Source: Deltaproteobacteria bacterium
GTDB lineage: Bacteria; Desulfobacterota; Desulfobulbia; Desulfobulbales; Desulfurivibrionaceae
DNA: 64,000 nt
Reading direction: 5' to 3'
NCBI GenBank assembly: GCA_021847425.1
Contig: JAJZRF010000003.1
Location: 1 to 64,000, forward strand
Each line of letters starts with the position of its first letter. Positions within the stretch are counted from its first letter, which is position 1. Below the pieces are notes generated by a model, which saw only the letters and a program-made list of their open reading frames with translations, was not told the DNA's origin and did no database searches. Position numbers and translations under genes: made by a program. Shown piece after piece: positions 1 to 64,000 of this stretch.

Positions 1-559
1 AATCGCGGTTGTCGAAAAAAAGCTGGGTCACGATATAATCCGCCCCGGCATCAACCTTGGCCTTGAGATAGTCCATTTCCAGCAGCCGGTTGGGGGTGGC
101 GGGGTGGCCCTCCGGAAAACCGGCAACACCTACGCCCATCCGGGGGAAATTCTCTTTGATAAAGGAGACCAGATCGGCGGCATGGGCAAACCCGTCCCGG
201 GGTTGGACGAAATCCGTCTGGCCCTTGGGAGGATCGCCGCGCAGGGCGAGGATATTTTCGACCCCGCTGGCACCATAATTGCGAAGAATCTCCCCTGTTT
301 CCGCCCGGTTGGAGCCGACGCAGGTAAGATGGGAGACAACGGTGAGGTTGGTCTCCTGCTGAATCCTGACGATCAGCTTGTGGGTCCGGTCCCGGGTCGA
401 GCCGCCCGCCCCGTAGGTCACGCTGACATAGGCGGGTTTCAGGGGCATCAGGTCGGAGATGTTGGCAAAAAGATTTTCCCAGCCCACCTCATCCTTGGGC
501 GGAAAAAATTCAAAACTGAAGGAAATCCGGTTGGTTTCAAGAATGTCTTTAACCAGCAT
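1..559 (-). CDS. metF: 5,10-methylenetetrahydrofolate reductase, N-terminal part (cut by window edge)
   Basis: Minus-strand translation from ATG at 559: MLVKDILETNRISFSFEFFPPKDEVGWENLF...VTYGAGGSTRDRT...LALRGDPPKG, typical of MetF. Open to the window edge. Confidence 0.9.
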   Translation of the reverse strand, partial: MLVKDILETNRISFSFEFFPPKDEVGWENLFANISDLMPLKPAYVSVTYGAGGSTRDRTHKLIVRIQQETNLTVVSHLTCVGSNRAETGEILRNYGASGVENILALRGDPPKGQTDFVQPRDGFAHAADLVSFIKENFPRMGVGVAGFPEGHPATPNRLLEMDYLKAKVDAGADYIVTQLFFDNRD

Positions 560-736
560 CGTATCTCTAACCCGTTGTTTTGGTGAAAATATTTCAAATA
601 CCTGAGAAAACACCTATCTACCAAATTTGCCCTCTGATTGCTCGAAAAATTCACGGCCACCGTGAAAAAATACGCGGTTGCCGGCAAATACACCGCCGGG
701 AATATCCAGCCGGACAGGCGGTGATCTCATCTTGAC

Positions 737-764
737 TTGACAAAGTCCGGCCCAGGGTTGTAAT
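737..764 (+). promoter_or_regulatory. Putative sigma70-type promoter for the pentapeptide-repeat gene
   Basis: TTGACA (737-742), 16 bp spacer, TGTAAT (759-764). Confidence 0.45.
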
Positions 765-773
765 CAGATTCTG

Positions 774-2774
774 GTGAAAGATGGAAAGATTGCGCCATCA
801 GGAAGATGGCCGGGGGATCACGATACGTTGGCACATTCAATCAGAAAAACACCTGCGGCCGTCCTGCTGTTCTGCTCTCTGTGCATGGCCGCCTCTTCCC
901 GCCGGGCCGTTGCCTACACCCAAAAAGATCTTGAAACCCTGACCGCCACCAACCGTTGCGTGGAATGCGATCTCTCCGGGGCTGATCTGCGCCGGACAAA
1001 GCTTGCCAACGCTTATCTGGAACGGGCCAATCTCTCTAGGGCAAACCTGGAAGGGGTTAACCTGGAAGGGGCCAACCTCAAGGGGGTTGATTTTTCCGGG
1101 GCAAACCTGACAAACGCCGACCTGAAGGACGCTGATCTCTACAGGGCGGATCTCACCGGCGCCTTTCTCAAGGGGGCCAATCTTAGGGATGCCTCCCTTG
1201 CCAAGGGCATCCTTGATCGGGCAATCCTTGAGGGCGCCACCTACACCGCGCCGGAAAACGCCCTGAAAGAGCCGGAAAAACCCCTGCCGGAAACGGCTGT
1301 CGCCGCCACCCCGCCTCCGCTTCAGACGAAAACCGGACCGGAACCGGCTGCCGCTCCCCCATCTCCGATTCAGGAGCAGACCGTCCCGGCCGCGCCTGCT
1401 CCCCGACCTATCAAAAACGAAGAGGCGCAGACACCTCCCCCGGCTTCTCTCCCGGTTGCCGTTTCGCCCCCACCGGCAGTAACCCCTGCGTCGGCGTCTG
1501 TCGCTGCACCGCAGCCCACCCCGCCTCCTGCGGAAACTCCGCCGGCAGAGGGTGCAACCCCTCCGCCGGCCTCCTTGCCCGAGCCGGAGCCTGCGGCAAT
1601 GGCCACGGCGCCCATGGCGTCACCGGTCATGCACCCCGCGCCTGCCGAGGTGCCCCAAAAAGCACCCGCTCCCGCACCCACGGTGCCGGGGGCCACTCCG
1701 GAGGTGAGTCGGTTGGTCGCGGAGAACGCCTGCCCCGGCTGCAATCTGGCCGGAGCCGATCTTGTCGGCCTCAATCTGAACCGGGCGAATCTGGCCGGCA
1801 CCGACCTGAGCGGAGCCAATCTTGAAGGCGCAAGCCTCAAGACGGCAGACATGGCAAAAGCAAACCTCAGCCGGGCCAATCTCACGGGCGCCTCCCTTGC
1901 CGGGGCCGATCTTTACAAGGCCAACCTCAGCGGGGCAATCCTGTCCGGGACCGATCTTGAAGGGGCGTACCTGATAGGAACAATCCTGGAGACAGCGAGG
2001 CAAAAAGGCACCAAAAAGGATATTGATGCGTTCCTCGCCCAGTACCGGGACAAAACACCATCAACCCCCAAGAAAATAAATCCCCGGGAAAAAGAATGGA
2101 CACAGATGGGAAACTTATGGGGCTCCCCGTCCCAGACGATACAGACAACGCCAACCATGGGTGCTCCTGACCCGGAAGAAGAAACTGCAGCCACCGTTGC
2201 GCCGGAGCCGGGGCCCAGCCCGGCCCCGGCTCCGGCCATGTCAGAAGAACCCCCTGCCGCCCCTCCCATGCCCAGCGCCCCGGCAGAAGCGCAGGCCGCC
2301 GCCATAACGCCTCCGGCCACCAAAGCAGCACCGGCGGAGACGGTGCCGGCTGCGGCAGAGGTTGCCGTCGCGCCACCGGCCCAGCCGAATCCCCCAGCCG
2401 TGAGCAAAACTCCGGAGGAGGTCAAGACGCCTGCCCCCCCCAAGCCCACCGACCTGGAGAAGCTCCTGCAAACCAATTGCTGCGTGGAATGCGACCTTGC
2501 CGGCTTGGACCTCTCCGGGAAAAAACTTAAAGGGGCCTATCTGGAGCGGGGCAATCTCTCCGGCGCAAACCTGCGTGACGCCAACCTGGAAGGAGCCAAC
2601 CTCAAGGGGGCCAACCTCAGCGGAGCCAATCTGGAAAATGCCAATCTGGAAGGGGCGGATTTCTACAAGGCTGATCTGACTAACGCCAACCTCAAGGGCG
2701 CCAACCTCAAGGACGCATCAGGGCTGAAACAAACCGGCGCCCAACCGGGAAAAAACACGGACACCGGTTTATAA
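774..2774 (+). CDS. Exported pentapeptide-repeat protein with three repeat domains joined by Pro/Ala-rich linkers
   Basis: Many A(D/N)LxxA pentapeptides in three blocks, Pro/Ala linkers, hydrophobic N-terminal segment. The start codon is uncertain (GTG 774 or TTG 828). Confidence 0.85.
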   Translation: MKDGKIAPSGRWPGDHDTLAHSIRKTPAAVLLFCSLCMAASSRRAVAYTQKDLETLTATNRCVECDLSGADLRRTKLANAYLERANLSRANLEGVNLEGANLKGVDFSGANLTNADLKDADLYRADLTGAFLKGANLRDASLAKGILDRAILEGATYTAPENALKEPEKPLPETAVAATPPPLQTKTGPEPAAAPPSPIQEQTVPAAPAPRPIKNEEAQTPPPASLPVAVSPPPAVTPASASVAAPQPTPPPAETPPAEGATPPPASLPEPEPAAMATAPMASPVMHPAPAEVPQKAPAPAPTVPGATPEVSRLVAENACPGCNLAGADLVGLNLNRANLAGTDLSGANLEGASLKTADMAKANLSRANLTGASLAGADLYKANLSGAILSGTDLEGAYLIGTILETARQKGTKKDIDAFLAQYRDKTPSTPKKINPREKEWTQMGNLWGSPSQTIQTTPTMGAPDPEEETAATVAPEPGPSPAPAPAMSEEPPAAPPMPSAPAEAQAAAITPPATKAAPAETVPAAAEVAVAPPAQPNPPAVSKTPEEVKTPAPPKPTDLEKLLQTNCCVECDLAGLDLSGKKLKGAYLERGNLSGANLRDANLEGANLKGANLSGANLENANLEGADFYKADLTNANLKGANLKDASGLKQTGAQPGKNTDTGL

Positions 2775-2839
2775 GCCGCGGCAACAAGTCCGGCGCTAAC
2801 GGTCGGGAAAAAGAGGCAAAGCCCAGGGGGGAGGGGTTT

Positions 2840-3289
2840 TCACTTCGCCTTGTTGATCTTGATTTCCTTTTTTTTGCTCTTGGCGCTTTTCGGCAGGGTG
2901 ATGGTGAGCACACCCTTGTCGAACTTGGCTTCAATCTTCTCCTCCAGCACCTCCACCGGCAGCCGGAAAGATCGTTGAAACTCCCCGCTGTAGCGCTCCA
3001 GGGAATAATGGTGCTCGTCCTTTTCCTCTTTTTCCTTTTTCTTCTCGCCCTGAATGGTCAACAGGTTGCCGGAGAGGCTCAATTTGATGTCTTCCGGCTC
3101 AAGGCCGGGCAGTTCAGCCTTGACGATCAGCTTGTCCTTGGTTTCCGAAATGTCGGCCGTGGGCGCCCACCCCCTGGTGAAAGCGGCGGGTAATGGCCAG
3201 TCATCCAGAAACCGGTTCCACAGCCGGTCCATTTCGTTGCGTACGGTACTGAGCTCTGAAAACGGTTTCCTTGGAATAAGATCCATCAT
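2840..3289 (-). CDS. Hsp20/alpha-crystallin family small heat shock protein
   Basis: MMDLIPRKPFSELSTVRNEMDRLWNRF...ELPGLEPEDIKLSLSGNLLTIQGEK...GVLTITLPK. Confidence 0.93.
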   Translation of the reverse strand: MMDLIPRKPFSELSTVRNEMDRLWNRFLDDWPLPAAFTRGWAPTADISETKDKLIVKAELPGLEPEDIKLSLSGNLLTIQGEKKKEKEEKDEHHYSLERYSGEFQRSFRLPVEVLEEKIEAKFDKGVLTITLPKSAKSKKKEIKINKAK

Positions 3290-3373
3290 GGTGCACCTCC
3301 TGAGTTAAGTCCCCCCTGGACTTTAAGAGCCGTCCTTGCTGTTTAAACGGCATGATTATTTTGCGACAACGGC

Positions 3374-3796
3374 TTACTGAGTTTTTACCGGGCCGACCCC
3401 GTTGATGATTATCTTCTTCTCAAGAACCCGGACAAGGGCTTCTTCCAGATCCTCCATGGTAAACGGTTTTTCTATAAACTCATGCACCCCGAGCCGGAAG
3501 GCCTCGGAAATAACAGGTTCGGTCATGTAGGCCGTAAGCAGAATCTTCTTGAACGGGACATTGATGCGCTGCGCTCTTTTTAAAAATTCAAGTCCGTCCA
3601 TGCCTGGCAGACGGTAATCGGTGATGATGATATCGCAACCATTGCCCTTGATGATCTCCAGACCGTCTTCCCCTGTCTCAACCACCATGAGCGCGCAATT
3701 TTCATTGGCAAAAAACCGCCGCAGGGAATCCCGGACCCACTGATCATCCTCAACCAGCAACACCTTCATGCCCTGCAATCGCTCAAACAGATCCAT
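3374..3796 (-). CDS. Stand-alone response regulator receiver-domain protein
   Basis: VLLVEDDQWVRDSL...IIITDYRLPGMDGLEFL...KPFTMEDL. Confidence 0.9.
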   Translation of the reverse strand: MDLFERLQGMKVLLVEDDQWVRDSLRRFFANENCALMVVETGEDGLEIIKGNGCDIIITDYRLPGMDGLEFLKRAQRINVPFKKILLTAYMTEPVISEAFRLGVHEFIEKPFTMEDLEEALVRVLEKKIIINGVGPVKTQ

Positions 3797-5594
3797 CCCG
3801 CCCTCCTTGAGGGGCTGCCCCCTCCTGCTCCGGTTCAGCCGTCAGGGCAATGACAAATTCAGCGCCGCCCCAAGCGCTCTTTTCCACGGTCAGGGTGCCC
3901 AGGTGATCGTCGATGATCCGCTGGCACAGGCTCAGGCCTATGCCGGTCCCGTCACTCTTGGTGGTGTAAAACGGATCAAAAACCTTGTCCCGCAACCCTT
4001 CCGGAATTCCCGGCCCTGAATCGCCCACCCGGATCACCACCGCCTCATTTTCAAGAGCGGTGCGCACCGAGATCCTTTTTGCTTCGGCGTGGCGCAGGGC
4101 CTCTGCCGCATTGGTCAGCAGATTGAGCATGACCTGCTCAATGAGGCTGGCATCAAGACGGCAACGGGGCAGATCGGAGGCCAGCTCTTTTTCCAGCCCC
4201 ACCCCGTCTCTGCGCAAGGCGGCGGCGCACAGAGCAAGCGCGTTTTCCACCGGCTGATTGACATCAACCATCAATAGCTGCGGGTGGCCCGGCTTTGAAA
4301 AATCCATGACCCGCCGGATCACCGATTCTATTTTCCCGGAGGCGGCCTGTGCCTGGCGGATTATCTCGCCCACCGTTTCCAGGTTCTCCCCTCGGGCATG
4401 GATCTTGGCCAGCGTATCGAGATAGATGTTGATGCCGGACAAGGGGTTTCTGATCTCATGGGCAATGCCTGCGGCCACCCGGCCAAGGGAAGACATCTTG
4501 TCCTGCACCCGGACAATCTGCTCCAGTTCCCTGTTCCGGGTGATGTCGACCATGCTGACCAGCACCGTTTCCCGCCCCTGATACTCAATCCGGCTGGCCC
4601 GGCAGAACACCCATTTCATGACTTGGTTCCCGGCGTTTTTCTGCTGGGGATAAAAACGGAAGTCAACATCCACCGAGGCCGCCTCGCCACGGCTGACCAT
4701 GCCATAGGCACCCTTAACCTTTTCCAGATCATCGGGGTGAACCCCGGTGAAGGCGTCCGGCCGAAAATGGGCGGGAAGAGGCCCGAAAAGTCTTTTCTGT
4801 TCGGGGTTGCGATAGATGATGGCATCGTCCTGAATCAGGAGAATCCCGGCCAATGAATTTTCCACCAGCTCCCGGAACCTGTTTTCGGTATTGGCCCGCT
4901 GTGCCTCAAGCTCCATAAGATAGAGGGCCTGTCCCACATCCTGCGCTATCTCCCCGAACAGCCTCTGCTCCTCACGATCGTGCTCCCGGACCGCCGAGGA
5001 GGAAACGCTCAACAGGCCATAGACCTGGGCGTGGTGGCTCAGCCTGGCGGTAAAACAAACCCTGTCCGCGTCATCGTCCATCGCAAGGAAGCAACCCTGG
5101 CAGCGGGTTGCCGGATCGCTCACCACCAACCCCTTCCCAGCCAGGGCTTTTTTCGCACAGTCAGGAAAAATCCCCTTTTCCATCCCCTGCCGGACCCGGG
5201 AAAATTGCTCGCCCAAGCCGACTTCGGCGCAGGAGACCAGCGTCCCATCCCTGCCCACCAGAGCAAGCCAGGCGCTGAGATAATGGGCGTCATCCACCAG
5301 GATACGGCAGAGACCCAGAAGAAGCTCCTCCCGGCTCTGCCTCCCGGCCAACAACAGATGTATCCGGCGCACCGTCCGCACAACCAGGGCAAGATTTTCC
5401 TCCCGGGCCCTGCTTTTCCGCCGTTGCAGAAGCCAGAATCGAGTCGATACCCCGCCACCCCCCCCAAGCAGCAGGAGGAAGCTGGTTTGCAGGTAAAAAT
5501 CAAACCCGGAACGGCCACTCTCCAGCAGGGAGAAAAGGGACAGCAGCACGGCTCCCCCCAGAAAAGCCAGGATATTCAATATGCTTTTGCGCAT
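3783..5594 (-). CDS. PAS/GAF sensor histidine kinase
   Basis: N-terminal TM helices, PAS segment, GIAHEIRNPLSGINIYLD H-box, ATPase motifs DSGPGIPEGLRDKVFDPFYTTKSDGTGIGLSLC. Confidence 0.92.
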   Translation of the reverse strand: MRKSILNILAFLGGAVLLSLFSLLESGRSGFDFYLQTSFLLLLGGGGGVSTRFWLLQRRKSRAREENLALVVRTVRRIHLLLAGRQSREELLLGLCRILVDDAHYLSAWLALVGRDGTLVSCAEVGLGEQFSRVRQGMEKGIFPDCAKKALAGKGLVVSDPATRCQGCFLAMDDDADRVCFTARLSHHAQVYGLLSVSSSAVREHDREEQRLFGEIAQDVGQALYLMELEAQRANTENRFRELVENSLAGILLIQDDAIIYRNPEQKRLFGPLPAHFRPDAFTGVHPDDLEKVKGAYGMVSRGEAASVDVDFRFYPQQKNAGNQVMKWVFCRASRIEYQGRETVLVSMVDITRNRELEQIVRVQDKMSSLGRVAAGIAHEIRNPLSGINIYLDTLAKIHARGENLETVGEIIRQAQAASGKIESVIRRVMDFSKPGHPQLLMVDVNQPVENALALCAAALRRDGVGLEKELASDLPRCRLDASLIEQVMLNLLTNAAEALRHAEAKRISVRTALENEAVVIRVGDSGPGIPEGLRDKVFDPFYTTKSDGTGIGLSLCQRIIDDHLGTLTVEKSAWGGAEFVIALTAEPEQEGAAPQGGRDGSV

Positions 5595-5612
5595 CGGTTA
5601 AAAAAGATTTCC

Positions 5613-8066
5613 CTATTGTTCCGCATGTCCATCGGCATCAAGAACCCGCCGCACCACCTCGGCCAGCCTTGCGGTGCTCAAGGGTTTGAGCAGGTACTCA
5701 CGCACCCCCAGCTCCCGGGCTTCTCCCTCGGTAAGAATGTTGCTGTAGCCCGTGGTCAGAATGACCGGAATCCCGGGGCGCAAGGCCAGAATCTTTTCGG
5801 CAAGCTGAGCGCCGGTGATACCCGGCATGGTCAGATCGGTGATGACCAGATCAAAACCCTCAGGATCGGCGACAAACCGCGTCCAGGCCTCCCGGCTGTC
5901 GCCGCAGGCCTGGACCTGATACCCAAAGGCCCCAAGCGCCTGCTTCCCCAATTCGACCAAGGCAGGTTCGTCATCCACGAACAGGATGCGTTCCGTGCCG
6001 CGGGATAGCTGCTGGCCACCTCGGACACCGCCAACTTCCTCCACCTCCGTGATCCGGGGGAAGTAGAGATCAAAAACCGTTCCCTGGCCCGGAACACTCG
6101 CAACCTCGATCGCGCCCTGATGGCTTTTCACAATCCCATGCACCACGGCAAGCCCCATGCCGGTTCCTTCCCCCAACGATTTGGTGGTAAAAAACGGCTC
6201 GAAAATTCGCGCCGCCACATCCTGTTCCATCCCCTGCCCGGTGTCCCGCACCGCGAGATGGACATAGGCCCCGGGCCTGAGATCCGGGTTCAAGGCCGCG
6301 CGCGGCTCGTCAATCTCTTCGGGGGCAAGGGTAACCAGAAGGGTTCCCCCCTTGCCGTCCATGGCCTGGGAGGCGTTGATGCAGAGATTCATCAGCACCT
6401 GATGGATCTGCACCGGGTCAGCCAAGGCCCAACACGGCTGATCGCTTATTTCCTGCTTCATTTCCATGGTGCTGGGCAGGGAAGCCCTGAGCAGCTTCAT
6501 GGCCTCCTTGACTATGCTCCGCAGCTCAAGGGGTTCCCGCCTTGCCTCGCTGTGCCTGCTGAAGGTAAGAATCTGGGCCACCAGATCCCTGGCCCGCCTG
6601 CCGGCCTTGGTCACTTCGGCCAGCTTGGCATAGGCAGGGATGTCTTGATCCAGATCCATCATGGCCAGCTCCGTGTAGCCCATGACCGCGGCAAGGATGT
6701 TATTGAAATCATGGGCAATGCCGCCTGCCAGGGTGCCGATGGCCTCCATTTTCTGAGCCTGCAGGAGTTGGGACTCCAGTCTCTTCTGTTGACTGATATC
6801 CTTGGCGAAATGGGCGACGCCGCTTATCTTTTTCTGGTCCAGAGCATCCATGATCGGAGTGGCGGTCAGCAGAAAGGTCTTGTGCAGCTCGGGATGAAAA
6901 ATCTCCTGGCTGTAAGACCTGCAATCATGAAGATGCGGTGCGCAACCGGGACAGGGCTCGGGAATCCCTCGGAACACTTCGTAACAATACCGGCCGACCA
7001 GCTCTTCCGCTGTCTTTTGAAAAATACGGCAGGTCGCCTTGTTTACCCTGGTCAGGCGCAGGGAGGCATCCTGCAAGGTAACGATGTCATCCACCGCGTC
7101 GAAGGTCCGCTCCCACTCCCGCTGGGCCTCCCCCATCCGTTCTTCGGCAGAGCGGCGTTCCCGGATTTCCTCGTGGAGCTGCTCATTTTTCTGGGCAAGC
7201 TCCGTGGTGCGCGCCACCACCATTTTTTCCAGATGGTCACGATACCCCGCAAGCTTTTCTTCCGCGTCCTTGCGCTCGGTGATATCCTTGATGATCACGA
7301 TGGTTGTCCGCTGGCCCGCATCGACAATGGGCAGCAAGATCAGGGCAACCCGCCGTCCCTTCAGCAGCAGGACGGTCTCCTCGCCAATGGCCATGGGTCG
7401 CTCGCCGAGTCCGGCAAAAACATTTGCCACTTCCTGCCGGGCTTTTGCGGCAAAAAAATCAAAAAAATCAGTAGCAAGAATTTTTTCTTCCCGCGCACCC
7501 AGAAAGGCTGTCCCGGCGGCATTGACATACACGACCTTGCCTTCGACGGTGCACTCGACAATCCCCTCGCTGATGTTGCCAAGGACAACCTCGAAATGTT
7601 TTCTGGAACCCAACAGCTCCTTGGTGATTTCCCGCTGGTACACGTTTTCAATCCCGACAACCCTGGAAGAGGCCAACTCTTCCTTGTTGTCGCGGGCGGC
7701 AAGCACCAGGGAGATATGCTGCTCGATTTCCCTAAAAGGCCCCTTGGCGATGCAGACATTGGCCCCGAACGAGGCGCAGTCGATTTTTTCTTCCGCGACG
7801 ATGGCGGAGAGGATGACGATCCAGATCTTTTCCAGCCCCGGCATGGAACGCACGATCCGGCACAGCTTGTCGCCGCTGATATTGGGCATGACCAGATCCA
7901 CGAACATGATATCCGGCACAAAATCCGCCAGCAGGGCAAGGGCGGTCAGACTGTCAGGCGCGGTCTTCACCTCGTAGCCTTTTTTGCCGAGGAAATTGCT
8001 CATGAGCCGCAGCATCAGCGGCTGATTGTCCACTACCAGAATTTTTCCCTGCATGGTGGTCCCCAA
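5613..8066 (-). CDS. Hybrid histidine kinase with N-terminal and C-terminal receiver domains and PAS domains
   Basis: N-terminal KILVVDNQPLMLRLM...FVDLVMPNISG; H-box GGIAHDFNNILAAVMGYTELA; C-terminal ILFVDDEPALVELG...LVITDLTMPGITG. Confidence 0.92.
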   Translation of the reverse strand: MGTTMQGKILVVDNQPLMLRLMSNFLGKKGYEVKTAPDSLTALALLADFVPDIMFVDLVMPNISGDKLCRIVRSMPGLEKIWIVILSAIVAEEKIDCASFGANVCIAKGPFREIEQHISLVLAARDNKEELASSRVVGIENVYQREITKELLGSRKHFEVVLGNISEGIVECTVEGKVVYVNAAGTAFLGAREEKILATDFFDFFAAKARQEVANVFAGLGERPMAIGEETVLLLKGRRVALILLPIVDAGQRTTIVIIKDITERKDAEEKLAGYRDHLEKMVVARTTELAQKNEQLHEEIRERRSAEERMGEAQREWERTFDAVDDIVTLQDASLRLTRVNKATCRIFQKTAEELVGRYCYEVFRGIPEPCPGCAPHLHDCRSYSQEIFHPELHKTFLLTATPIMDALDQKKISGVAHFAKDISQQKRLESQLLQAQKMEAIGTLAGGIAHDFNNILAAVMGYTELAMMDLDQDIPAYAKLAEVTKAGRRARDLVAQILTFSRHSEARREPLELRSIVKEAMKLLRASLPSTMEMKQEISDQPCWALADPVQIHQVLMNLCINASQAMDGKGGTLLVTLAPEEIDEPRAALNPDLRPGAYVHLAVRDTGQGMEQDVAARIFEPFFTTKSLGEGTGMGLAVVHGIVKSHQGAIEVASVPGQGTVFDLYFPRITEVEEVGGVRGGQQLSRGTERILFVDDEPALVELGKQALGAFGYQVQACGDSREAWTRFVADPEGFDLVITDLTMPGITGAQLAEKILALRPGIPVILTTGYSNILTEGEARELGVREYLLKPLSTARLAEVVRRVLDADGHAEQ

Positions 8067-8162
8067 AAATCCGTTGCCGGGGCTCTTGCCTCCCAGCCCC
8101 GGGTGTGCACCTGTGCCTCGCCTTTTCTAGATTATAGCATATCTTGCCCCGCCGCCCTGCGG

Positions 8163-9596
8163 TTAAAATGTCCCCATCCCGCTCCACTCCTGGAAACGAT
8201 ACAGACCGTACCGAACCGGCGATTTCTCGGCAAACTCCTTGTAATCAAGGGAATAGACCCCATCCTGGTTGCGCCATACCCTCTCGAAATACCCGGTTGC
8301 CTGCCGGACAACCGGAGAATCCTCCGGGGTCGTCACCTCAAGGCAGGCCTCCAGATTGAGGTCGTCAAGATTCCGCCGGGTCAGATTTGCCGAGCCGCCG
8401 AGGAGCACTGTCCGTCCGGGCAGGGAAAGAATGGTCAGCTTGGGGTGAAACTGCTCGCCGCGGGTTCCGTACCAGCGCACCTGAATTCTGCCCCGGGATT
8501 GCTCGACAAGCTCGTGGGCCACCGGCCGGTTGGGAATCCCGTTTTTCTTGCGGCCAAAGGCATCCTTGTTGGGATCGAGGAGAAGCCGCACCTCGGCACC
8601 TCGGCCCGCGGCAGCAAGAAGCCCTGCGATAACCTCGCGGTCGGAGAGATAAAACATGGCCATCCGCACCGAACAGCCGCTCCCGCAGCGGGCCAGGGCT
8701 GTCAGCAGATGCGATTTGATCTTCCCTTCGGTGAGCAGACGCAGATGTACCTGGCCGGATTCGGGATAAACCGGCATCTCCCATCCGGGGAGAGAAGACC
8801 CGGAAAATTCCGCCACGGCGGCTTCCGCAGCGATGACATCCTGCAACACCGCTCCCTGCGCGACAAAGGCGATATTCGAATGATAACCGCTTGCGTCATG
8901 GGGGTTGGCGGAACCGATAAGCACCTCTTTTTCGCTGGCCGCAACCTTGCGGTGATTGGCCTTGAAATTGAGCAGACTCAAATACCCCCTGATTGACATG
9001 GGTGGGCCATTCGGAGCAAAAGGGGATGGCAGCCAGCCTGCCCCTTTTGTGCCGAACCATTGACAAAAAAGCCGCCACCAGGCCGAATAGACGACATTGG
9101 AATCGCGCAGCCGGGTGGCATCCGTGTAAATGATCCGCACCCCGCTTGCCCGCAGCTTGCTGAATTGTTCCGGCTCAGCCGCGCCGTAGCTCCGGTTGAT
9201 TGCATCGGTGATAAGCACGATGTCCACCTGGGGGGAACGTTGCTTTTTCTCAACGAGCTTTTGGGTCAGCGCATCGGCCAGGGCGGGGAATCTTTCCCCC
9301 GGGTCATGAACGCTGTTGAACAGAAAAAGGTCAAGCAGGAGAAATCGTTGTGCCCCATCAATAATCCGGCACATCCGGTTGAAAATGACTTGCTCGTGTA
9401 CCGGCTGCCCGCCCCGCTGATAGGTGCAATCAGCCAGAAACTCGACCTCCGGCACGGTCCGGTCCACCCCTTCCAGCGAAAGCCCCTTGGGCAAGGGCCT
9501 GCTCCGGCCATACACCATGAGCCCCAGCCAGGCAATTGCCACGACGGCCACAAAAATCTTCAAAAGCTTCCCCCTCCAGGATCTTGCCTTCTTCAT
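8163..9596 (-). CDS. Membrane-anchored phospholipase D-like / cardiolipin-synthase-like protein
   Basis: Start at MKKARSWRGKLLKIF (9596). N-terminal TM helix; two HxK motifs with GSAN: NHRKVAASEKEVLIGSANPHD and FHPKLTILSLPGRTVLLGGSANLTRRN. Confidence 0.82.
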   Translation of the reverse strand: MKKARSWRGKLLKIFVAVVAIAWLGLMVYGRSRPLPKGLSLEGVDRTVPEVEFLADCTYQRGGQPVHEQVIFNRMCRIIDGAQRFLLLDLFLFNSVHDPGERFPALADALTQKLVEKKQRSPQVDIVLITDAINRSYGAAEPEQFSKLRASGVRIIYTDATRLRDSNVVYSAWWRLFCQWFGTKGAGWLPSPFAPNGPPMSIRGYLSLLNFKANHRKVAASEKEVLIGSANPHDASGYHSNIAFVAQGAVLQDVIAAEAAVAEFSGSSLPGWEMPVYPESGQVHLRLLTEGKIKSHLLTALARCGSGCSVRMAMFYLSDREVIAGLLAAAGRGAEVRLLLDPNKDAFGRKKNGIPNRPVAHELVEQSRGRIQVRWYGTRGEQFHPKLTILSLPGRTVLLGGSANLTRRNLDDLNLEACLEVTTPEDSPVVRQATGYFERVWRNQDGVYSLDYKEFAEKSPVRYGLYRFQEWSGMGTF

Positions 9597-9708
9597 AAAT
9601 ATCCCTTGGAAAGATTCCCGGACAGACGGTTGACGACTCTCAATTATGACGGTCTTGCGAGAAAGAAAAAACAGAAAAGCCGCCCCTGGAAAGAAAGACC
9701 GGCGACGC

Positions 9709-11190
9709 TCACACCGTTGCCAGAAAAATATCCACCAGATTCGGATCAAACTGGGTTCCGGCCAGGGAGCGGATGTGTTCGGCAACCTTTGCCTTGGGCC
9801 ATGCTTCCCGGTAGCGACGGGCCGAGAGCAGAGCGTCCCAGTTATCGGCAATGGAAAAAATTCTGGCCGCCAGGGGAATCTGTTCGCCTTTCAAGCCGCG
9901 CGGATAGCCGGTGCCGTCCCACCATTCATGATGGCAATAGGGAATATCAAGGGCCGGGCGCAGATAATGAATGGGCGAAAGCAGTTCAAAGGCAAAGGCC
10001 GGATGCTGACGCATGATCTGCTGCTCCTCTTTGGTGAGCGGCCCCGGTTTCAGCAACACGGTATCGGGCACCGCCATCTTGCCGATATCGTGGAGCAGGG
10101 CGCCACGGCGGACATGGTCAAGCTCATCCTCCCGGATGCCCAAGGCGCAGGCCACCTTCAAGGTGAGCTCGGTCGCCCGCTGGGTATGGCCCTCGGTTTC
10201 CGAATCGCGCAATTCCAGAGCCTTTGCCCAGCCCTCGATGGTGGTATCATAGGCCAGGGTCAACTCGATGTTCGACTCCTGGAGCTTGCGGAAAAGCGTC
10301 GCATTATCAATGGCGATTGCCGCCTGGATGGCCAGGGCCTCAAAAAAATCGGACCATTCCGGCTCGGCCTCAAAACGCTGCCGGCAGAAGATCTCAAAAA
10401 CGCCCTTCACCTGCCCTTTGGCGATCAAGGGAACAGCATAGTAGGTTACGAATTTCTCATTTTGCAGCAGCTCATGCCGGGAAAACAGGTTGGGGAGTTC
10501 GGCGAGATCGGCAATGTGGACGATCCGCCGCTCATAGGCGGCAAGCCCAGCGGCCCCCTCGCCAAGGCGCACCCTGGCTTGCCGGATGCCCTGCCCCTCA
10601 AAACCCCAGGCCGCGCCATAATCCAGGGTCTGGGTATGGGGATTGAGCAGGAGAATGGCGCCGGCGTCCATGCCCAGCTGCGACACGGTCTGCTCCACAA
10701 AAAGTTTCATGGTCAGCCGCAGGTCAAGACTCGCGGTAATAACCATATCGATGCCGTGCAGGGTGGTCAGATGCTGCAGTCTTGCCTTGGCCCTCCCTTC
10801 CGCCTCGATCCGGGCGGCAATCTCTTTTTCAAGTTCCACGTTTTTCTGAACAAGGGAGGTGTTCGTCCTGACGATTTCAAGGTCCACCTCATAGACCCTG
10901 GCAATGGTGAGTTTGGACAAACCGATGACCAGGAAAACAAAAAAGGAACCTCCGAGAAAAACCAGCCCGGTGACGATTTCCACGGGAAAAACAAGCTGCC
11001 TGACCTGAATGGCGATAAAGAAAAGATACCCGGCAATAAAAAATATGTTCAGGGCGGACAAGGCTCTCCATTTTCCCACACAGGAAAGAGGAACCTGCCG
11101 CCTGGTCTGCGCGCAGAGGCGCGCCGCGGCAATCAGAAAAACTATCCCCGGAATCACCAGGATGATGGACAACAGTTGACTCGGAGTCAT
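9709..11190 (-). CDS. GAF + HD-GYP domain protein (putative c-di-GMP phosphodiesterase) with N-terminal TM segments
   Basis: HDIGKMAVPDTVLLKPGPLTKEE...HHEWWDGTGYPRGLKGEQIPLAARIFSIADNWDAL. Confidence 0.9.
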   Translation of the reverse strand: MTPSQLLSIILVIPGIVFLIAAARLCAQTRRQVPLSCVGKWRALSALNIFFIAGYLFFIAIQVRQLVFPVEIVTGLVFLGGSFFVFLVIGLSKLTIARVYEVDLEIVRTNTSLVQKNVELEKEIAARIEAEGRAKARLQHLTTLHGIDMVITASLDLRLTMKLFVEQTVSQLGMDAGAILLLNPHTQTLDYGAAWGFEGQGIRQARVRLGEGAAGLAAYERRIVHIADLAELPNLFSRHELLQNEKFVTYYAVPLIAKGQVKGVFEIFCRQRFEAEPEWSDFFEALAIQAAIAIDNATLFRKLQESNIELTLAYDTTIEGWAKALELRDSETEGHTQRATELTLKVACALGIREDELDHVRRGALLHDIGKMAVPDTVLLKPGPLTKEEQQIMRQHPAFAFELLSPIHYLRPALDIPYCHHEWWDGTGYPRGLKGEQIPLAARIFSIADNWDALLSARRYREAWPKAKVAEHIRSLAGTQFDPNLVDIFLATV

Positions 11191-11441
11191 ACAATTTCCC
11201 GACAATGCATGGAATTCCTCTCGAGGAAGCAATTTTCAGTTGGGTCTCGCCTGCGATCTGCGATCAGTGTACAAAACAGAGGGATGAAAGTCAAAATTTC
11301 ACGCCTGCTCTCATCGGTCAGGCATGCTATTTGCCGGAGGGGAATCATTGCTTTTCGGCGCGATTTCCCTTACCATTGAGACATTCTTCATGTCCCTGGA
11401 TGAATCCGCGTTAAAAAAAACAGAGAAGAGAACAGCACGCC

Positions 11442-12179
11442 ATGCCCCCGCAGCCGCTGACCATCGAATACCGCTTCCGTCTGCAGGACAGCAGCGAAGA
11501 GCTGTTTACCATCCGCCTCGACCCGCAAACCCTTGAAAGTCTGCCCGGCCAAAACTCCACACCCCTGCCGGAATGGACGGCGCTTTCCTTCGCCCAGTGC
11601 GCCAGTTGCCCGTTGGTTGCCGCATCCTCCCCCCACTGCCCGGCCGCGGCCAACCTTGCCCCCATTGTCCAGCACGGCGAGAAGCTTATCTCCATTGACC
11701 TGGTGGATCTTCAAGTCACAACCGCGGAAAGGACAACCATCCAGAAAACCACGGCGCAAAGAGCGCTCTGTTCCCTGATGGGGCTTGTCATCGCGACAAG
11801 CGGCTGCCCGCACACCGCCTTTTTCAAGCCCATGGCCCGATTTCATTTGCCGCTGGCCAGCGAGGAAGAAACCATCTTTCGCGCCACGGCAACCTATCTC
11901 ATGGCCCAATATTTTGTAAAAAACGCGGGAGGAGAGGCGGATTTCAACCTGGAAAAACTGACAGATCTGTACCGCACCATGCAGGAGGTCAATCTGGCCA
12001 TGGCAAAAAGGGTGCGGAGCACCTCAAAAACCGACTCCTCCATCAATGCCATCGCGCTGCTCGACATGTACGCCAAGGCTTTGCCGTACATGATCAAGCA
12101 GTCTCTCGAAGAACTTCGTTACCTGTTCGAGCCGTTTCTGCAAGCAGTCGCTGCTTCGGGGAAATCCTCCTCACCCTGA
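11442..12179 (+). CDS. Conserved hypothetical protein (possibly DUF6901-like)
   Basis: 245 aa ORF MPPQPLTIEYRFRLQDSSEELFTIRLDPQTL... with no overlapping recognised gene. The family name is a tentative recollection. Confidence 0.6.
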   Translation: MPPQPLTIEYRFRLQDSSEELFTIRLDPQTLESLPGQNSTPLPEWTALSFAQCASCPLVAASSPHCPAAANLAPIVQHGEKLISIDLVDLQVTTAERTTIQKTTAQRALCSLMGLVIATSGCPHTAFFKPMARFHLPLASEEETIFRATATYLMAQYFVKNAGGEADFNLEKLTDLYRTMQEVNLAMAKRVRSTSKTDSSINAIALLDMYAKALPYMIKQSLEELRYLFEPFLQAVAASGKSSSP

Positions 12180-12257
12180 CACCGGCTGGCCCCCCTCAAA
12201 TGCCCTGGCGTTGGCAGCCTCCGGGCATTGATTTCCCCCTCCCCCCTGTTTTCAAAA

Positions 12258-12293
12258 AAGCGAAAAAAAAGGGTGGCCGATTCGGCCACCCCT
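12258..12293 (-). terminator. Rho-independent terminator downstream of the DUF3373-like porin
   Basis: Minus strand GGGGTGGCCGAATCGGCCACCC followed by TTTTTTTTCGCTTTTTT. Confidence 0.85.
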
Positions 12294-12318
12294 TAACAAC
12301 CATCCTGGTGCTTATGCC

Positions 12319-13761
12319 TTAGAAGCGGACGTCAAGCAGGAAGTAAACGTCATCCAGTACGGCATTGGAAGGGCCAGGCTCACCAAACACCTGATACATC
12401 ACGCCATGATCGTAATTGATATGGGTGTAACCCAGACGGCCAAAGAGGTTGTCGTTAAACGGCTGAATGTAGTAGAAGTCGTAGGCATCACCACGGGTGG
12501 CCAGTTTGTTATACAACTCAGAGGGACCCCAGGTAAAGCTGGCCCAGTATTCACTGCCATGGTTATACTCAAACCCGATCTTGGGGTTGTTCATTGGCTT
12601 GTAGGGAATATTGTAGCGCAACCCGGTGTAGACCGACCAACCAGTATGCTTGGTTGTCCCGTCGCTATCGAGCAGGCCAATACCGTTAGGCGCATTTCCA
12701 TTTGGATCAGTTTTGTTAAGGCCGGTGGAAAGGAAGATATCGAAACCGGAATCCGCAACATTATTGGCCTGGGCATGAACACCGTACAGGCTCATGTTGC
12801 CCAATTTCGCATTTATATTCGGATTTCCCATTCCGTTGATATCTGTTGCCTCTAATGCACTCAAGACCAGCAAACTGTCCCGCACGCCCGGAATCTCAGT
12901 CTCAAAAAACATGGCATAGACATTGATATCATCATACGGATGGCTCCCGTTATCCAAGTAACTTACCGTCTGGTTAGAATCCTGATACCCCTTGCCATAG
13001 GCAAAACGGATGCCGGAGTTCTTCCAGCCCAAGTAGCGCTCCAACCCAACGGTGGCCACCACCCCGTCCGACTCGCCATCAAACAGAAGGGACGGATAGG
13101 TGGACTGCCGCAACCGGTTTTCCTTCAGCTCGGAGGGCGGACCTTCGGAAGAGGGATGGCGGCCAAAGGTCAGGGCCAGCGGGATGGGCATGCCCTCGGG
13201 AGTCCAATCCACATAAGCGCGGTCCAGCTTCAAACTGGTGTTGCCAGGCACATGGGCTTGACTGGCGTCATTGGGAGCAGTAACGCCCAAACTGTTAAAA
13301 TCCTTGTAGACGGCGACACGACCGGTGAACAGCAGGTTCTTCTGAATCTCTGCATCCATGTTCAACCGGAAGCGGTTGGTCCAAAAATTATCATTGTGGT
13401 CAGTTCCGCCACCACCATAGGAATTATCATTCTTCAATTTAAAATCATCCACCCTGGTCCGCAACTCAGCACCCAGGTTGATGCGGTCTTTCAAGGACTT
13501 AGTCTCAACCTTGTCCAGGGTATCGTAGATCGTTTCCACATCCTTGGCCAGCTTGTTCGGCATGGCGGCGGAGACTGCCTTGCCGGAAGGGCTCTCGGCT
13601 TTCTCCATCTGGTCAACCCGCTTCTGCAAGGTGTCCAGACGTTGCAGAATCGCCTTGTAATCTTCAGCCGGAATGGATACAACATCCGAGCCGCCCGCTC
13701 CTGCAACGGCGCAGCTCGTCCAGGCAAGTAACGCACCTGCAGTCAATAATATTTTTTTCAC
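12319..13761 (-). CDS. DUF3373-like outer-membrane beta-barrel protein with N-terminal coiled coil
   Basis: Signal peptide MKKILLTAGALLAWTSCAVAG, short coiled coil (YKAILQRLDTLQKRVDQME), barrel-like alternating repeats, C-terminal aromatic (LLDVRF). Confidence 0.75.
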   Translation of the reverse strand: MKKILLTAGALLAWTSCAVAGAGGSDVVSIPAEDYKAILQRLDTLQKRVDQMEKAESPSGKAVSAAMPNKLAKDVETIYDTLDKVETKSLKDRINLGAELRTRVDDFKLKNDNSYGGGGTDHNDNFWTNRFRLNMDAEIQKNLLFTGRVAVYKDFNSLGVTAPNDASQAHVPGNTSLKLDRAYVDWTPEGMPIPLALTFGRHPSSEGPPSELKENRLRQSTYPSLLFDGESDGVVATVGLERYLGWKNSGIRFAYGKGYQDSNQTVSYLDNGSHPYDDINVYAMFFETEIPGVRDSLLVLSALEATDINGMGNPNINAKLGNMSLYGVHAQANNVADSGFDIFLSTGLNKTDPNGNAPNGIGLLDSDGTTKHTGWSVYTGLRYNIPYKPMNNPKIGFEYNHGSEYWASFTWGPSELYNKLATRGDAYDFYYIQPFNDNLFGRLGYTHINYDHGVMYQVFGEPGPSNAVLDDVYFLLDVRF

Positions 13762-13803
13762 TTATTCTCCTCCTCCCAGTGAATATCTTTTTTCGCCGGT
13801 GAA

Positions 13804-14109
13804 TTATTTAGGGATAACCGCGGCTGCCGGTTGATCACTGTCGGCTGCGTGCGCCATCAAATACTTCACCACCGTCTGCAGGTCTGCATCACTCATGCCC
13901 GTAGGAACCGGATGACGTCCCCGGGCAAAATACTTTTCCCACACCGTGCCGGCCTTGTCGGCAGGGTTTACAGTAGCCGCCTTGCCTCCCTTTTTGTGAC
14001 ATGCGCCACAGCTCTGTAAAAAGAGCGCGTCCCCGCTGGCCGCCATGGCGACTGCAGGAAGCATCAGCGACATTGCTGTCAGCATTGTTACGATTCGCTT
14101 CTGCACCAA
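13804..14109 (-). CDS. Small periplasmic class I c-type cytochrome
   Basis: Signal peptide; single heme motif CGACHKKGGKAA; distal PVPTGMSDADLQTVVKYL. Confidence 0.85.
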   Translation of the reverse strand: MVQKRIVTMLTAMSLMLPAVAMAASGDALFLQSCGACHKKGGKAATVNPADKAGTVWEKYFARGRHPVPTGMSDADLQTVVKYLMAHAADSDQPAAAVIPK

Positions 14110-14267
14110 CTCACCTCCCTTTCCAAAAATTGATAACAGAAATCCTGTTTCTTGAAAGTTTATAACTGGTTACTTAAAAAAAAGTCAACACATCATCCTT
14201 TTTTTTTAATTTTTCTGCTTGACATCAATCCGTTATTGCTCTGAGCCCTGGTTTCATCTGTGCCGGA

Positions 14268-15323
14268 TCAGCAAATTCTTGGCAGCTGTTCGCCCACCGG
14301 CATGTCGATAATCCGGTGCGCCCCAAGAGCGGTGCGCATGACCACCAGCCCCGGATCATCCGCGACAACCTCGCCGATGATCCGAGCCTCCCTCCCCTGG
14401 GGATGGTTGCGCATGGCACCCACCACCCTGTCGGCAACCTCCGCCGGAACAACACCCACCAGCTTGCCCTCGTTGGCGACGTACATCGGCTCGATGCCCA
14501 GCACTTCGCAGGCGCCCCGCACCTCGGGGCGAACCGGAATGGCTGTCTCCTCCAGCATAATCCCGATCCGGGAGGAAGAGGCAAACTCGTTGAGCGTGGT
14601 GGCAAGCCCCCCCCGGGTGGGATCGCGCATGGCATGAATGTCGGGGGAGGCCTGCAGCATCTGCGCCACCAGACCATTCAAGGCTGCGGTGTCGCTCTGC
14701 ACCCGGGAGGCAAAGGAAAGCCCCTCCCGGCTGGTTAGAATCGCCATGCCGTGATCAGCAATGGTGCCGGAAAGAATAATCCTGTCCCCCACCCTGAGAT
14801 TGGCAGCGGAAATGTTCACCCCTTCCGGCACCCTCCCCACCCCGGTGGTGGTGATGAAAAGCTTGTCGCAGCAGCCCCGGTTGACCACCTTGGTGTCCCC
14901 GGTCACGATCCGCACCCCGGCGGCTCTCGCCGCCTTTTCCATGGAGAGCAGGACGCGGTGCAGGGTGGCCATGGGCAACCCCTCTTCGAGGATAAAGGCG
15001 GCGGCAAGATAGAGCGGTGTGGCGCCGCTCATGCAGACATCGTTCACGGTCCCGTTGATCGCCAGATCCCCGATGTCGCCGCCCGGAAAAAAAAGGGGGT
15101 CAACCACAAAGGAGTCCGTGGTCAAAGCCAACCGGCCTTGGGGAAAATCGACCACTGCCTGATCCTCCAGCCGGTTCAAGATTTCATTGCCGAAGCGCGG
15201 CAGAAAAAACCGGCTGACGAGCTCGGCGGACAGCCGCCCGCCGCTGCCGTGCGCCAGTTGAATGGTCTCGTATTCCATGATGGGCAGAGGGCAGCTGAAA
15301 TCTTCCGGATTCAGATTATGCAT
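14268..15323 (-). CDS. hypE: Hydrogenase expression/formation protein HypE
   Basis: [24 protein letters not shown]...[39 protein letters not shown]...PRIC C-terminus. Start ATG 15323 (MHNLNPED) overlaps hypD stop. Confidence 0.95.
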
Positions 15324-16410
15324 GGCGCATCCCGTGATATTTGTAGTAGGCGGCGCAGGCGCCCTCGCCCGAGACCATGGTCGCCCCCAGGGGATGTTCC
15401 GGGGTGCATTCCCGGCCAAAGGCCGGACAGCTGTCGGGCTTGATCAGACCCTGCAACACACTGCCGCTTTTGCACAGTTCCGATTCCCGCACGCTGATGG
15501 TCTCCACATCAAATTTACGCTCGGCGTCATAAGCGGCCAGATGATCCCTGATCACCAGCCCGCTGGCAGGCAACACCCCGATCCCCCGCCAGGCGCGGTC
15601 GCTCACCGCGAACACCTCGGCCATGATCCGCTGCGCCGCCGGATTGCCTTGCCGGCTCACCGACCGGCCGTACTGGTTCTCCACTTCGTGGCGCCCCGCC
15701 TCAAGCTGCCGGAGAACCATGAGCAGTCCGGCAAGGATATCCACGGGCTCAAAGCCGGTGACCACGATGGGCACCCCAAATTTCTCGGCAAGGGGTTCGT
15801 ATTCCTGCCAGCCCATGACCGTGCAGACATGCCCCGGAGCCAGATACCCCTGCACCCGGTTGGAGGGTGAGGAGAGCAAACCCCGGATGGCGGGCACCAC
15901 CAGGACATGGCTGGCCAGCAGGCTGAAATTCGTCAACCCCTCGCGCCTGGCCTGCAGCAGGGCCATACCATTGCCCGGCGCCGTGGTTTCAAAGCCAACC
16001 GCCAAAAAAACCACCTCCCGCGCCGGGTTCTGCCGGGCCAGGGCCACGGCTTCCAAGGGCGAATAGACCATGCGCACATCAGCCCCGGCGGATTTCGCCA
16101 TGAACAGACTGGAAACGCTGCCCGGCACCCGGAGCATATCGCCGAAGCTGGTAAAAATCACCTCGGGTCTGGCGGCGATGGCTACGGCCCGGTCGATGGT
16201 CTCCACCGGGGTCACGCACACCGGGCAGCCCGGCCCGTGCACCAGCTCCACCTGGGCGGGCAACAACTGATCCAACCCGTTTTTCATGATGGCATGGGTG
16301 TGGCCGCCGCAGATCTCCATGACCACCCAAGGATGGATCACGGTCTGCCGGATCTCCGTAAGAAGGCGACCGGCCAGGGCCGGATCGCGGTATTCGTCAA
16401 CAAATTTCAT
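15316..16410 (-). CDS. hypD: Hydrogenase expression/formation protein HypD
   Basis: [17 protein letters not shown]...[21 protein letters not shown]...[12 protein letters not shown]. Confidence 0.96.
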
Positions 16411-16441
16411 GGGAATAAAAAAACCTCGCAAAAACACAATT

Positions 16442-16558
16442 CAACGCAAAGGCGCAGAGACGCGAAGGGGATGTATCGACAAAACGACTGGACCCGTGTC
16501 TCTGTTTGCATGACACCATCGGTACTTTCCTTTTTTGCGCCTCTGCGCCCTTGCGTTG
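16442..16558. repeat. Large intergenic inverted repeat, 22-bp arms of the CGCAAAGGCGCAGAGACGC type
   Basis: Left arm 16442-16463 CAACGCAAAGGCGCAGAGACGC; reverse complement of 16537-16558 is CAACGCAAGGGCGCAGAGGCGC (20/22 identical). Confidence 0.85.
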
Positions 16559-16566
16559 TTCTTTTC

Positions 16567-16839
16567 TCATTTCTCCAAAGGCTTCCCGAAGATATCCGTG
16601 CCCTGGGCCGCCACGGCCTGAGTCAGTTCCCGCCAGGCCGCGAAGCTCTGTTGCGCCTCTTCCTCGTCCAGCACCGACAGGGCAAACCCGGCATGCACCA
16701 CGGTGTACTGGCCCACCTCGATCTCCGGCACATACTCGAGGCAGATCTTGTTGACCGTGCCGCTGTAATCCACATGCCCCATAGTCAAGCCGTTTTCCTG
16801 GAATATCTCCACCACCCTGCCGGGAATCGCCAAACACAT
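16567..16839 (-). CDS. hypC: Hydrogenase assembly chaperone HypC
   Basis: MCLAIPGRVVEIF...VDYSGTVNKICLEYVPEIEVGQYTVVHAGFALSVLDEEEA. Confidence 0.97.
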   Translation of the reverse strand: MCLAIPGRVVEIFQENGLTMGHVDYSGTVNKICLEYVPEIEVGQYTVVHAGFALSVLDEEEAQQSFAAWRELTQAVAAQGTDIFGKPLEK

Positions 16840-16843
16840 ACCA

Positions 16844-19114
16844 TCACCCTTGTTTCAACGCTTGCCTACCAATTATAGCCTGCCCCAGGGAAATACAACC
16901 ATCATTGCAGGGCAGCTCTTTATGAACCACCACTTGGAACCCGGCCCGTCCCAGAACGCCAACCAGCCCCTCCAGAAGCAGCCTGTTCTGAAAAACGCCG
17001 CCGCTCAAGGCCACGGTATTGATGTTTTCCCTCTGTCGCGCCTCCTCGGCCACCCGGGTAAAAACCGCAACCAACCCGGCATGGAACCTGCGGCTGATTT
17101 CGCTGCGCGCCATGCCACCCTGCACGGCTTTGGCCACCGCCCGGATCAAGGAACGCACCGAGATTTTCAGCATATCATCTTCTGGATAAACCTCGCAGGG
17201 AAATACCTCCTGGCCAAGCCTGCCTGCTGTCTGCATCAGCTCGATGGCGGCCTGTCCCTCGTACTGGATGATCTGCCTGCCCCCGCTCATGGCGGCCACC
17301 GCATCAAAGAGCCGGCCGCAGCTGCTGGTCAGGGGGGAATTCACCTTTTTTTCCACCATGGTCAGGATCGGGCCGCACTCAAGGGCTGCCATAAAGGGCA
17401 GGTCGGGCAGCTCCGCACCATAGGCGGCATGGAGGTAACTCAGCGCGGTTCGCCAAGGGGCCTGCACCGCGGCATCACCGCCCGGCAGGGGCAAGGCTTC
17501 GAGAGCGGAAAACCGCTGGTAGCCCTTGGCATCTCCCAGCAGAACCTCGCCGCCCCAGATGGTCTGGTCCGTCCCGTACCCCGCCCCATCGAGAATAATG
17601 CCGATGGCCGGGCCTTCCTGGCGGTTCTCGGCCAGACAGGCCGCTAGATGGGCATGGTGGTGTTGCACGGCCAGGGTGGGCACATTCTGCTTCTGAGCCC
17701 AGCGGCTTGAGAGATACTGGGGGTGCAGGTCATGCACGATCAGGCCCGGGCTGATTTCAAAAAGAGTTTCCAGCTGGCTAATGCTTTGCTGAAAAACCCG
17801 GTACGCTTCCAGATTTTTCAGATCCCCGATGTGCTGACTGCAAAAAGCCTGGTCTCCTTTGAGCAGACAGACGGTGTTCTTGAGTTCTGCTCCCACCCCG
17901 AGAACCATCCCCCCGGTTTCCGCAAGCCCGATGGGCTTCGGGGCAAAGCCCCGGCTGCGCCGGATCTTCCGGATCATTCCCCCCTGGAAGGCGACCACCG
18001 AATCATCGCAGGGCAGGTGAATGCCACGGTCATGCAGAAGAAAACAGTCGGCAATTCCGGCCAGGCGCTGCACAGCCTCGTTGTTTTCAATGCAGATCGG
18101 CTCTTCGCTGCGGTTCCCGCTGGTCATGACCAAGGCCCGCACTCCTCCCTGAAGCAAGAGATAGTGCAGCGGCGCATAGGGCAGCATGAGGCCGAATTGG
18201 TCGTATCCCGGCGCGACCTCTTCCGCCAACCCATGCCCCGCTTTTTTTGTGGCCAGGGCAATGGGCCGCTCCTGACTTGCAAGAGCCTCCTCCTTGGCAT
18301 CCGTGGCCTCCAAGCAACAGATCCTCCGGGCCGCAGACAGATCCGGAACCATCACCGCCAGAGGCTTGGCCTCCCGCCCCTTTCTCTGCCGCAGACGCTG
18401 TATTGCCTGACCATTGGTCGCGTCCACCGCCAGATGAAAGCCGCCCACCCCCTTGACCGCCACGATCTCCCCTGCCGCCAACCGCCGGACTGCCTGGCTG
18501 AGCGCCTCGTCCCGCTCAGCCACCTGACGCCCTTCCGCCCCGACAAGGCTAAGCCGCGGGCCGCAGTCGGGGCAGCAGTTGGGCTGGGCATGAAAACGCC
18601 GGTTGCCCGGATCATCGTATTCCCGCTGGCAGGGGCCGCACATGGCAAACCCGCGCATGGTCGTATGGCGCCGGTCATAGGGGATGCGCTGCACAATGGT
18701 ATAGCGGGGGCCGCAGTTGGTGCAGTTGATGAAGGGATAGCGGAACCTCCGGTCAGCCGGGTCGAAAAACTCGGCCAGACAGGCCTCGCACACGGCGACA
18801 TCGGGCGAGATCAAGGTGGAGACCGGGCCGGAAACCGTTGAGTGGCGAAGGACAAATTCGCCATCATGAAGCAAAGGAATAGGGCGGGAAATGATCTCGC
18901 CGACCTGGGCCAAGGGGGGCGCCTCCCCCCGCAGGGCAACAAGAAAATCCCGCAGCTGCGCGACCTGCCCCTCGGCCTCGATGGCAACCCCCTCCGGGGT
19001 ATTGACCACAAAGCCGGTCAGGGCGCGCGCCAAGGCCAGCCGGAAGACAAAGGGCCGGAAGCCGACGCCCTGGACAATGCCGCTGACTGATATCTTCCAG
19101 CGCTCGCTTGGCAT
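16844..19114 (-). CDS. hypF: Carbamoyltransferase HypF
   Basis: GIVQGVGFRPFVFRLA acylphosphatase motif; zinc-finger CEACLAEF...CTNCGPR; YrdC-like and Kae1-like HHHAHLAACLAEN regions. Confidence 0.97.
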   Translation of the reverse strand: MPSERWKISVSGIVQGVGFRPFVFRLALARALTGFVVNTPEGVAIEAEGQVAQLRDFLVALRGEAPPLAQVGEIISRPIPLLHDGEFVLRHSTVSGPVSTLISPDVAVCEACLAEFFDPADRRFRYPFINCTNCGPRYTIVQRIPYDRRHTTMRGFAMCGPCQREYDDPGNRRFHAQPNCCPDCGPRLSLVGAEGRQVAERDEALSQAVRRLAAGEIVAVKGVGGFHLAVDATNGQAIQRLRQRKGREAKPLAVMVPDLSAARRICCLEATDAKEEALASQERPIALATKKAGHGLAEEVAPGYDQFGLMLPYAPLHYLLLQGGVRALVMTSGNRSEEPICIENNEAVQRLAGIADCFLLHDRGIHLPCDDSVVAFQGGMIRKIRRSRGFAPKPIGLAETGGMVLGVGAELKNTVCLLKGDQAFCSQHIGDLKNLEAYRVFQQSISQLETLFEISPGLIVHDLHPQYLSSRWAQKQNVPTLAVQHHHAHLAACLAENRQEGPAIGIILDGAGYGTDQTIWGGEVLLGDAKGYQRFSALEALPLPGGDAAVQAPWRTALSYLHAAYGAELPDLPFMAALECGPILTMVEKKVNSPLTSSCGRLFDAVAAMSGGRQIIQYEGQAAIELMQTAGRLGQEVFPCEVYPEDDMLKISVRSLIRAVAKAVQGGMARSEISRRFHAGLVAVFTRVAEEARQRENINTVALSGGVFQNRLLLEGLVGVLGRAGFQVVVHKELPCNDGCISLGQAIIGRQALKQG

Positions 19115-19140
19115 AAATCCTTATCCGCCTAACATCAGGA

Positions 19141-19258
19141 AAACGATCACAGGGTGGCGCAGATGCACGAAAGAGGCCCGTCCGCCATACACCAGGTATG
19201 CGGGCAGGCCGATGACCGCAGCGCAGCGGCGAAGCAGATGGCCGCTCTGTGATCGCTT
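19141..19258. repeat. Palindromic element family 1, copy C
   Basis: Arms AAACGATCACAGGGTGGC / GCCGCTCTGTGATCGCTT; conserved core GCAGATGCACGAAAGAGGCC...GGCAGGCCGATGAC...GCGAAGCAGATG. Confidence 0.85.
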
Positions 19259-20021
19259 AGAACTGCCGACGCAGCCATGCCAGCCAGCCGGACATGCCCT
19301 CGCCGGTTCGGGCGGAGATTTCAAAAAATTCCAGCCGGTGGTTCACCCGCAGTCCATATTCCCGGCAGCGGGCCACATCAAAATCGACATGGGGAAGAAG
19401 ATCGGTCTTGTTGATCAGACAAAGACTGGCCGCATCGAACATGGCCGGATACTTGAGGGGCTTGTCCTCCCCTTCGGTGACGCTGATGATCACCACCTTG
19501 GCCGCCTCGCCCAGATCAAACATGGCCGGGCAGACCAGATTGCCGACATTTTCAATAAAAAGCAGGGAATTTCCCGCCGGATTCAGCTGATGCAAGGCCC
19601 GATGCACCATATCCGCGTCAAGATGGCAACCGGCGCCGGTGTTCACCTGGACCACGTCCACCCCGGTGGCATCGATCCGTTCGGCATCGAGCATGGTCTG
19701 CTGGTCCCCTTCGATGACTGCCATGGGAATCTCCTGGTGCAGCTCCCTGATGGTCCGCTCCAGGATGGTGGTTTTCCCCGAGCCGGGAGAGCTGACCAGA
19801 TTGAGGGCCACAATCCGCCTTTCCCTGAAAAAATCCCGATTATGCGCGGCAATCCCGTCGTTTTTCCCGAGCACCGCTTCCCGCACCTCCACAACGCGGC
19901 CCTGGGCTTGATGCGAATGGTGGTGCCCTGCCACGCCATGGCCGGACATACCCTCCTGACGACCAGGCCTCGTGATGGTTACGCTGTTCTCCGGCTGACT
20001 GCAGCCGCAGGAATCACACAT
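19257..20021 (-). CDS. hypB: Hydrogenase nickel incorporation GTPase HypB
   Basis: MCDSCGCSQPEN N-terminal Cys motif, His-rich GHHHSH, P-loop SSPGSGKTTILERT. Confidence 0.97.
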   Translation of the reverse strand: MCDSCGCSQPENSVTITRPGRQEGMSGHGVAGHHHSHQAQGRVVEVREAVLGKNDGIAAHNRDFFRERRIVALNLVSSPGSGKTTILERTIRELHQEIPMAVIEGDQQTMLDAERIDATGVDVVQVNTGAGCHLDADMVHRALHQLNPAGNSLLFIENVGNLVCPAMFDLGEAAKVVIISVTEGEDKPLKYPAMFDAASLCLINKTDLLPHVDFDVARCREYGLRVNHRLEFFEISARTGEGMSGWLAWLRRQF

Positions 20022-20040
20022 GCTTCACCTATTCTTCGCC

Positions 20041-20385
20041 TTATTCATCAATGGTGAGGGAGACAACCTTCAACTCCCTGCCCTGCACGGTCTCCACCGC
20101 ATAGCCGCCGCATTGCGGACACTGGCCGAGCAGGGAATCAGACGCAAAGGAATGACCGCAGCCCCGACAGCGGCCGCAACCTTCGATCTCGCGCACCTCA
20201 AGGCGGGCGCCTTCAGCCGGGGTGTTGCGGGCAGCGGCGTCAAAACAGAAGGCCAGCGCCTCGACCATCACCCCGGAAAGCTTGCCGGCCTCAAGTTCGA
20301 CCGAGGTAATCCTCTGGCCCCCGGCGGCTTGCGCCTTTGCCAAAACAAGTTCGACGATGTTTAAAGCCAGAGACATCTCATGCAT
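20041..20385 (-). CDS. hypA: Hydrogenase maturation factor HypA
   Basis: MHEMSLALNIVELVLAKA; zinc motif CGRCRGCGHSF...CPQCGG. Confidence 0.96.
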   Translation of the reverse strand: MHEMSLALNIVELVLAKAQAAGGQRITSVELEAGKLSGVMVEALAFCFDAAARNTPAEGARLEVREIEGCGRCRGCGHSFASDSLLGQCPQCGGYAVETVQGRELKVVSLTIDE

Positions 20386-20398
20386 TGCTTCATGATAC

Positions 20399-20447
20399 AC
20401 AAAAACGCGGCCTTGTTCCAGACAAGAGCAGGCCGCCGTTTTTTCCC
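20399..20447 (-). terminator. Rho-independent terminator downstream of the DUF3365-type kinase gene
   Basis: Minus strand AACGGCGGCCTGCTCTTGTCTGGAACAAGGCCGCGTTTTT. Confidence 0.65.
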
Positions 20448-20450
20448 GGC

Positions 20451-22487
20451 TTATTCCGTACAGGCAAGCTGCTGAAAATCATCAACCGCAGGGCCTTGCA
20501 CCGGCAGGGTGACGATAAACCGCGCGCCCATGCCCGGAGAACTTTCCGCGATGATAGTCCCGCCATGCCGCTCGACAATTCGCTTGCACACCGCCAGACC
20601 GATACCGGCCCCCTCGTGCCGGCTCCGGCCATGCAACCGCTGGAAAAGGCCGAATATCCTGTCGGCGAACTCCGCGGCAAATCCAATGCCATTGTCCTCC
20701 ACCGTAATGCGGCAGGACTCCGTCGCCTCATCGGCATCCGAACCGGCGATGATCCGGCTGGACACCAGAACGCAGGGGGGGACCTCCGGTTGCCGGTATT
20801 TAAGGGCGTTGGCAATGAGATTCTGCAAGAGCTGCCGGATCTGGAGAGGATCCGCCTTGATCCGGCAGAGGGTGTCAACCTTGACCTGCCCTCCGGTTTC
20901 TGCGATCCGCACCTCCAGATCGGCGATTACCTGCAGCACGATCTGCTCCAGATCAACCTCCTTGAACGGCTGGCCTTTGGCGGAAACCCGCGAATAGGCG
21001 AGAACCCCGGAAATAAGTTCCTGCATCCGCGCGGCCGCGGTTTCAATGCGCCGAATATACTCCAGCCCCTGTTCGGGAATATTTTCCCCGTAACGGGCCC
21101 GCAGTTTCTCGCTGAAGGCCTGGACAAGCACCAGCGGCTCCCGCAGGTCATGGGAGGCCATGGAGGCAAAATCCTGCAGATCCCTGTTGCTGCGGGCAAG
21201 CTCCACGGCAAACTTGTTGAGGGCTTTCTCACTCCACTTGCTGCCGGTGATATCACGATTGCTCGCCCTGCTGCCCAGAAACTCGCCGGACTGTCCGTAC
21301 ACGGGCTGGCAGGTGTGGCCTATCCACCGTTCCTGCCCGTTTTTGGTAATGATCCGGAATTCCAACATACACACCCCGCGCTCCGACACGACATGCCTGA
21401 AATGATTTTCAAGCTGCGCCTTGTGATCCGGATGGGTGATTTCCACGAGGAGCCCGGCGTTTGCCTTGAACTCCTCCGGGCTGTAGCCGGTGATCCGCTC
21501 CGCCGAAGGCGAGACATACAGAAAATTACCCGCCGGATCCTTCCAGTATTCCCAGTCGCAGGTGAAGTCCGCAACGGTCCGGAACTTTTCCTCGCTGAGC
21601 AGAATCTCGGCCTCGGCTTTTTTCCGCTCGGCAACCTCCTTGAGCAAGGCGGCGTTGGCATCCTCCAGCTCCTTGCTTTTCCGGGCAAGATGGTCACGGG
21701 AACGCTGCAACGCCTCCTGCGCCGTGTCCCGCTCCAAAATCCGCCGCCGCAGGAGGGCGCCGCCGAGAAGCATCCCGACCACCCCGATGAACCAAACCAG
21801 CCCGGTGCTGAGAAGATTGGCGAGAATCTGCTTTTTCTGCAGCGCCAGTGCTCCAACCATTGGCAGACTGATACTGATTCCCCCGCGGATATCTCCTTCC
21901 TTATACCCTTGATGGCCGTGGCAATAGAGACAATCCCGCGTAACCATTATCGCCTGAATCAGCCGCAGATGGGGCACTCCCCCAATCTGGGTAAATTCGA
22001 TCTTCTCCGTCATTCTGGACCGGGAAAAATCCTCAAGGGCCCGCCGCTCCCACGCATCCGGGCCATTCTCCGGGCGCAGCGGGTTGAGGCTTGTCATCCT
22101 GGAAACCACCCCATAGTTACTTGAAAAATCTTCTCCCACCAGCCGCATCATGTAGGCAGGACTCATCAGGGTAAGCACTCTGCCCGAGGGCGTGACCAGA
22201 TCCCGCTCGGGAATCTGCGCCAGGTAGGGACTGGCCGGACTCCGCGCATCGACAGGCACATACACCCCGCCATGGGAAACCCCCCAGGTGCGCAGGGCAA
22301 GATCCTTGTTGCAGTAGGCCCGGATCTCGCTGATCGCTATTTCCTTGGTGATCTGCCGGATGCCGCTTGTGGCGTGAAAGGAAAGCCCGGAAATGAACAG
22401 GGTCCAGACCCCGACCAGGATCCAGGTAAACTGTTGGACCGGCACGGGCATAAGTTTTGAAATATACGGCTTTGCGGGATCGTTCAC
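20451..22487 (-). CDS. DUF3365 (Tll0287-like) sensor PAS histidine kinase with a CxxCH motif
   Basis: N-terminal TM; periplasmic-type domain with RDCLYCHGHQGYKEGDIRGGISISLPM; second TM; PAS; H-box ASMASHDLREPLVLVQAFSEKL; C-terminal HATPase. Confidence 0.88.
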   Translation of the reverse strand: MNDPAKPYISKLMPVPVQQFTWILVGVWTLFISGLSFHATSGIRQITKEIAISEIRAYCNKDLALRTWGVSHGGVYVPVDARSPASPYLAQIPERDLVTPSGRVLTLMSPAYMMRLVGEDFSSNYGVVSRMTSLNPLRPENGPDAWERRALEDFSRSRMTEKIEFTQIGGVPHLRLIQAIMVTRDCLYCHGHQGYKEGDIRGGISISLPMVGALALQKKQILANLLSTGLVWFIGVVGMLLGGALLRRRILERDTAQEALQRSRDHLARKSKELEDANAALLKEVAERKKAEAEILLSEEKFRTVADFTCDWEYWKDPAGNFLYVSPSAERITGYSPEEFKANAGLLVEITHPDHKAQLENHFRHVVSERGVCMLEFRIITKNGQERWIGHTCQPVYGQSGEFLGSRASNRDITGSKWSEKALNKFAVELARSNRDLQDFASMASHDLREPLVLVQAFSEKLRARYGENIPEQGLEYIRRIETAAARMQELISGVLAYSRVSAKGQPFKEVDLEQIVLQVIADLEVRIAETGGQVKVDTLCRIKADPLQIRQLLQNLIANALKYRQPEVPPCVLVSSRIIAGSDADEATESCRITVEDNGIGFAAEFADRIFGLFQRLHGRSRHEGAGIGLAVCKRIVERHGGTIIAESSPGMGARFIVTLPVQGPAVDDFQQLACTE

Positions 22488-22639
22488 ATATCCACCAAAA
22501 ATTTAGGAACCCTCACGAAATATTCATTCGTATGATCATTCCGTCATGGCTCCTTCGCCGCTATTGCCCAGGCAAAGGATACGATTATTCGCTACAGCGG
22601 CTTCCGGGAAGCCTTTGACGGGGAGTGCGAAGGGCCCGT

Positions 22640-23314
22640 TTAGGAATCAGGCCAGAGGTCGGGATCGGCCACGCCGATCTTCATGGCAAACTTCAGCATG
22701 GCCAGCGGCTCGCTCATCCCAAGTTTTTTACTGATATTGGAGCGGTGCTTTTCCACGGTTTTTGGACTGAGACACAAGAGCTCGGCGATGGATTTGGTGG
22801 GATTGCCCTCGATAATCAGCCTGAATATCTGCTGTTCCCGGCAGGACAACAGATCGTATTTGCTCGACTCGGCGGATTTTCGCTCCTCATTGTTGAGGTA
22901 CCTGCGGATGAGTTCGGAATTTATCTCCCTGCTCAGAAAATATTTCCCCTTGGCTGCCATCCGCACCGCCTCAAGAATCTCGGACCAAGGTGCGGTTTTT
23001 AAAACATAGCCATGGGCTCCGGCGGACAGAGCCTGATGCACATAGGTCTCGCGGGCGAACATCGACAGAATCACGACGGCCGTGCCAGGGGAATCGTTTC
23101 TCACCAACGGGATACATTCAAGGCCGCTGACCATGGGCATGGCTATATCAAGGATTGCCACATCCGGCTGCAATCTCCGGATCTCCTTGACAGCGACCTC
23201 GCCGTCCTTCGCCTCGCCGACCAGCGCAAGACTGTTGCTTTTGGCAAGCATCTGCCGCAGCCCTTCCCTGACGATGGAATGATCATCCGCCACAAAAACC
23301 GCGATCTTCGCCAT
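22640..23314 (-). CDS. NarL/FixJ (LuxR-type HTH) response regulator
   Basis: VFVADDHSIVREGLRQML...ILDIAMPMVSGLE; HTH LSCREQQIFRLIIEGNPTKSIAELLCLSPKTVEKHRSNISKKLG. Confidence 0.94.
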   Translation of the reverse strand: MAKIAVFVADDHSIVREGLRQMLAKSNSLALVGEAKDGEVAVKEIRRLQPDVAILDIAMPMVSGLECIPLVRNDSPGTAVVILSMFARETYVHQALSAGAHGYVLKTAPWSEILEAVRMAAKGKYFLSREINSELIRRYLNNEERKSAESSKYDLLSCREQQIFRLIIEGNPTKSIAELLCLSPKTVEKHRSNISKKLGMSEPLAMLKFAMKIGVADPDLWPDS

Positions 23315-23501
23315 CCTTTCTCCTTGGAGAAAAACCAGCCGCGCCCATACCCCGGACCGGACAACGCCTCATTGCCTGCTCCGGCGGTGCCGCCTTCGGA
23401 GCAGACAAAGTATTTTATAGAATACTATTTGTGGATCAGGATCAAGCTTTTTTCCAGAAACACCGGACGGCAAGATCAGCCTTACGGCCACGGAGAACAG
23501 C

Positions 23502-23990
23502 TCAACAGCTTGCCGCGCCCACCTCGACCCCGAGCAGGCCCAGCTCTTGCACCACGGCCAGAACCACCTGCCCGACTGCCCCGCTAACCTCGCGGGACAG
23601 CCCGATACCGGTGGACAGATCGAGGGGAACAATACCGAAGAGGGTGATGGCAGGGGGCAGGCAATCCTGCATGGCGGCAACGGCCAGCAGCTCGGAAAGC
23701 CCGATTTGGTGGGGGGAAATTTTCTGCCGGAAATAGGCGGGAGGATCGAGCAGTTTTTCAATGAGTACCGAACCGGGAGGCTGCGTCGAGACAATGGCAT
23801 CCACAATGAACAGATGGCTTTTATCATCGAGATATCCCAGGAGGTCAAGCCCCATGGTGCCGCCGTCGATCAGCTCCACCTGAGGAGGAAAAACATAGCT
23901 TCGCTGGAGCTGTTCCACCACGCGCACTCCCGCTCCCTCATCGCTGAGCAGAACGTTTCCCACGCCAAGCACCAAAATATTCGCCAACAT
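23502..23990 (-). CDS. NiFe-hydrogenase maturation endopeptidase (HybD/HyaD family)
   Basis: MLANILVLGVGNVLLSDEGAGVRVVEQL...ELIDGGTMGLDLLGYLDDKSHLFIVDAI. Confidence 0.94.
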   Translation of the reverse strand: MLANILVLGVGNVLLSDEGAGVRVVEQLQRSYVFPPQVELIDGGTMGLDLLGYLDDKSHLFIVDAIVSTQPPGSVLIEKLLDPPAYFRQKISPHQIGLSELLAVAAMQDCLPPAITLFGIVPLDLSTGIGLSREVSGAVGQVVLAVVQELGLLGVEVGAASC

Positions 23991-24004
23991 ACGCCTCCTT
24001 ATAA

Positions 24005-24040
24005 AACAGGCCGTCCCGGTAGCCGGGGCGGCCTGTTTTT
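24005..24040. terminator. Strong hairpin with flanking T runs between hydrogenase large subunit and protease genes
   Basis: AACAGGCCGTCCCGGTAGCCGGGGCGGCCTGTTTTT. The minus-strand version also ends in TTTT. Confidence 0.75.
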
Positions 24041-24064
24041 CAATAGATATTCCAAGCAGTAATT

Positions 24065-25768
24065 TTACACCATGGTCCTGACCGTGACGATTTCCCGGCT
24101 CTCGGGGTCCAGAAGATGGATGGCGCAGGCAAGGCACGGGTCAAAGGAATGAACCGTCCGCAACACCTCAAGGGGTTTTTCCGGATCAGCCACCGGATTG
24201 CCGACCAGCGAGGCCTCGTAAGGCCCGGGAGCGTCGGCGCTGTTTCTGGGACCCGCGTTCCAGGTGGACGGGACCACGCACTGATAATTCTTGATCTTGC
24301 CGTCTTGGATCACGACCCAGTGGGACAACACCCCCCGCGGCGCTTCGTGGAATCCAACCCCGCGCTGCTCGCCTTTCGGGAACACCGGCTGGTTGAAGGT
24401 CGCGTAATCCCCCTTGCCGATATTGTCCATCAGCGCCTGCCACTGGCCGAGCAGGGAATCGTACAGCACGGCGCACCGCACCGCTCTTGCCGCATGCCGG
24501 CCGATGGTGGAATGGAGGGCGGAAATGCCGACCTTGGTCTTGGCCAGGGAGCTCACCTTTTGCAGAAGGTCGTCGGTGTAGAGCTTGGTCGGACCGTGCC
24601 CTGCGGCGTACATGCACAATACGTTGGCCAACGGCCCGACCTGAGCAGGTTTGCCGTTGAAGGTCGGAGACTTGACCCAGGAATATTTGCCGTTGTCCTG
24701 GAATTCGGTATGCTGCGGAACCGTCTCCTCCTCCCAGGGATGACGATCCCAGTCTCCCTGGTACCAGGAATGTTTGATCCCCTCCTTGACCCCCTGTTTG
24801 AACAAATCATCGTTGAACCCGGTGATCGGCTTGAACGACCCCACGTTGCCATTGGCAATATAGCCTCCGGGAAGAACAAATGTTGTCCCCTTGGTGTCCA
24901 GGGGCATATCCGGCACCGAGAGATAATTGGTCACCCCGGCCCCGTATTTGGTCCAGTCCGCATAAAAAGCGCCTATGGCCGCGACATCGACCATGTAGAC
25001 GTTTTTGATGAAATCCCCGACCTCGTCGATCAGGGTCTTGATGTCGAGAAGACGCTCGATGGTCAGGGTGGACTGGCTGTCCGGGTTGATGGGATTGGCC
25101 ACCCCGCCCACGGCCAGGTTCTGGATATGCGGGGTCTTGCTGCCAAGGATGGCCACCACCTTGTTGATCTTCCGCTGATACTCCAGGGCCTGAAAATAAT
25201 GGGTGGCGGCAAGGAGATTAACATCCGGGGAGAGCTTCATGGCCGGATGCCCCCAGTAGCCGCTGGCAAAAATTCCAAGCTGGCCGCTGCCGACAAACCC
25301 TTTGAACTTTTCCTGTACCGCCTTGATTTCCTGCTCGCTGTTGCGGGGCCAGGGGGAAAGCTGCTGGCCAAGGGTCGAGGCACCCTTGGGACTGCCCTTG
25401 AGGGAGGAGACGATGTCCACCCAATCGAGAGCGGAGAGATGGTAAAAATGGACAATATGGTCAAAAATTCCGTGGGCGGAGATGATCATGTTCCGGATGT
25501 ACTGGGCGTTAAGCGGCACCTCCAGGTTCAGGGCATTTTCCACGGCCCGCACCGAGGCAATGGCATGGACCGTGGTGCAGACCCCGCAGATCCGCTGGGT
25601 AAAAATCCAGGCCTCCCGCGGGTCCCGCCCCTGGAGGATCAGCTCGATCCCGCGCCACATCTGGCCGGAGGACCAGGCCTTGGTCACCCGGCCATTGTCA
25701 ATCTCGCAATCAATCCGGAGATGCCCTTCGATTCTGGTGATGGGATCAACGACGATTCTCTTGGCCAT
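24065..25768 (-). CDS. NiFe hydrogenase large subunit (Hyb-type, membrane-associated uptake class)
   Basis: MAKRIVVDPITRIEGHLRIDCEID, RICGVCTTVHA, C-terminal DPCLACAIHLLDPESREIVTVRTMV with cleavable extension after His. Confidence 0.96.
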   Translation of the reverse strand: MAKRIVVDPITRIEGHLRIDCEIDNGRVTKAWSSGQMWRGIELILQGRDPREAWIFTQRICGVCTTVHAIASVRAVENALNLEVPLNAQYIRNMIISAHGIFDHIVHFYHLSALDWVDIVSSLKGSPKGASTLGQQLSPWPRNSEQEIKAVQEKFKGFVGSGQLGIFASGYWGHPAMKLSPDVNLLAATHYFQALEYQRKINKVVAILGSKTPHIQNLAVGGVANPINPDSQSTLTIERLLDIKTLIDEVGDFIKNVYMVDVAAIGAFYADWTKYGAGVTNYLSVPDMPLDTKGTTFVLPGGYIANGNVGSFKPITGFNDDLFKQGVKEGIKHSWYQGDWDRHPWEEETVPQHTEFQDNGKYSWVKSPTFNGKPAQVGPLANVLCMYAAGHGPTKLYTDDLLQKVSSLAKTKVGISALHSTIGRHAARAVRCAVLYDSLLGQWQALMDNIGKGDYATFNQPVFPKGEQRGVGFHEAPRGVLSHWVVIQDGKIKNYQCVVPSTWNAGPRNSADAPGPYEASLVGNPVADPEKPLEVLRTVHSFDPCLACAIHLLDPESREIVTVRTMV

Positions 25769-25786
25769 GCACTCTCTCCTTCAAGT

Positions 25787-25906
25787 GTAACTGCCCAGCA
25801 GCACTGCATCTGCCTTGTCATCGGCCTGCTCGTGTGCAACAGCACACTTCGCAGACCTCTTCCGCGCATCTGCGGCAGCAGCGAAGCGGCGCTGCTGAAC
25901 AGTTAC
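25787..25906. repeat. Palindromic element family 1, copy D
   Basis: Starts GTAACTGCCCAGCAGC and ends GCTGCTGAACAGTTAC; reverse complement contains GCAGATGCGCGGAAGAGGTCTGC...GCAGGCCGATGACA. Confidence 0.88.
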
Positions 25907-25969
25907 GTTTCGTAGTTTACGGAACCTTTCCGGCCCTGAGCTAGAATTTACCTTTCCAATAATTATACA

Positions 25970-27109
25970 TTATGCTTTTTTGAGCTTGGGCAATACCGGC
26001 ACGGTCTTGACAAACCACAAGTAGGCCATCACTTCCGCGGCAATAATCCCGAAGGTGATGAACAGTTCCGGCACCGAGGGGAAATACCGCCAGCCGGTGC
26101 CGGGATCAAAGCCGACAATATAGGTGTTGAACCGGTACATGCTCCCCCCCAGCAGCATGGCGCAGGAGGCGATGAACAACAGCCGCGGGCTTTGCCGGTT
26201 ATTGGGATAGGCCAGAATCAGCAGGGCGGTGAGCAGCAGCAGGTTCTCCAGGAGGAACATGTTGCCCTGGAGCCCTCCGTCAAAGGCCAGGGGCAGATAA
26301 CCGCGCAGGTTCACATCCTCGATCCGGATCACCAGATAGAGGCCGAGCAGCCAGGGCATAACCGCCGAAATTTTGCTCAGCAGGTGCATTTCCATGGGCC
26401 GGTTGAAGGAAATGGCGGCAATAAGCGACTCAAAAATAACCGCGGCATAGCCGATGACCACGGCGGTGATGAGAAAAAGCAGGGGCAAAAATCCGCTCCA
26501 CCAGAGGGGGGAGAGCTTGTGTCCGGCCATGAGCATCATGGTGCCCAGGGAGGATTGATGCATGGTGGGCAGAAGGATGCCCAGCGCGATGAATACGAAA
26601 ATAACCCGGTTGAGTCTGGCCTGCAGCTTGTCTGCCTTGAACTTTTCCAGCAGCGCCGGGGCAAATTCCATCCACAACACCAGGATATAGGTGCCGATGC
26701 AAAGGGCCACCTCGAACATGACCGAATGCAGGTTGCTGAACCAGGGCAGGAAGATATTGTAGCCCTGCCAGTAGCGGCCGATGTCGAAGATCACCGATAC
26801 CCCGGCCAGGGTGTAGCCGAACATGCTGGTCATCAGGGCGGGCCGCACCAGGGGCGAATATTCACCCTTGTTGAACACATAGACGATCAGGGCGATGGAA
26901 TAGCCGGCGCAGGCCAGGGCCGTGCCCACCACCACATCATAGGCGATCCAGATCCCCCAGGGATAGCCGTCGTTCATATTGGAGACCGAACCGATGCCAA
27001 AGATGAACCGCTTGCCGATGAAAAAAAGGCCGATGAGCACGATGGCGGCGCACACCATGAAGGGCACGGTCAGCACCTTGCCTCCTAATGCTTGTCTTTC
27101 TTCCTGCAT
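25970..27109 (-). CDS. NrfD/HybB-type membrane subunit of the hydrogenase
   Basis: Polytopic membrane protein; GSVSNMNDGYPWGIWIAYDVVVGTALACAGY typical of HybB/NrfD; genomic context. Confidence 0.9.
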   Translation of the reverse strand: MQEERQALGGKVLTVPFMVCAAIVLIGLFFIGKRFIFGIGSVSNMNDGYPWGIWIAYDVVVGTALACAGYSIALIVYVFNKGEYSPLVRPALMTSMFGYTLAGVSVIFDIGRYWQGYNIFLPWFSNLHSVMFEVALCIGTYILVLWMEFAPALLEKFKADKLQARLNRVIFVFIALGILLPTMHQSSLGTMMLMAGHKLSPLWWSGFLPLLFLITAVVIGYAAVIFESLIAAISFNRPMEMHLLSKISAVMPWLLGLYLVIRIEDVNLRGYLPLAFDGGLQGNMFLLENLLLLTALLILAYPNNRQSPRLLFIASCAMLLGGSMYRFNTYIVGFDPGTGWRYFPSVPELFITFGIIAAEVMAYLWFVKTVPVLPKLKKA

Positions 27110-27148
27110 GGAAACACTCCTTTCCGTGAAAAGCCAGAGCTAACACCC

Positions 27149-28099
27149 CTACTCTTTTTTCTCTTCCCTGTTCCGGATGATGTAGATCAGGCCGCCCAGA
27201 ACCACGATGGGATAGACCATGCCCTTGTAAATGGCGTATTGGATGCCGTCCGCCAGGGCCACATAGGAATCATCGGGCAGATCGGGCAGGCCGAGGGAGG
27301 CAAACGGCACTCCGGCCAGGTAGAGAACCTGGGAGCCGCCAAGCTCCTGCGCGCCGTAGACATGCTTGACGTAATCGCCTGCCCGGTGCTGCTGAACCTC
27401 GGTCGAATCAATATTGGCCACCGGAAAATCGTAATACTCTCCGGGCGACATGCCCAGCCGCCGCTTGGCCTCGGTCCGCAGCTTTTCCACCGGTCCGAAC
27501 AGGGAAGCCCCGGTGGGGCAGGCAGCGCAGCAGGCGGAAATCCCGCCCTTGGCCAAAAGATGGGCGCACATCTGACACTTGACAATCTCCGGAAAGGGAG
27601 AATTCCACTCAAATTTGGGAATATTGTAGGGGCAGGCAACCTGGCAGTAGCGGCAACCAATGCAGGCCTTTTTGTTGTACGTCACCACTCCGTTATCGGG
27701 GTTTTTAACCAGAGCCGAGACCGGGCAGGCCGAAACACAGGCGGGATCAAGGCAGTGCATGCAGTGCCGCTTGATGAAGGCAAAACCGGCGAGGGAATCC
27801 TTTGGCCCATCAACGCCGTAGCGCTTGATGACATTCAGGGTTTTGGCGGACAGATCCTGGGGGTCGTCCCACATCGGCTCCTTGGGGTTGGCGTGTTCCA
27901 CCGGCTTGTTGTTGGCCTGTTTGCAGGCATACTCGCAAACCTTGCAGCCGATGCAGAGGGTGGAATCGTACAGGATGCCAACCGCATTGGGAGGCAGCTC
28001 CTTCCGTGACCGTCTGGCCTGGGCCGGGCTTTGATCCGCAGCCAGCAGCAGACCGCCGGCCGCGGCCCCTTTCAGAAAATCCCTGCGTCGTATCTTCAT
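27149..28099 (-). CDS. HybA-like 4Fe-4S ferredoxin subunit, Tat-exported
   Basis: Tat motif RRRDFLKGAAAG; clusters CIGCKVCEYACKQAN, CMHCLDPACVSACPVSAL, CIGCRYCQVACPYNIP, CQMCAHLL. Confidence 0.93.
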   Translation of the reverse strand: MKIRRRDFLKGAAAGGLLLAADQSPAQARRSRKELPPNAVGILYDSTLCIGCKVCEYACKQANNKPVEHANPKEPMWDDPQDLSAKTLNVIKRYGVDGPKDSLAGFAFIKRHCMHCLDPACVSACPVSALVKNPDNGVVTYNKKACIGCRYCQVACPYNIPKFEWNSPFPEIVKCQMCAHLLAKGGISACCAACPTGASLFGPVEKLRTEAKRRLGMSPGEYYDFPVANIDSTEVQQHRAGDYVKHVYGAQELGGSQVLYLAGVPFASLGLPDLPDDSYVALADGIQYAIYKGMVYPIVVLGGLIYIIRNREEKKE

Positions 28100-28102
28100 A
28101 CC

Positions 28103-29227
28103 CTATTCTCCCTCTGAGGAAGAACCTGGTCCGGTCTTGCCGAGGTTCTTGGCAATCGCCACCCCGGCCCCCAGCGCCACCCCGGCCACCCCGGCAGCAA
28201 GGGCCACCGCGCCCACCGAAGCGCCCGGCCCCCGCTCGGTGACGATATACGGATACGCGGACCCAGGGGTAATGTACTTCAGGTCGGCCTGGGTATGCAG
28301 GGGGATATTGAAGCCCACCCCTTCCTCGGTGCAGCCGAAACAGGGATGGCCGGTGCCCACCGGCCAGGCGCCCGAGCCGACGTCATTAAAAAGGATGGCC
28401 GGGCAGTTGGCAAAGGTCATCGGCCCCTTGCAACCGAGCTTGAACAGGCAATAGCCTTTCCGGTGCCCCTCATCGCCGAATTTGATGGCAAACCGCCCCG
28501 CGTCAAAATGGGGCCTGCGCTCGCAGTTCTCGTGGATGAGCCGGCCATAGGCGAATTTCGGCCTGCCTTTTTGATCAAGGCTGGGCAATTTTTTAAAGGT
28601 CAGGAAGTGGATCACGGTGGAGAGAAAATTATAGGCATTGGGCGGACAGCCCGGGATCGTCACCACACTCTTGCCCTTGAGAAACTCGGGCGCACCGATA
28701 GCGCCGGTGGGGTTCGGCTTTGCCGCGGCAACCCCGCCCCAGGAGGCGCAGGAGCCAATGGCAACAACAGCGGCAGCCTTGGCTGCGGTCTCGCGCACGA
28801 TTTCGCTGAAAGGCCTGCCGCCGATCATGCAGTACACCCCGCCGTCCTTCACGGGAATGGCCCCTTCCACCACCAGGATGAACTTGCCGGTATTCTTCTG
28901 AATCGAGGCCTGCAAGGCCGCTTCCGCCTGGTGCCCGGCCCCGGCGTTGAGGGTTTCATTATAATCAAGGGAGATAAGATCAAGAATAAGGTGTTCAAGG
29001 GAGGGATGGGATGGCCGCAACAGCGATTCGGTACAACCGGTGCAACCTGAACCGGAAAGCCAGATCACCGGGGGACGTTGCGGAGCCGTGATTGCCGCCG
29101 CGATCCGCGGGGCGGCCTCCAGAGGGAGCCCCAGGCCGGCAGCCATCACCGCGCAGAACTTCATAAAATCACGACGCGAAATCCCGTTCAGACGTTCTCT
29201 GACCCTGGCAAAATCCTGTTCTTTCAT
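28103..29227 (-). CDS. NiFe hydrogenase small subunit, Tat-exported with C-terminal TM anchor
   Basis: Tat motif SRRDFMKFCAV; WLSGSGCTGCTESLLR; GCPPNAYNF; CLFKLGCKGP; hydrophobic C-terminus. Confidence 0.96.
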   Translation of the reverse strand: MKEQDFARVRERLNGISRRDFMKFCAVMAAGLGLPLEAAPRIAAAITAPQRPPVIWLSGSGCTGCTESLLRPSHPSLEHLILDLISLDYNETLNAGAGHQAEAALQASIQKNTGKFILVVEGAIPVKDGGVYCMIGGRPFSEIVRETAAKAAAVVAIGSCASWGGVAAAKPNPTGAIGAPEFLKGKSVVTIPGCPPNAYNFLSTVIHFLTFKKLPSLDQKGRPKFAYGRLIHENCERRPHFDAGRFAIKFGDEGHRKGYCLFKLGCKGPMTFANCPAILFNDVGSGAWPVGTGHPCFGCTEEGVGFNIPLHTQADLKYITPGSAYPYIVTERGPGASVGAVALAAGVAGVALGAGVAIAKNLGKTGPGSSSEGE

Positions 29228-29467
29228 CGTTCGCCTCTTTGCGTGTGTGGAGCGTTATCCCCATTCCAATAGCTGCGCAACTTCAAAAGATTATCCATTA
29301 TTGCATCACAATTGCCGATCACAAGTCAAGCACGATCACACTAGGTATAAACACCTACAAAATAGTAGTGCAGTTTTCAATCTGCGGTCAAGAATTTTCT
29401 CGTTGGCCGACCGGATTCTTTACGGTATGGTGCCGCAACCAGAAGACAACCAGGGACGTCCGCCGCC

Positions 29468-30607
29468 ATGCCGCATACCGCTCACCTTGATCCTGCCAGC
29501 ATTATCCAGCATGTGTATGTTGAAGATGACTGCCGGGATCTGCCCCTCACCAGAAATATCCTGGCCAATCTTCCGGGCCGGGAGGTGCGGATTATTCCGC
29601 CCCGGTCCGGGCCGGACCTTTCCGCGTCCAGCCTCGGCCCCCAAAGCCTCACCAGCGGGAAAAAACATTTGCTTCTCTGTAAAAACCGGGGCCGCTTTCT
29701 CAAACCCTGCCCGGCGACCAGGGAATACCGCTGTTGCGACTACCAGGTGCTCAATGTGGGCATGAACTGCCCCATGGACTGCGTGTACTGCATTTTGCAG
29801 GCCTACCTGAACAACCCCTGGCTTTCTTTTTTTGTGAATACCGATGATCTGCTGGCCGAACTCACCGCCGCCTTTGCCGAAACCCCGCAGACCTCCCGGC
29901 GCATCGGCACCGGCGAATTCACCGACTCCATGGCCCTGGACCGGGTCACGGGCTTGAGCCGGATTCTTATTGAATTTTTCAAGGATAGACCCAACGCAGT
30001 GCTTGAGCTGAAATCGAAAGCGGTTGCCATAGACAACCTCCAGCACTGCGAGCATGGCAACCGCACCATCATGGCCTGGTCGCTCAACAGCCCGGAGATC
30101 ATGGCCAAGGAGGAGCTGCGCACCGCCAGCCTGGACCAGCGGTTGGCCGCGGCTGCCCAGTGCGCCGCCTGGGGTTACAAGCTGGCCTTTCATTTTGATC
30201 CGCTCATCTATCATCCCGGCTGGAAAGAAGGCTACAAAGAGACAATCGCCCGGCTCTTTGCCGCAGTTCCGGCGGCAAGCATCGTCTGGATCAGCATGGG
30301 AGCGCTGCGTTTCCTTCCCGCCCTGAAAAGCATTGCCACCGGGCGTTTCCCCAGGTCCCGCTTCTTCCATGAAGAATTTGTCCTGGGCCTGGACAACAAA
30401 TTCCGCTACTTCCGCCCGCTGCGCACGGAGATGTACCGCCACCTGGCGCACCACCTTTCCCGCTACCTGGACCCGGATACCTGCCTGTATTTCTGCATGG
30501 AAAGCGATGAGATATGGAGGGATGTTTTCGGCTTCTCCCCGGAAGAAAAAGGCGGGTTGCCGGCCATGCTCGACCTGGCTGCCCGGAGCAAATGCGGCCA
30601 GCCCTGA
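29468..30607 (+). CDS. Spore photoproduct lyase (SplB)-family radical SAM protein
   Basis: VLNVGMNCPMDCVYCILQAYLNNPWLSFFVNTDDLLAEL (CX3CX2C) and downstream SPL-like layout. Confidence 0.82.
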   Translation: MPHTAHLDPASIIQHVYVEDDCRDLPLTRNILANLPGREVRIIPPRSGPDLSASSLGPQSLTSGKKHLLLCKNRGRFLKPCPATREYRCCDYQVLNVGMNCPMDCVYCILQAYLNNPWLSFFVNTDDLLAELTAAFAETPQTSRRIGTGEFTDSMALDRVTGLSRILIEFFKDRPNAVLELKSKAVAIDNLQHCEHGNRTIMAWSLNSPEIMAKEELRTASLDQRLAAAAQCAAWGYKLAFHFDPLIYHPGWKEGYKETIARLFAAVPAASIVWISMGALRFLPALKSIATGRFPRSRFFHEEFVLGLDNKFRYFRPLRTEMYRHLAHHLSRYLDPDTCLYFCMESDEIWRDVFGFSPEEKGGLPAMLDLAARSKCGQP

Positions 30608-30846
30608 GCACGAAGCCATCAGCCAGGAATGGGGCCAATTCCGGCTCAGTCCTTTTGGGTGTTGATTTTTACCAAGGCGATCCTTACTATGGTATATCGT
30701 TTCCTGGCCGCCATGTCCTGAAGACCGCGGATAACCCGCACCCGGAAAAGGTTGGTGCAGGCTCGGGGATTAGCCGTTATGATGGGCGGGCTACCCAGAC
30801 AACGCCTCATTTTCTGTAAACCTGATCAACGAGATAAGGAGAAAAA

Positions 30847-31257
30847 ATGGTCAACAAAGTCATCCTCATCGGCAACCTCGGCAAGGATCCGGAAGTACGC
30901 TACTCGCAGGCAGGGGCCGCCATCGCCAGCTTCAATGTCGCCACCACCGAAACCTGGAAAAAACAGGACGGCACCAAGGAAGAATTGACCGAATGGCACC
31001 GGATCGTGGCCTTTGGCCGTCTGGGCGAGATTTGCGGCGAATACCTGTCAAAGGGCTCCAAGGTTTTCATCGAAGGCCGGCTGCAAACCCGGAAGTGGGA
31101 CGACAAGGACGGCAACACCCGATACACCACGGAGATCGTGGCCAGGGAGATGAAGATGCTTTCCCCCCGTGGCAGCAGCGGAGATTCATCGCAGTCCCAG
31201 CAGTACAACGATCAGCCTTTTCCCGAGCCGGTCATGGGGGATGATGTTCCGTTTTAA
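30847..31257 (+). CDS. ssb: Single-stranded DNA-binding protein
   Basis: [39 protein letters not shown]...[18 protein letters not shown]...acidic tail ending DDVPF. Confidence 0.97.
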
Positions 31258-31331
31258 TCACCCATTCCAGCAAGACAGTTCAGCAGTGTCAACGGCGATG
31301 GCGGAAGCCCGAACAGACAGGCAGGTCAGGC

Positions 31332-32270
31332 ATGGATTATTATAAATTACTCGGTGTGGAAAAAAGCGCTTCCCCGGAGGAAATCAAGAAGGCCTACCGC
31401 AAACTTGCCCTCAAGCACCATCCGGACCGCAACAAGGGCAACAAGGAAGCGGAGGAGCAGTTTAAAAAAATCAGCGAGGCGTACGCCGTTCTCTCCGACA
31501 AGGAAAAACGGCAACAATACGACACCGTTGGTTCCGCCGGTTTTCAGCAGCGCTATTCACAGGAAGATATCTTCCGCAACGCCGATCTGGGCGACATCCT
31601 GCGGGAATTCGGCATCAACTTCGGCGGGGGCCGCGCCACCTACCGGAGCTCCGGCACGGGGGGCGGCATATTCGATGAGATGTTCCGTCAGCCTGGGACG
31701 GGCGGCCGCCCCAGCCATGGCTTTCAGGATGCGCGCCAGCAGCAACAGGTGAAGGGCAATGATCTTTCCCTGGAATTGCCGGTCACCCTCTCTGAAGTGC
31801 TGACCGGCGCCGAAAAAACCATCTCCCTTAGCCGCGGCTCCGGGGCGGAAAAAGTTTCCGTAAAAATTCCCGCAGGAATCGAGACCGGCAAAAAGCTGCG
31901 GATTTCCGGCAAGGGCTCTCCTTCCCCCATGGGCGGACCGTCAGGCGACCTGTATCTGCTGATCAAGGTTGAACCGCATAAAATCTTTACCCGGAAAGGG
32001 GCCCATCTCAGCATGGACCTGCAAATACCCTACAGCTCCGCCGTGTTTGGCGCGGAGGTGGAGGTTCCAACCCTGGAGGGAAAGCAGCTCAAGGTCAAGG
32101 TTCCTCCCGGCTGCCAGCCCCAGGCAAAACTTCGCCTTCGCAAACATGGCTTGCCGGACAGCGGAGGAGCGCGGGGAGACCTGCTGGTGAAAATCGTGGT
32201 GGCGGTGCCAAAGGACTTGTCGGATGAACAGCGGGAACTGGTGAACAGGCTGAAGGAGTCCGGACTGTAG
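31332..32270 (+). CDS. DnaJ-family co-chaperone without zinc finger (CbpA-type)
   Basis: J-domain [36 protein letters not shown]; DnaJ C-terminal domains, no CXXCXGXG repeats. Confidence 0.92.
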
Positions 32271-32284
32271 CAGTGTTGCCGCTC

Positions 32285-33001
32285 TCAGATAAGAATCCCG
32301 ACAAACATGGTGGAGACACTGAAGATGTATTTCTCCGGCAGCCCGCCCCGCATGATGATGTCATCCTCGATCCGGGTGAGAATCTGGGTCATGATAACCT
32401 CGTAGCCCATATTGATGTAGCCGTCCCCCTTGGCTTCGTTGGTGATGAACAGCAGCTTCCCGCTTTTGTTCTTGCAGGTCTTCAACCGCCAGTTCACCTG
32501 ACTGACATTATGATGGAGCCGTTGCAGCCGCGCCAGAGGAATCTGCAACCCGCTCAGTAAAACATCCCCATCCCGGACATTGTAAGCCTCCTGGATGCTT
32601 TTCCACAGGCCAAGACTCAGCAAGTATACCCGGTCCGGCTCGGCAACGTCCTCCTGAAACGCCGCAGTGAGTATCTCATTGGAGGGCTTGGAGGCATACC
32701 CCTGCTCCCCTGTGGGCCGGGGGGCAAAAATGGAATCGATCTTCCGCCGCTGCTGGACCGGGTTCTTCTCGTATTTGGGGTTCTTGGCGTACAGACGCGC
32801 GGTGAAATCCCGCAAGCCGCTGCGATACTGCTGCACATGATAGCGGATGATGCCCACATCCGTCGGCGTAAAAAAACTGCTGACGCCATATTCGGCGTTG
32901 CCCCCGGAGAATCCGCATCCGGCCAGCCCGGACAGAACAAAAACCATCAGTATGAGGGCAACGGTTTTGGACAGGGCCCGGACAACGGGCCTCGGCATCA
33001 C
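32285..33001 (-). CDS. Putative lipoprotein of unknown function
   Basis: N-terminal TM and lipobox VLSGLAGCGF; 238 aa; no family recognised. Confidence 0.7.
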   Translation of the reverse strand: MMPRPVVRALSKTVALILMVFVLSGLAGCGFSGGNAEYGVSSFFTPTDVGIIRYHVQQYRSGLRDFTARLYAKNPKYEKNPVQQRRKIDSIFAPRPTGEQGYASKPSNEILTAAFQEDVAEPDRVYLLSLGLWKSIQEAYNVRDGDVLLSGLQIPLARLQRLHHNVSQVNWRLKTCKNKSGKLLFITNEAKGDGYINMGYEVIMTQILTRIEDDIIMRGGLPEKYIFSVSTMFVGILI

Positions 33002-33025
33002 ATCACCTCACGGCACATTAGGGGT

Positions 33026-33126
33026 AAAGGGGAAAGGTAAAAGGTTAAAGGTCCAAGATGGAGAGGGTGATCTCCGCCTCCATTGTCTTCTAACCTTGCA
33101 CCTTTCACCTTGCGCCTTTCACCTTT
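33026..33126. repeat. G/A-rich inverted repeat of heptamer-like AAAGGTG units
   Basis: Left arm 33026-33057 AAAGGGGAAAGGTAAAAGGTTAAAGGTCCAAG; the reverse complement of about 33094-33126 reads AAAGGTGAAAGGCGCAAGGTGAAAGGTGCAAGG. Confidence 0.75.
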
Positions 33127-34016
33127 TAGATATCTCCGCCGGTTATCCTGATCAAGGCCTCCCGGTAACGGGAAGCGGTTTTCTCGATGATTTCCCGCGG
33201 CAGCTTGGGCGGCGGCGGGGTTTTTCCCCAATCGAGGGTGGAGAGATAGTCCCGGAGAAACTGCTTGTCAAAACTCGGCTGCCCGGCGCCGGGGCGGTAC
33301 TGGTCTTCCGGCCAGAACCGGGACGAGTCCGGAGTCAATACCTCGTCGATGAGCAGGATCTCCCCGTTATAGATGCCAAGCTCAAACTTGGTGTCGGCAA
33401 TGATGATTCCCCGGCTGCGGGCATAGTCAGCCGCCTTTTCATAAAGGCGCACGCAGATATCCTTGACCCGGGCGGTCTGCTCCCTGCCCACGATCTTTTC
33501 CATCTCGGCCAGGGAGATGTTCTCGTCATGCGTGCCAAGCGCCGCCTTGGTGGACGGGGTGAAAAGCGGCTCGGGAAACTTGTCCGACTCCCGCATCCCG
33601 GCGGGCAGGGCAAAGCCGCAGACCGTCGGATCTTTTTTATATGCCTCCCAGAACGAACCGGAGAGATACCCCCGGACAATACATTCCACCGGCAGGGGTT
33701 TGGCCTTTTTCACCAGCAGGCTGCGGCCCGCGAGCTGCTCGCGGTACGGACCGCACACCGCCGGATATTCCGCGACATTTGCCGTGATCAGATGATTGGG
33801 CACGATGTCCTTGAGATAGTCAAACCAGAACAGGGAAAGCCTGGTCAGGATCGCGCCCTTGTCGGGAATGGGGTCATCCATGATCACGTCAAAGGCGGAA
33901 ATCCTATCCGAGGCCACCATCAGCAGATGGTCTTCCACCTCGTAGAGATCCCGGACCTTGCCGCGATGCAGCAGATGGAGATTGGCAAAATTCGTTTGGG
34001 TTACGGGAGTGGTCAT
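33126..34016 (-). CDS. purC: Phosphoribosylaminoimidazole-succinocarboxamide synthase
   Basis: LLHRGKVRDLYEVEDHLLMVASDRISAFDVIM...VECIVRGYLSGSFWEAY. Confidence 0.97.
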   Translation of the reverse strand: MTTPVTQTNFANLHLLHRGKVRDLYEVEDHLLMVASDRISAFDVIMDDPIPDKGAILTRLSLFWFDYLKDIVPNHLITANVAEYPAVCGPYREQLAGRSLLVKKAKPLPVECIVRGYLSGSFWEAYKKDPTVCGFALPAGMRESDKFPEPLFTPSTKAALGTHDENISLAEMEKIVGREQTARVKDICVRLYEKAADYARSRGIIIADTKFELGIYNGEILLIDEVLTPDSSRFWPEDQYRPGAGQPSFDKQFLRDYLSTLDWGKTPPPPKLPREIIEKTASRYREALIRITGGDI

Positions 34017-34131
34017 GACGTATTCTTCCTTATCAAAATATTACAGCGGCGCAGCAGCGACGCGAGCATGACAATGCCGGGGTCTTTTCAAAAAGGATAC
34101 ATGTTCCCAACCGCTTGCGCGATATTTTTTT

Positions 34132-34304
34132 GTAAGTATTCAGCAGCGCCGCTTGCGCTGCTGCCGCAGATCCGCGAAAGAGGCTGGTTCGCAGGTAAGC
34201 GACAGGGAGGAAGACTCCGATACACCAGGTATGCGAACCGGCCGATGACAGCTAAGCGAGCGCAGCGAGACTGCGAAGGAGATGCGGTGCTGCTGAATAC
34301 TTAC
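34132..34304. repeat. Palindromic element family 1, copy B (long form)
   Basis: Perfect 16-bp terminal inverted repeat GTAAGTATTCAGCAGC / GCTGCTGAATACTTAC; core GCAGATCCGCGAAAGAGGC...GGCCGATGACAGC. Confidence 0.9.
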
Positions 34305-36151
34305 CCGCGATAAAACCATTTCTTGATGTCGTGGGAGGTAAAACTCTTGGCCACCGGGCGGCCATGGGGGCAATGGGAAAAAACCTCGGCCCGCTGCATC
34401 TCGTCCAACAGAGCTTCGGCCTCCTTTGGGCTCAAGCGTTGCCCGGCCCTGATGGCAGCCTTGCAGGCCATATCGGAGAGCACCTCCTCGGCGCGAATCC
34501 CGCCTTTTCCGGAGCCTGCCTCACCAAAACGGGCAAAGATCCCGGCCAGCACCTCCTCAACCGGAGAGCGGCCAAGCACCGCGGGCACGGCTTTCACCAC
34601 CTGGCTGGACCCGCCGAAATCCTCGATCTCAACCCCGAGGGCACTGATCTCCCCGGCGTACTGCCGGAGAATCTGGATTTCCTCCAGGGTGCACTCAATG
34701 ACCTTTGGGAACAGCAGCGTCTGACGGACGATTTTTTTGCCGGCAAACTGCCTTTTCAGCACCTCGAACAGCAACCGCTCATGGGCGGCATGCTGATCAA
34801 CGGCAAGCAAGCCGTTTTCCGTGGCGCAGAGCAGATAGGTATCCAGCAGCTGCCCGAGATAGCGCAAGCCGGAGGACGGAGCAACAGCCCCCTCTTCCGG
34901 CATCGCCGGGGTTCGGGGCTGCTTTGCCGGAAGACACGGCTCCGCCTCCAGTCCGGGTTCGTTTTCCCGGGATGCGGGACTCCGCTCCCCGGCAGCGCCG
35001 GCTTGCGGAGAAGACAACGCAGCAGCAACAGCGGCGGTCTTAAAGAGCGGCAGCGACTCCTGGACCGCAGGCGCAGGAGTCGCATACCCCGGCGTATAGG
35101 CCTTGGCCGGACCGACAGGAGGAGTTCTGAATATCTCCTGTTTCAAGGTTTGCTGATAATCCGCCATGGCGGCCTGAACCGCGACGACCACGGCCTGATG
35201 CACCACGGCCGGCTTGTGAAACCTGACTTCCTGCTTGGTGGGGTGAACGTTCACATCAACGCTTTCCTGCGGCATGGCCAGAAAAATCACCCCGCCCGCC
35301 CCCCGCCCTTTCATGAGATAGTTCTGCAACCCTTCGCCCACCGCATGGGTGATCAGGCGATCATGGATCGCCCGGCCATTGACAAAGATCCTGAGCCGGG
35401 CGGCGGCAGGGACGTCCGGCGGCAGAAGATAACCGGAAACCCCTGGTTCATCGGCGTTCCCGTCCTGTCCCTGCCGACCCACCGCAACCAAAGACCCGTC
35501 TCCTTTGCCAAGAATCCGTTCCGCCCTGCTCCGGGGGGTGTCGAGCCCCGATGGCAGCCGCAACACTTCGCGGCCATCCACTGTAAAACTTACCCCAAGT
35601 TCCGGCCGGGCCAGGGCATAATTCTTCACCACCTCTTCGATGTGGGCCAATTCCGTGCGGGTGGATTTCAAAAATTTTTTCCGGGCCGGGACATTGCCGA
35701 AGAGATCCGTCACCTCAAAAGAGGTGCCGGGGCTGCTCCCCATCTCATGCACCTTGAGGAGCCGCCCGAAACGGAGGTCAACCTGGGTTCCCAGGGCTTG
35801 GCCCGCAGGACGCGAAGTGATCCGCAACCGGGATACCGAGGCAATGCTGGGCACGGCCTCGCCCCGGAAACCCAGGGTTCGGATGGCGCCGAGCTCGGCA
35901 AGGCTTGTGATCTTGCTGGTGGCATGGCGCTCCAGACAGAGAAGGACATCATCCTGGTCCATGCCGGCCCCATCGTCAATCACCCGGATCAGGCGCGTGC
36001 CGTCGCCTTCCACCTGGATGGCGACCTGCCCGGCGCGAGCGTCGATGGCATTTTCCAGCAGCTCCTTGACCACCGAGGCGGGTCGCTCGACAACCTCGCC
36101 GGCCGCGATCTGGTTGGCCAGATTTTCCGGAAGAATCCTGATCCTGGACAA
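34301..36151 (-). CDS. mutL: DNA mismatch repair protein MutL
   Basis: MSRIRILPENLANQIAAGEVVERPASVVKELLENAIDA; GFRGEAVPSIASVSRL; C-terminal CPHGRPVAKSFT. Confidence 0.97.
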   Translation of the reverse strand: MSRIRILPENLANQIAAGEVVERPASVVKELLENAIDARAGQVAIQVEGDGTRLIRVIDDGAGMDQDDVLLCLERHATSKITSLAELGAIRTLGFRGEAVPSIASVSRLRITSRPAGQALGTQVDLRFGRLLKVHEMGSSPGTSFEVTDLFGNVPARKKFLKSTRTELAHIEEVVKNYALARPELGVSFTVDGREVLRLPSGLDTPRSRAERILGKGDGSLVAVGRQGQDGNADEPGVSGYLLPPDVPAAARLRIFVNGRAIHDRLITHAVGEGLQNYLMKGRGAGGVIFLAMPQESVDVNVHPTKQEVRFHKPAVVHQAVVVAVQAAMADYQQTLKQEIFRTPPVGPAKAYTPGYATPAPAVQESLPLFKTAAVAAALSSPQAGAAGERSPASRENEPGLEAEPCLPAKQPRTPAMPEEGAVAPSSGLRYLGQLLDTYLLCATENGLLAVDQHAAHERLLFEVLKRQFAGKKIVRQTLLFPKVIECTLEEIQILRQYAGEISALGVEIEDFGGSSQVVKAVPAVLGRSPVEEVLAGIFARFGEAGSGKGGIRAEEVLSDMACKAAIRAGQRLSPKEAEALLDEMQRAEVFSHCPHGRPVAKSFTSHDIKKWFYRG

Positions 36152-36154
36152 GGC

Positions 36155-37525
36155 TTAGAGCACACTCAGCATATGGATTTTCAGCCAATCCTCGTCCCAC
36201 CACTCAACCGGATCAACAAAGATTCCGTTGACCAGGATGCTGAAGTGGAGATGATCGCCCCCGGCCATGCCGGTATGGCCGGTAAGACCTATGACCGAGC
36301 CCTTCTCGACCATGCTGCCCACCGGCACGTTAATCTGGCTCAGGTGGGCGTACAGACTAAAAATCCCCTGGCCATGATCAAGAATGATGGCGTTTCCGTA
36401 AATCCCGAGATAGTCGGCAAAAACCACCACCCCCCGGTTGGCGGCCTCGACATTGGCATGTTCGAGCGAGGCGATATCAACCCCCAGATGAACCTGTTCA
36501 TCGATCTTCTCGCCATTATGCAGGTAGGCGCGATGATCGGCGTATCCGGCCCGCGGGCTCCCGTCCATCCGGATAAAACGACCGTCCCAGAGCCGCTCCG
36601 GCTGAAATTTGGAACAAACCTCCTGAATCTTCTTATAATTGGCCAGCCGGATGTCATTGTTCACCTTGACATACTGTTCGACGGGCGTGCCGGAGAGTTC
36701 CGGATAGTGACTGTCAAATTCCGGCAGCTTGGCGGAGAGAAACTCGTCGCTGACCGTGATCTTGTCGCTGACAATCTTGCGCACATGCAGGTTCATGGTA
36801 AACGGGGCCTTGGCCTCGTTTCCGGCCAGGTCCGTGGCAACCACAAAGGCCTTTTCCAGCGCGGCAGTATCGTACGGCAGCCCCATGCAGGCGCCATATA
36901 CCCCTTCGCCCCGTTTGGGCAGGGCAAACCCAGGATAGAAGATATCGTTGACCTGCACCCCGTGCCTGCCCACAGGCTCGCTGACCCGGTAGACAACCAC
37001 CCCGGCGCCGCCGCCCTTGATATACTGGGGCGAATCCATCACGCTGATCACCGGCGGCTTGGTGTCGATGGTGACAGCCGAGGATTGCTCCGTGATATTG
37101 CCCTTGAGCCAGTTCCACCAGGAAAAATCAGCCACCGTCACCACCAGCTCGGCCGGGCCATCCTTAAAACCGAGGGTCTTGGGCGTTATCTCGATGGCCT
37201 GCTCGATTTTTTTCGGCCCAGCCCCGGAAAAATACCCCCTTCTGGGATAGGCTTTTTCAAACAGCACCGCCTTCTTGTTGTCCTGAGCCAGGACAACCTG
37301 GATGGAGCGCAGTCCGCTCTTGGCATCGCTGGCCGCAAAGGAAATCTTTCTGGCCAACCCGATATGGGCGCTGTCCCCGCTGATCACCACCTGCGGCTTC
37401 CCCATATCCCCCGCCAGCCAGAAAAAGGTCGCCAGAACCAGGCCAAGCAACCCGGCTCCCCCAAGGACCAGCAAGGGAAATGCGCTCTTGTTTTTTTTCG
37501 CTTTGGCAAACGGCTCAAGGTTCAT
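36155..37525 (-). CDS. M23-family metallopeptidase, membrane-anchored
   Basis: N-terminal TM; C-terminal LGVDIASLEHANVEAANRGVVVFADYLGIYGNAIILDHGQGIFSLYAHLSQ...GMAGGDHLHFSILVNG. Confidence 0.92.
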   Translation of the reverse strand: MNLEPFAKAKKNKSAFPLLVLGGAGLLGLVLATFFWLAGDMGKPQVVISGDSAHIGLARKISFAASDAKSGLRSIQVVLAQDNKKAVLFEKAYPRRGYFSGAGPKKIEQAIEITPKTLGFKDGPAELVVTVADFSWWNWLKGNITEQSSAVTIDTKPPVISVMDSPQYIKGGGAGVVVYRVSEPVGRHGVQVNDIFYPGFALPKRGEGVYGACMGLPYDTAALEKAFVVATDLAGNEAKAPFTMNLHVRKIVSDKITVSDEFLSAKLPEFDSHYPELSGTPVEQYVKVNNDIRLANYKKIQEVCSKFQPERLWDGRFIRMDGSPRAGYADHRAYLHNGEKIDEQVHLGVDIASLEHANVEAANRGVVVFADYLGIYGNAIILDHGQGIFSLYAHLSQINVPVGSMVEKGSVIGLTGHTGMAGGDHLHFSILVNGIFVDPVEWWDEDWLKIHMLSVL

Positions 37526-37628
37526 TCTTCCATCCTCTTATTCCACGCGTCCCCATGCAGGAAACTTATTTGATCTGACAACGATGGCCCGCGGGAATAT
37601 CCCCAGACCCTCTCATTTTAAAATTTTC

Positions 37629-37748
37629 GTAACTGTTCAGCAGCACCCCATCTGCTTCGCCGCTGCGCTGCTGTCATCGGCCTGCTTATGTGCAATAGCA
37701 CACTTCCCAGGCCTCTTTCGCGCATCTGGGGTGCTGCTGAACAGTTAC
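37629..37748. repeat. Palindromic element family 1, copy A
   Basis: Perfect 22-bp terminal inverted repeat GTAACTGTTCAGCAGCACCCCA / TGGGGTGCTGCTGAACAGTTAC; internal hairpin TGTGC-AATA-GCACA; conserved core. Confidence 0.92.
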
Positions 37749-37915
37749 ATTCCGTGGTTTTCGTTCAATTCCGGCATCAAGCTGGATAGTTACAAATTTT
37801 CGCGATAATACCATGAACCGGGCCATGATTCCAGAGCTCTTAATATCTTGACAGGAAAAGCCATCCTCATATAGTGTGCGAGGTGTTTTTCAGCAGGAGA
37901 TCCGAGGCAGCGACC

Positions 37916-38947
37916 ATGAAAAAATTTCATACCGTCATCGTGGGCGGCGGTCCTGGAGGGCTGGCCTGCGCCACCCTTCTTGCCCGGCAAGGCAAGGACG
38001 TTCTGGTGCTTGAGCGCAACAGCGCCATCGGCCCCAAGGTCTGCGCCGGCGGCATTCCCTCCGTTGCCCTGGATTTCGGTTTTCCGGAAACGCTCTGGGA
38101 ACGATCCTTCACCCGCCAGCACATCAGCAGCAACTGGCAACACACCGTGATTCAGGACGCCAGCCCCATCATCCGTACCGTTGACAGGGGCAGACTCGGG
38201 CGCTGGATGATGGAAAAAGCCGTGGCTGCCGGAGTCAGCATCGCCACCAACGCCCTTGTTCTAAAAATCACGGAAAACAGGGTGCATGTCAGAGGGGGAG
38301 AAGAGTATGGCTTTTGTTTCCTGGTGGGCGCCGATGGCAGCAGCTCCCTGGTGCGGCGTCAGCTTGGTATTCCCACCGAGAAAATAGGGGTTGGCATCAA
38401 TTACCAGATTCCGGGAAACTTCCCCGAAATGCAGTGGCACCTGGACACCGATCTTTTCGGCAATGGCTACGCCTGGATTTTCCCCCACCAGGATACGGCC
38501 TCCATCGGCGTCTATGCCAGACGCAGCACGGTCAAATCCGGCAGCCTGCTGAACAGCCTGCACCAGTGGGGGGCACGCCATAACCTTGAACTCAAGTCCC
38601 GCCAGCCGCAGGCAGCCCTGATCAACTTCGACTTTCGCGGCTGGCGTTTCGGCAACCGCTTTCTGATTGGCGATGCGGCAGGTCTTGCCTCCGGCCTCAC
38701 CGGCGAAGGCATCTATTCCGCCATCGTTTCCGGCGAAGAGGCCGCGCGCACCATCCTGGATAGTGGGCATGAAAGCAGCAAGATGGACCAGCTTATCAAA
38801 AAACACCATCAGCATGCCCGCATTCTCGACCTGGCATCCGGCGGCAAACTGGCCAGCAAACTTATTTTGGAAGCAATGATTTTCTGCCTGCGCACCGGGA
38901 TTATCCCTTTTCGCGCCCTGGAAATTGGAATTGACCAACCCTCATGA
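37916..38947 (+). CDS. Geranylgeranyl-reductase-family FAD-dependent oxidoreductase
   Basis: MKKFHTVIVGGGPGGLACATLLARQGKDVLVLERN...FLIGDAAGLASGLTGEGIYSAIVSGEEAA. Confidence 0.9.
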   Translation: MKKFHTVIVGGGPGGLACATLLARQGKDVLVLERNSAIGPKVCAGGIPSVALDFGFPETLWERSFTRQHISSNWQHTVIQDASPIIRTVDRGRLGRWMMEKAVAAGVSIATNALVLKITENRVHVRGGEEYGFCFLVGADGSSSLVRRQLGIPTEKIGVGINYQIPGNFPEMQWHLDTDLFGNGYAWIFPHQDTASIGVYARRSTVKSGSLLNSLHQWGARHNLELKSRQPQAALINFDFRGWRFGNRFLIGDAAGLASGLTGEGIYSAIVSGEEAARTILDSGHESSKMDQLIKKHHQHARILDLASGGKLASKLILEAMIFCLRTGIIPFRALEIGIDQPS

Positions 38948-39231
38948 AGGACTTGCCCGTGAACCCTGAGCCAAAAAAAAATAAAACCCGGCTGTTCAAT
39001 TTTCTGTTCATCGCTGGTTGTGCAGCCATCCTTGTTTTTTTACTCGAAGCCCCGCCCGAATCGACCAAGCGGCTGCCCCAGGATAAAGACCATCTGCAAT
39101 TTTACCCCATGGACAAAAAAGAGGCGGAAAAACATTGCACCGCCTGCCATGCCCCAGACGGCCAAGCTCCTCTCCCCAAGGACCATCCCCCCAAATACCG
39201 GTGCCTCTTCTGCCATAAAAAATTCAACTAA
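38944..39231 (+). CDS. Small membrane-anchored protein with two CxxCH heme motifs
   Basis: TM segment LFIAGCAAILVFLLE; HCTACHAPDGQ and CLFCHKKF; ATGA overlap with upstream gene. Confidence 0.8.
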   Translation: MKDLPVNPEPKKNKTRLFNFLFIAGCAAILVFLLEAPPESTKRLPQDKDHLQFYPMDKKEAEKHCTACHAPDGQAPLPKDHPPKYRCLFCHKKFN

Positions 39232-39232
39232 G

Positions 39233-39733
39233 ATGGAACCGTTGACCATTACCCTGCCGGACCTGCGCACCACTCTTGCCTTGGGCCGCCATCTCGGGGA
39301 GAGTGCCCGCCCCGGCGAGGTGATCACCCTGGCCGGCTCCCTGGGGGCCGGAAAAACCACCCTCACCCAGGCCATCGGCCAGGGGCTGCAGGTGCCTGAG
39401 TCCTGCTATATAACCAGCCCCACCTTCAGCCTCCTGCACGAGTATCCGGGACGGCTGCCCCTCTATCACATGGATCTCTACCGGTTGAGCGATGAAACGG
39501 AGATCGAGGATCTCGGTCTGCTGGAATACCTCTACGGAACAGGACTCACGGTGATCGAGTGGCCGGACAGACTGGGCGCCCTTATGCCCGAGGAGCGGCT
39601 CCATATCGCCCTCAGCCTGCTGAGCGAAACAGCGCGGCGGGCGGAGCTGACCGCCCATGGCAGGGCGTGGCGGGAAAAGATCGCCGCGCTGCGGGATGGC
39701 CGGGCATGGCAGAGACCGGACAGCAGTGGCTGA
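39233..39733 (+). CDS. tsaE: tRNA threonylcarbamoyladenosine biosynthesis protein TsaE
   Basis: MEPLTITLPDLRTTLALGRHLGESARPGEVITLAGSLGAGKTTLTQAIGQGL...SPTFSLLHEYPG..LYHMDLYRL. Confidence 0.95.
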   Translation: MEPLTITLPDLRTTLALGRHLGESARPGEVITLAGSLGAGKTTLTQAIGQGLQVPESCYITSPTFSLLHEYPGRLPLYHMDLYRLSDETEIEDLGLLEYLYGTGLTVIEWPDRLGALMPEERLHIALSLLSETARRAELTAHGRAWREKIAALRDGRAWQRPDSSG

Positions 39734-39754
39734 AGGAATGGAAAGCGGAACGGA

Positions 39755-41539
39755 TCAGGCAGGATCTTTGTTTTCCGGACAGGTTGCCGGCGGCATCATC
39801 TCGCTTAGGATCATGACCAGCTTCGCCTTGATAATGGGCTTGGTGAGAAAGCCGTTCATCCCCGCCTCGTAACAGGCGGTCTCATCCTCTTTTCTGGCAT
39901 GGGCCGTGAGCCCGACTATAACCAGCGGCTGTTGCAGATTACGCAGACCGACATAACCCTGCCGCAGGGCCGGGTCAGCCTCAATCTTTCTGATTCTCCT
40001 GGTGGCCTCCATGCCATCCATATTGGGCATCTGCACGTCCATCAGAACAAGATCAAAGGTCTGATGCCGGAGATGCTCCAGGGCTTCGGCCCCATCGGAG
40101 GCCACCTCGACCTCATATCCTTCCCGGGTGATCAGAATGCCGGCCAGCCGCTGGTTGACCGCATTATCCTCAACGAGAAGAATCCTGCCGCCGCTGAAAA
40201 TCTTTTCTCGCCCCGCTTCCTTGTGCTCCGCTATGGAAATGATCTCTGCCGGGGCTTCTTCCAAGGGGATCACGAAAGAAAAGGTGCTGCCCTTGCCCAC
40301 CTCGCTCGCCACCATGAGATGACCGCCCATGAGCTCCACGAGCTGTAGGCAAATGGCCAGCCCCAGACCTGTGCCCCCGTACTTCCTGGTGGTCGAGCCA
40401 TCGGCCTGGGTAAACTTTTCAAAAATTGCCTCAACCCTGTCGGCGGGGATCCCTATGCCGCTGTCGCGCACCGAGAAGCGGCTGACAATCTGACCGGCCG
40501 CTTCCCGCTCATAATCAACCAGGATATCGATTCCGCCCTGCTCGGTGAATTTCATGGCATTTCCGGCAAGATTTATCAGAACCTGGCGCAGCCGGTTGCT
40601 GTCCCCCATTATTCTTTTAGGAATGCGGCGGTCAATCCTGCTGGCAACAACAACCCCCTTTTCCCGTGCAGGAATCTTGAACATGGCGGCCACGTTGCCG
40701 ACCACCTCGGCAAGATCAAAGGGCAGACGCTCAAGTTCGAGTTTCCCCGCCTCGATTTTTGCCAGATCCAGGATATCGTTGATCAGGGTCAGCAGGCTTG
40801 TCGCGGATTGGGCGATGGTCCTGGTATAATCGAGCTGCTCTTCGGCAAGGGGGGTTTCGGACAGGAGTTCACTGAAGCCGATGATGGCGTTCATGGGCGT
40901 CCGAAGCTCGTGGCTCATATTGGCCAGAAAATCGCTCTTCAGCCGGCTGATTTCCTCCAGTCGCGCATTAGCCTCCCGCAACTCGGCGGTTTGTTTGGCA
41001 ATTTCGCTTTCCAGCTTCCGGGCATACTCTTTTTCCCGATCCTGGTTGAGCCGGTACTGGCGGTAGTTGTCCTCAATAAGCTTGCCGTGCTGCTGCTGAA
41101 GGATGTTGATCTGCCGGACCGACTGCTCATGGTCGGCGACAAGCATCTCCCGCTCCTGCCTGTACTGGGCGAGCTCAAGGGTATTGCGCAACAGGGAGGT
41201 GATCGCGGAACCTGGCTCCCAATCGTCTTCCAGGGCCGCGGCGCAGGCAATGATCAGCACCGCCGACAGTTTGGCGAGATACACCGCATGGCAACGGGCG
41301 CCGTTATCCGCCTTTCCCGCGACAAAGCCATCGGCCGCTCTGGCCTCGCGAACCAGCTTTTCCCGCACCGGCGGGGCAAGCGTCAATGGACGCGCCCCCT
41401 CAAGCACGGCACCAGCCTCACTCACCAGGAGCATCGAGGCCTCCGGCAGCAGTGCATCGAGAATTGCCAGGAAGCCTTGCAGTTCCTCGTTGGCGTCGAT
41501 CAAGTCGTCAAATATGGTATCAAAGGTGGGCTCGGTCAT
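39755..41539 (-). CDS. Hybrid sensor histidine kinase with C-terminal receiver
   Basis: LANMSHELRTPMNAIIGFSELLS; HATPase; ILLVEDNAVNQRLAGILI...LVLMDVQMPNMDGMEATRRIR. Confidence 0.94.
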   Translation of the reverse strand: MTEPTFDTIFDDLIDANEELQGFLAILDALLPEASMLLVSEAGAVLEGARPLTLAPPVREKLVREARAADGFVAGKADNGARCHAVYLAKLSAVLIIACAAALEDDWEPGSAITSLLRNTLELAQYRQEREMLVADHEQSVRQINILQQQHGKLIEDNYRQYRLNQDREKEYARKLESEIAKQTAELREANARLEEISRLKSDFLANMSHELRTPMNAIIGFSELLSETPLAEEQLDYTRTIAQSATSLLTLINDILDLAKIEAGKLELERLPFDLAEVVGNVAAMFKIPAREKGVVVASRIDRRIPKRIMGDSNRLRQVLINLAGNAMKFTEQGGIDILVDYEREAAGQIVSRFSVRDSGIGIPADRVEAIFEKFTQADGSTTRKYGGTGLGLAICLQLVELMGGHLMVASEVGKGSTFSFVIPLEEAPAEIISIAEHKEAGREKIFSGGRILLVEDNAVNQRLAGILITREGYEVEVASDGAEALEHLRHQTFDLVLMDVQMPNMDGMEATRRIRKIEADPALRQGYVGLRNLQQPLVIVGLTAHARKEDETACYEAGMNGFLTKPIIKAKLVMILSEMMPPATCPENKDPA

Positions 41540-41546
41540 CAGCGCT

Positions 41547-42389
41547 TCACTCGTCCGACTCGTACAGTTCCTTGGCCTTGGTCATTTCCCCGGGCAGGTC
41601 CCTGATGATAATCTTGTAATCTGCCATCTTCTCCTTCACATGCTCCGCCAGTTCGGGGGGCAATGGCTCAATGGGCCCGGCAATGGGCCAGTACTGCATC
41701 TTCCCCGCCATGAATTCAGCCAGCTGCAATATACTGCCGGTGCTGGAAACAGCTTTTCCCTGCTTGGAGAGGTGATGCGACTTGATGGAGCTGAGCACAT
41801 CCTGGGGCAAGCCCCAGGTCTTGGCAAGAAGGTAGCCCACCTCGGCATGGTCGGCGCCGATGGCATTACGCTCGCACTCGGTCAGGGGTCCCTTTCCCTC
41901 CCGGAAGGCCTTGCAGGCTTCGCGCAGCTGCTCCCCGGCAACCTGATTTTCGACGATGAGCCCGATGTCGTGGATGATGCCGGCGAGAAAAACGTCCTCG
42001 CCATCCTTGCCGAAAATGCGCTTGGCGATCATGCCGGAGAGGATGGCCACGGTGGCGGAATGCAGCCAGAGTTTCTGGGCCGAGAAATCAGCGTCGTCGC
42101 CCTTGAACATCCCCCGCAGGGCTTCCACCGCGACCAGATTGCGGAGTTGCCTCATGCCGGCAAAGACCACGGCCTTGGAAATGGATTCAACCTTTTGGGA
42201 CAGGCCGAAATAGGGGCTGTTGACAAGGCGCAACAGCCTGGTGACCAAAACGGGATCAAGCTTGATGATCTCTTCGAAATCCTGCATGGTGCTGCGATCG
42301 TCATTGACCAGCTGGGTCACTTTGATCGCCACATGCGGGAGCGTTTTGAGCTCGGTGAATTTTCTAATTATATCCTTGGCGCTGGGCAT
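41547..42389 (-). CDS. HDOD domain protein
   Basis: LPHVAIKVTQLVNDDRSTMQDFEEIIKLDPVLVTRLLRLVNSPYFGLSQKVESISKAVVFAGMRQLRNLV...HDIGLIV. Confidence 0.92.
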   Translation of the reverse strand: MPSAKDIIRKFTELKTLPHVAIKVTQLVNDDRSTMQDFEEIIKLDPVLVTRLLRLVNSPYFGLSQKVESISKAVVFAGMRQLRNLVAVEALRGMFKGDDADFSAQKLWLHSATVAILSGMIAKRIFGKDGEDVFLAGIIHDIGLIVENQVAGEQLREACKAFREGKGPLTECERNAIGADHAEVGYLLAKTWGLPQDVLSSIKSHHLSKQGKAVSSTGSILQLAEFMAGKMQYWPIAGPIEPLPPELAEHVKEKMADYKIIIRDLPGEMTKAKELYESDE

Positions 42390-42457
42390 GACTCAACCAC
42401 ACGAATTCAGGGGGCATCTTGCCCCGGCAGCATGCGGGATTTCTGCCCGGACCGCTT

Positions 42458-42784
42458 TCATTGCCGCCCAGCAAAGGCTTTGAGAAGCGCGGCCAGCTGT
42501 ACGGCGAGTTCTCTTCCCTGGGAAAGATCATTGGCCCGGCCTTTTTTTTCCAGCTCGGCCGCGATCTTGCGCACCCCCTCCACCCCGAGACTGGCCGAGG
42601 CGCCCTTGATGCTGTGCGCGGCGTCAGCCACCGCCACCGCGTCTTCCGCGGCAAGACCGTCATTGATCCGTGCCAGATCCGAGGCGGAAGAATCGTGAAA
42701 CAGCACCAGCAGTTCCGCCAGCATCTCTTCGTCATCTCCCGACTGCTCAAGGGCAAAATTTCTATCCCACTCAAGGTCTGCCAT
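42458..42784 (-). CDS. Stand-alone Hpt (histidine phosphotransfer) domain protein
   Basis: MADLEWDRNFALEQSGDDEEMLAELLVLFHDS...DAAHSIKGASASLGVEGVRKIAAELE. Confidence 0.9.
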   Translation of the reverse strand: MADLEWDRNFALEQSGDDEEMLAELLVLFHDSSASDLARINDGLAAEDAVAVADAAHSIKGASASLGVEGVRKIAAELEKKGRANDLSQGRELAVQLAALLKAFAGRQ

Positions 42785-42977
42785 CTCTGTTCCTTATCAT
42801 GAAGTTAGCGGTCGCCACAGCCGAAAAAATGAGGCGGCAGCAGCGGCACTCAACCCAATCTCCCGGGGCATGGTCTCATCATACCGAAAGCGTTACAGAT
42901 CGGCAAATGTATAAATAAAAAAAGAAGCGTGGCGGAAGACAAAAGGCGGAAGGAAAACGACATGTTTTCTTCACCTT

Positions 42978-43610
42978 TCACCCAGCCAGAACTGCCTCTA
43001 TCCGGGAAAATGGGATGACCCCGGCCCTGAGCAGACAAACCTTGCCCTTCTGATAGCCCAGAAGAGTAGAACCCTGGCCGCCCGGAGTTTCGCCGCCATC
43101 AATGACAACATCCACCCCCGCACCCAGCTGGGCAAACACCCCGTCGGCCGTCACCGCAGCCGGGTATCCGGAAAAATTAGCGCTGGTCGCCGTTATCGGC
43201 TGGCCAAAGGCCCTTACAAGTTTCCGGGCCACGGGGTGGGAAGATATCCGGATTCCGATGGTGGACCGGTACCCGGTGAGCATTTCAGGCAATGCCGCAG
43301 CCCCGGGAAAAACAAGGGTCAATGGTCCAGGCCAGAACTTCCGCATGAGAATGGGAAAAACAGGGGGAATCTCCGCGACAAGACCGGAAAGCTGGGACAA
43401 CTCGTCGATAATCAGCAAAACCGGCTTGTCGGAAGAGCGTCCCTTCAAGGCGAAAAGACGGGTGAGAGCGGCCCGGTTGAAAGGGTCAACCGCCAGGCCG
43501 TAATATGTTTCCGTGGGAAAGGCGACAACCCCTCCAGCCCGAAGAACCGCACAGGCCCGGGCCAGGGCCTCGTCTGTCACTTGATCTCCCGCCACGGGTT
43601 GCCCGGTCAC
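42978..43610 (-). CDS. L-threonylcarbamoyladenylate synthase (YrdC/Sua5 family)
   Basis: LRAGGVVAFPTETYYGLAVDPFNRAALTRLFALKGRSSDKPVLLII...PGPLTLVFP...ANFSGYPA. Confidence 0.93.
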   Translation of the reverse strand: MTGQPVAGDQVTDEALARACAVLRAGGVVAFPTETYYGLAVDPFNRAALTRLFALKGRSSDKPVLLIIDELSQLSGLVAEIPPVFPILMRKFWPGPLTLVFPGAAALPEMLTGYRSTIGIRISSHPVARKLVRAFGQPITATSANFSGYPAAVTADGVFAQLGAGVDVVIDGGETPGGQGSTLLGYQKGKVCLLRAGVIPFSRIEAVLAG

Positions 43611-44095
43611 AGGCTCGCAACAAGACGCTGCGCCTTTTCTTCAACTTCACGGGCCATCTCTTCTTTAAAGGCGACAAGCCTTGCCGCCAACCGGGCATCA
43701 CCAAGCGCCAGGATCTGCGCCGCAAGAATTGCCCCGTTTTTCGCCCCGGCCTTGCCGATGCCCATGGTGGCCACCGGCACCCCGGGCGGCATCTGCACCG
43801 TGGAAAGCAGGGCATCAAGGCCGTTTAAGGAAGAGGAATCCACCGGCACCCCGATAACAGGCAGGATGGTATGGGCCGCCAGAACTCCGGCCAGATGGGC
43901 GGCCATCCCGGCTGCGGCGATGATTATTTTCAGACCGCGGTCCTTGGCGCTGCTTGCGTATTCCATGGCCCGCGCCGGACTGCGATGGGCCGAAGCCACC
44001 GTTATTTCAAAGGGAATGTCCATCTTCTTCAAAAAATCCAAGCAACCCTGCATAACCGGCAGATCAGAATCACTGCCCATGACAATGCCAACCAT
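43607..44095 (-). CDS. purE: 5-(carboxyamino)imidazole ribonucleotide mutase
   Basis: MVGIVMGSDSDLPVMQGCLDFLKKMDIPFEITVASAHRSPARAMEYA...PGVPVATMGIGKAGAKNGAILAAQIL. Confidence 0.97.
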   Translation of the reverse strand: MVGIVMGSDSDLPVMQGCLDFLKKMDIPFEITVASAHRSPARAMEYASSAKDRGLKIIIAAAGMAAHLAGVLAAHTILPVIGVPVDSSSLNGLDALLSTVQMPPGVPVATMGIGKAGAKNGAILAAQILALGDARLAARLVAFKEEMAREVEEKAQRLVASL

Positions 44096-44098
44096 GAT

Positions 44099-45382
44099 TC
44101 ACTCTCCTTTTCGGGCCAAGGCCTTCCGGCCGATATCCCTCCGATAATAACAGCCGTCCCAGCTGATCTCCTCGGCGGCCTTGTAAGCCTTGCCAATAGC
44201 CTCCTGCAACGTATCGCCAATGGCGGTCACGCCCAAGACCCGCCCGCCATTGGTGACAACAGCATCGCCCTTAACTGCGGTACCCGCGTGGAAAACCACC
44301 ACATCCTGGTGCTGTCCCGCCTTGGCAAGACCCTCGATGGGTTTGCCGTTTTCGTATTTTCCGGGATACCCTCCGGCCGCCATGACCACACAGACTGTGG
44401 GCCGCGGATCAATCTCCAGGGCAATGTCGGCCAGACGGCCATCAATCACTGCCTCCATGACCTCCACCAGATCGGTTTTAAGCCGCATGAGCAGAGGCTG
44501 GGCTTCGGGATCGCCAAACCGGCAGTTGAACTCAAGCACCTTGACCACCCCATTGTCAATCATCAGGCCGGCATAGAGCACGCCCTTGTACGGGCACCCT
44601 TCCGCCGCCAGCCCCTTGACCGTCGGCAGCATCACGGTTTCCATAACCTGCCGGTGCAGAGGTTCGGTCACCACCGGCGCAGGGGAATAGGCGCCCATGC
44701 CGCCGGTGTTCGGGCCCTTGTCGCCATCAAAAATCGCCTTATGGTCCTGGGAGGTTGGCAGGGGCAGCACCGTCTCTCCATCGGTGAAGGCCAGAAAAGA
44801 GGCCTCCTCCCCACGGAGAAACTCCTCGACCACCACCCGGCTGCCTGCCTCGCCAAAGGCCTTTTCCTTCATGAACAGGTCCACCGCCGCCTTGGCCTCG
44901 GCAATGGTCCGGGCCACCACCACACCCTTGCCCGCAGCCAGACCGTCGGTCTTAACGACCAGCGGCGCAGCCTGCTTTTCAATATACCGAAGCGCCTCTT
45001 CCCTGTCCGTAAAGGTCGCGTAAAAAGCAGAAGGGATATGATATTTTTCAAGCAGATCCTTCATGAAGACCTTGCTTCCTTCCAGGGTGGCGGCGTTGCG
45101 CCGCGGGCCGAATACCCGCAACCCTTTTTCTTCAAAATGATCGGCAATTCCCAAGGCAAGAGGAACTTCTGGCCCAACCACGGTGAGATCAATCCCTTCA
45201 GCCTTGGCAAAGTCCGCAAGCGCATCAATGGCGGTGGCGCTGATCTTGACGCAGGTTGCCAAAGCGCTGATGCCGGCATTGCCCGGAGCACAAAAAATCT
45301 TCGTCACTCTGGGGCTCTGCCGCAATTTCCAGACCAGGGCATGCTCCCTGCCCCCCGAACCAACAACCAGAATCTTCATCAA
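44099..45382 (-). CDS. purD: Phosphoribosylamine--glycine ligase
   Basis: MMKILVVGSGGREHALVWKLRQSPRVTKIFCAPGNAG...YAGLMI...FNCRFGDPEAQ. Confidence 0.97.
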   Translation of the reverse strand: MMKILVVGSGGREHALVWKLRQSPRVTKIFCAPGNAGISALATCVKISATAIDALADFAKAEGIDLTVVGPEVPLALGIADHFEEKGLRVFGPRRNAATLEGSKVFMKDLLEKYHIPSAFYATFTDREEALRYIEKQAAPLVVKTDGLAAGKGVVVARTIAEAKAAVDLFMKEKAFGEAGSRVVVEEFLRGEEASFLAFTDGETVLPLPTSQDHKAIFDGDKGPNTGGMGAYSPAPVVTEPLHRQVMETVMLPTVKGLAAEGCPYKGVLYAGLMIDNGVVKVLEFNCRFGDPEAQPLLMRLKTDLVEVMEAVIDGRLADIALEIDPRPTVCVVMAAGGYPGKYENGKPIEGLAKAGQHQDVVVFHAGTAVKGDAVVTNGGRVLGVTAIGDTLQEAIGKAYKAAEEISWDGCYYRRDIGRKALARKGE

Positions 45383-45681
45383 AAACCTCCTCGGCTTCTT
45401 TCTGCGATGCGCTATTATCTCCTTGGAGTCATTGGGAAATGCTCCCGTAACGGAGTGGGGTATTTTACCTTAAAATCGCCTGGCAAGAAAGCATAAACCG
45501 TTGGCGCAAAATAATGTCGTCACCTGAATGGCCAGAGCGGCAACGACGGCGCAAGAAGCCGCATCAAAAAACAGAGGTTGTTTCGCAACAGCTTCTAAAA
45601 TCCAACCGTTCCAGCCACCGCCCAACAAGTATTTGGCCTCTGTCAGGGACATCCTTCTTGCCTGCAGAAAAAACTTTAGCC

Positions 45682-45710
45682 TTGACACCCGTCCCTTCCC
45701 CCTCTATTAT
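45682..45710 (+). promoter_or_regulatory. Near-consensus sigma70 promoter of the TetR/FadR-like gene
   Basis: TTGACA (45682-45687), 17 bp, TATTAT (45705-45710). Confidence 0.8.
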
Positions 45711-45720
45711 AGGCACAAAA

Positions 45721-45740
45721 ATGAATGAATACGCATTCAT
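45721..45740. promoter_or_regulatory. Putative FadR-type operator
   Basis: ATGAATGAATACGCATTCAT: 7-bp perfect inverted arms, just downstream of the -10. Close to the Bacillus FadR operator consensus TGAATGAMTANTCATTCA as I recall it. Confidence 0.75.
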
Positions 45741-45788
45741 AAGACAACGCGCTTTTCTCCCGTCACCTCTGCTCATCCTGCGAAATCC

Positions 45789-46403
45789 ATGAGAACATCG
45801 GACAAACATTCAAAGATCATCGAAGCAGCCATCACCGTTTTTGCCCGAAAAGGGTTTTTCAGCGCCCGCATTTCCGATATCGCCAAGGAAGCACAGGTGG
45901 CCGACGGAACCATCTATCTGTACTTCAACAACAAATACGACATCCTCATTTCCCTGTTCGAGGAAGAGATCGGCAAGATCATCCTGGAGGTCAAGCTTCT
46001 CATCGAAAAAGAGAGCGACCCCCGGAAGATGCTCCAGATTTTCGCCCTGCACCACATGCAGCTCATGGAGGAACAAAAAGAGCTTGCCGAGGTTCTGCAG
46101 ATGGAGCTGCGGCAGAGCAACAAATTCATGAGAGAGTACAGAAATACGAAGTTTATTGAATACGTGGATGTGGTCTCCGCCATTATCCACAAGGGCCAGG
46201 AAGAGGGGGTGTTCCGCAAGAGCCTCCTGCCGGGCGTGTTCAAGCGGGCCTTTTTCGGCGCTCTGGATGAAACATCCAGGCTCTGGGTTCTGTCGCCGGA
46301 CCACAGCTATACCATTGACGAAGCGGCCCGGCAGATCAGCGATATCTTCACCTTCGGAATCATGACGGCCTCGCCAGAAGGGGAGAAGGTCACAGGTCCG
46401 TAA
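45789..46403 (+). CDS. TetR-family regulator resembling Bacillus/Thermus FadR (fatty-acid degradation regulator)
   Basis: HSKIIEAAITVFARKGFFSARISDIAKEAQVADGTIYLYFNNKYDILISLFEEEIGKII...MELRQSNKF. Confidence 0.88.
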   Translation: MRTSDKHSKIIEAAITVFARKGFFSARISDIAKEAQVADGTIYLYFNNKYDILISLFEEEIGKIILEVKLLIEKESDPRKMLQIFALHHMQLMEEQKELAEVLQMELRQSNKFMREYRNTKFIEYVDVVSAIIHKGQEEGVFRKSLLPGVFKRAFFGALDETSRLWVLSPDHSYTIDEAARQISDIFTFGIMTASPEGEKVTGP

Positions 46404-46518
46404 CACTGGATCGAAAAGAACAAAGAAACAACCGTTGAAATCGCGGCTTTTTGCGATTTCAACAATCATGGCTGAAACTCAGGCCTGATTCCGGTTCCCA
46501 AACAAATTCCCTGCGACA

Positions 46519-47004
46519 TCAAGCACGGTCTGGCGGCTTGATATCCATGACCTCCAGCTGCCGCACCCCGCCCGGAGTTTTCACGGTTATCTCGTCGCCC
46601 ACGCTTTTACCGATCATCGCCCGGCCAATCGGGGAAAGAACGGAAATACTGCCCTTGCTCACGTCCGCCTCTTCCGGCCCCAAAAGCTGATAGCGCACCT
46701 CGTCATCCGTATCCAGATCGACAAGGGAGACAACCGTGCCGAAAACCACCCGGGAACAGTCCACGCTTGAGCAGTCAATAACCTCGGCCCGGCCGAGCTT
46801 GTCCTTGAGCTCCATGAGCCGCCCTTCGATGTGCGCCTGACGCTCCTTGGCCGCATGGTACTCGGCGTTTTCCTTCAAATCGCCGTGCCCCCGCGCCACC
46901 TCAATCGCCTCAATGACCGCGGGCCGCTCTTTCTTCTGCAGCCGGTCGAGTTCCTGACGCAATCTGGCATATCCCTCCTGAGACATGGGAATACGCTCAA
47001 CCAT
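46519..47004 (-). CDS. greA: Transcription elongation factor GreA
   Basis: PMSQEGYARLRQELDRLQKKERPAVIEAIEVARGHGDLKENAEYHAAKERQAHIEGRL...SPIGRAMIGKSVGDEI. Confidence 0.97.
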   Translation of the reverse strand: MVERIPMSQEGYARLRQELDRLQKKERPAVIEAIEVARGHGDLKENAEYHAAKERQAHIEGRLMELKDKLGRAEVIDCSSVDCSRVVFGTVVSLVDLDTDDEVRYQLLGPEEADVSKGSISVLSPIGRAMIGKSVGDEITVKTPGGVRQLEVMDIKPPDRA

Positions 47005-47033
47005 AACACCCTCCTTGCCAAGACAATAGCTCT

Positions 47034-47202
47034 ATAAGCCGTTGTCCGGATGTATATAATATTTGGAATATCGTGATCGGCAGCAGTGCCAACGGCGTAG
47101 GAGCCGGTCGCTCTTTGTCCGTCCATGGAGCGAGCGACACTAGGCCATCCATGGCCGTCGTAACAAAACAGTCACAGCAATGGTTATTTCTAACGGCTCC
47201 TA
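47034..47202. repeat. Palindrome-rich intergenic element family 2, copy 1
   Basis: Ends TATAAGCCGTTG / TAACGGCTCCTA; internal CGTGATCGGCAGCAGTGCCAACGGCGTAGGAGCCG shared (reverse complement) with 57138-57172. Confidence 0.65.
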
Positions 47203-47262
47203 AAAAAAATGGCCGTTTTCCCGGCAGGCAATCACAGGTGTGAGTCCCCCGGCTAAAACGGC
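47203..47262 (-). terminator. Extended terminator-like hairpin downstream of the TPR/beta-barrel gene
   Basis: Minus strand GCCGTTTTAGCCGGGGG...CCTGCCGGGAAAACGGCC followed by ATTTTTTTTA. Confidence 0.75.
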
Positions 47263-47391
47263 AAAAATCCTTTTTACACATCCTCTGCCCGCCAGTCCTC
47301 CAATGATTAGAAGCAACGGCCGACAACAAGTCTTTCAATTAGCACAGGGGCAGAAAGATTGCAAGGGAAAGCGCACCGGAAAAACCAACGC

Positions 47392-50300
47392 CTACCAGCG
47401 ATAAACAGCCGAAAGAACAAACTCCTTGGCCCGGTACTCCGGGCCCGAGGTAAGCTCTGTTGTCGCGGAAAAAATAACCTGCGGCACATACTCCACGAAA
47501 AAACCACCCTTCCAGGTTTGCATGGCATATCCCATGTCATCATAGACAACCGCGTATTCAAGGTCATAGTACCGGGGAACCCCGCGCCGGAACTGATCAT
47601 CGGAAAGCTGGTGCTTGAAATATACGCTGAAGCGGTTCTGCCAGTAATTCATCGGAGTCCAATAGGGGTGGTCGGAGGCGGAAAACCTGTCCGGCAACAA
47701 GGGGCCTGTCCCTCTTCCCTCGGCGGTGTCCTTAAAATCGTACGTATAGCTGAATTTCAAAAATGCCGGATCAAAGAAAAGCAGATAGGCCGCCCAGAAG
47801 TCATAGCCCGTCATGCTGTTATCGTCGGAAAAATTGCGACAGAGATACCCGCCTCCCGCCTGAACGCTGGACACCATATCCAAGACAAAATCCGCCCTGT
47901 AATCCTGCTGCACGATATTCCGGTTGAGGCTGGCCAGGGTGTCGTGATTGACATCCCGGTCATAGGATAGAGTCCCGGTCAACCGGTCTCCCAGGCGACC
48001 CTCCGCGGCCATCTTAAGAAGAGCGGTGTTGGGCTGGCTGTTTTCCCGCAACTCCGATCCTGCCGCACCGCGCAAGAGAAGTTGCTCGTTGATATTGGCC
48101 GAATAGGAAACAAGGGCGCGGTCCCCGAGAATCTTCCCGCTGCCGCCAGGATCCCGGTAGTTAAGCCTGGCGAGATTCACCTCCAGATCATGCTGCAGAT
48201 AGGGCGAATACTGCAGACTGGTCTCTTCCCAGGTTTTGGTGATCGCCTTATAGCCCCCCCGGCCCTCCTCGCTGAGATAGCCATACCCCAGAGTGGCCCT
48301 GGGTTGACGCTTCAATTCATTTCTCTGCCTGGCCTCAGCCAAGCCGGGGAAGTCGCTGCCGGCACCGCTTATCTCCTCATAGAGCGCCGCCTCCTGACCC
48401 AGCTGCCCGAATCTGCTGTAAATCCCGGCAAGGTCAAACTGCAGGGAAACGTCCGCGGGATATTCCCGCAGCAAGGTCCGGAAATAATTTGCCGCCGCCA
48501 GATATTCGCGATGCATCACTGCCTGCCTGGCGGCTTCCTCCAAGGCAAACCGTCTGTGCCAACGATATCTGGCATAGAGCGGAATCGCCAGCTGGTTACG
48601 CGCCTCGGCCCTTTGCCCGGAGTCAAGCACAGCCTTTGGCTCCATCAGCGCATCAACCGCAGTCTGCCGGTCGATCTTGGCAACGGTCGCCCGGGTCCAG
48701 AGACCAGGCTCTTTGTCTTTGGGCAACGCCACGCCCCGTTCCCGTCCCAAGGCCGCGATAGTGTCCGCCAGCGAAGGTTGCAGAAAAGCATCGTACACTG
48801 CCACGGACTTTTCCCACTCGTGCTCTGCCCACAGAATCCGCGCCTTGAGCAGGACCATGTCCGGGCGCGCCGCAATCTGAGGGAAGCGTTCTTCCACCGC
48901 CCTGGCCTCGGCAAGCCGGCCGCGTTTGAAAAGCTGCCGGGCAAGACGCACGACGGCAAACTCCTGCTCCGGGAAATCCCTGACAATACCCTGCCAGATG
49001 CCAATGGCCGCGTCGATCTCGCCATTGGCCTCCCGGGCCGAGGCAAACAGGGAGCGGATCGTAACCGACTCGGGATACTGGCGGCTGGCCAGCTCCGCCC
49101 TGGCGCACAGCTCGGCAACCAACCCCTCCTTTTTCAAGCCCCTCAAAAGATCAAGCTCAAGGCCCTGATCCTGGGTAAATTCCGCCACTATTCGCTGAAA
49201 AAGTTTCTTTTCCGCCCCGCGCTTTCCCTGCTCGCGATACATGCGCAGCAGAAGCAGGTCTGCCTCGGGTTTGCCGCGCTGACCCGGCAAAGACGCGGCT
49301 ATCTGTTCGGCCTCGGCATGCTGCCCATCCGCGAACAACAGCCGGGCGCGGAGCAGGTCGACCTCCCTGCGCAGCAGCGATAGCGGCGGCAGCGATAGCG
49401 GCGGCAGCGATAGCGGCGGCAGCGATAGCGGCGGCAGCGATAGCGGCGGCAGCGATAGCGGCGGCAAACCGCCCCCAGACCCGCTCGACAGCTCACTGGC
49501 CAACTGCCCCAAGACCTTGACTGCCTCCCCGGTCTCGCCCTCAGCCGCAAGCAACCGTGCCCGCAACAGACTGGGGTCAAACACCTCCTTGCCCGGAACT
49601 CCGATCTTCCGGGGAGCTGCGGAACCCTGCCGCTTGCCCTTGCCTTCCTGTTGCGTCAGTTGCCCGAGCCAGACCCGGGCATCGGCAAAACGTTTTTCCT
49701 CAAGGGCCAAGGCAAATAAACGATCCAGAACCGTCTCGTCCTGCGGATGATGGAGATAGGCCTGCCGCAACACCTGCTCCGCCTCATAGGGCAACCCGCT
49801 CTGCCGGTACGTCTCTGCCAAGCCTAAAAAAGCAGCTTTGGCCAGCTCTCCCTCAGCCTGGGCCTTTGCAAGTACTCCGGCATAATGTTCCCTGGCCGCG
49901 GCATAGGAAGCGGTCTCAAACAAGGCCTTGGCGATGAGCAGCTGGGTCTGCGGAGATTCGCACAGTTCGGGAAATTTTTCCTGCAGCCGGGCAAGGTGAC
50001 TCTCGGTTTTCCTGAGCAACCCAAGCTCCCCTGCCAGCTGGACACAGCGCAGCCTGATCATGCCCGTTTCGCCGGGTCCGTCCAGAAGCTGCTCATACAG
50101 GGCCAGGGCCTTGCCGGAACGGCCGAGCCGCTCGTTCACCAAGGCTTGCCCCGCCAGAATCTCCGGCGTCCTTACGCCAAGAACTTCCAGCCGGGAAAAC
50201 AGATCCAGGCTCTTGGCCAGATCCCCGCGATCAAGGGACATAAAAGCCAATTTCTTGAGAACCGTCCTGTTTCCAGGCTCCATTTTAAACAGGAGCTCAA

Positions 50301-51639
50301 GCACTTCGAGGAGTTTTTGCCTGCGCTCCAGATGGGCCCACACGGCGTTGGCCTCATCGTCATTGCCGCTCGCCAGGAGATCCTTAGCCCGTCTGGCCAG
50401 GATCTTCGGGTCGTCCGGGGTAACCGCCAGAATCTGGTCATACAGGGCGACAGCCTCCCGGAGCTCGCCGTTGGCCTCGTAACGGCCGGCTCCCCGCGCC
50501 AGGTTCTCAAGGTCGGGCGCGGGTCCAGGGCTACGCCCCGGGACCGCCACCTCCGGCTTGTTTCCCAGAGCGGCGTGGATATCGATCACCTGATGCAACA
50601 CCTCTTTATCCTCGGGCTTCAGGGAGATATACCGTTCATAATAGGCAAGGGCCTCGGGGAGACGGGAAAGACCGGCATAGATCTGGCCAAGGCGCTTGAG
50701 AAGCCGAGGGGAGGAGGGCTCCTTCTCAACAAGAGGAAGAAGATAGACCAAGGCATCCTCCCCCTTGCCGCCCTTCAAATAATAGGCGGTCAACCGCTCT
50801 TTTGCCTCGGGGCTCGGAGAGATGCGCGCCAACCGCTGCCAGAATTCAATCGCTTGGCTTTCGAGCCCTGATTTGTCATATGCCTGGGCCGTTTTGAGCA
50901 AAATTGCCGGGTCAGTCGGCTTTTCCAAAGCCAGAGCGGCAAAATGGACCCTGGCCTTGTCATAGGATCCCATCTCGTAATAGAGATTGCCCAGCTCTTC
51001 CCGCAGGGCCAGCCGGGAGGGGTCCTGCCGGAGCAGGGCTTCCAGCATGGCTGCGGCTTCACCCTTCTTCTGCTGGGCAAGAAGCGCGGAAGCCGCACCC
51101 CGCAAGGCCTGGAGATTGCCGGGCTCCCGCTGGAGAACCTTTTTGTACAGCTCTGCCGCCCGGGCGCCATTGCCCTGGCTCCTGCTCGCCTCTGCCAGGG
51201 CCAGCAGATACTGGAGATTCCGGGGAGCCGCCTCAACCAGCAATTCCAGATGGGGAAGGGCGGCATCTTCCCTTTTCAGCTGCAAAAGAATAGTGACCAG
51301 CTCCCACCGGGCAGCATCGAGTCCCTCCCGCATGGTCAACAAAGTCTTGTAGACAGGAACCGCCTCGGCAAGCCTGCCGTTGCGCACCAGCGCCCGCCCC
51401 TGATCCCATAAATCCTTCCAGGCGACATCCTTGTCCTCCTTGAGCTGGATGGTTCGCGCCGGAACAGCCTGTTTTTCCGGCAATCCGGAAGGCTCGGCCG
51501 CATATCCCGGAGCAGGAAGGAGGAGATGGGCAAACAGAAAAGAAACAACCACTAAAACCAAGGCGGGGGTTCTCGCCCGCAGGACGGCCAGGCAAGGCAG
51601 GGGGGGGCGCAGGAAGAAGATGGGCGATCTGATCAACAT
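47392..51639 (-). CDS. Giant TPR-rich outer-membrane protein with C-terminal beta-barrel (PgaA/PelB/BcsC-like architecture)
   Basis: 1415 aa; signal/TM N-terminus, successive TPR-like helical repeats, C-terminal beta-rich region ending VLSAVYRW. Confidence 0.85.
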   Translation of the reverse strand: MLIRSPIFFLRPPLPCLAVLRARTPALVLVVVSFLFAHLLLPAPGYAAEPSGLPEKQAVPARTIQLKEDKDVAWKDLWDQGRALVRNGRLAEAVPVYKTLLTMREGLDAARWELVTILLQLKREDAALPHLELLVEAAPRNLQYLLALAEASRSQGNGARAAELYKKVLQREPGNLQALRGAASALLAQQKKGEAAAMLEALLRQDPSRLALREELGNLYYEMGSYDKARVHFAALALEKPTDPAILLKTAQAYDKSGLESQAIEFWQRLARISPSPEAKERLTAYYLKGGKGEDALVYLLPLVEKEPSSPRLLKRLGQIYAGLSRLPEALAYYERYISLKPEDKEVLHQVIDIHAALGNKPEVAVPGRSPGPAPDLENLARGAGRYEANGELREAVALYDQILAVTPDDPKILARRAKDLLASGNDDEANAVWAHLERRQKLLEVLELLFKMEPGNRTVLKKLAFMSLDRGDLAKSLDLFSRLEVLGVRTPEILAGQALVNERLGRSGKALALYEQLLDGPGETGMIRLRCVQLAGELGLLRKTESHLARLQEKFPELCESPQTQLLIAKALFETASYAAAREHYAGVLAKAQAEGELAKAAFLGLAETYRQSGLPYEAEQVLRQAYLHHPQDETVLDRLFALALEEKRFADARVWLGQLTQQEGKGKRQGSAAPRKIGVPGKEVFDPSLLRARLLAAEGETGEAVKVLGQLASELSSGSGGGLPPLSLPPLSLPPLSLPPLSLPPLSLPPLSLLRREVDLLRARLLFADGQHAEAEQIAASLPGQRGKPEADLLLLRMYREQGKRGAEKKLFQRIVAEFTQDQGLELDLLRGLKKEGLVAELCARAELASRQYPESVTIRSLFASAREANGEIDAAIGIWQGIVRDFPEQEFAVVRLARQLFKRGRLAEARAVEERFPQIAARPDMVLLKARILWAEHEWEKSVAVYDAFLQPSLADTIAALGRERGVALPKDKEPGLWTRATVAKIDRQTAVDALMEPKAVLDSGQRAEARNQLAIPLYARYRWHRRFALEEAARQAVMHREYLAAANYFRTLLREYPADVSLQFDLAGIYSRFGQLGQEAALYEEISGAGSDFPGLAEARQRNELKRQPRATLGYGYLSEEGRGGYKAITKTWEETSLQYSPYLQHDLEVNLARLNYRDPGGSGKILGDRALVSYSANINEQLLLRGAAGSELRENSQPNTALLKMAAEGRLGDRLTGTLSYDRDVNHDTLASLNRNIVQQDYRADFVLDMVSSVQAGGGYLCRNFSDDNSMTGYDFWAAYLLFFDPAFLKFSYTYDFKDTAEGRGTGPLLPDRFSASDHPYWTPMNYWQNRFSVYFKHQLSDDQFRRGVPRYYDLEYAVVYDDMGYAMQTWKGGFFVEYVPQVIFSATTELTSGPEYRAKEFVLSAVYRW
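49376..49465. repeat. Six perfect tandem copies of a 15-bp unit (AGCGATAGCGGCGGC), in-frame PPLSL repeats in the TPR protein
   Basis: Direct reading of 49376-49465; protein ...GGLPPLSLPPLSLPPLSLPPLSLPPLSLPPLSLL.... Confidence 0.97.
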
Positions 51640-51702
51640 CAGCTGGGGTGTCCTTTTGGCAACCGTAAAAAGGACCGGCTTAAGAAGCTTAAAAAAATGG
51701 GT

Positions 51703-52896
51703 CTACCGCGTATAAAATTCGGCAATCTTTTCCACGACAAAAGATTGCATCCCCTCCGTGAGTTCGGGGAAAATGGGCAAGGCCAGGGTCTCAACCGCTG
51801 CCCGCTCCGCTTGAGGAAACGAGAGCGCTTCGTACCCCAGACCGGCGACACATCCCTGCCGGTGGAGGGGAATGGGATAATAGATCTCCGCCCCGACCTC
51901 GTGGCTTATGAGATGCCGAAGCAGGCCATCACGCTCCCTGGCCCTGATGACAAACTGGTTATAGATATGATAATCGCACTCTTCCCCGGCCGTCACCCCC
52001 TCTGCCTGATACACCGCTTCGGGCAGGGAAACCGCGCCGTTTTCCAGCAGACCAGCCTCTGCAAACAGACGGCGATAGGTTGCGGCATTGCGCCTTCTCG
52101 CCCTGTGCCACTCGGGCAGACGGGAGAGTTTTATATCAAGGACCACGGTCTGGATGGGATCAATCCGGAAATTCCCCCCCACCACCCCGTGATGATACTT
52201 GGGCGCCCCGCCATGCACCCGGATTATCCTGATCCGCTCGGCAAGCTCCGGGTCGTTGCAGGTGATCAGCCCGCCGTCGCCGATGCCGCCGAGATTCTTG
52301 CTGGGGAAAAAGGAGAAGCAACCGGCCGCCCCCATGGAGCCGGCCCGATGCCAGACGGTCTTGCCGCCAGACTTCATGGGATAGACGGCGCCGATGGCTT
52401 GGGCGGCATCCTCCACCACCGGCAGCCCGTACTGGCCGGCCAGGGCAAGAATCCGGTCCATGTCGGCGCATTGGCCGTAGAGATGCACCGGGATGATCGC
52501 CTTGATCCGCTTCCCGGACCGGGCATCCTGAGCCAAAACCTCGGCCATCCGCTCCGGGTCGATATTGTACGTCTTCGGATCGATATCGGCAAAAACCGGC
52601 CGGGCGCCCAGCCTGAGGATGCAGCCCATGGTGGCGAAAAAGGAATAGGGCGTGGTCAGGACCGCATCGCCGGAGGTGACCCCCAGGGCCATGAGGGCGG
52701 CAAGCAGGGCATCGGTGCCGCTGGCAACGCCGATCCCATAGCCTGCGCCGCAGTAGGCGGCGATATTTTTTTCAAACCGTTCGACCTTGGGCCCGAGGAT
52801 GTACTGGGTCGAATCGATGACCTCGGTCACTGCGGCAAGAATCTCGTCACGCAGGGGAGCCATCTGGCCGTGCAAATCTAGGAGAGGAACTCGCAT
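51703..52896 (-). CDS. DegT/DnrJ/EryC1/StrS family PLP-dependent aminotransferase
   Basis: MRVPLLDLHGQMAPLRDEILAAVTEVIDSTQYILGPKVERFEKNIAAYCGAGYGIGVASGTDALLAAL...SFFPSKNLGGIGDGG. Confidence 0.94.
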   Translation of the reverse strand: MRVPLLDLHGQMAPLRDEILAAVTEVIDSTQYILGPKVERFEKNIAAYCGAGYGIGVASGTDALLAALMALGVTSGDAVLTTPYSFFATMGCILRLGARPVFADIDPKTYNIDPERMAEVLAQDARSGKRIKAIIPVHLYGQCADMDRILALAGQYGLPVVEDAAQAIGAVYPMKSGGKTVWHRAGSMGAAGCFSFFPSKNLGGIGDGGLITCNDPELAERIRIIRVHGGAPKYHHGVVGGNFRIDPIQTVVLDIKLSRLPEWHRARRRNAATYRRLFAEAGLLENGAVSLPEAVYQAEGVTAGEECDYHIYNQFVIRARERDGLLRHLISHEVGAEIYYPIPLHRQGCVAGLGYEALSFPQAERAAVETLALPIFPELTEGMQSFVVEKIAEFYTR

Positions 52897-52956
52897 AATG
52901 CTTTCTTTTCCAGGTATCGCCGAACACGGCGGGAGAATCTTAATGAAACGGCCAGG

Positions 52957-53943
52957 TCAGGAGCGCCAGGGGTTGAGGAATTCAGCCAGGAAGTCCTTGA
53001 TATCAGGGACTTCCTTTTCAAAATACTCCCGCATCTTTTTCAGGAGATTGGCCTCGATCTGCCGAACCCGTTCCCGGGAGATGTCAAACTTGTCGGCAAT
53101 ATCCTGCAGGGTGAGGGGCTCGTCGCTCAACAGCCGGCTGGCCAGGATGGCCTTTTCCTTGTCGTTCAAGGTCTCGCGCAGCTTGTCGAGAACCGTACCC
53201 ATCCACTCCTGCACTTCTTTTTCCGCCACCCGTTCTTCCACGGTGGGCCCGACCATGGGCAGAAAATTCTTCTGCTCCTCGTCGGAGCCTTCCCGCACCG
53301 GACTTTCCAGGGAAACATCCCAGTTGTCCATGCGCTGGCTCATCTCAATGACTTCGCTTTCCTTGACATTGAGGCGCTGGGCCAGCAATTTGACCTCGGG
53401 CGCAAAGCCCTGCGATTCTAGCAGTTTTTTTTCTTTATTCAAGCTGAAAAACAACTTGCGCTGGGCCTGGGTGGTGCCGATCTTGACCAGCCGCCAGTTA
53501 TCCATAATGAACTTGAGGATATAGGCCCGGATCCAATAGGCGGCATAATAGGAAAACTTCACCTGCCGGTAGGGATCGAATTTCTTCACCGCCTGCACCA
53601 GACCGACATTGCCCTCCTGGATGAGATCAAGGAAGTTCTGCATCCAGTACTTCTGGAAATCCATGGCCACCTTGACCACCAGCCGCAGATTGGAGGTCAC
53701 CAGCTTGTAAGCCGCCTCCGGGTCGCCGGTTGCCTGAAAATGGCGGGCCAGCTCATCGGTCTCTTCGCGGGTCATGAGCTTATACTGGCTGATTTCCTGG
53801 AGATACCGGTGCAGCCCCGCATTGCCCAAGGCCGGAAGATGGTCATCATCCGGCAGGGCGACAAGGGGATGCAGCGCTTCCTGCGCATCCTCGTCATCAT
53901 CGAGTATTTCAAGGACTTCCGGGTCTTCTTTCATGTGAGCCAT
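52957..53943 (-). CDS. rpoH: RNA polymerase heat-shock sigma factor (sigma-32 type)
   Basis: LHRYLQEISQYKLMTREETDELARHF...LVVKVAMDFQKYWMQNFLDLIQEGNVGLVQAVKKFDPYRQVKFSYYAAYWIRAYILKFIMDNWRLVKIGTTQAQRKLFFSLNKEK. Confidence 0.94.
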   Translation of the reverse strand: MAHMKEDPEVLEILDDDEDAQEALHPLVALPDDDHLPALGNAGLHRYLQEISQYKLMTREETDELARHFQATGDPEAAYKLVTSNLRLVVKVAMDFQKYWMQNFLDLIQEGNVGLVQAVKKFDPYRQVKFSYYAAYWIRAYILKFIMDNWRLVKIGTTQAQRKLFFSLNKEKKLLESQGFAPEVKLLAQRLNVKESEVIEMSQRMDNWDVSLESPVREGSDEEQKNFLPMVGPTVEERVAEKEVQEWMGTVLDKLRETLNDKEKAILASRLLSDEPLTLQDIADKFDISRERVRQIEANLLKKMREYFEKEVPDIKDFLAEFLNPWRS

Positions 53944-54183
53944 TATTATTAGAACCGCGCCAAAGGTCAATCTCTTTCCACAACAGCTTACCCCTTGCCG
54001 CATACCCCGCCGGTTTCACGGGAGAAAGAGCCCAGGCCCTTTTTAAAATTGCCTTTGCAAGGCTATTTTTTTATGATAGATAGCCTCTTCGGTGGAATCA
54101 GCACATTTTTCCGCACATTTGCATATTTCTGATACACTACGACAACTGCCTGAGCGAAAAAAACAGGACCTCCCGGATTACCC

Positions 54184-55977
54184 ATGGACAACATTCGAAA
54201 CTTCAGCATCATCGCCCATATCGACCACGGAAAATCTACCCTGGCCGACCGTTTCATCCAGCTGTGCGGCATGGTTACCGACCGCCAGTTCCACGATCAG
54301 CTCCTGGACAGCATGGATATCGAGCGGGAGCGCGGCATCACCATCAAAAGCCAGGCGATCTGCCTTCCGTACCGGGCCAAGAACGGCAAGGACTACATCC
54401 TCAACCTCGTTGACACCCCGGGCCACGTGGATTTCAGCTATGAGGTCTCCCGGGCCCTTGCCTCCTGCGAGGGGGCGCTGCTGCTGGTTGACGCGGCTCA
54501 GGGCATCGAGGCCCAAACCCTGGCCAACCTCTACCTGGCCATGGAGCATAATCTGGAAATAATCCCGGTCATCAACAAGATCGATCTCCCTTCCGCAAAC
54601 CCGGAGGGGGTTGCCCTGCAGATCGAGGAAGACCTTGGCCTGGACGCCAGCCATATCCAGCTCTGTTCGGCAAAAACCGGCCTGGGCGTCGATGCGGTGC
54701 TGGAGGCGGTGGTCAATCTCCTGCCCCCGCCCAAGGGCGACCCGGAAAAACCCCTGGAGGCCCTGATCTTTGACGCCTTCTACGACCCGTTCCGGGGGAC
54801 CATCATCTCCTGCCGCCTTTTCGAGGGGCGGATCAAGGCCGGGGACACCATCCTCTTCATGTCCAACAACGCGTCCTACCGGGTCGAAGAGGTGGGTTTT
54901 TTCCGCCTGACCCGCGAACCGCAGAAAGAACTGAGCGCCGGCCAGGTCGGCTACATCATCGCCGGGATCAAAAACATCACCGACACCAGGCCCGGCGACA
55001 CCCTCACCCTGAAGGACCGCCCCTGCGCCAGACCCTTGCCCGGGTTTCAGGAGGTCAAACAGGTGGTGTTTTCCTCCGTCTACCCCGTCTCCACCGACGA
55101 CTATGAAACCCTGGCCACGGCCCTGGAAAAGCTCACCCTCAACGACGCCTCCCTCTCCTTCCAAAAGGACGCGTCCACCGCCCTGGGCTTCGGCTTCCGC
55201 TGCGGATTTTTGGGTTTGCTCCACCTGGAGGTGGTCCAGGAACGGCTGGAGCGGGAGTTCGACCTTTCGCTGATCCTCACCGTGCCTTCAGTGAACTACC
55301 ATCTCTTTCTCAAGGACGGGACCATGAAAGAGGTGGACAATCCGGCCCACTACCCGGACCCGACCACCATCGACCGCATCGAGGAGCCCTTTATCAAGGC
55401 CACCATCCTCATCCCGGAACGCTACATGGGGGTGGTGATGACCCTCTGCATGGAGCGGCGCGGCGAGAATACCCATTACCACTACCCCATGACCGGCCGG
55501 ATCGAGTTCACCTGCGAGCTGCCCCTGGCGGAAATCATCTACGACTTCTACGACCGGCTCAAATCCATCACCCAGGGGTACGGCTCCTTTGATTACGATC
55601 TCCTGGACTACAGGGAAAGCGATCTGGTCAAACTGGACATCCTGGTGAACGGCGAGCGGGTGGACGCCCTTTCCCAACTGGTGCACCGCAACAATGCCAG
55701 GGCGCGCGGGCTCCATGCCTGCGAAAAACTCAAAGAGGAAATCCCGCGCCAGATGTTCAAGATCGCCATCCAGGCGGCGGTGGGGGGCAACATCATCGGC
55801 AGGGAAACCATCTCCGCCCTGCGCAAGGACGTACTGGCGAAATGCTACGGCGGCGACATCAGCCGCAAGCGGAAACTGCTGGAAAAACAGAAAGCCGGGA
55901 AAAAGCGGATGAAAACCGTGGGCAACGTGGAGATCCCGCAGAGCGCCTTCCTGGCGGTGCTCAAGTCAGACCAGTAA
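54184..55977 (+). CDS. lepA: Elongation factor 4
   Basis: [27 protein letters not shown]...[39 protein letters not shown]; 597 aa, C-terminal [21 protein letters not shown]. Confidence 0.98.
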
Positions 55978-56069
55978 AGCCTGCGGCATTTTTTGTTGCC
56001 ACGGCTTATTTGCAAAAGAGAAGGCCGGAACACCCGCAGAAAATCAGGCGTCCCGGCAACGGCTTCTCC

Positions 56070-56345
56070 TCACTGTCTTCTTCTGGGGCATTGGGTGGCA
56101 AGCACGCACTCAATCTTGCGCTCCATGATTTTCTGGACTTCCTCTTCGCTTAAGGCGGCGGTGTTCTCTTTTGAGATAAAGACGATACAGTCCTTGCAGA
56201 CATTGAGTGCGCTGCGATAATCATCCAGTTCCTGGGCCACCTCCCAGCACGGCCTGTTCTCGAGGCCCTGCTTCCAGGCCAGACAGCTGTCCTCGCTTCC
56301 GCAATGGGTAATCTGCCAACAGTTCCATTCATCCTGTGCCATCAT
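56070..56345 (-). CDS. Small Cys/Trp-motif protein (possibly two-CW-domain type)
   Basis: MMAQDEWNCWQITHCGSEDSCLAWKQGLENRPCWEVAQELDDYRSALNVCKDCIVF...; paired CW motifs and seven Cys. Confidence 0.75.
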   Translation of the reverse strand: MMAQDEWNCWQITHCGSEDSCLAWKQGLENRPCWEVAQELDDYRSALNVCKDCIVFISKENTAALSEEEVQKIMERKIECVLATQCPRRRQ

Positions 56346-56433
56346 TGTTTGCGTCCTCACCTTTCCTGAAAAGAGAAAAACCCCCGGCCAAAAGCCAGCG
56401 GCATTGTCATCACGTTCAAGACCCGAAGAAAGA

Positions 56434-57030
56434 CTACCCCAGAAAGGTGGCGATTGCCGCCGTTAAATCATCCTTCCCATCGCCTGTTTTCGCGGAAAAC
56501 AGCACCCGCTCATGCTTTTTCAGACCAAGAGCGGCGTCGAGGCTCGCGGCCTGCTTGGCCTGCTCGTTGTTGGAAAGCTTGTCCCGCTTGGTATAAACGA
56601 TGAGAAAGGGGCGGCCCCGGCTCCGGAGCCATTCAACCAGCTCCCGGTCCTGCCCCTTCAGGAGGTGGCGGAGGTCGATCAGCACCACCACGCAGCGCAG
56701 GGTGGGGCTGGTGGCCAGGTATTCGGTGACCAGCTCCTGCCAGTCATCCTGGAGTTTTTTGGAGACCTTGGCAAAACCGTAGCCCGGCAGATCAACCAGA
56801 TAGAGTTTTTCGTCCACCAGAAAATAATTGAGGCTCTGGGTTTTTCCCGGCCGGGCGCTGACCTTGACCAATCCCTTACGGTTCACCAACCGGTTGATAA
56901 GACTTGACTTGCCCACATTGGAGCGCCCGGCAAAGGCGATTTCCGGCAAGGACTCCTCGGGCAGCTGCGACATCTTGTAGGCGCTTTTCACAAACTCGAT
57001 CTTCGCGTAATTCACGGCAGAACCGGTCAC
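56434..57030 (-). CDS. engB: Ribosome biogenesis GTPase EngB/YsxC
   Basis: LPEIAFAGRSNVGKSSLINRLVNRKGLVKVSARPGKTQSLNYFLV...LVDLPGYGFAKVSK...YTKRDKLS. Confidence 0.96.
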   Translation of the reverse strand: MTGSAVNYAKIEFVKSAYKMSQLPEESLPEIAFAGRSNVGKSSLINRLVNRKGLVKVSARPGKTQSLNYFLVDEKLYLVDLPGYGFAKVSKKLQDDWQELVTEYLATSPTLRCVVVLIDLRHLLKGQDRELVEWLRSRGRPFLIVYTKRDKLSNNEQAKQAASLDAALGLKKHERVLFSAKTGDGKDDLTAAIATFLG

Positions 57031-57090
57031 ATTTTCTCCCTGACGATACAGACGCCCACACTTTGATTGACAACCCTGTCCAGATAAAAC

Positions 57091-57211
57091 TTAGGGGCCG
57101 TTATGAAACAGCTACGACATTCGCGCCCATCTCCTTACGGCTCCTTACGCCGCTTACACTGCTGCCGACACGGCATACCAATGGTACGCCGTGCGAGCGG
57201 CGACGGCTCAG
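57091..57211. repeat. Palindrome-rich intergenic element family 2, copy 2
   Basis: TTAGGGGCCGTTATGAAACAGCTACGAC...CGGCTCCTTACGCCGCTTACACTGCTGCCGACACG; near-palindrome CACGGCATACCAATGGTACGCCGTG at 57169-57193. Confidence 0.6.
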
Positions 57212-58080
57212 ATGACCTTGTTCAAGGAATATTCAATGATGCCTTCGGCCCCGTTCTTCAAAAGCCGTGGGATAAGGTCCCGCACCTCATGCTCGGAGAT
57301 CACCGTTTCCACGGAAAACCATTCGCTCTGATACAGAGGCGCCACCGTTGGTCCGTTCATGCTGGGCAGAATACCGATCACCTGATCCAAATGCGCCTTG
57401 GGCACGTTCATCTTAAGACCGACGATCTTGTCGGCCCGCAGCGCCCCCTGCAGCAGCAGGGCGATGTTCTCGATCTTCTCCCGCTTCCAGGGATCAGCCC
57501 AGGCCGCCTTGGAGGCGATGAACTGGGTGTTGGAGGTCATCAGCTCGTGGATGATCCGCAACCCATGGGCCCGGATGGTGCTTTCCGTCTCGGTGACCTC
57601 GACGATGGCGTCGGCCAGCCCGGAAACGACCTTGGCCTCGGTGGCGCCCCAGGAAAAGGAGATATCGACGCTGATGCCCTTTCCCGCAAAGAATTTCCGG
57701 GTGTAGCCAACCAGCTCGGTGGCGATCTTCTTGCCTTCCAGATCCTCAAGCCGCTGGATATTGGAATTCCCCGGCACGGCGATCACCCAGCGGGTCGGCC
57801 GCCTGCTGACCTTGGAATAGATCAGATCGGCCACCACCACGATGTCGGATTCATTCTCGAGAGTCCAGTCCTTGCCGGTGATGCCTGCGTCCAGCACCTC
57901 CTTTTCCACATAGCTGGACATTTCCTGGGGCCGGCAGATGGAGCAGGACAATTCGGGATCATCCACCTCCGGGAAATAATTGCGGGAGGAGAGCTTGATC
58001 CGCCAGCCCGATTTTTCAAAAAGCTCGATGGTCGCTTTTTCCAGGCTGCCCTTGGGAATACCCAGTTTCAAGATGTTCAT
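57208..58080 (-). CDS. hisG: ATP phosphoribosyltransferase (long form)
   Basis: [44 protein letters not shown]...DAGITGKDW...[12 protein letters not shown]; 290 aa. Confidence 0.95.
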
Positions 58081-58451
58081 TTTTTATAAACCTTCCCGGG
58101 ATCAAAAACCGGCGTATCGTTTACCTCAAGTTCGCTGCCCCGCACCTTTCTGAAAAAACAGCTCCGGTACCCCTTATGGCAGGCGGCGCCGCCCAGCTGT
58201 TCCACCAGAAAAACCACGGTATCCGCATCACAGTCAACCAGAATCTCTTTGACCAGCTGCACATGCCCGGACGACTCGCCCTTAAGCCAGAGCTTGCCGC
58301 GGGAACGGCTCCAGTAATGGACCTTGCCGGTTTCCAGGGTCTTTTGCCAGGATTCTTCGTTGATGTAGGCAAGCATGAGAACCTCCCTGGTCAGGTGGTC
58401 CTGGGCAATGGCCGGTAGCAGGCCGCCTCCCTTGTCAAATTGCAGCACACT
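58077..58451 (-). CDS. hisI: Phosphoribosyl-AMP cyclohydrolase
   Basis: [90 protein letters not shown]. Confidence 0.97.
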
Positions 58452-58478
58452 CATATTTCTCCCACAACGGCACATGGC

Positions 58479-58652
58479 TTATTTGCCCTCGCCGCCCATG
58501 TCCTCCGCTTCTCTTTTTTCACCTGCGATTTTTTCCCTGGCCAGGAAATGAAGCAGACAACCACTTCTGAATTTGCAATATTCCGTGGGCCTGCGGCAGA
58601 CCGCCTTTTTTGAATCAACCTTTTCCTTATATTTTTCACAGAGCAGTTCCAT
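58479..58652 (-). CDS. 57-aa Cys-rich small protein upstream of hisI (not in the supplied ORF track)
   Basis: Own translation from ATG 58652: MELLCEKYKEKVDSKKAVCRRPTEYCKFRSGCLLHFLAREKIAGEKREAEDMGGEGK*; upstream AGGTG Shine-Dalgarno-like sequence. Confidence 0.6.
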   Translation of the reverse strand: MELLCEKYKEKVDSKKAVCRRPTEYCKFRSGCLLHFLAREKIAGEKREAEDMGGEGK

Positions 58653-58881
58653 GCCGCACCTGAAAAAAATGCAAAATATGCCTATCTCTCTATCTTGTCA
58701 AGAGGTTGCGGCACTGGCAGTCACCCGGAAAAAACCTGCCCTGGCTCAAGAAAAAATTAAAGTAGCATATCCTCGGGAAAAAGACTATTTTTTTAGATTT
58801 GCAATACTGCGCGGCAAAATCGTTCCAAGCGCAATATCCTTTCATTTTTCTATGTATTTCAAGTAGCTAAGACCGAAATCC

Positions 58882-60384
58882 ATGATCACCCCCGTACCCT
58901 TTGCCTCCACGCAACCCAATCTTGACCTGCCCCCACCAGGGTCGGCTCAAGGTCAGACCGCAACGCTTGCCCAGGCCGAGGACCTTATCCGCCAGGCCAA
59001 AGAGGTTCTGACCGCGCAAAAAAAAGAAACCCTCACTCTCTCCGCCGACTCCCGCGTATCCCAGTGGCACGATTGTAATTTCAACAACTACCCCCACATC
59101 TTAAACTTTCTCGGCCTGCCGGCTACCATGGCCGAGGCCAGGGACCAGCATCCCGCAAAAGCAACAAAGATCCTCAAGCATATTGAAAAATGCGAAAACG
59201 ATCTGGGCGCCCTGGATATCGACATCCGCCGCAAAACCATCCAGCCCTTCAAGGCTGTCAGCCAGGCGCAGAATATTGTGCGGGAATGCGCCACCTACCA
59301 GAACACCGTGAAAAACTGGCGGGACCAGATCACTCTTTTAACCGAAGCAGACAAGGCCCTTCGGGAACACCTCTCGGTACAAGCCCTGCTTCCCCTGGCC
59401 AGGGAACTTAACCGGAGAACCGCGGCGATGCTGGATGAGGGCTACGGTTTTTACCACATGGTGAAGGACAAAAGCGGCCAGAGCGACACCCCCACCCTGC
59501 ATGACTATCAAGCCCAGGCCGTTGATCTGGAAAAACGGATCCGGAATATCGACCTGTCCACCCTCTCGGGACTCGCCCGGGCCGTCATGGATCACAATCT
59601 CCAGGTGGCAATGGCCGCCACCGACCAGCTCAAGGAATTCATTGAATCTTTCCTGAAGAATCTCCCCGGGGAGATTGCAGCGGTGGACAAGGTCCAACAG
59701 GAGCTGACCAATCTGCGGGAGACCCCGGCCCCGGCAATCCTGGCAAAAATCGAGGCTCTCACCGCCAGCCTGTCCAGAAACCTGGTCGGCCTGCGGAACA
59801 AGGCGCAGAACCTGAAGCAGATCCAGTTTCTCCCCATAGTCCTGGAAGAAACCCGCACCTTCCATTACACCATGAAAAACACCATCCTCCCGGAAATGAA
59901 ACGCCGGATCAGCGAGCCGGGCTCGCCGGTAAACCCCAGCACGGTCGCCGCCGAGAAAACCGCCGATTTCTTCATGGGACTTAAGGGTTTCGTGCGGGCC
60001 ATCAAGCTGCTTTTCTGCGCCGCAGGCGGCCAAAAATCCCTGAAATCCGAGGAGCTGCACCGGATACTCATCGATCTCCTCAGTACCTGCGACACTTACT
60101 ATGGCAACACCAAGGCGGATGTTGCCAGACTGCACAAGTTCATCGATGCCAAACTCTGCGACTTCGACCAGCCCTTCCCTTACGATGGCCTCTACCTGAT
60201 GGCCAAGGAGGCTATCAGTATTTACGGCTCCCGGCTCGAAAAAATGTTATACAGCTTTGAGACAATCGATTTCAGCAGCGACGACAAGGACGAAAAGCCC
60301 ACCCCGGCGCACAAAACCACGGTGGGACGCCTGATCGCCAAGCTGGAAGTACGCACCGCAAACCTGGAAAGCGCCAAGATCTGA
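58882..60384 (+). CDS. Hypothetical 500-aa, probably helical/coiled-coil cytoplasmic protein
   Basis: Long ORF in good coding style; no recognisable family; helix-rich composition. Confidence 0.8.
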   Translation: MITPVPFASTQPNLDLPPPGSAQGQTATLAQAEDLIRQAKEVLTAQKKETLTLSADSRVSQWHDCNFNNYPHILNFLGLPATMAEARDQHPAKATKILKHIEKCENDLGALDIDIRRKTIQPFKAVSQAQNIVRECATYQNTVKNWRDQITLLTEADKALREHLSVQALLPLARELNRRTAAMLDEGYGFYHMVKDKSGQSDTPTLHDYQAQAVDLEKRIRNIDLSTLSGLARAVMDHNLQVAMAATDQLKEFIESFLKNLPGEIAAVDKVQQELTNLRETPAPAILAKIEALTASLSRNLVGLRNKAQNLKQIQFLPIVLEETRTFHYTMKNTILPEMKRRISEPGSPVNPSTVAAEKTADFFMGLKGFVRAIKLLFCAAGGQKSLKSEELHRILIDLLSTCDTYYGNTKADVARLHKFIDAKLCDFDQPFPYDGLYLMAKEAISIYGSRLEKMLYSFETIDFSSDDKDEKPTPAHKTTVGRLIAKLEVRTANLESAKI

Positions 60385-60386
60385 CC

Positions 60387-60608
60387 ATGCTCAATTTTCT
60401 CGACCAACTGCCGTTTCCGGTTCTGATCGTTTTTACGATTTTCATGTTGCTGGCGCCGTTTCACCCCATGCCGCATGTGGTGGAAAAGATCCTCATGCTA
60501 AAAAACGGCCAGCTTCATCGGCCGATTGACATCTTTGATCTCGTGTTTCATCTGACCCCGTTGCTGCTGCTTGTCCTCAAGTGGTGGCTGCCCCATGGCC
60601 GACCTTGA
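60387..60608 (+). CDS. Small inner-membrane protein (73 aa)
   Basis: MLNFLDQLPFPVLIVFTIFMLLAPFHPMPHVVEKI...DLVFHLTPLLLLVLKWWLPHGRP; starts 2 nt after the previous stop. Confidence 0.7.
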   Translation: MLNFLDQLPFPVLIVFTIFMLLAPFHPMPHVVEKILMLKNGQLHRPIDIFDLVFHLTPLLLLVLKWWLPHGRP

Positions 60609-60634
60609 CCTCGCGCCCCACTGCGGCATAATAT
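60605..60634 (+). promoter_or_regulatory. Putative sigma70 promoter for the FKBP gene
   Basis: TTGACC (60605-60610), 18 bp, TAATAT (60629-60634). Confidence 0.5.
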
Positions 60635-60674
60635 GCAACCAACACCATTGCTACAGATAAAGGAGTAACGCACC

Positions 60675-61202
60675 ATGCAGCGAGTTTCCGAAAACGACTC
60701 AGTCACCATTATCTATGACGGGCTTCTGTCCACCGGTGAAAAATTTGACTCCTCCCAGGACACCGGCCCCCTGCAGTTCCAGCTGGGATCCGGCAGCGTG
60801 CTGCCCGCTTTCGAACAGGCGGTGCTGGGCATGGCCCCAAGGGAAACCAAGAGCATCACCGTTGCGGCCAAGGATGCCTATGGCCTCAAAAATGAAGATC
60901 TGATCATGACCGTAGGCAGCCAGGGATTTACCGGCCAGCCCCTCGCCCCGGGGATGATCCTCGGCATGAATATGGAAAACGATGGGCAGCAGCACACGGT
61001 TCCGGCCACGGTGCTCGCGGTTGGCGCCCAGACCATGACCGTTGACTTCAACCACCCGCTGGCCGGGCAGGATGTCACCTACCAGATCACCCTGCTTTCC
61101 ATAGACACCCCTGCCGCCAAGGGCGCTGGCTGCGGCTGCGGCTCAGGCAGCACCCTCGGCAAGGGCGGCTGCACCCCGAACCGCGGCTGCGGTTGCGCCT
61201 GA
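60675..61202 (+). CDS. FKBP-type peptidyl-prolyl isomerase (SlyD-like) with Gly/Cys-rich C-terminal tail
   Basis: NDSVTIIYDGLLSTGEKFDSSQDTGPLQFQLGSGSVLPAFEQAVLGM...; tail GAGCGCGSGSTLGKGGCTPNRGCGCA. Confidence 0.9.
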   Translation: MQRVSENDSVTIIYDGLLSTGEKFDSSQDTGPLQFQLGSGSVLPAFEQAVLGMAPRETKSITVAAKDAYGLKNEDLIMTVGSQGFTGQPLAPGMILGMNMENDGQQHTVPATVLAVGAQTMTVDFNHPLAGQDVTYQITLLSIDTPAAKGAGCGCGSGSTLGKGGCTPNRGCGCA

Positions 61203-61219
61203 CCCGGTCTTTCTTCCCC

Positions 61220-62095
61220 ATGGCCACGGAAGCCCTCCCCCCGGACCGGCATGCCTCGCAGGCAATCCTGAGCATTGCCGGTTCCGACCCCTCGGGCGGA
61301 GCCGGTATCCAGGCGGATCTCAAGACCTTCACCGCCATCGGGGTCTATGGAGGGGCGGCGATCACCTGCCTCACCGCCCAAAACAGCCTGGGCGTCGCAT
61401 CCTGCCTGCCCATCGCCCCGGAGTTTGTCACAAAACAGATCGAGCTGGTGCTGGCCGATCTGCCCGTCAGCCACATCAAAACCGGCATGCTTGGCACCGA
61501 TGAAATCGCCGGAGCAATGGCCGAGGCCCTGCACGATTTTTCCGGCGAGATCATCTGCGATCCAGTGCTTACGGCAAGCGACGGACACGAACTCTTTCGA
61601 AAAACGGCGAGCAATACGGGGCTGCACGCCCTGTTCAACACCGCCACGGTTCTTACCCCCAACCTCCCCGAGCTGGCAACCCTGACAGGCAAAAACCTTA
61701 CAACCCCGCAGGAAGCAGTGGAGGCGGCGACCGGTTTGCTTGCCTGCTATCCCAAGCTGCGGGCCATTGCCCTCACCGGGGGACATCTCAGGGAACAGGA
61801 TGGGGAGGTGGAGGACTTCCTTGTTCTCCAGAAAAAATCAGGCCGGGAAATCCTCTCGGCCAAACATGCGCGGATCACCACCAGAAACACCCACGGCACC
61901 GGCTGCACCTTTGCCTCCGCCTTTGCCAGCTACCATCTGCTCCACGGCAATGACCAGGACGCTTTTCTCAAGGCGGTGGCATTTATGGATACCGTCCTGC
62001 GACAGAGCGCCGGTCTTGCCCTCGGCGGAGGAAAAGGCCCGCTGGCCCATCATCTCTTCCGGGGGCGAGATCTGACGCGCACCATTGACCTTTAG
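61220..62095 (+). CDS. thiD: Hydroxymethylpyrimidine/phosphomethylpyrimidine kinase
   Basis: ILSIAGSDPSGGAGIQADLKTFTAIGVYGGAAITCLTAQNSLGV...IKTGMLGTDEI...NTHGTGCTFASAFAS. Confidence 0.95.
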   Translation: MATEALPPDRHASQAILSIAGSDPSGGAGIQADLKTFTAIGVYGGAAITCLTAQNSLGVASCLPIAPEFVTKQIELVLADLPVSHIKTGMLGTDEIAGAMAEALHDFSGEIICDPVLTASDGHELFRKTASNTGLHALFNTATVLTPNLPELATLTGKNLTTPQEAVEAATGLLACYPKLRAIALTGGHLREQDGEVEDFLVLQKKSGREILSAKHARITTRNTHGTGCTFASAFASYHLLHGNDQDAFLKAVAFMDTVLRQSAGLALGGGKGPLAHHLFRGRDLTRTIDL

Positions 62096-62193
62096 CCTCA
62101 AGCGTTATATTATTTTATAATAGGCAACTGTATCGAACGGAGGATTATCCCTGCTCTGGCGTTCGGCATGACCCGGACAAAAAACTCAACAAT

Positions 62194-62667
62194 ATGGAGA
62201 ACACCATGCAGAAAGAACATGGGCTACAGATGGCGGCAATGGCGATTATTTTCCTGCTGATCACCTCCGGCTGCGCCACCACTACCTCGAAAGGAACAAG
62301 CGGCGCGGGGATCGGCGCGGCAGCTGGCGCCATCGCCGGACAGGCCATCGGTCGCAACACAGAGGGAACCTTGATCGGCGCGGCAGTAGGCGGGATGCTT
62401 GGTTATATCGTCGGCAACGAAATGGACAAATACGACCAGGCGCAACTCAACCAGGTATACGAGTCTTCGCCTTCCAATCAGCGCACCCAATGGGTGAACC
62501 CGGACACCAACCGCTCATACTCCGTGACGCCGAAACCTGCCTATACGCAACCGTCCGGCCAGGTATGCCGTGAGGCGGAAATCCTCGCCACCGTGGACGG
62601 ACGCCCGGAAAAGGTGGTTTCCACCGCCTGCCGGGACAACGAGGGCAGGTGGATAATGCAGAAATAA
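62194..62667 (+). CDS. Glycine-zipper outer-membrane lipoprotein (17 kDa surface antigen-like)
   Basis: Lipobox LITSGCATT; GAGIGAAAGAIAGQAIGRNTEGTLIGAAVGGMLGYIVG; C-terminal CREAEILATVDGRPEKVVSTACRDNEGRW. Confidence 0.88.
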   Translation: MENTMQKEHGLQMAAMAIIFLLITSGCATTTSKGTSGAGIGAAAGAIAGQAIGRNTEGTLIGAAVGGMLGYIVGNEMDKYDQAQLNQVYESSPSNQRTQWVNPDTNRSYSVTPKPAYTQPSGQVCREAEILATVDGRPEKVVSTACRDNEGRWIMQK

Positions 62668-62759
62668 TCAGCAAATAGCTTCATGCAGCCGAACCAGATA
62701 ATTGACCCTAAAAAAACAAACCCAAAGACAATTTTTACCATTCCCGAAAAGGAGACGGC

Positions 62760-62948
62760 ATGGACCCGGAAAAAATCATGGATGGCTTGGCAAAGGAATT
62801 GAGCGCCGCCCTTAAGGCAATGGCAAAGGCAAAAAACGTTGAGGAAAAACTGGCGTACAGCCAGATCGTGAAGAATCTCTGCGATTCCTTGGGGGTTTTT
62901 CTTGAGCTGGCCAGTGAGATGATGGGGTTCGACATGGAGGAAAATTGA
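62760..62948 (+). CDS. Small hypothetical protein (62 aa)
   Basis: MDPEKIMDGLAKELSAALKAMAKAKNVEEKLAYSQIVKNLCDSLGVFLELASEMMGFDMEEN; upstream AAAGGAGA; followed by the DUF188 gene. Confidence 0.65.
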   Translation: MDPEKIMDGLAKELSAALKAMAKAKNVEEKLAYSQIVKNLCDSLGVFLELASEMMGFDMEEN

Positions 62949-62981
62949 CCAGGCCGGGCAGAAAAAGGAGCAACTCCGCCC

Positions 62982-63455
62982 ATGCGCATCTGGATTGACG
63001 CCGATGCCTGCCCCGGCCCGGTAAAGGATATCCTCTTCCGGGCCGCGGAGCGTATGCGGGTGGAGAGCATTCTGGTGGCGAATCATTGCCTGAAGATTCC
63101 ACGCTCGCCCTTTATCAAGGCCGTGCAGGTCAAGGCAGGCTTCAATGTCGCGGATGCCCGGATCATCGACGGCGTCAAATCGGGCGATCTGGTTATCACT
63201 GCGGATATCCCCCTCGCTGCCCAGGTGGTCGCGGCCTCGGCAACCGCTCTGAATCCGCGGGGCACGCTCTATACGCCCGACACCATCCAGGAACACCTGG
63301 CCCGCCGGGACTTCATGGACGAATTGCGCTCAACGGGCGCCATTACCGGCGGGCCGTCACCCTTGAACAAGGTTCATGTGCAGGCGTTTGCCAACCAGCT
63401 GGACAGATACCTGACCCGGCATGCAGATGGAGCACCGCCAACCGCACTTCCGTGA
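62982..63455 (+). CDS. YaiI/YqxD family (DUF188) protein
   Basis: MRIWIDADACPGPVKDILFRAAERMRVESILVANH...DLVITADIPLAAQVVAASATALNPRGTLYTPDTI. Confidence 0.94.
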   Translation: MRIWIDADACPGPVKDILFRAAERMRVESILVANHCLKIPRSPFIKAVQVKAGFNVADARIIDGVKSGDLVITADIPLAAQVVAASATALNPRGTLYTPDTIQEHLARRDFMDELRSTGAITGGPSPLNKVHVQAFANQLDRYLTRHADGAPPTALP

Positions 63456-63484
63456 ATAGCGTCTCGTCGCCGGCTTGTTTCTCT

Positions 63485-63841
63485 CTATTTTTCCAGGGAA
63501 AATTTCCTGATGAACCGGGCCAGGGTTACGACCTGTTCCGGGACAAGATCGCCAAAGGCCATGCCCCGGCGCCTGACCTCGCCGCCCTCTCCTCCAGCCT
63601 CTTCATCCATGGCAATGTCTGTGACATTGTTGAGGGGGATATTTTCCAGAAAAAGCTCTTCTCCGCCGAAAATGATGCCGAACTCCGCAGGCTGCGCGGT
63701 CATGTCGTCATAGGCCGTATACCGGAAAGACAACCCGCCGAAGCTCACCTCAATGATTTCGCCGTACACGGAATCAAGGGCGATCATCCCGTCCTTTACC
63801 GGAAACCTCCGGCACCGCCTGCTCTCCCGCTGGTTATTCAT
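63485..63841 (-). CDS. PilZ-domain-like protein
   Basis: MNNQRESRRCRRFPVKDGMIALDSVYGEIIEVSFGGLSFRY...RRRGMAFGDLVPEQVVTLARFI. Confidence 0.8.
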   Translation of the reverse strand: MNNQRESRRCRRFPVKDGMIALDSVYGEIIEVSFGGLSFRYTAYDDMTAQPAEFGIIFGGEELFLENIPLNNVTDIAMDEEAGGEGGEVRRRGMAFGDLVPEQVVTLARFIRKFSLEK

Positions 63842-63899
63842 ACCGATCCCCCCATTTTTTTCAGGACACCCCCTGTCCCGTACTGCCTGCCCATAAAAA

Positions 63900-64000
63900 T
63901 CACATCATCCGTATCCGGCCGCAATCCGGGCAAACCCAGGTCGGGCCATTGCTGATGGTCCACATGTTTTCCTTGAAGCAGTCATCGCAGATCTGAAAGC
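63900..64000 (-). CDS. C-terminus of a zinc-ribbon-like protein (cut by window edge)
   Basis: Own minus-strand translation: ..FQICDDCFKENMWTISNGPTWVCPDCGRIRMM*, with two CxxC knuckles. Confidence 0.55.
   Translation of the reverse strand, partial: FQICDDCFKENMWTISNGPTWVCPDCGRIRMM

What the first reader, a model, noticed from the sequence alone, without database searches (positions are those of the whole stretch)
37629..37748. Four-copy family of palindromic intergenic elements with covarying terminal arms (copy A, type example)
Seen directly: copies at 19141-19258, 25787-25906, 34132-34304 and 37629-37748. In one orientation all share a core GCAGATGCGCGAAAGAGGCC - variable hairpin - (CA)GGCCGATGACA. 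Three of the four (A, B, C) also retain, in varying form, a GCGCAGCG-rich stretch and a terminal GGAGATG/GCAGATG motif. Copy A has a perfect 22-bp terminal inverted repeat (GTAACTGTTCAGCAGCACCCCA). Arms differ between copies (GTAAGTATTCAGCAGC in B, CGATCACAGGGTGGC in C) but remain complementary within a copy. The internal hairpin also swaps (TGTGC/GCACA in A and D versus CATAC/GTATG in B and C). Such compensatory change suggests selection for a folded form, in RNA or single-stranded DNA, and not only for primary sequence. It resembles ERIC/MITE-type elements in size and placement but matches none that I recognise.
Basis: partly seen in the sequence, partly recalled or inferred. Interest (0 to 1): 0.85.

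Follow-up and report, generated by a model that had tools for sequence, protein, structure and literature searches.

The report
Mobile DNA carrying a conserved hairpin
The four palindromes are copies of a small jumping DNA element, about 150 bases long and without genes, that is spread by the dozen through a whole order of sulfur bacteria and whose long hairpin keeps its shape, mainly on one strand, even where its letters change, which points to a job for the folded strand that nobody seems to have described.

Summary
The four copies belong to a non-autonomous transposable element family. The host genome has at least 40 copies, and 159 of 258 genomes of the order (Desulfobulbales) match a covariance model. 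A full copy is: outer end L (GTAACTATCCAGC), a spacer of about 45 bp, arm M, a structured core, arm R, flanked by exact 8-bp target duplications (52 copies). The '22-bp terminal repeat' is M/R; only R is a true end. Copy A runs 37629-37793 with AAATTTTC on both sides. Related genomes have the empty site with one AAATTTTC. GTAA ends plus an 8-bp duplication match IS66-family elements of the same order, but no mobilising partner was found. The hairpin covaries strongly, also at orthologous sites (37 compensated double changes against 10.8 double changes expected). On one strand G-U outnumbers A-C (426:33). That favours selection for a single-stranded fold over template switching alone. Whether the fold acts as RNA or ssDNA, and for what, is not shown. 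Rfam and the papers searched gave no match. Verdict: new variant of a known kind (MITE).

The parts
37629..37793 (-). Copy A, full-length element (165 bp): R end at 37629, core strand is minus, L end at 37793
   Evidence: exact 8-bp duplication on both sides, empty sites in related genomes
37621..37628 (.). 8-bp target duplication AAATTTTC, left copy
   Evidence: single copy in empty sites of G020 and G024
37794..37801 (.). 8-bp target duplication AAATTTTC, right copy
37781..37793 (-). Outer end L, GTAACTATCCAGC
37727..37748 (-). Arm M, GTAACTGTTCAGCAGCACCCCA (inner copy of the end, pairs with R)
37651..37726 (-). Structured core: GATGC...AAGAGGCC - TGTGC hairpin - GGCCGATGACA - extra GCAGCGCAGCGGCG module - AAGCAGATG
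37629..37650 (-). Arm R, true right terminus (reads TGGGGTGCTGCTGAACAGTTAC on the minus strand)
25787..25951 (-). Second copy; hairpin 25787-25906, eroded L end GTAAATTCTAGC up to about 25951; M arm carries an extra CGCCGCTTCGCTGC stem-loop
   Evidence: orthologue L077 at the same site
19143..19259 (+). Third copy, GATCAC-type arms; its R end supplies the TAA stop (19257-19259, minus strand) of the neighbouring ORF 19257-20021
34132..34304 (+). Fourth copy, CATAC/GTATG inner hairpin and inserted modules; its R end supplies the TAA stop (34301-34303, minus strand) of ORF 34301-36151

Best explanation
This is a family of miniature, gene-less DNA transposons with IS66-type ends (GTAA..., 8-bp target duplication), moved in trans by a transposase that recognises the outer end L and the right end R. 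Shown: the borders, target duplications, empty sites, copy numbers, order-wide spread, and a hairpin (arms M and R plus a structured core) that is conserved by compensatory change, also after insertion. Inferred: the transposase is of the IS66 family; the core strand works as a single-stranded fold. I judge a short RNA made from the element more likely than a folded single DNA strand. The fold would act as a protein-binding or RNase-resistant hairpin that either helps the element (expression, transposition) or lessens its harm to the host, so that both new copies and old fixed copies keep it.
For: Exact 8-bp duplications around L...R: 24 perfect and 10 with one mismatch among 111 parsed copies, none perfect around M...R; 52 distinct perfect cases in the larger set. 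Empty site of copy A with a single AAATTTTC in G020 and G024. Near-identical recent copies with perfect duplications in G012. IS66 elements of the same order: nine with GTA(A) ends and exact 8-bp duplications; one in the same family has an end GTAAGCGCTCAGC, 12 of 13 letters the same as the GTAAGCGTTCAGC ends of some copies. L covaries with R between copies (1.27 against 2.30 mismatches shuffled, sd 0.14). Fold: 94.4% of cells paired against 82.4% shuffled and 21-46% slid; 226 double-change cells against 60.5. Copies without target duplication still pair at 94.5%. 28 orthologous loci: 37 compensated double changes against 10.8 double changes expected if the two sides changed independently, and 5 uncompensated; WC to GU 45 against WC to AC 13, p=3e-5. 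The GU:AC excess is present whether or not the adjoining gene runs into R (6.5 and 4.2), so it belongs to the element and not to read-through mRNA.
Against: No IS66 transposase is in the own genome or in any of the 17 genomes of the genus, including G012 with its recent burst; no autonomous relative with these ends was found. Similarity of the ends to IS66 is limited to the first 7-13 bases. No promoter for the core strand was found at copy A. Some arm changes are coordinated indels (L155, L083), which template switching explains more easily. Some 'orthologous' pairs could be independent insertions at a hot spot: G015 has an element in the opposite orientation at the target of copy A.
Confidence: 0.6

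Rival explanations
1. Ordinary MITE whose arms stay complementary only because replication template switching between the arms (quasipalindrome correction) keeps copying one arm onto the other; the fold has no function.
For: Known to create and maintain hairpins (PMC8794818, PMC7202029, abstracts only). Coordinated multi-base and indel changes in both arms occur (L155, L083/L166, L185/L078).
Against: Correction gives identical arms and should not favour G-U over A-C, yet G-U prevails 426:33 overall and 45:13 among single changes at orthologous loci. Two tandem wobbles and the GA/GA internal motif are conserved throughout the aligned set. The core's unpaired letters are among the most conserved.
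Confidence: 0.2
2. The fold works as single-stranded DNA (lagging strand or transposition intermediate), for example as a transposase or host-factor binding hairpin, and not as RNA.
For: M and R are both copies of the transposon end, and L covaries with R. L-M spacing is 43-51 bp across the phylum. The core strand is more often opposite to flanking genes that run in the same direction (52 against 27), so read-through mRNA is unlikely to be the selected molecule. G-T is also better than A-C in DNA.
Against: Exact 8-bp duplications indicate ordinary double-stranded DDE-type insertion. Old copies that have lost L, and presumably mobility, still keep the fold in place.
Confidence: 0.25
3. REP/REPIN-like element moved by the host's Y1 (RAYT-type) transposase.
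For: Y1_Tnp genes are in all 15 genomes examined, one of them with a DnaA-C-like tail. Many copies, hairpins, intergenic.
Against: 8-bp duplications are not expected from Y1 transposases. Not one element lies in 98 kb around 30 Y1 genes. No GTAG/CGTC tag.
Confidence: 0.04
4. The structured core is a separate mobile hairpin that inserts into the loop of older palindromes, and the arms are its target.
For: Coreless copies exist (L050, L216, L218, L223, L255). The same kind of core sits between different arm types, including ends without GTAA (L384, L386, L395). Small hairpin modules are clearly inserted inside some copies (L199, L220, L236).
Against: Several coreless copies keep the 8-bp duplication and look like internal deletions of a hairpin. 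M, core and R are inherited together throughout the order. No duplication or junction marks around the core.
Confidence: 0.06

Closest known systems
Prokaryotic MITEs, type II (sharing only terminal repeats with an IS; PMC10969869)
   Same: Shorter than 500 bp, terminal inverted repeats of about 13 bp, direct repeats around young copies, intergenic, stable stem-loop, no gene
   Different: The long hairpin is not formed by the two termini but by R and an inner third copy M. The fold is conserved by covariation across an order and in weaker form the phylum, with a bias for one strand. Several end types share one core.
IS66 family insertion sequences
   Same: Ends start with GTAA, 8-bp target duplication; verified here on nine IS66 elements of the same order
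   Different: No tnpA/B/C genes, and no similarity beyond the first 7-13 bases of the ends
ERIC / Correia (NEMIS) elements
   Same: About 130-200 bp mobile palindromes near genes that fold as RNA (PMC2267715, PMC10969869)
   Different: Other sequence and phylum; 8-bp duplication here, whereas ERIC and Correia elements duplicate TA (own knowledge)
REP / REPIN elements
   Same: Many dispersed palindromes in a genome that also has RAYT-type genes
   Different: Has 8-bp duplications and a multi-part fold, no GTAG tag, not near Y1 genes

Membership tests
MITE (non-autonomous DNA transposon) | Short, gene-less, terminal inverted repeats | tested here: met
   151-166 bp typical, GTAACTATCCAGC ends on both sides
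MITE (non-autonomous DNA transposon) | Target site duplication and empty sites | tested here: met
   52 perfect 8-bp duplications; empty site with one AAATTTTC
MITE (non-autonomous DNA transposon) | Related autonomous element that supplies the transposase | tested here: inconclusive
   Ends and duplication length agree with IS66 of the order, but no partner with the same ends in genus or in active genome G012
IS66-derived or IS66-mobilised | Ends GTAA..., 8-bp duplication | tested here: met
IS66-derived or IS66-mobilised | IS66 transposase present in genomes with recent copies | tested here: not met
   PF03050 absent from 17 genus genomes including G012, G011, G014; fragmented genomes may miss multicopy IS, so the element is described as IS66-like in its ends and not filed as an IS66 member
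REP/RAYT | Linkage to a Y1 transposase gene | tested here: not met
   0 model hits in 98 kb around 30 Y1 genes
Structured RNA family in Rfam | Match to a curated covariance model | tested here: not met
   (only sub-threshold hits, mostly microRNA models)
Functional RNA | Covariation above shuffled and slid controls | tested here: met
   and in place at orthologous loci; R-scape not available
Functional RNA | Transcription of the core strand | not testable with these tools
   no RNA-seq; no promoter-like site seen for the core strand at copy A

The most novel reading that the evidence does not exclude
A phylum-wide class of transposable elements in bacteria that carries one conserved structured RNA (or ssDNA) module: the module outlives changes of end type and transposase and stays under selection after insertion, so that dozens of dispersed copies per genome serve as a genome-wide set of binding hairpins, comparable in logic to mobile ncRNAs.
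Probability: 0.3. Interest if true: 0.85.

Novelty: new variant of a known kind. Interest (0 to 1): 0.62.

Why it matters
It is a large, apparently undescribed repeat family that shapes gene ends throughout the Desulfobulbales. It gives a rare natural data set (many orthologous insertions with compensated changes) for asking whether hairpins of mobile elements persist through selection or through template switching, and a concrete candidate for a mobile non-coding RNA in bacteria.

Tried and rejected
Integron attC and IS200/IS605 ends: dropped because of the 8-bp duplications. IS66 partner in own genome and genus: absent. DDE_Tnp_1 genes of eight genus genomes: no fitting ends; the one scanned against Pfam (L269) and its near-identical relative in L273 look like IS1182-type. 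Search for autonomous copies among L/R ends in the most active genome: none. RAYT link: none. Plasmids, phages, viral contigs: no related element. Rfam: none. Literature: no paper with the end or core sequences in a related sense, and none found on such a family. Kink-turn reading of GGCC-GAU-GA / GA-GGCC: not kept, because the diverged type lacks it. The crude ORF-based count of copies 'inside ORFs' (68) was not used, since spurious ORFs make it unreliable. One subset test (CAGCAG-type shuffling) had an indexing error and is not used.

Full report
Observation. BLAST of copy A against the host genome (2.70 Mb draft, 81% complete) gives about 40 distinct places. An exact core pattern in public genomes hits at least 114 stretches; all listed records are Desulfobulbales or unnamed deltaproteobacterial/proteobacterial drafts, and the viral collection has none.

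Borders and mobility. In many copies the palindrome is followed on one side by a further 45 bp or so that ends in GTAACTATCCAGC, and 8-bp direct repeats flank this longer unit, not the palindrome. Of 111 parsed copies 24 have a perfect and 10 a one-mismatch duplication around L...R, and none has a perfect one around M...R. A wider set has 52 perfect cases. Copy A is therefore 37629-37793 with AAATTTTC on both sides. Genomes G020 and G024 have both flanks joined with one AAATTTTC: an empty site. G012 of the same genus has more than 70 L ends, many in near-identical copies with perfect duplications, a recent burst.

Which transposase. Real IS66 elements of the same order have GTA(A) ends and exact 8-bp duplications (nine cases). 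One in the same family has an end GTAAGCGCTCAGC, 12 of 13 letters equal to one end variant of the element. Several end types occur (GTAACTATCCAGC, GTAAGCGATCACAGGG, GTAATCGTTCACC and others), and L follows R (1.27 against 2.30 mismatches when shuffled), as if each type tracks its own transposase. But PF03050 is absent from all 17 genomes of the genus, and a search through the ends in G012 found no autonomous copy. Assignment to IS66 is therefore by the ends and duplication length only.

Fold. Over 62 non-redundant copies 94.4% of cells pair, against 82.4% after shuffling (0 of 500 as high) and 21-46% when slid; 27 of 32 pairs show changes on both sides. On the core strand, arm pairs are 2256 Watson-Crick, 426 G-U, 33 A-C, 85 other; about 300 of the G-U cells sit at three positions where the wobble is the family's commonest pair, and without those positions the excess is smaller but clear (123:30 in copies without duplication). 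Copies without target duplication, taken as older, still pair at 94.5%. At 28 independent orthologous loci (flanks about 87% identical) there are 37 compensated double changes where 10.8 double changes in all would be expected if the sides changed independently, only 5 uncompensated, and 45 WC-to-GU against 13 WC-to-AC steps (p=3e-5). One site shows C-G, G-C and T-A at the same pair in L144, L007 and L199. Template switching between arms can create such pairs (PMC8794818) and probably explains the coordinated indels, but it does not predict the wobble bias. The bias is present also where the neighbouring gene's mRNA would carry the other strand, so the selected strand belongs to the element.

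Spread and variants. A covariance model hits 159 of 258 genomes and 54 of 69 genera of the order, and 40 of 395 genomes of a sample of the phylum. Diverged copies outside the genus keep L, M, core and R, a similar L-M spacing and the 8-bp duplication (L382, L387, L393, L396), with a different inner hairpin (CGTACTCCCTGTAC) and a shared GATGCGAGG / AACAAAGCAGAT loop. A third set (L384, L386, L395) has the same core between arms without GTAA and without a duplication that I could find. Rfam has no such family, and no paper searched describes one; subscription papers, ISfinder and Dfam were not available.

Placement. In about a third of copies (53-60 of 166) the TAA inside the terminal GTAA of R closes a long open frame, against 9-14 of 130 at M. 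Two window copies do so (19257-19259 and 34301-34303, on the minus strand).

Mechanism. Movement by a trans-acting DDE-type transposase at L and R: shown as to product, inferred as to enzyme. Hairpin: conservation shown. Action as RNA or ssDNA, and its benefit (to element or host), are inferred. I hold RNA somewhat more likely than ssDNA, and both together more likely than template switching alone.

Noticed in passing
L231, L226, L230, L236, L246 (genome G012): A second, REP-like palindrome of about 55 bp (GCACCCAGAGGGTATAAGTTTCGTTTGAGCAGACAAGCTGCTCAACTCAGCTAT) occurs in tandem and inside copies of the element, as if it prefers hairpins.
   Followed up: partly
window 19257-19259 and 34301-34303; one search set: The TAA of the element's terminal GTAA serves as stop codon of the neighbouring gene in about a third of copies.
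   Followed up: yes
L300 (G015) compared with window 37621-37801: G015 carries an element in the opposite orientation at exactly the same AAATTTTC target: independent use of one site.
   Followed up: partly
L384, L386, L395, L390, L391, L392, L397: The same core sits between arms without GTAA ends and next to a small CCCGAAGGG-type hairpin, without a visible target duplication: possibly a different element type sharing the core.
   Followed up: partly
L255 (G012:C64:10955 region), L050, L216, L218, L223: Coreless copies, some with the target duplication kept; in L255 the whole hairpin is gone and GTTAC remains, suggesting precise loss of the palindrome.
   Followed up: no
L070:457-1431 (G000:C18:6774-7097 region): Y1 transposase with a DnaA-C-like tail (RAYT type); Y1 genes are in all 15 genomes looked at; their targets are unknown.
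   Followed up: partly
one search set: Where both neighbouring genes run the same way, the core strand is opposite to them 52 times and the same 27 times; unexplained.
   Followed up: partly
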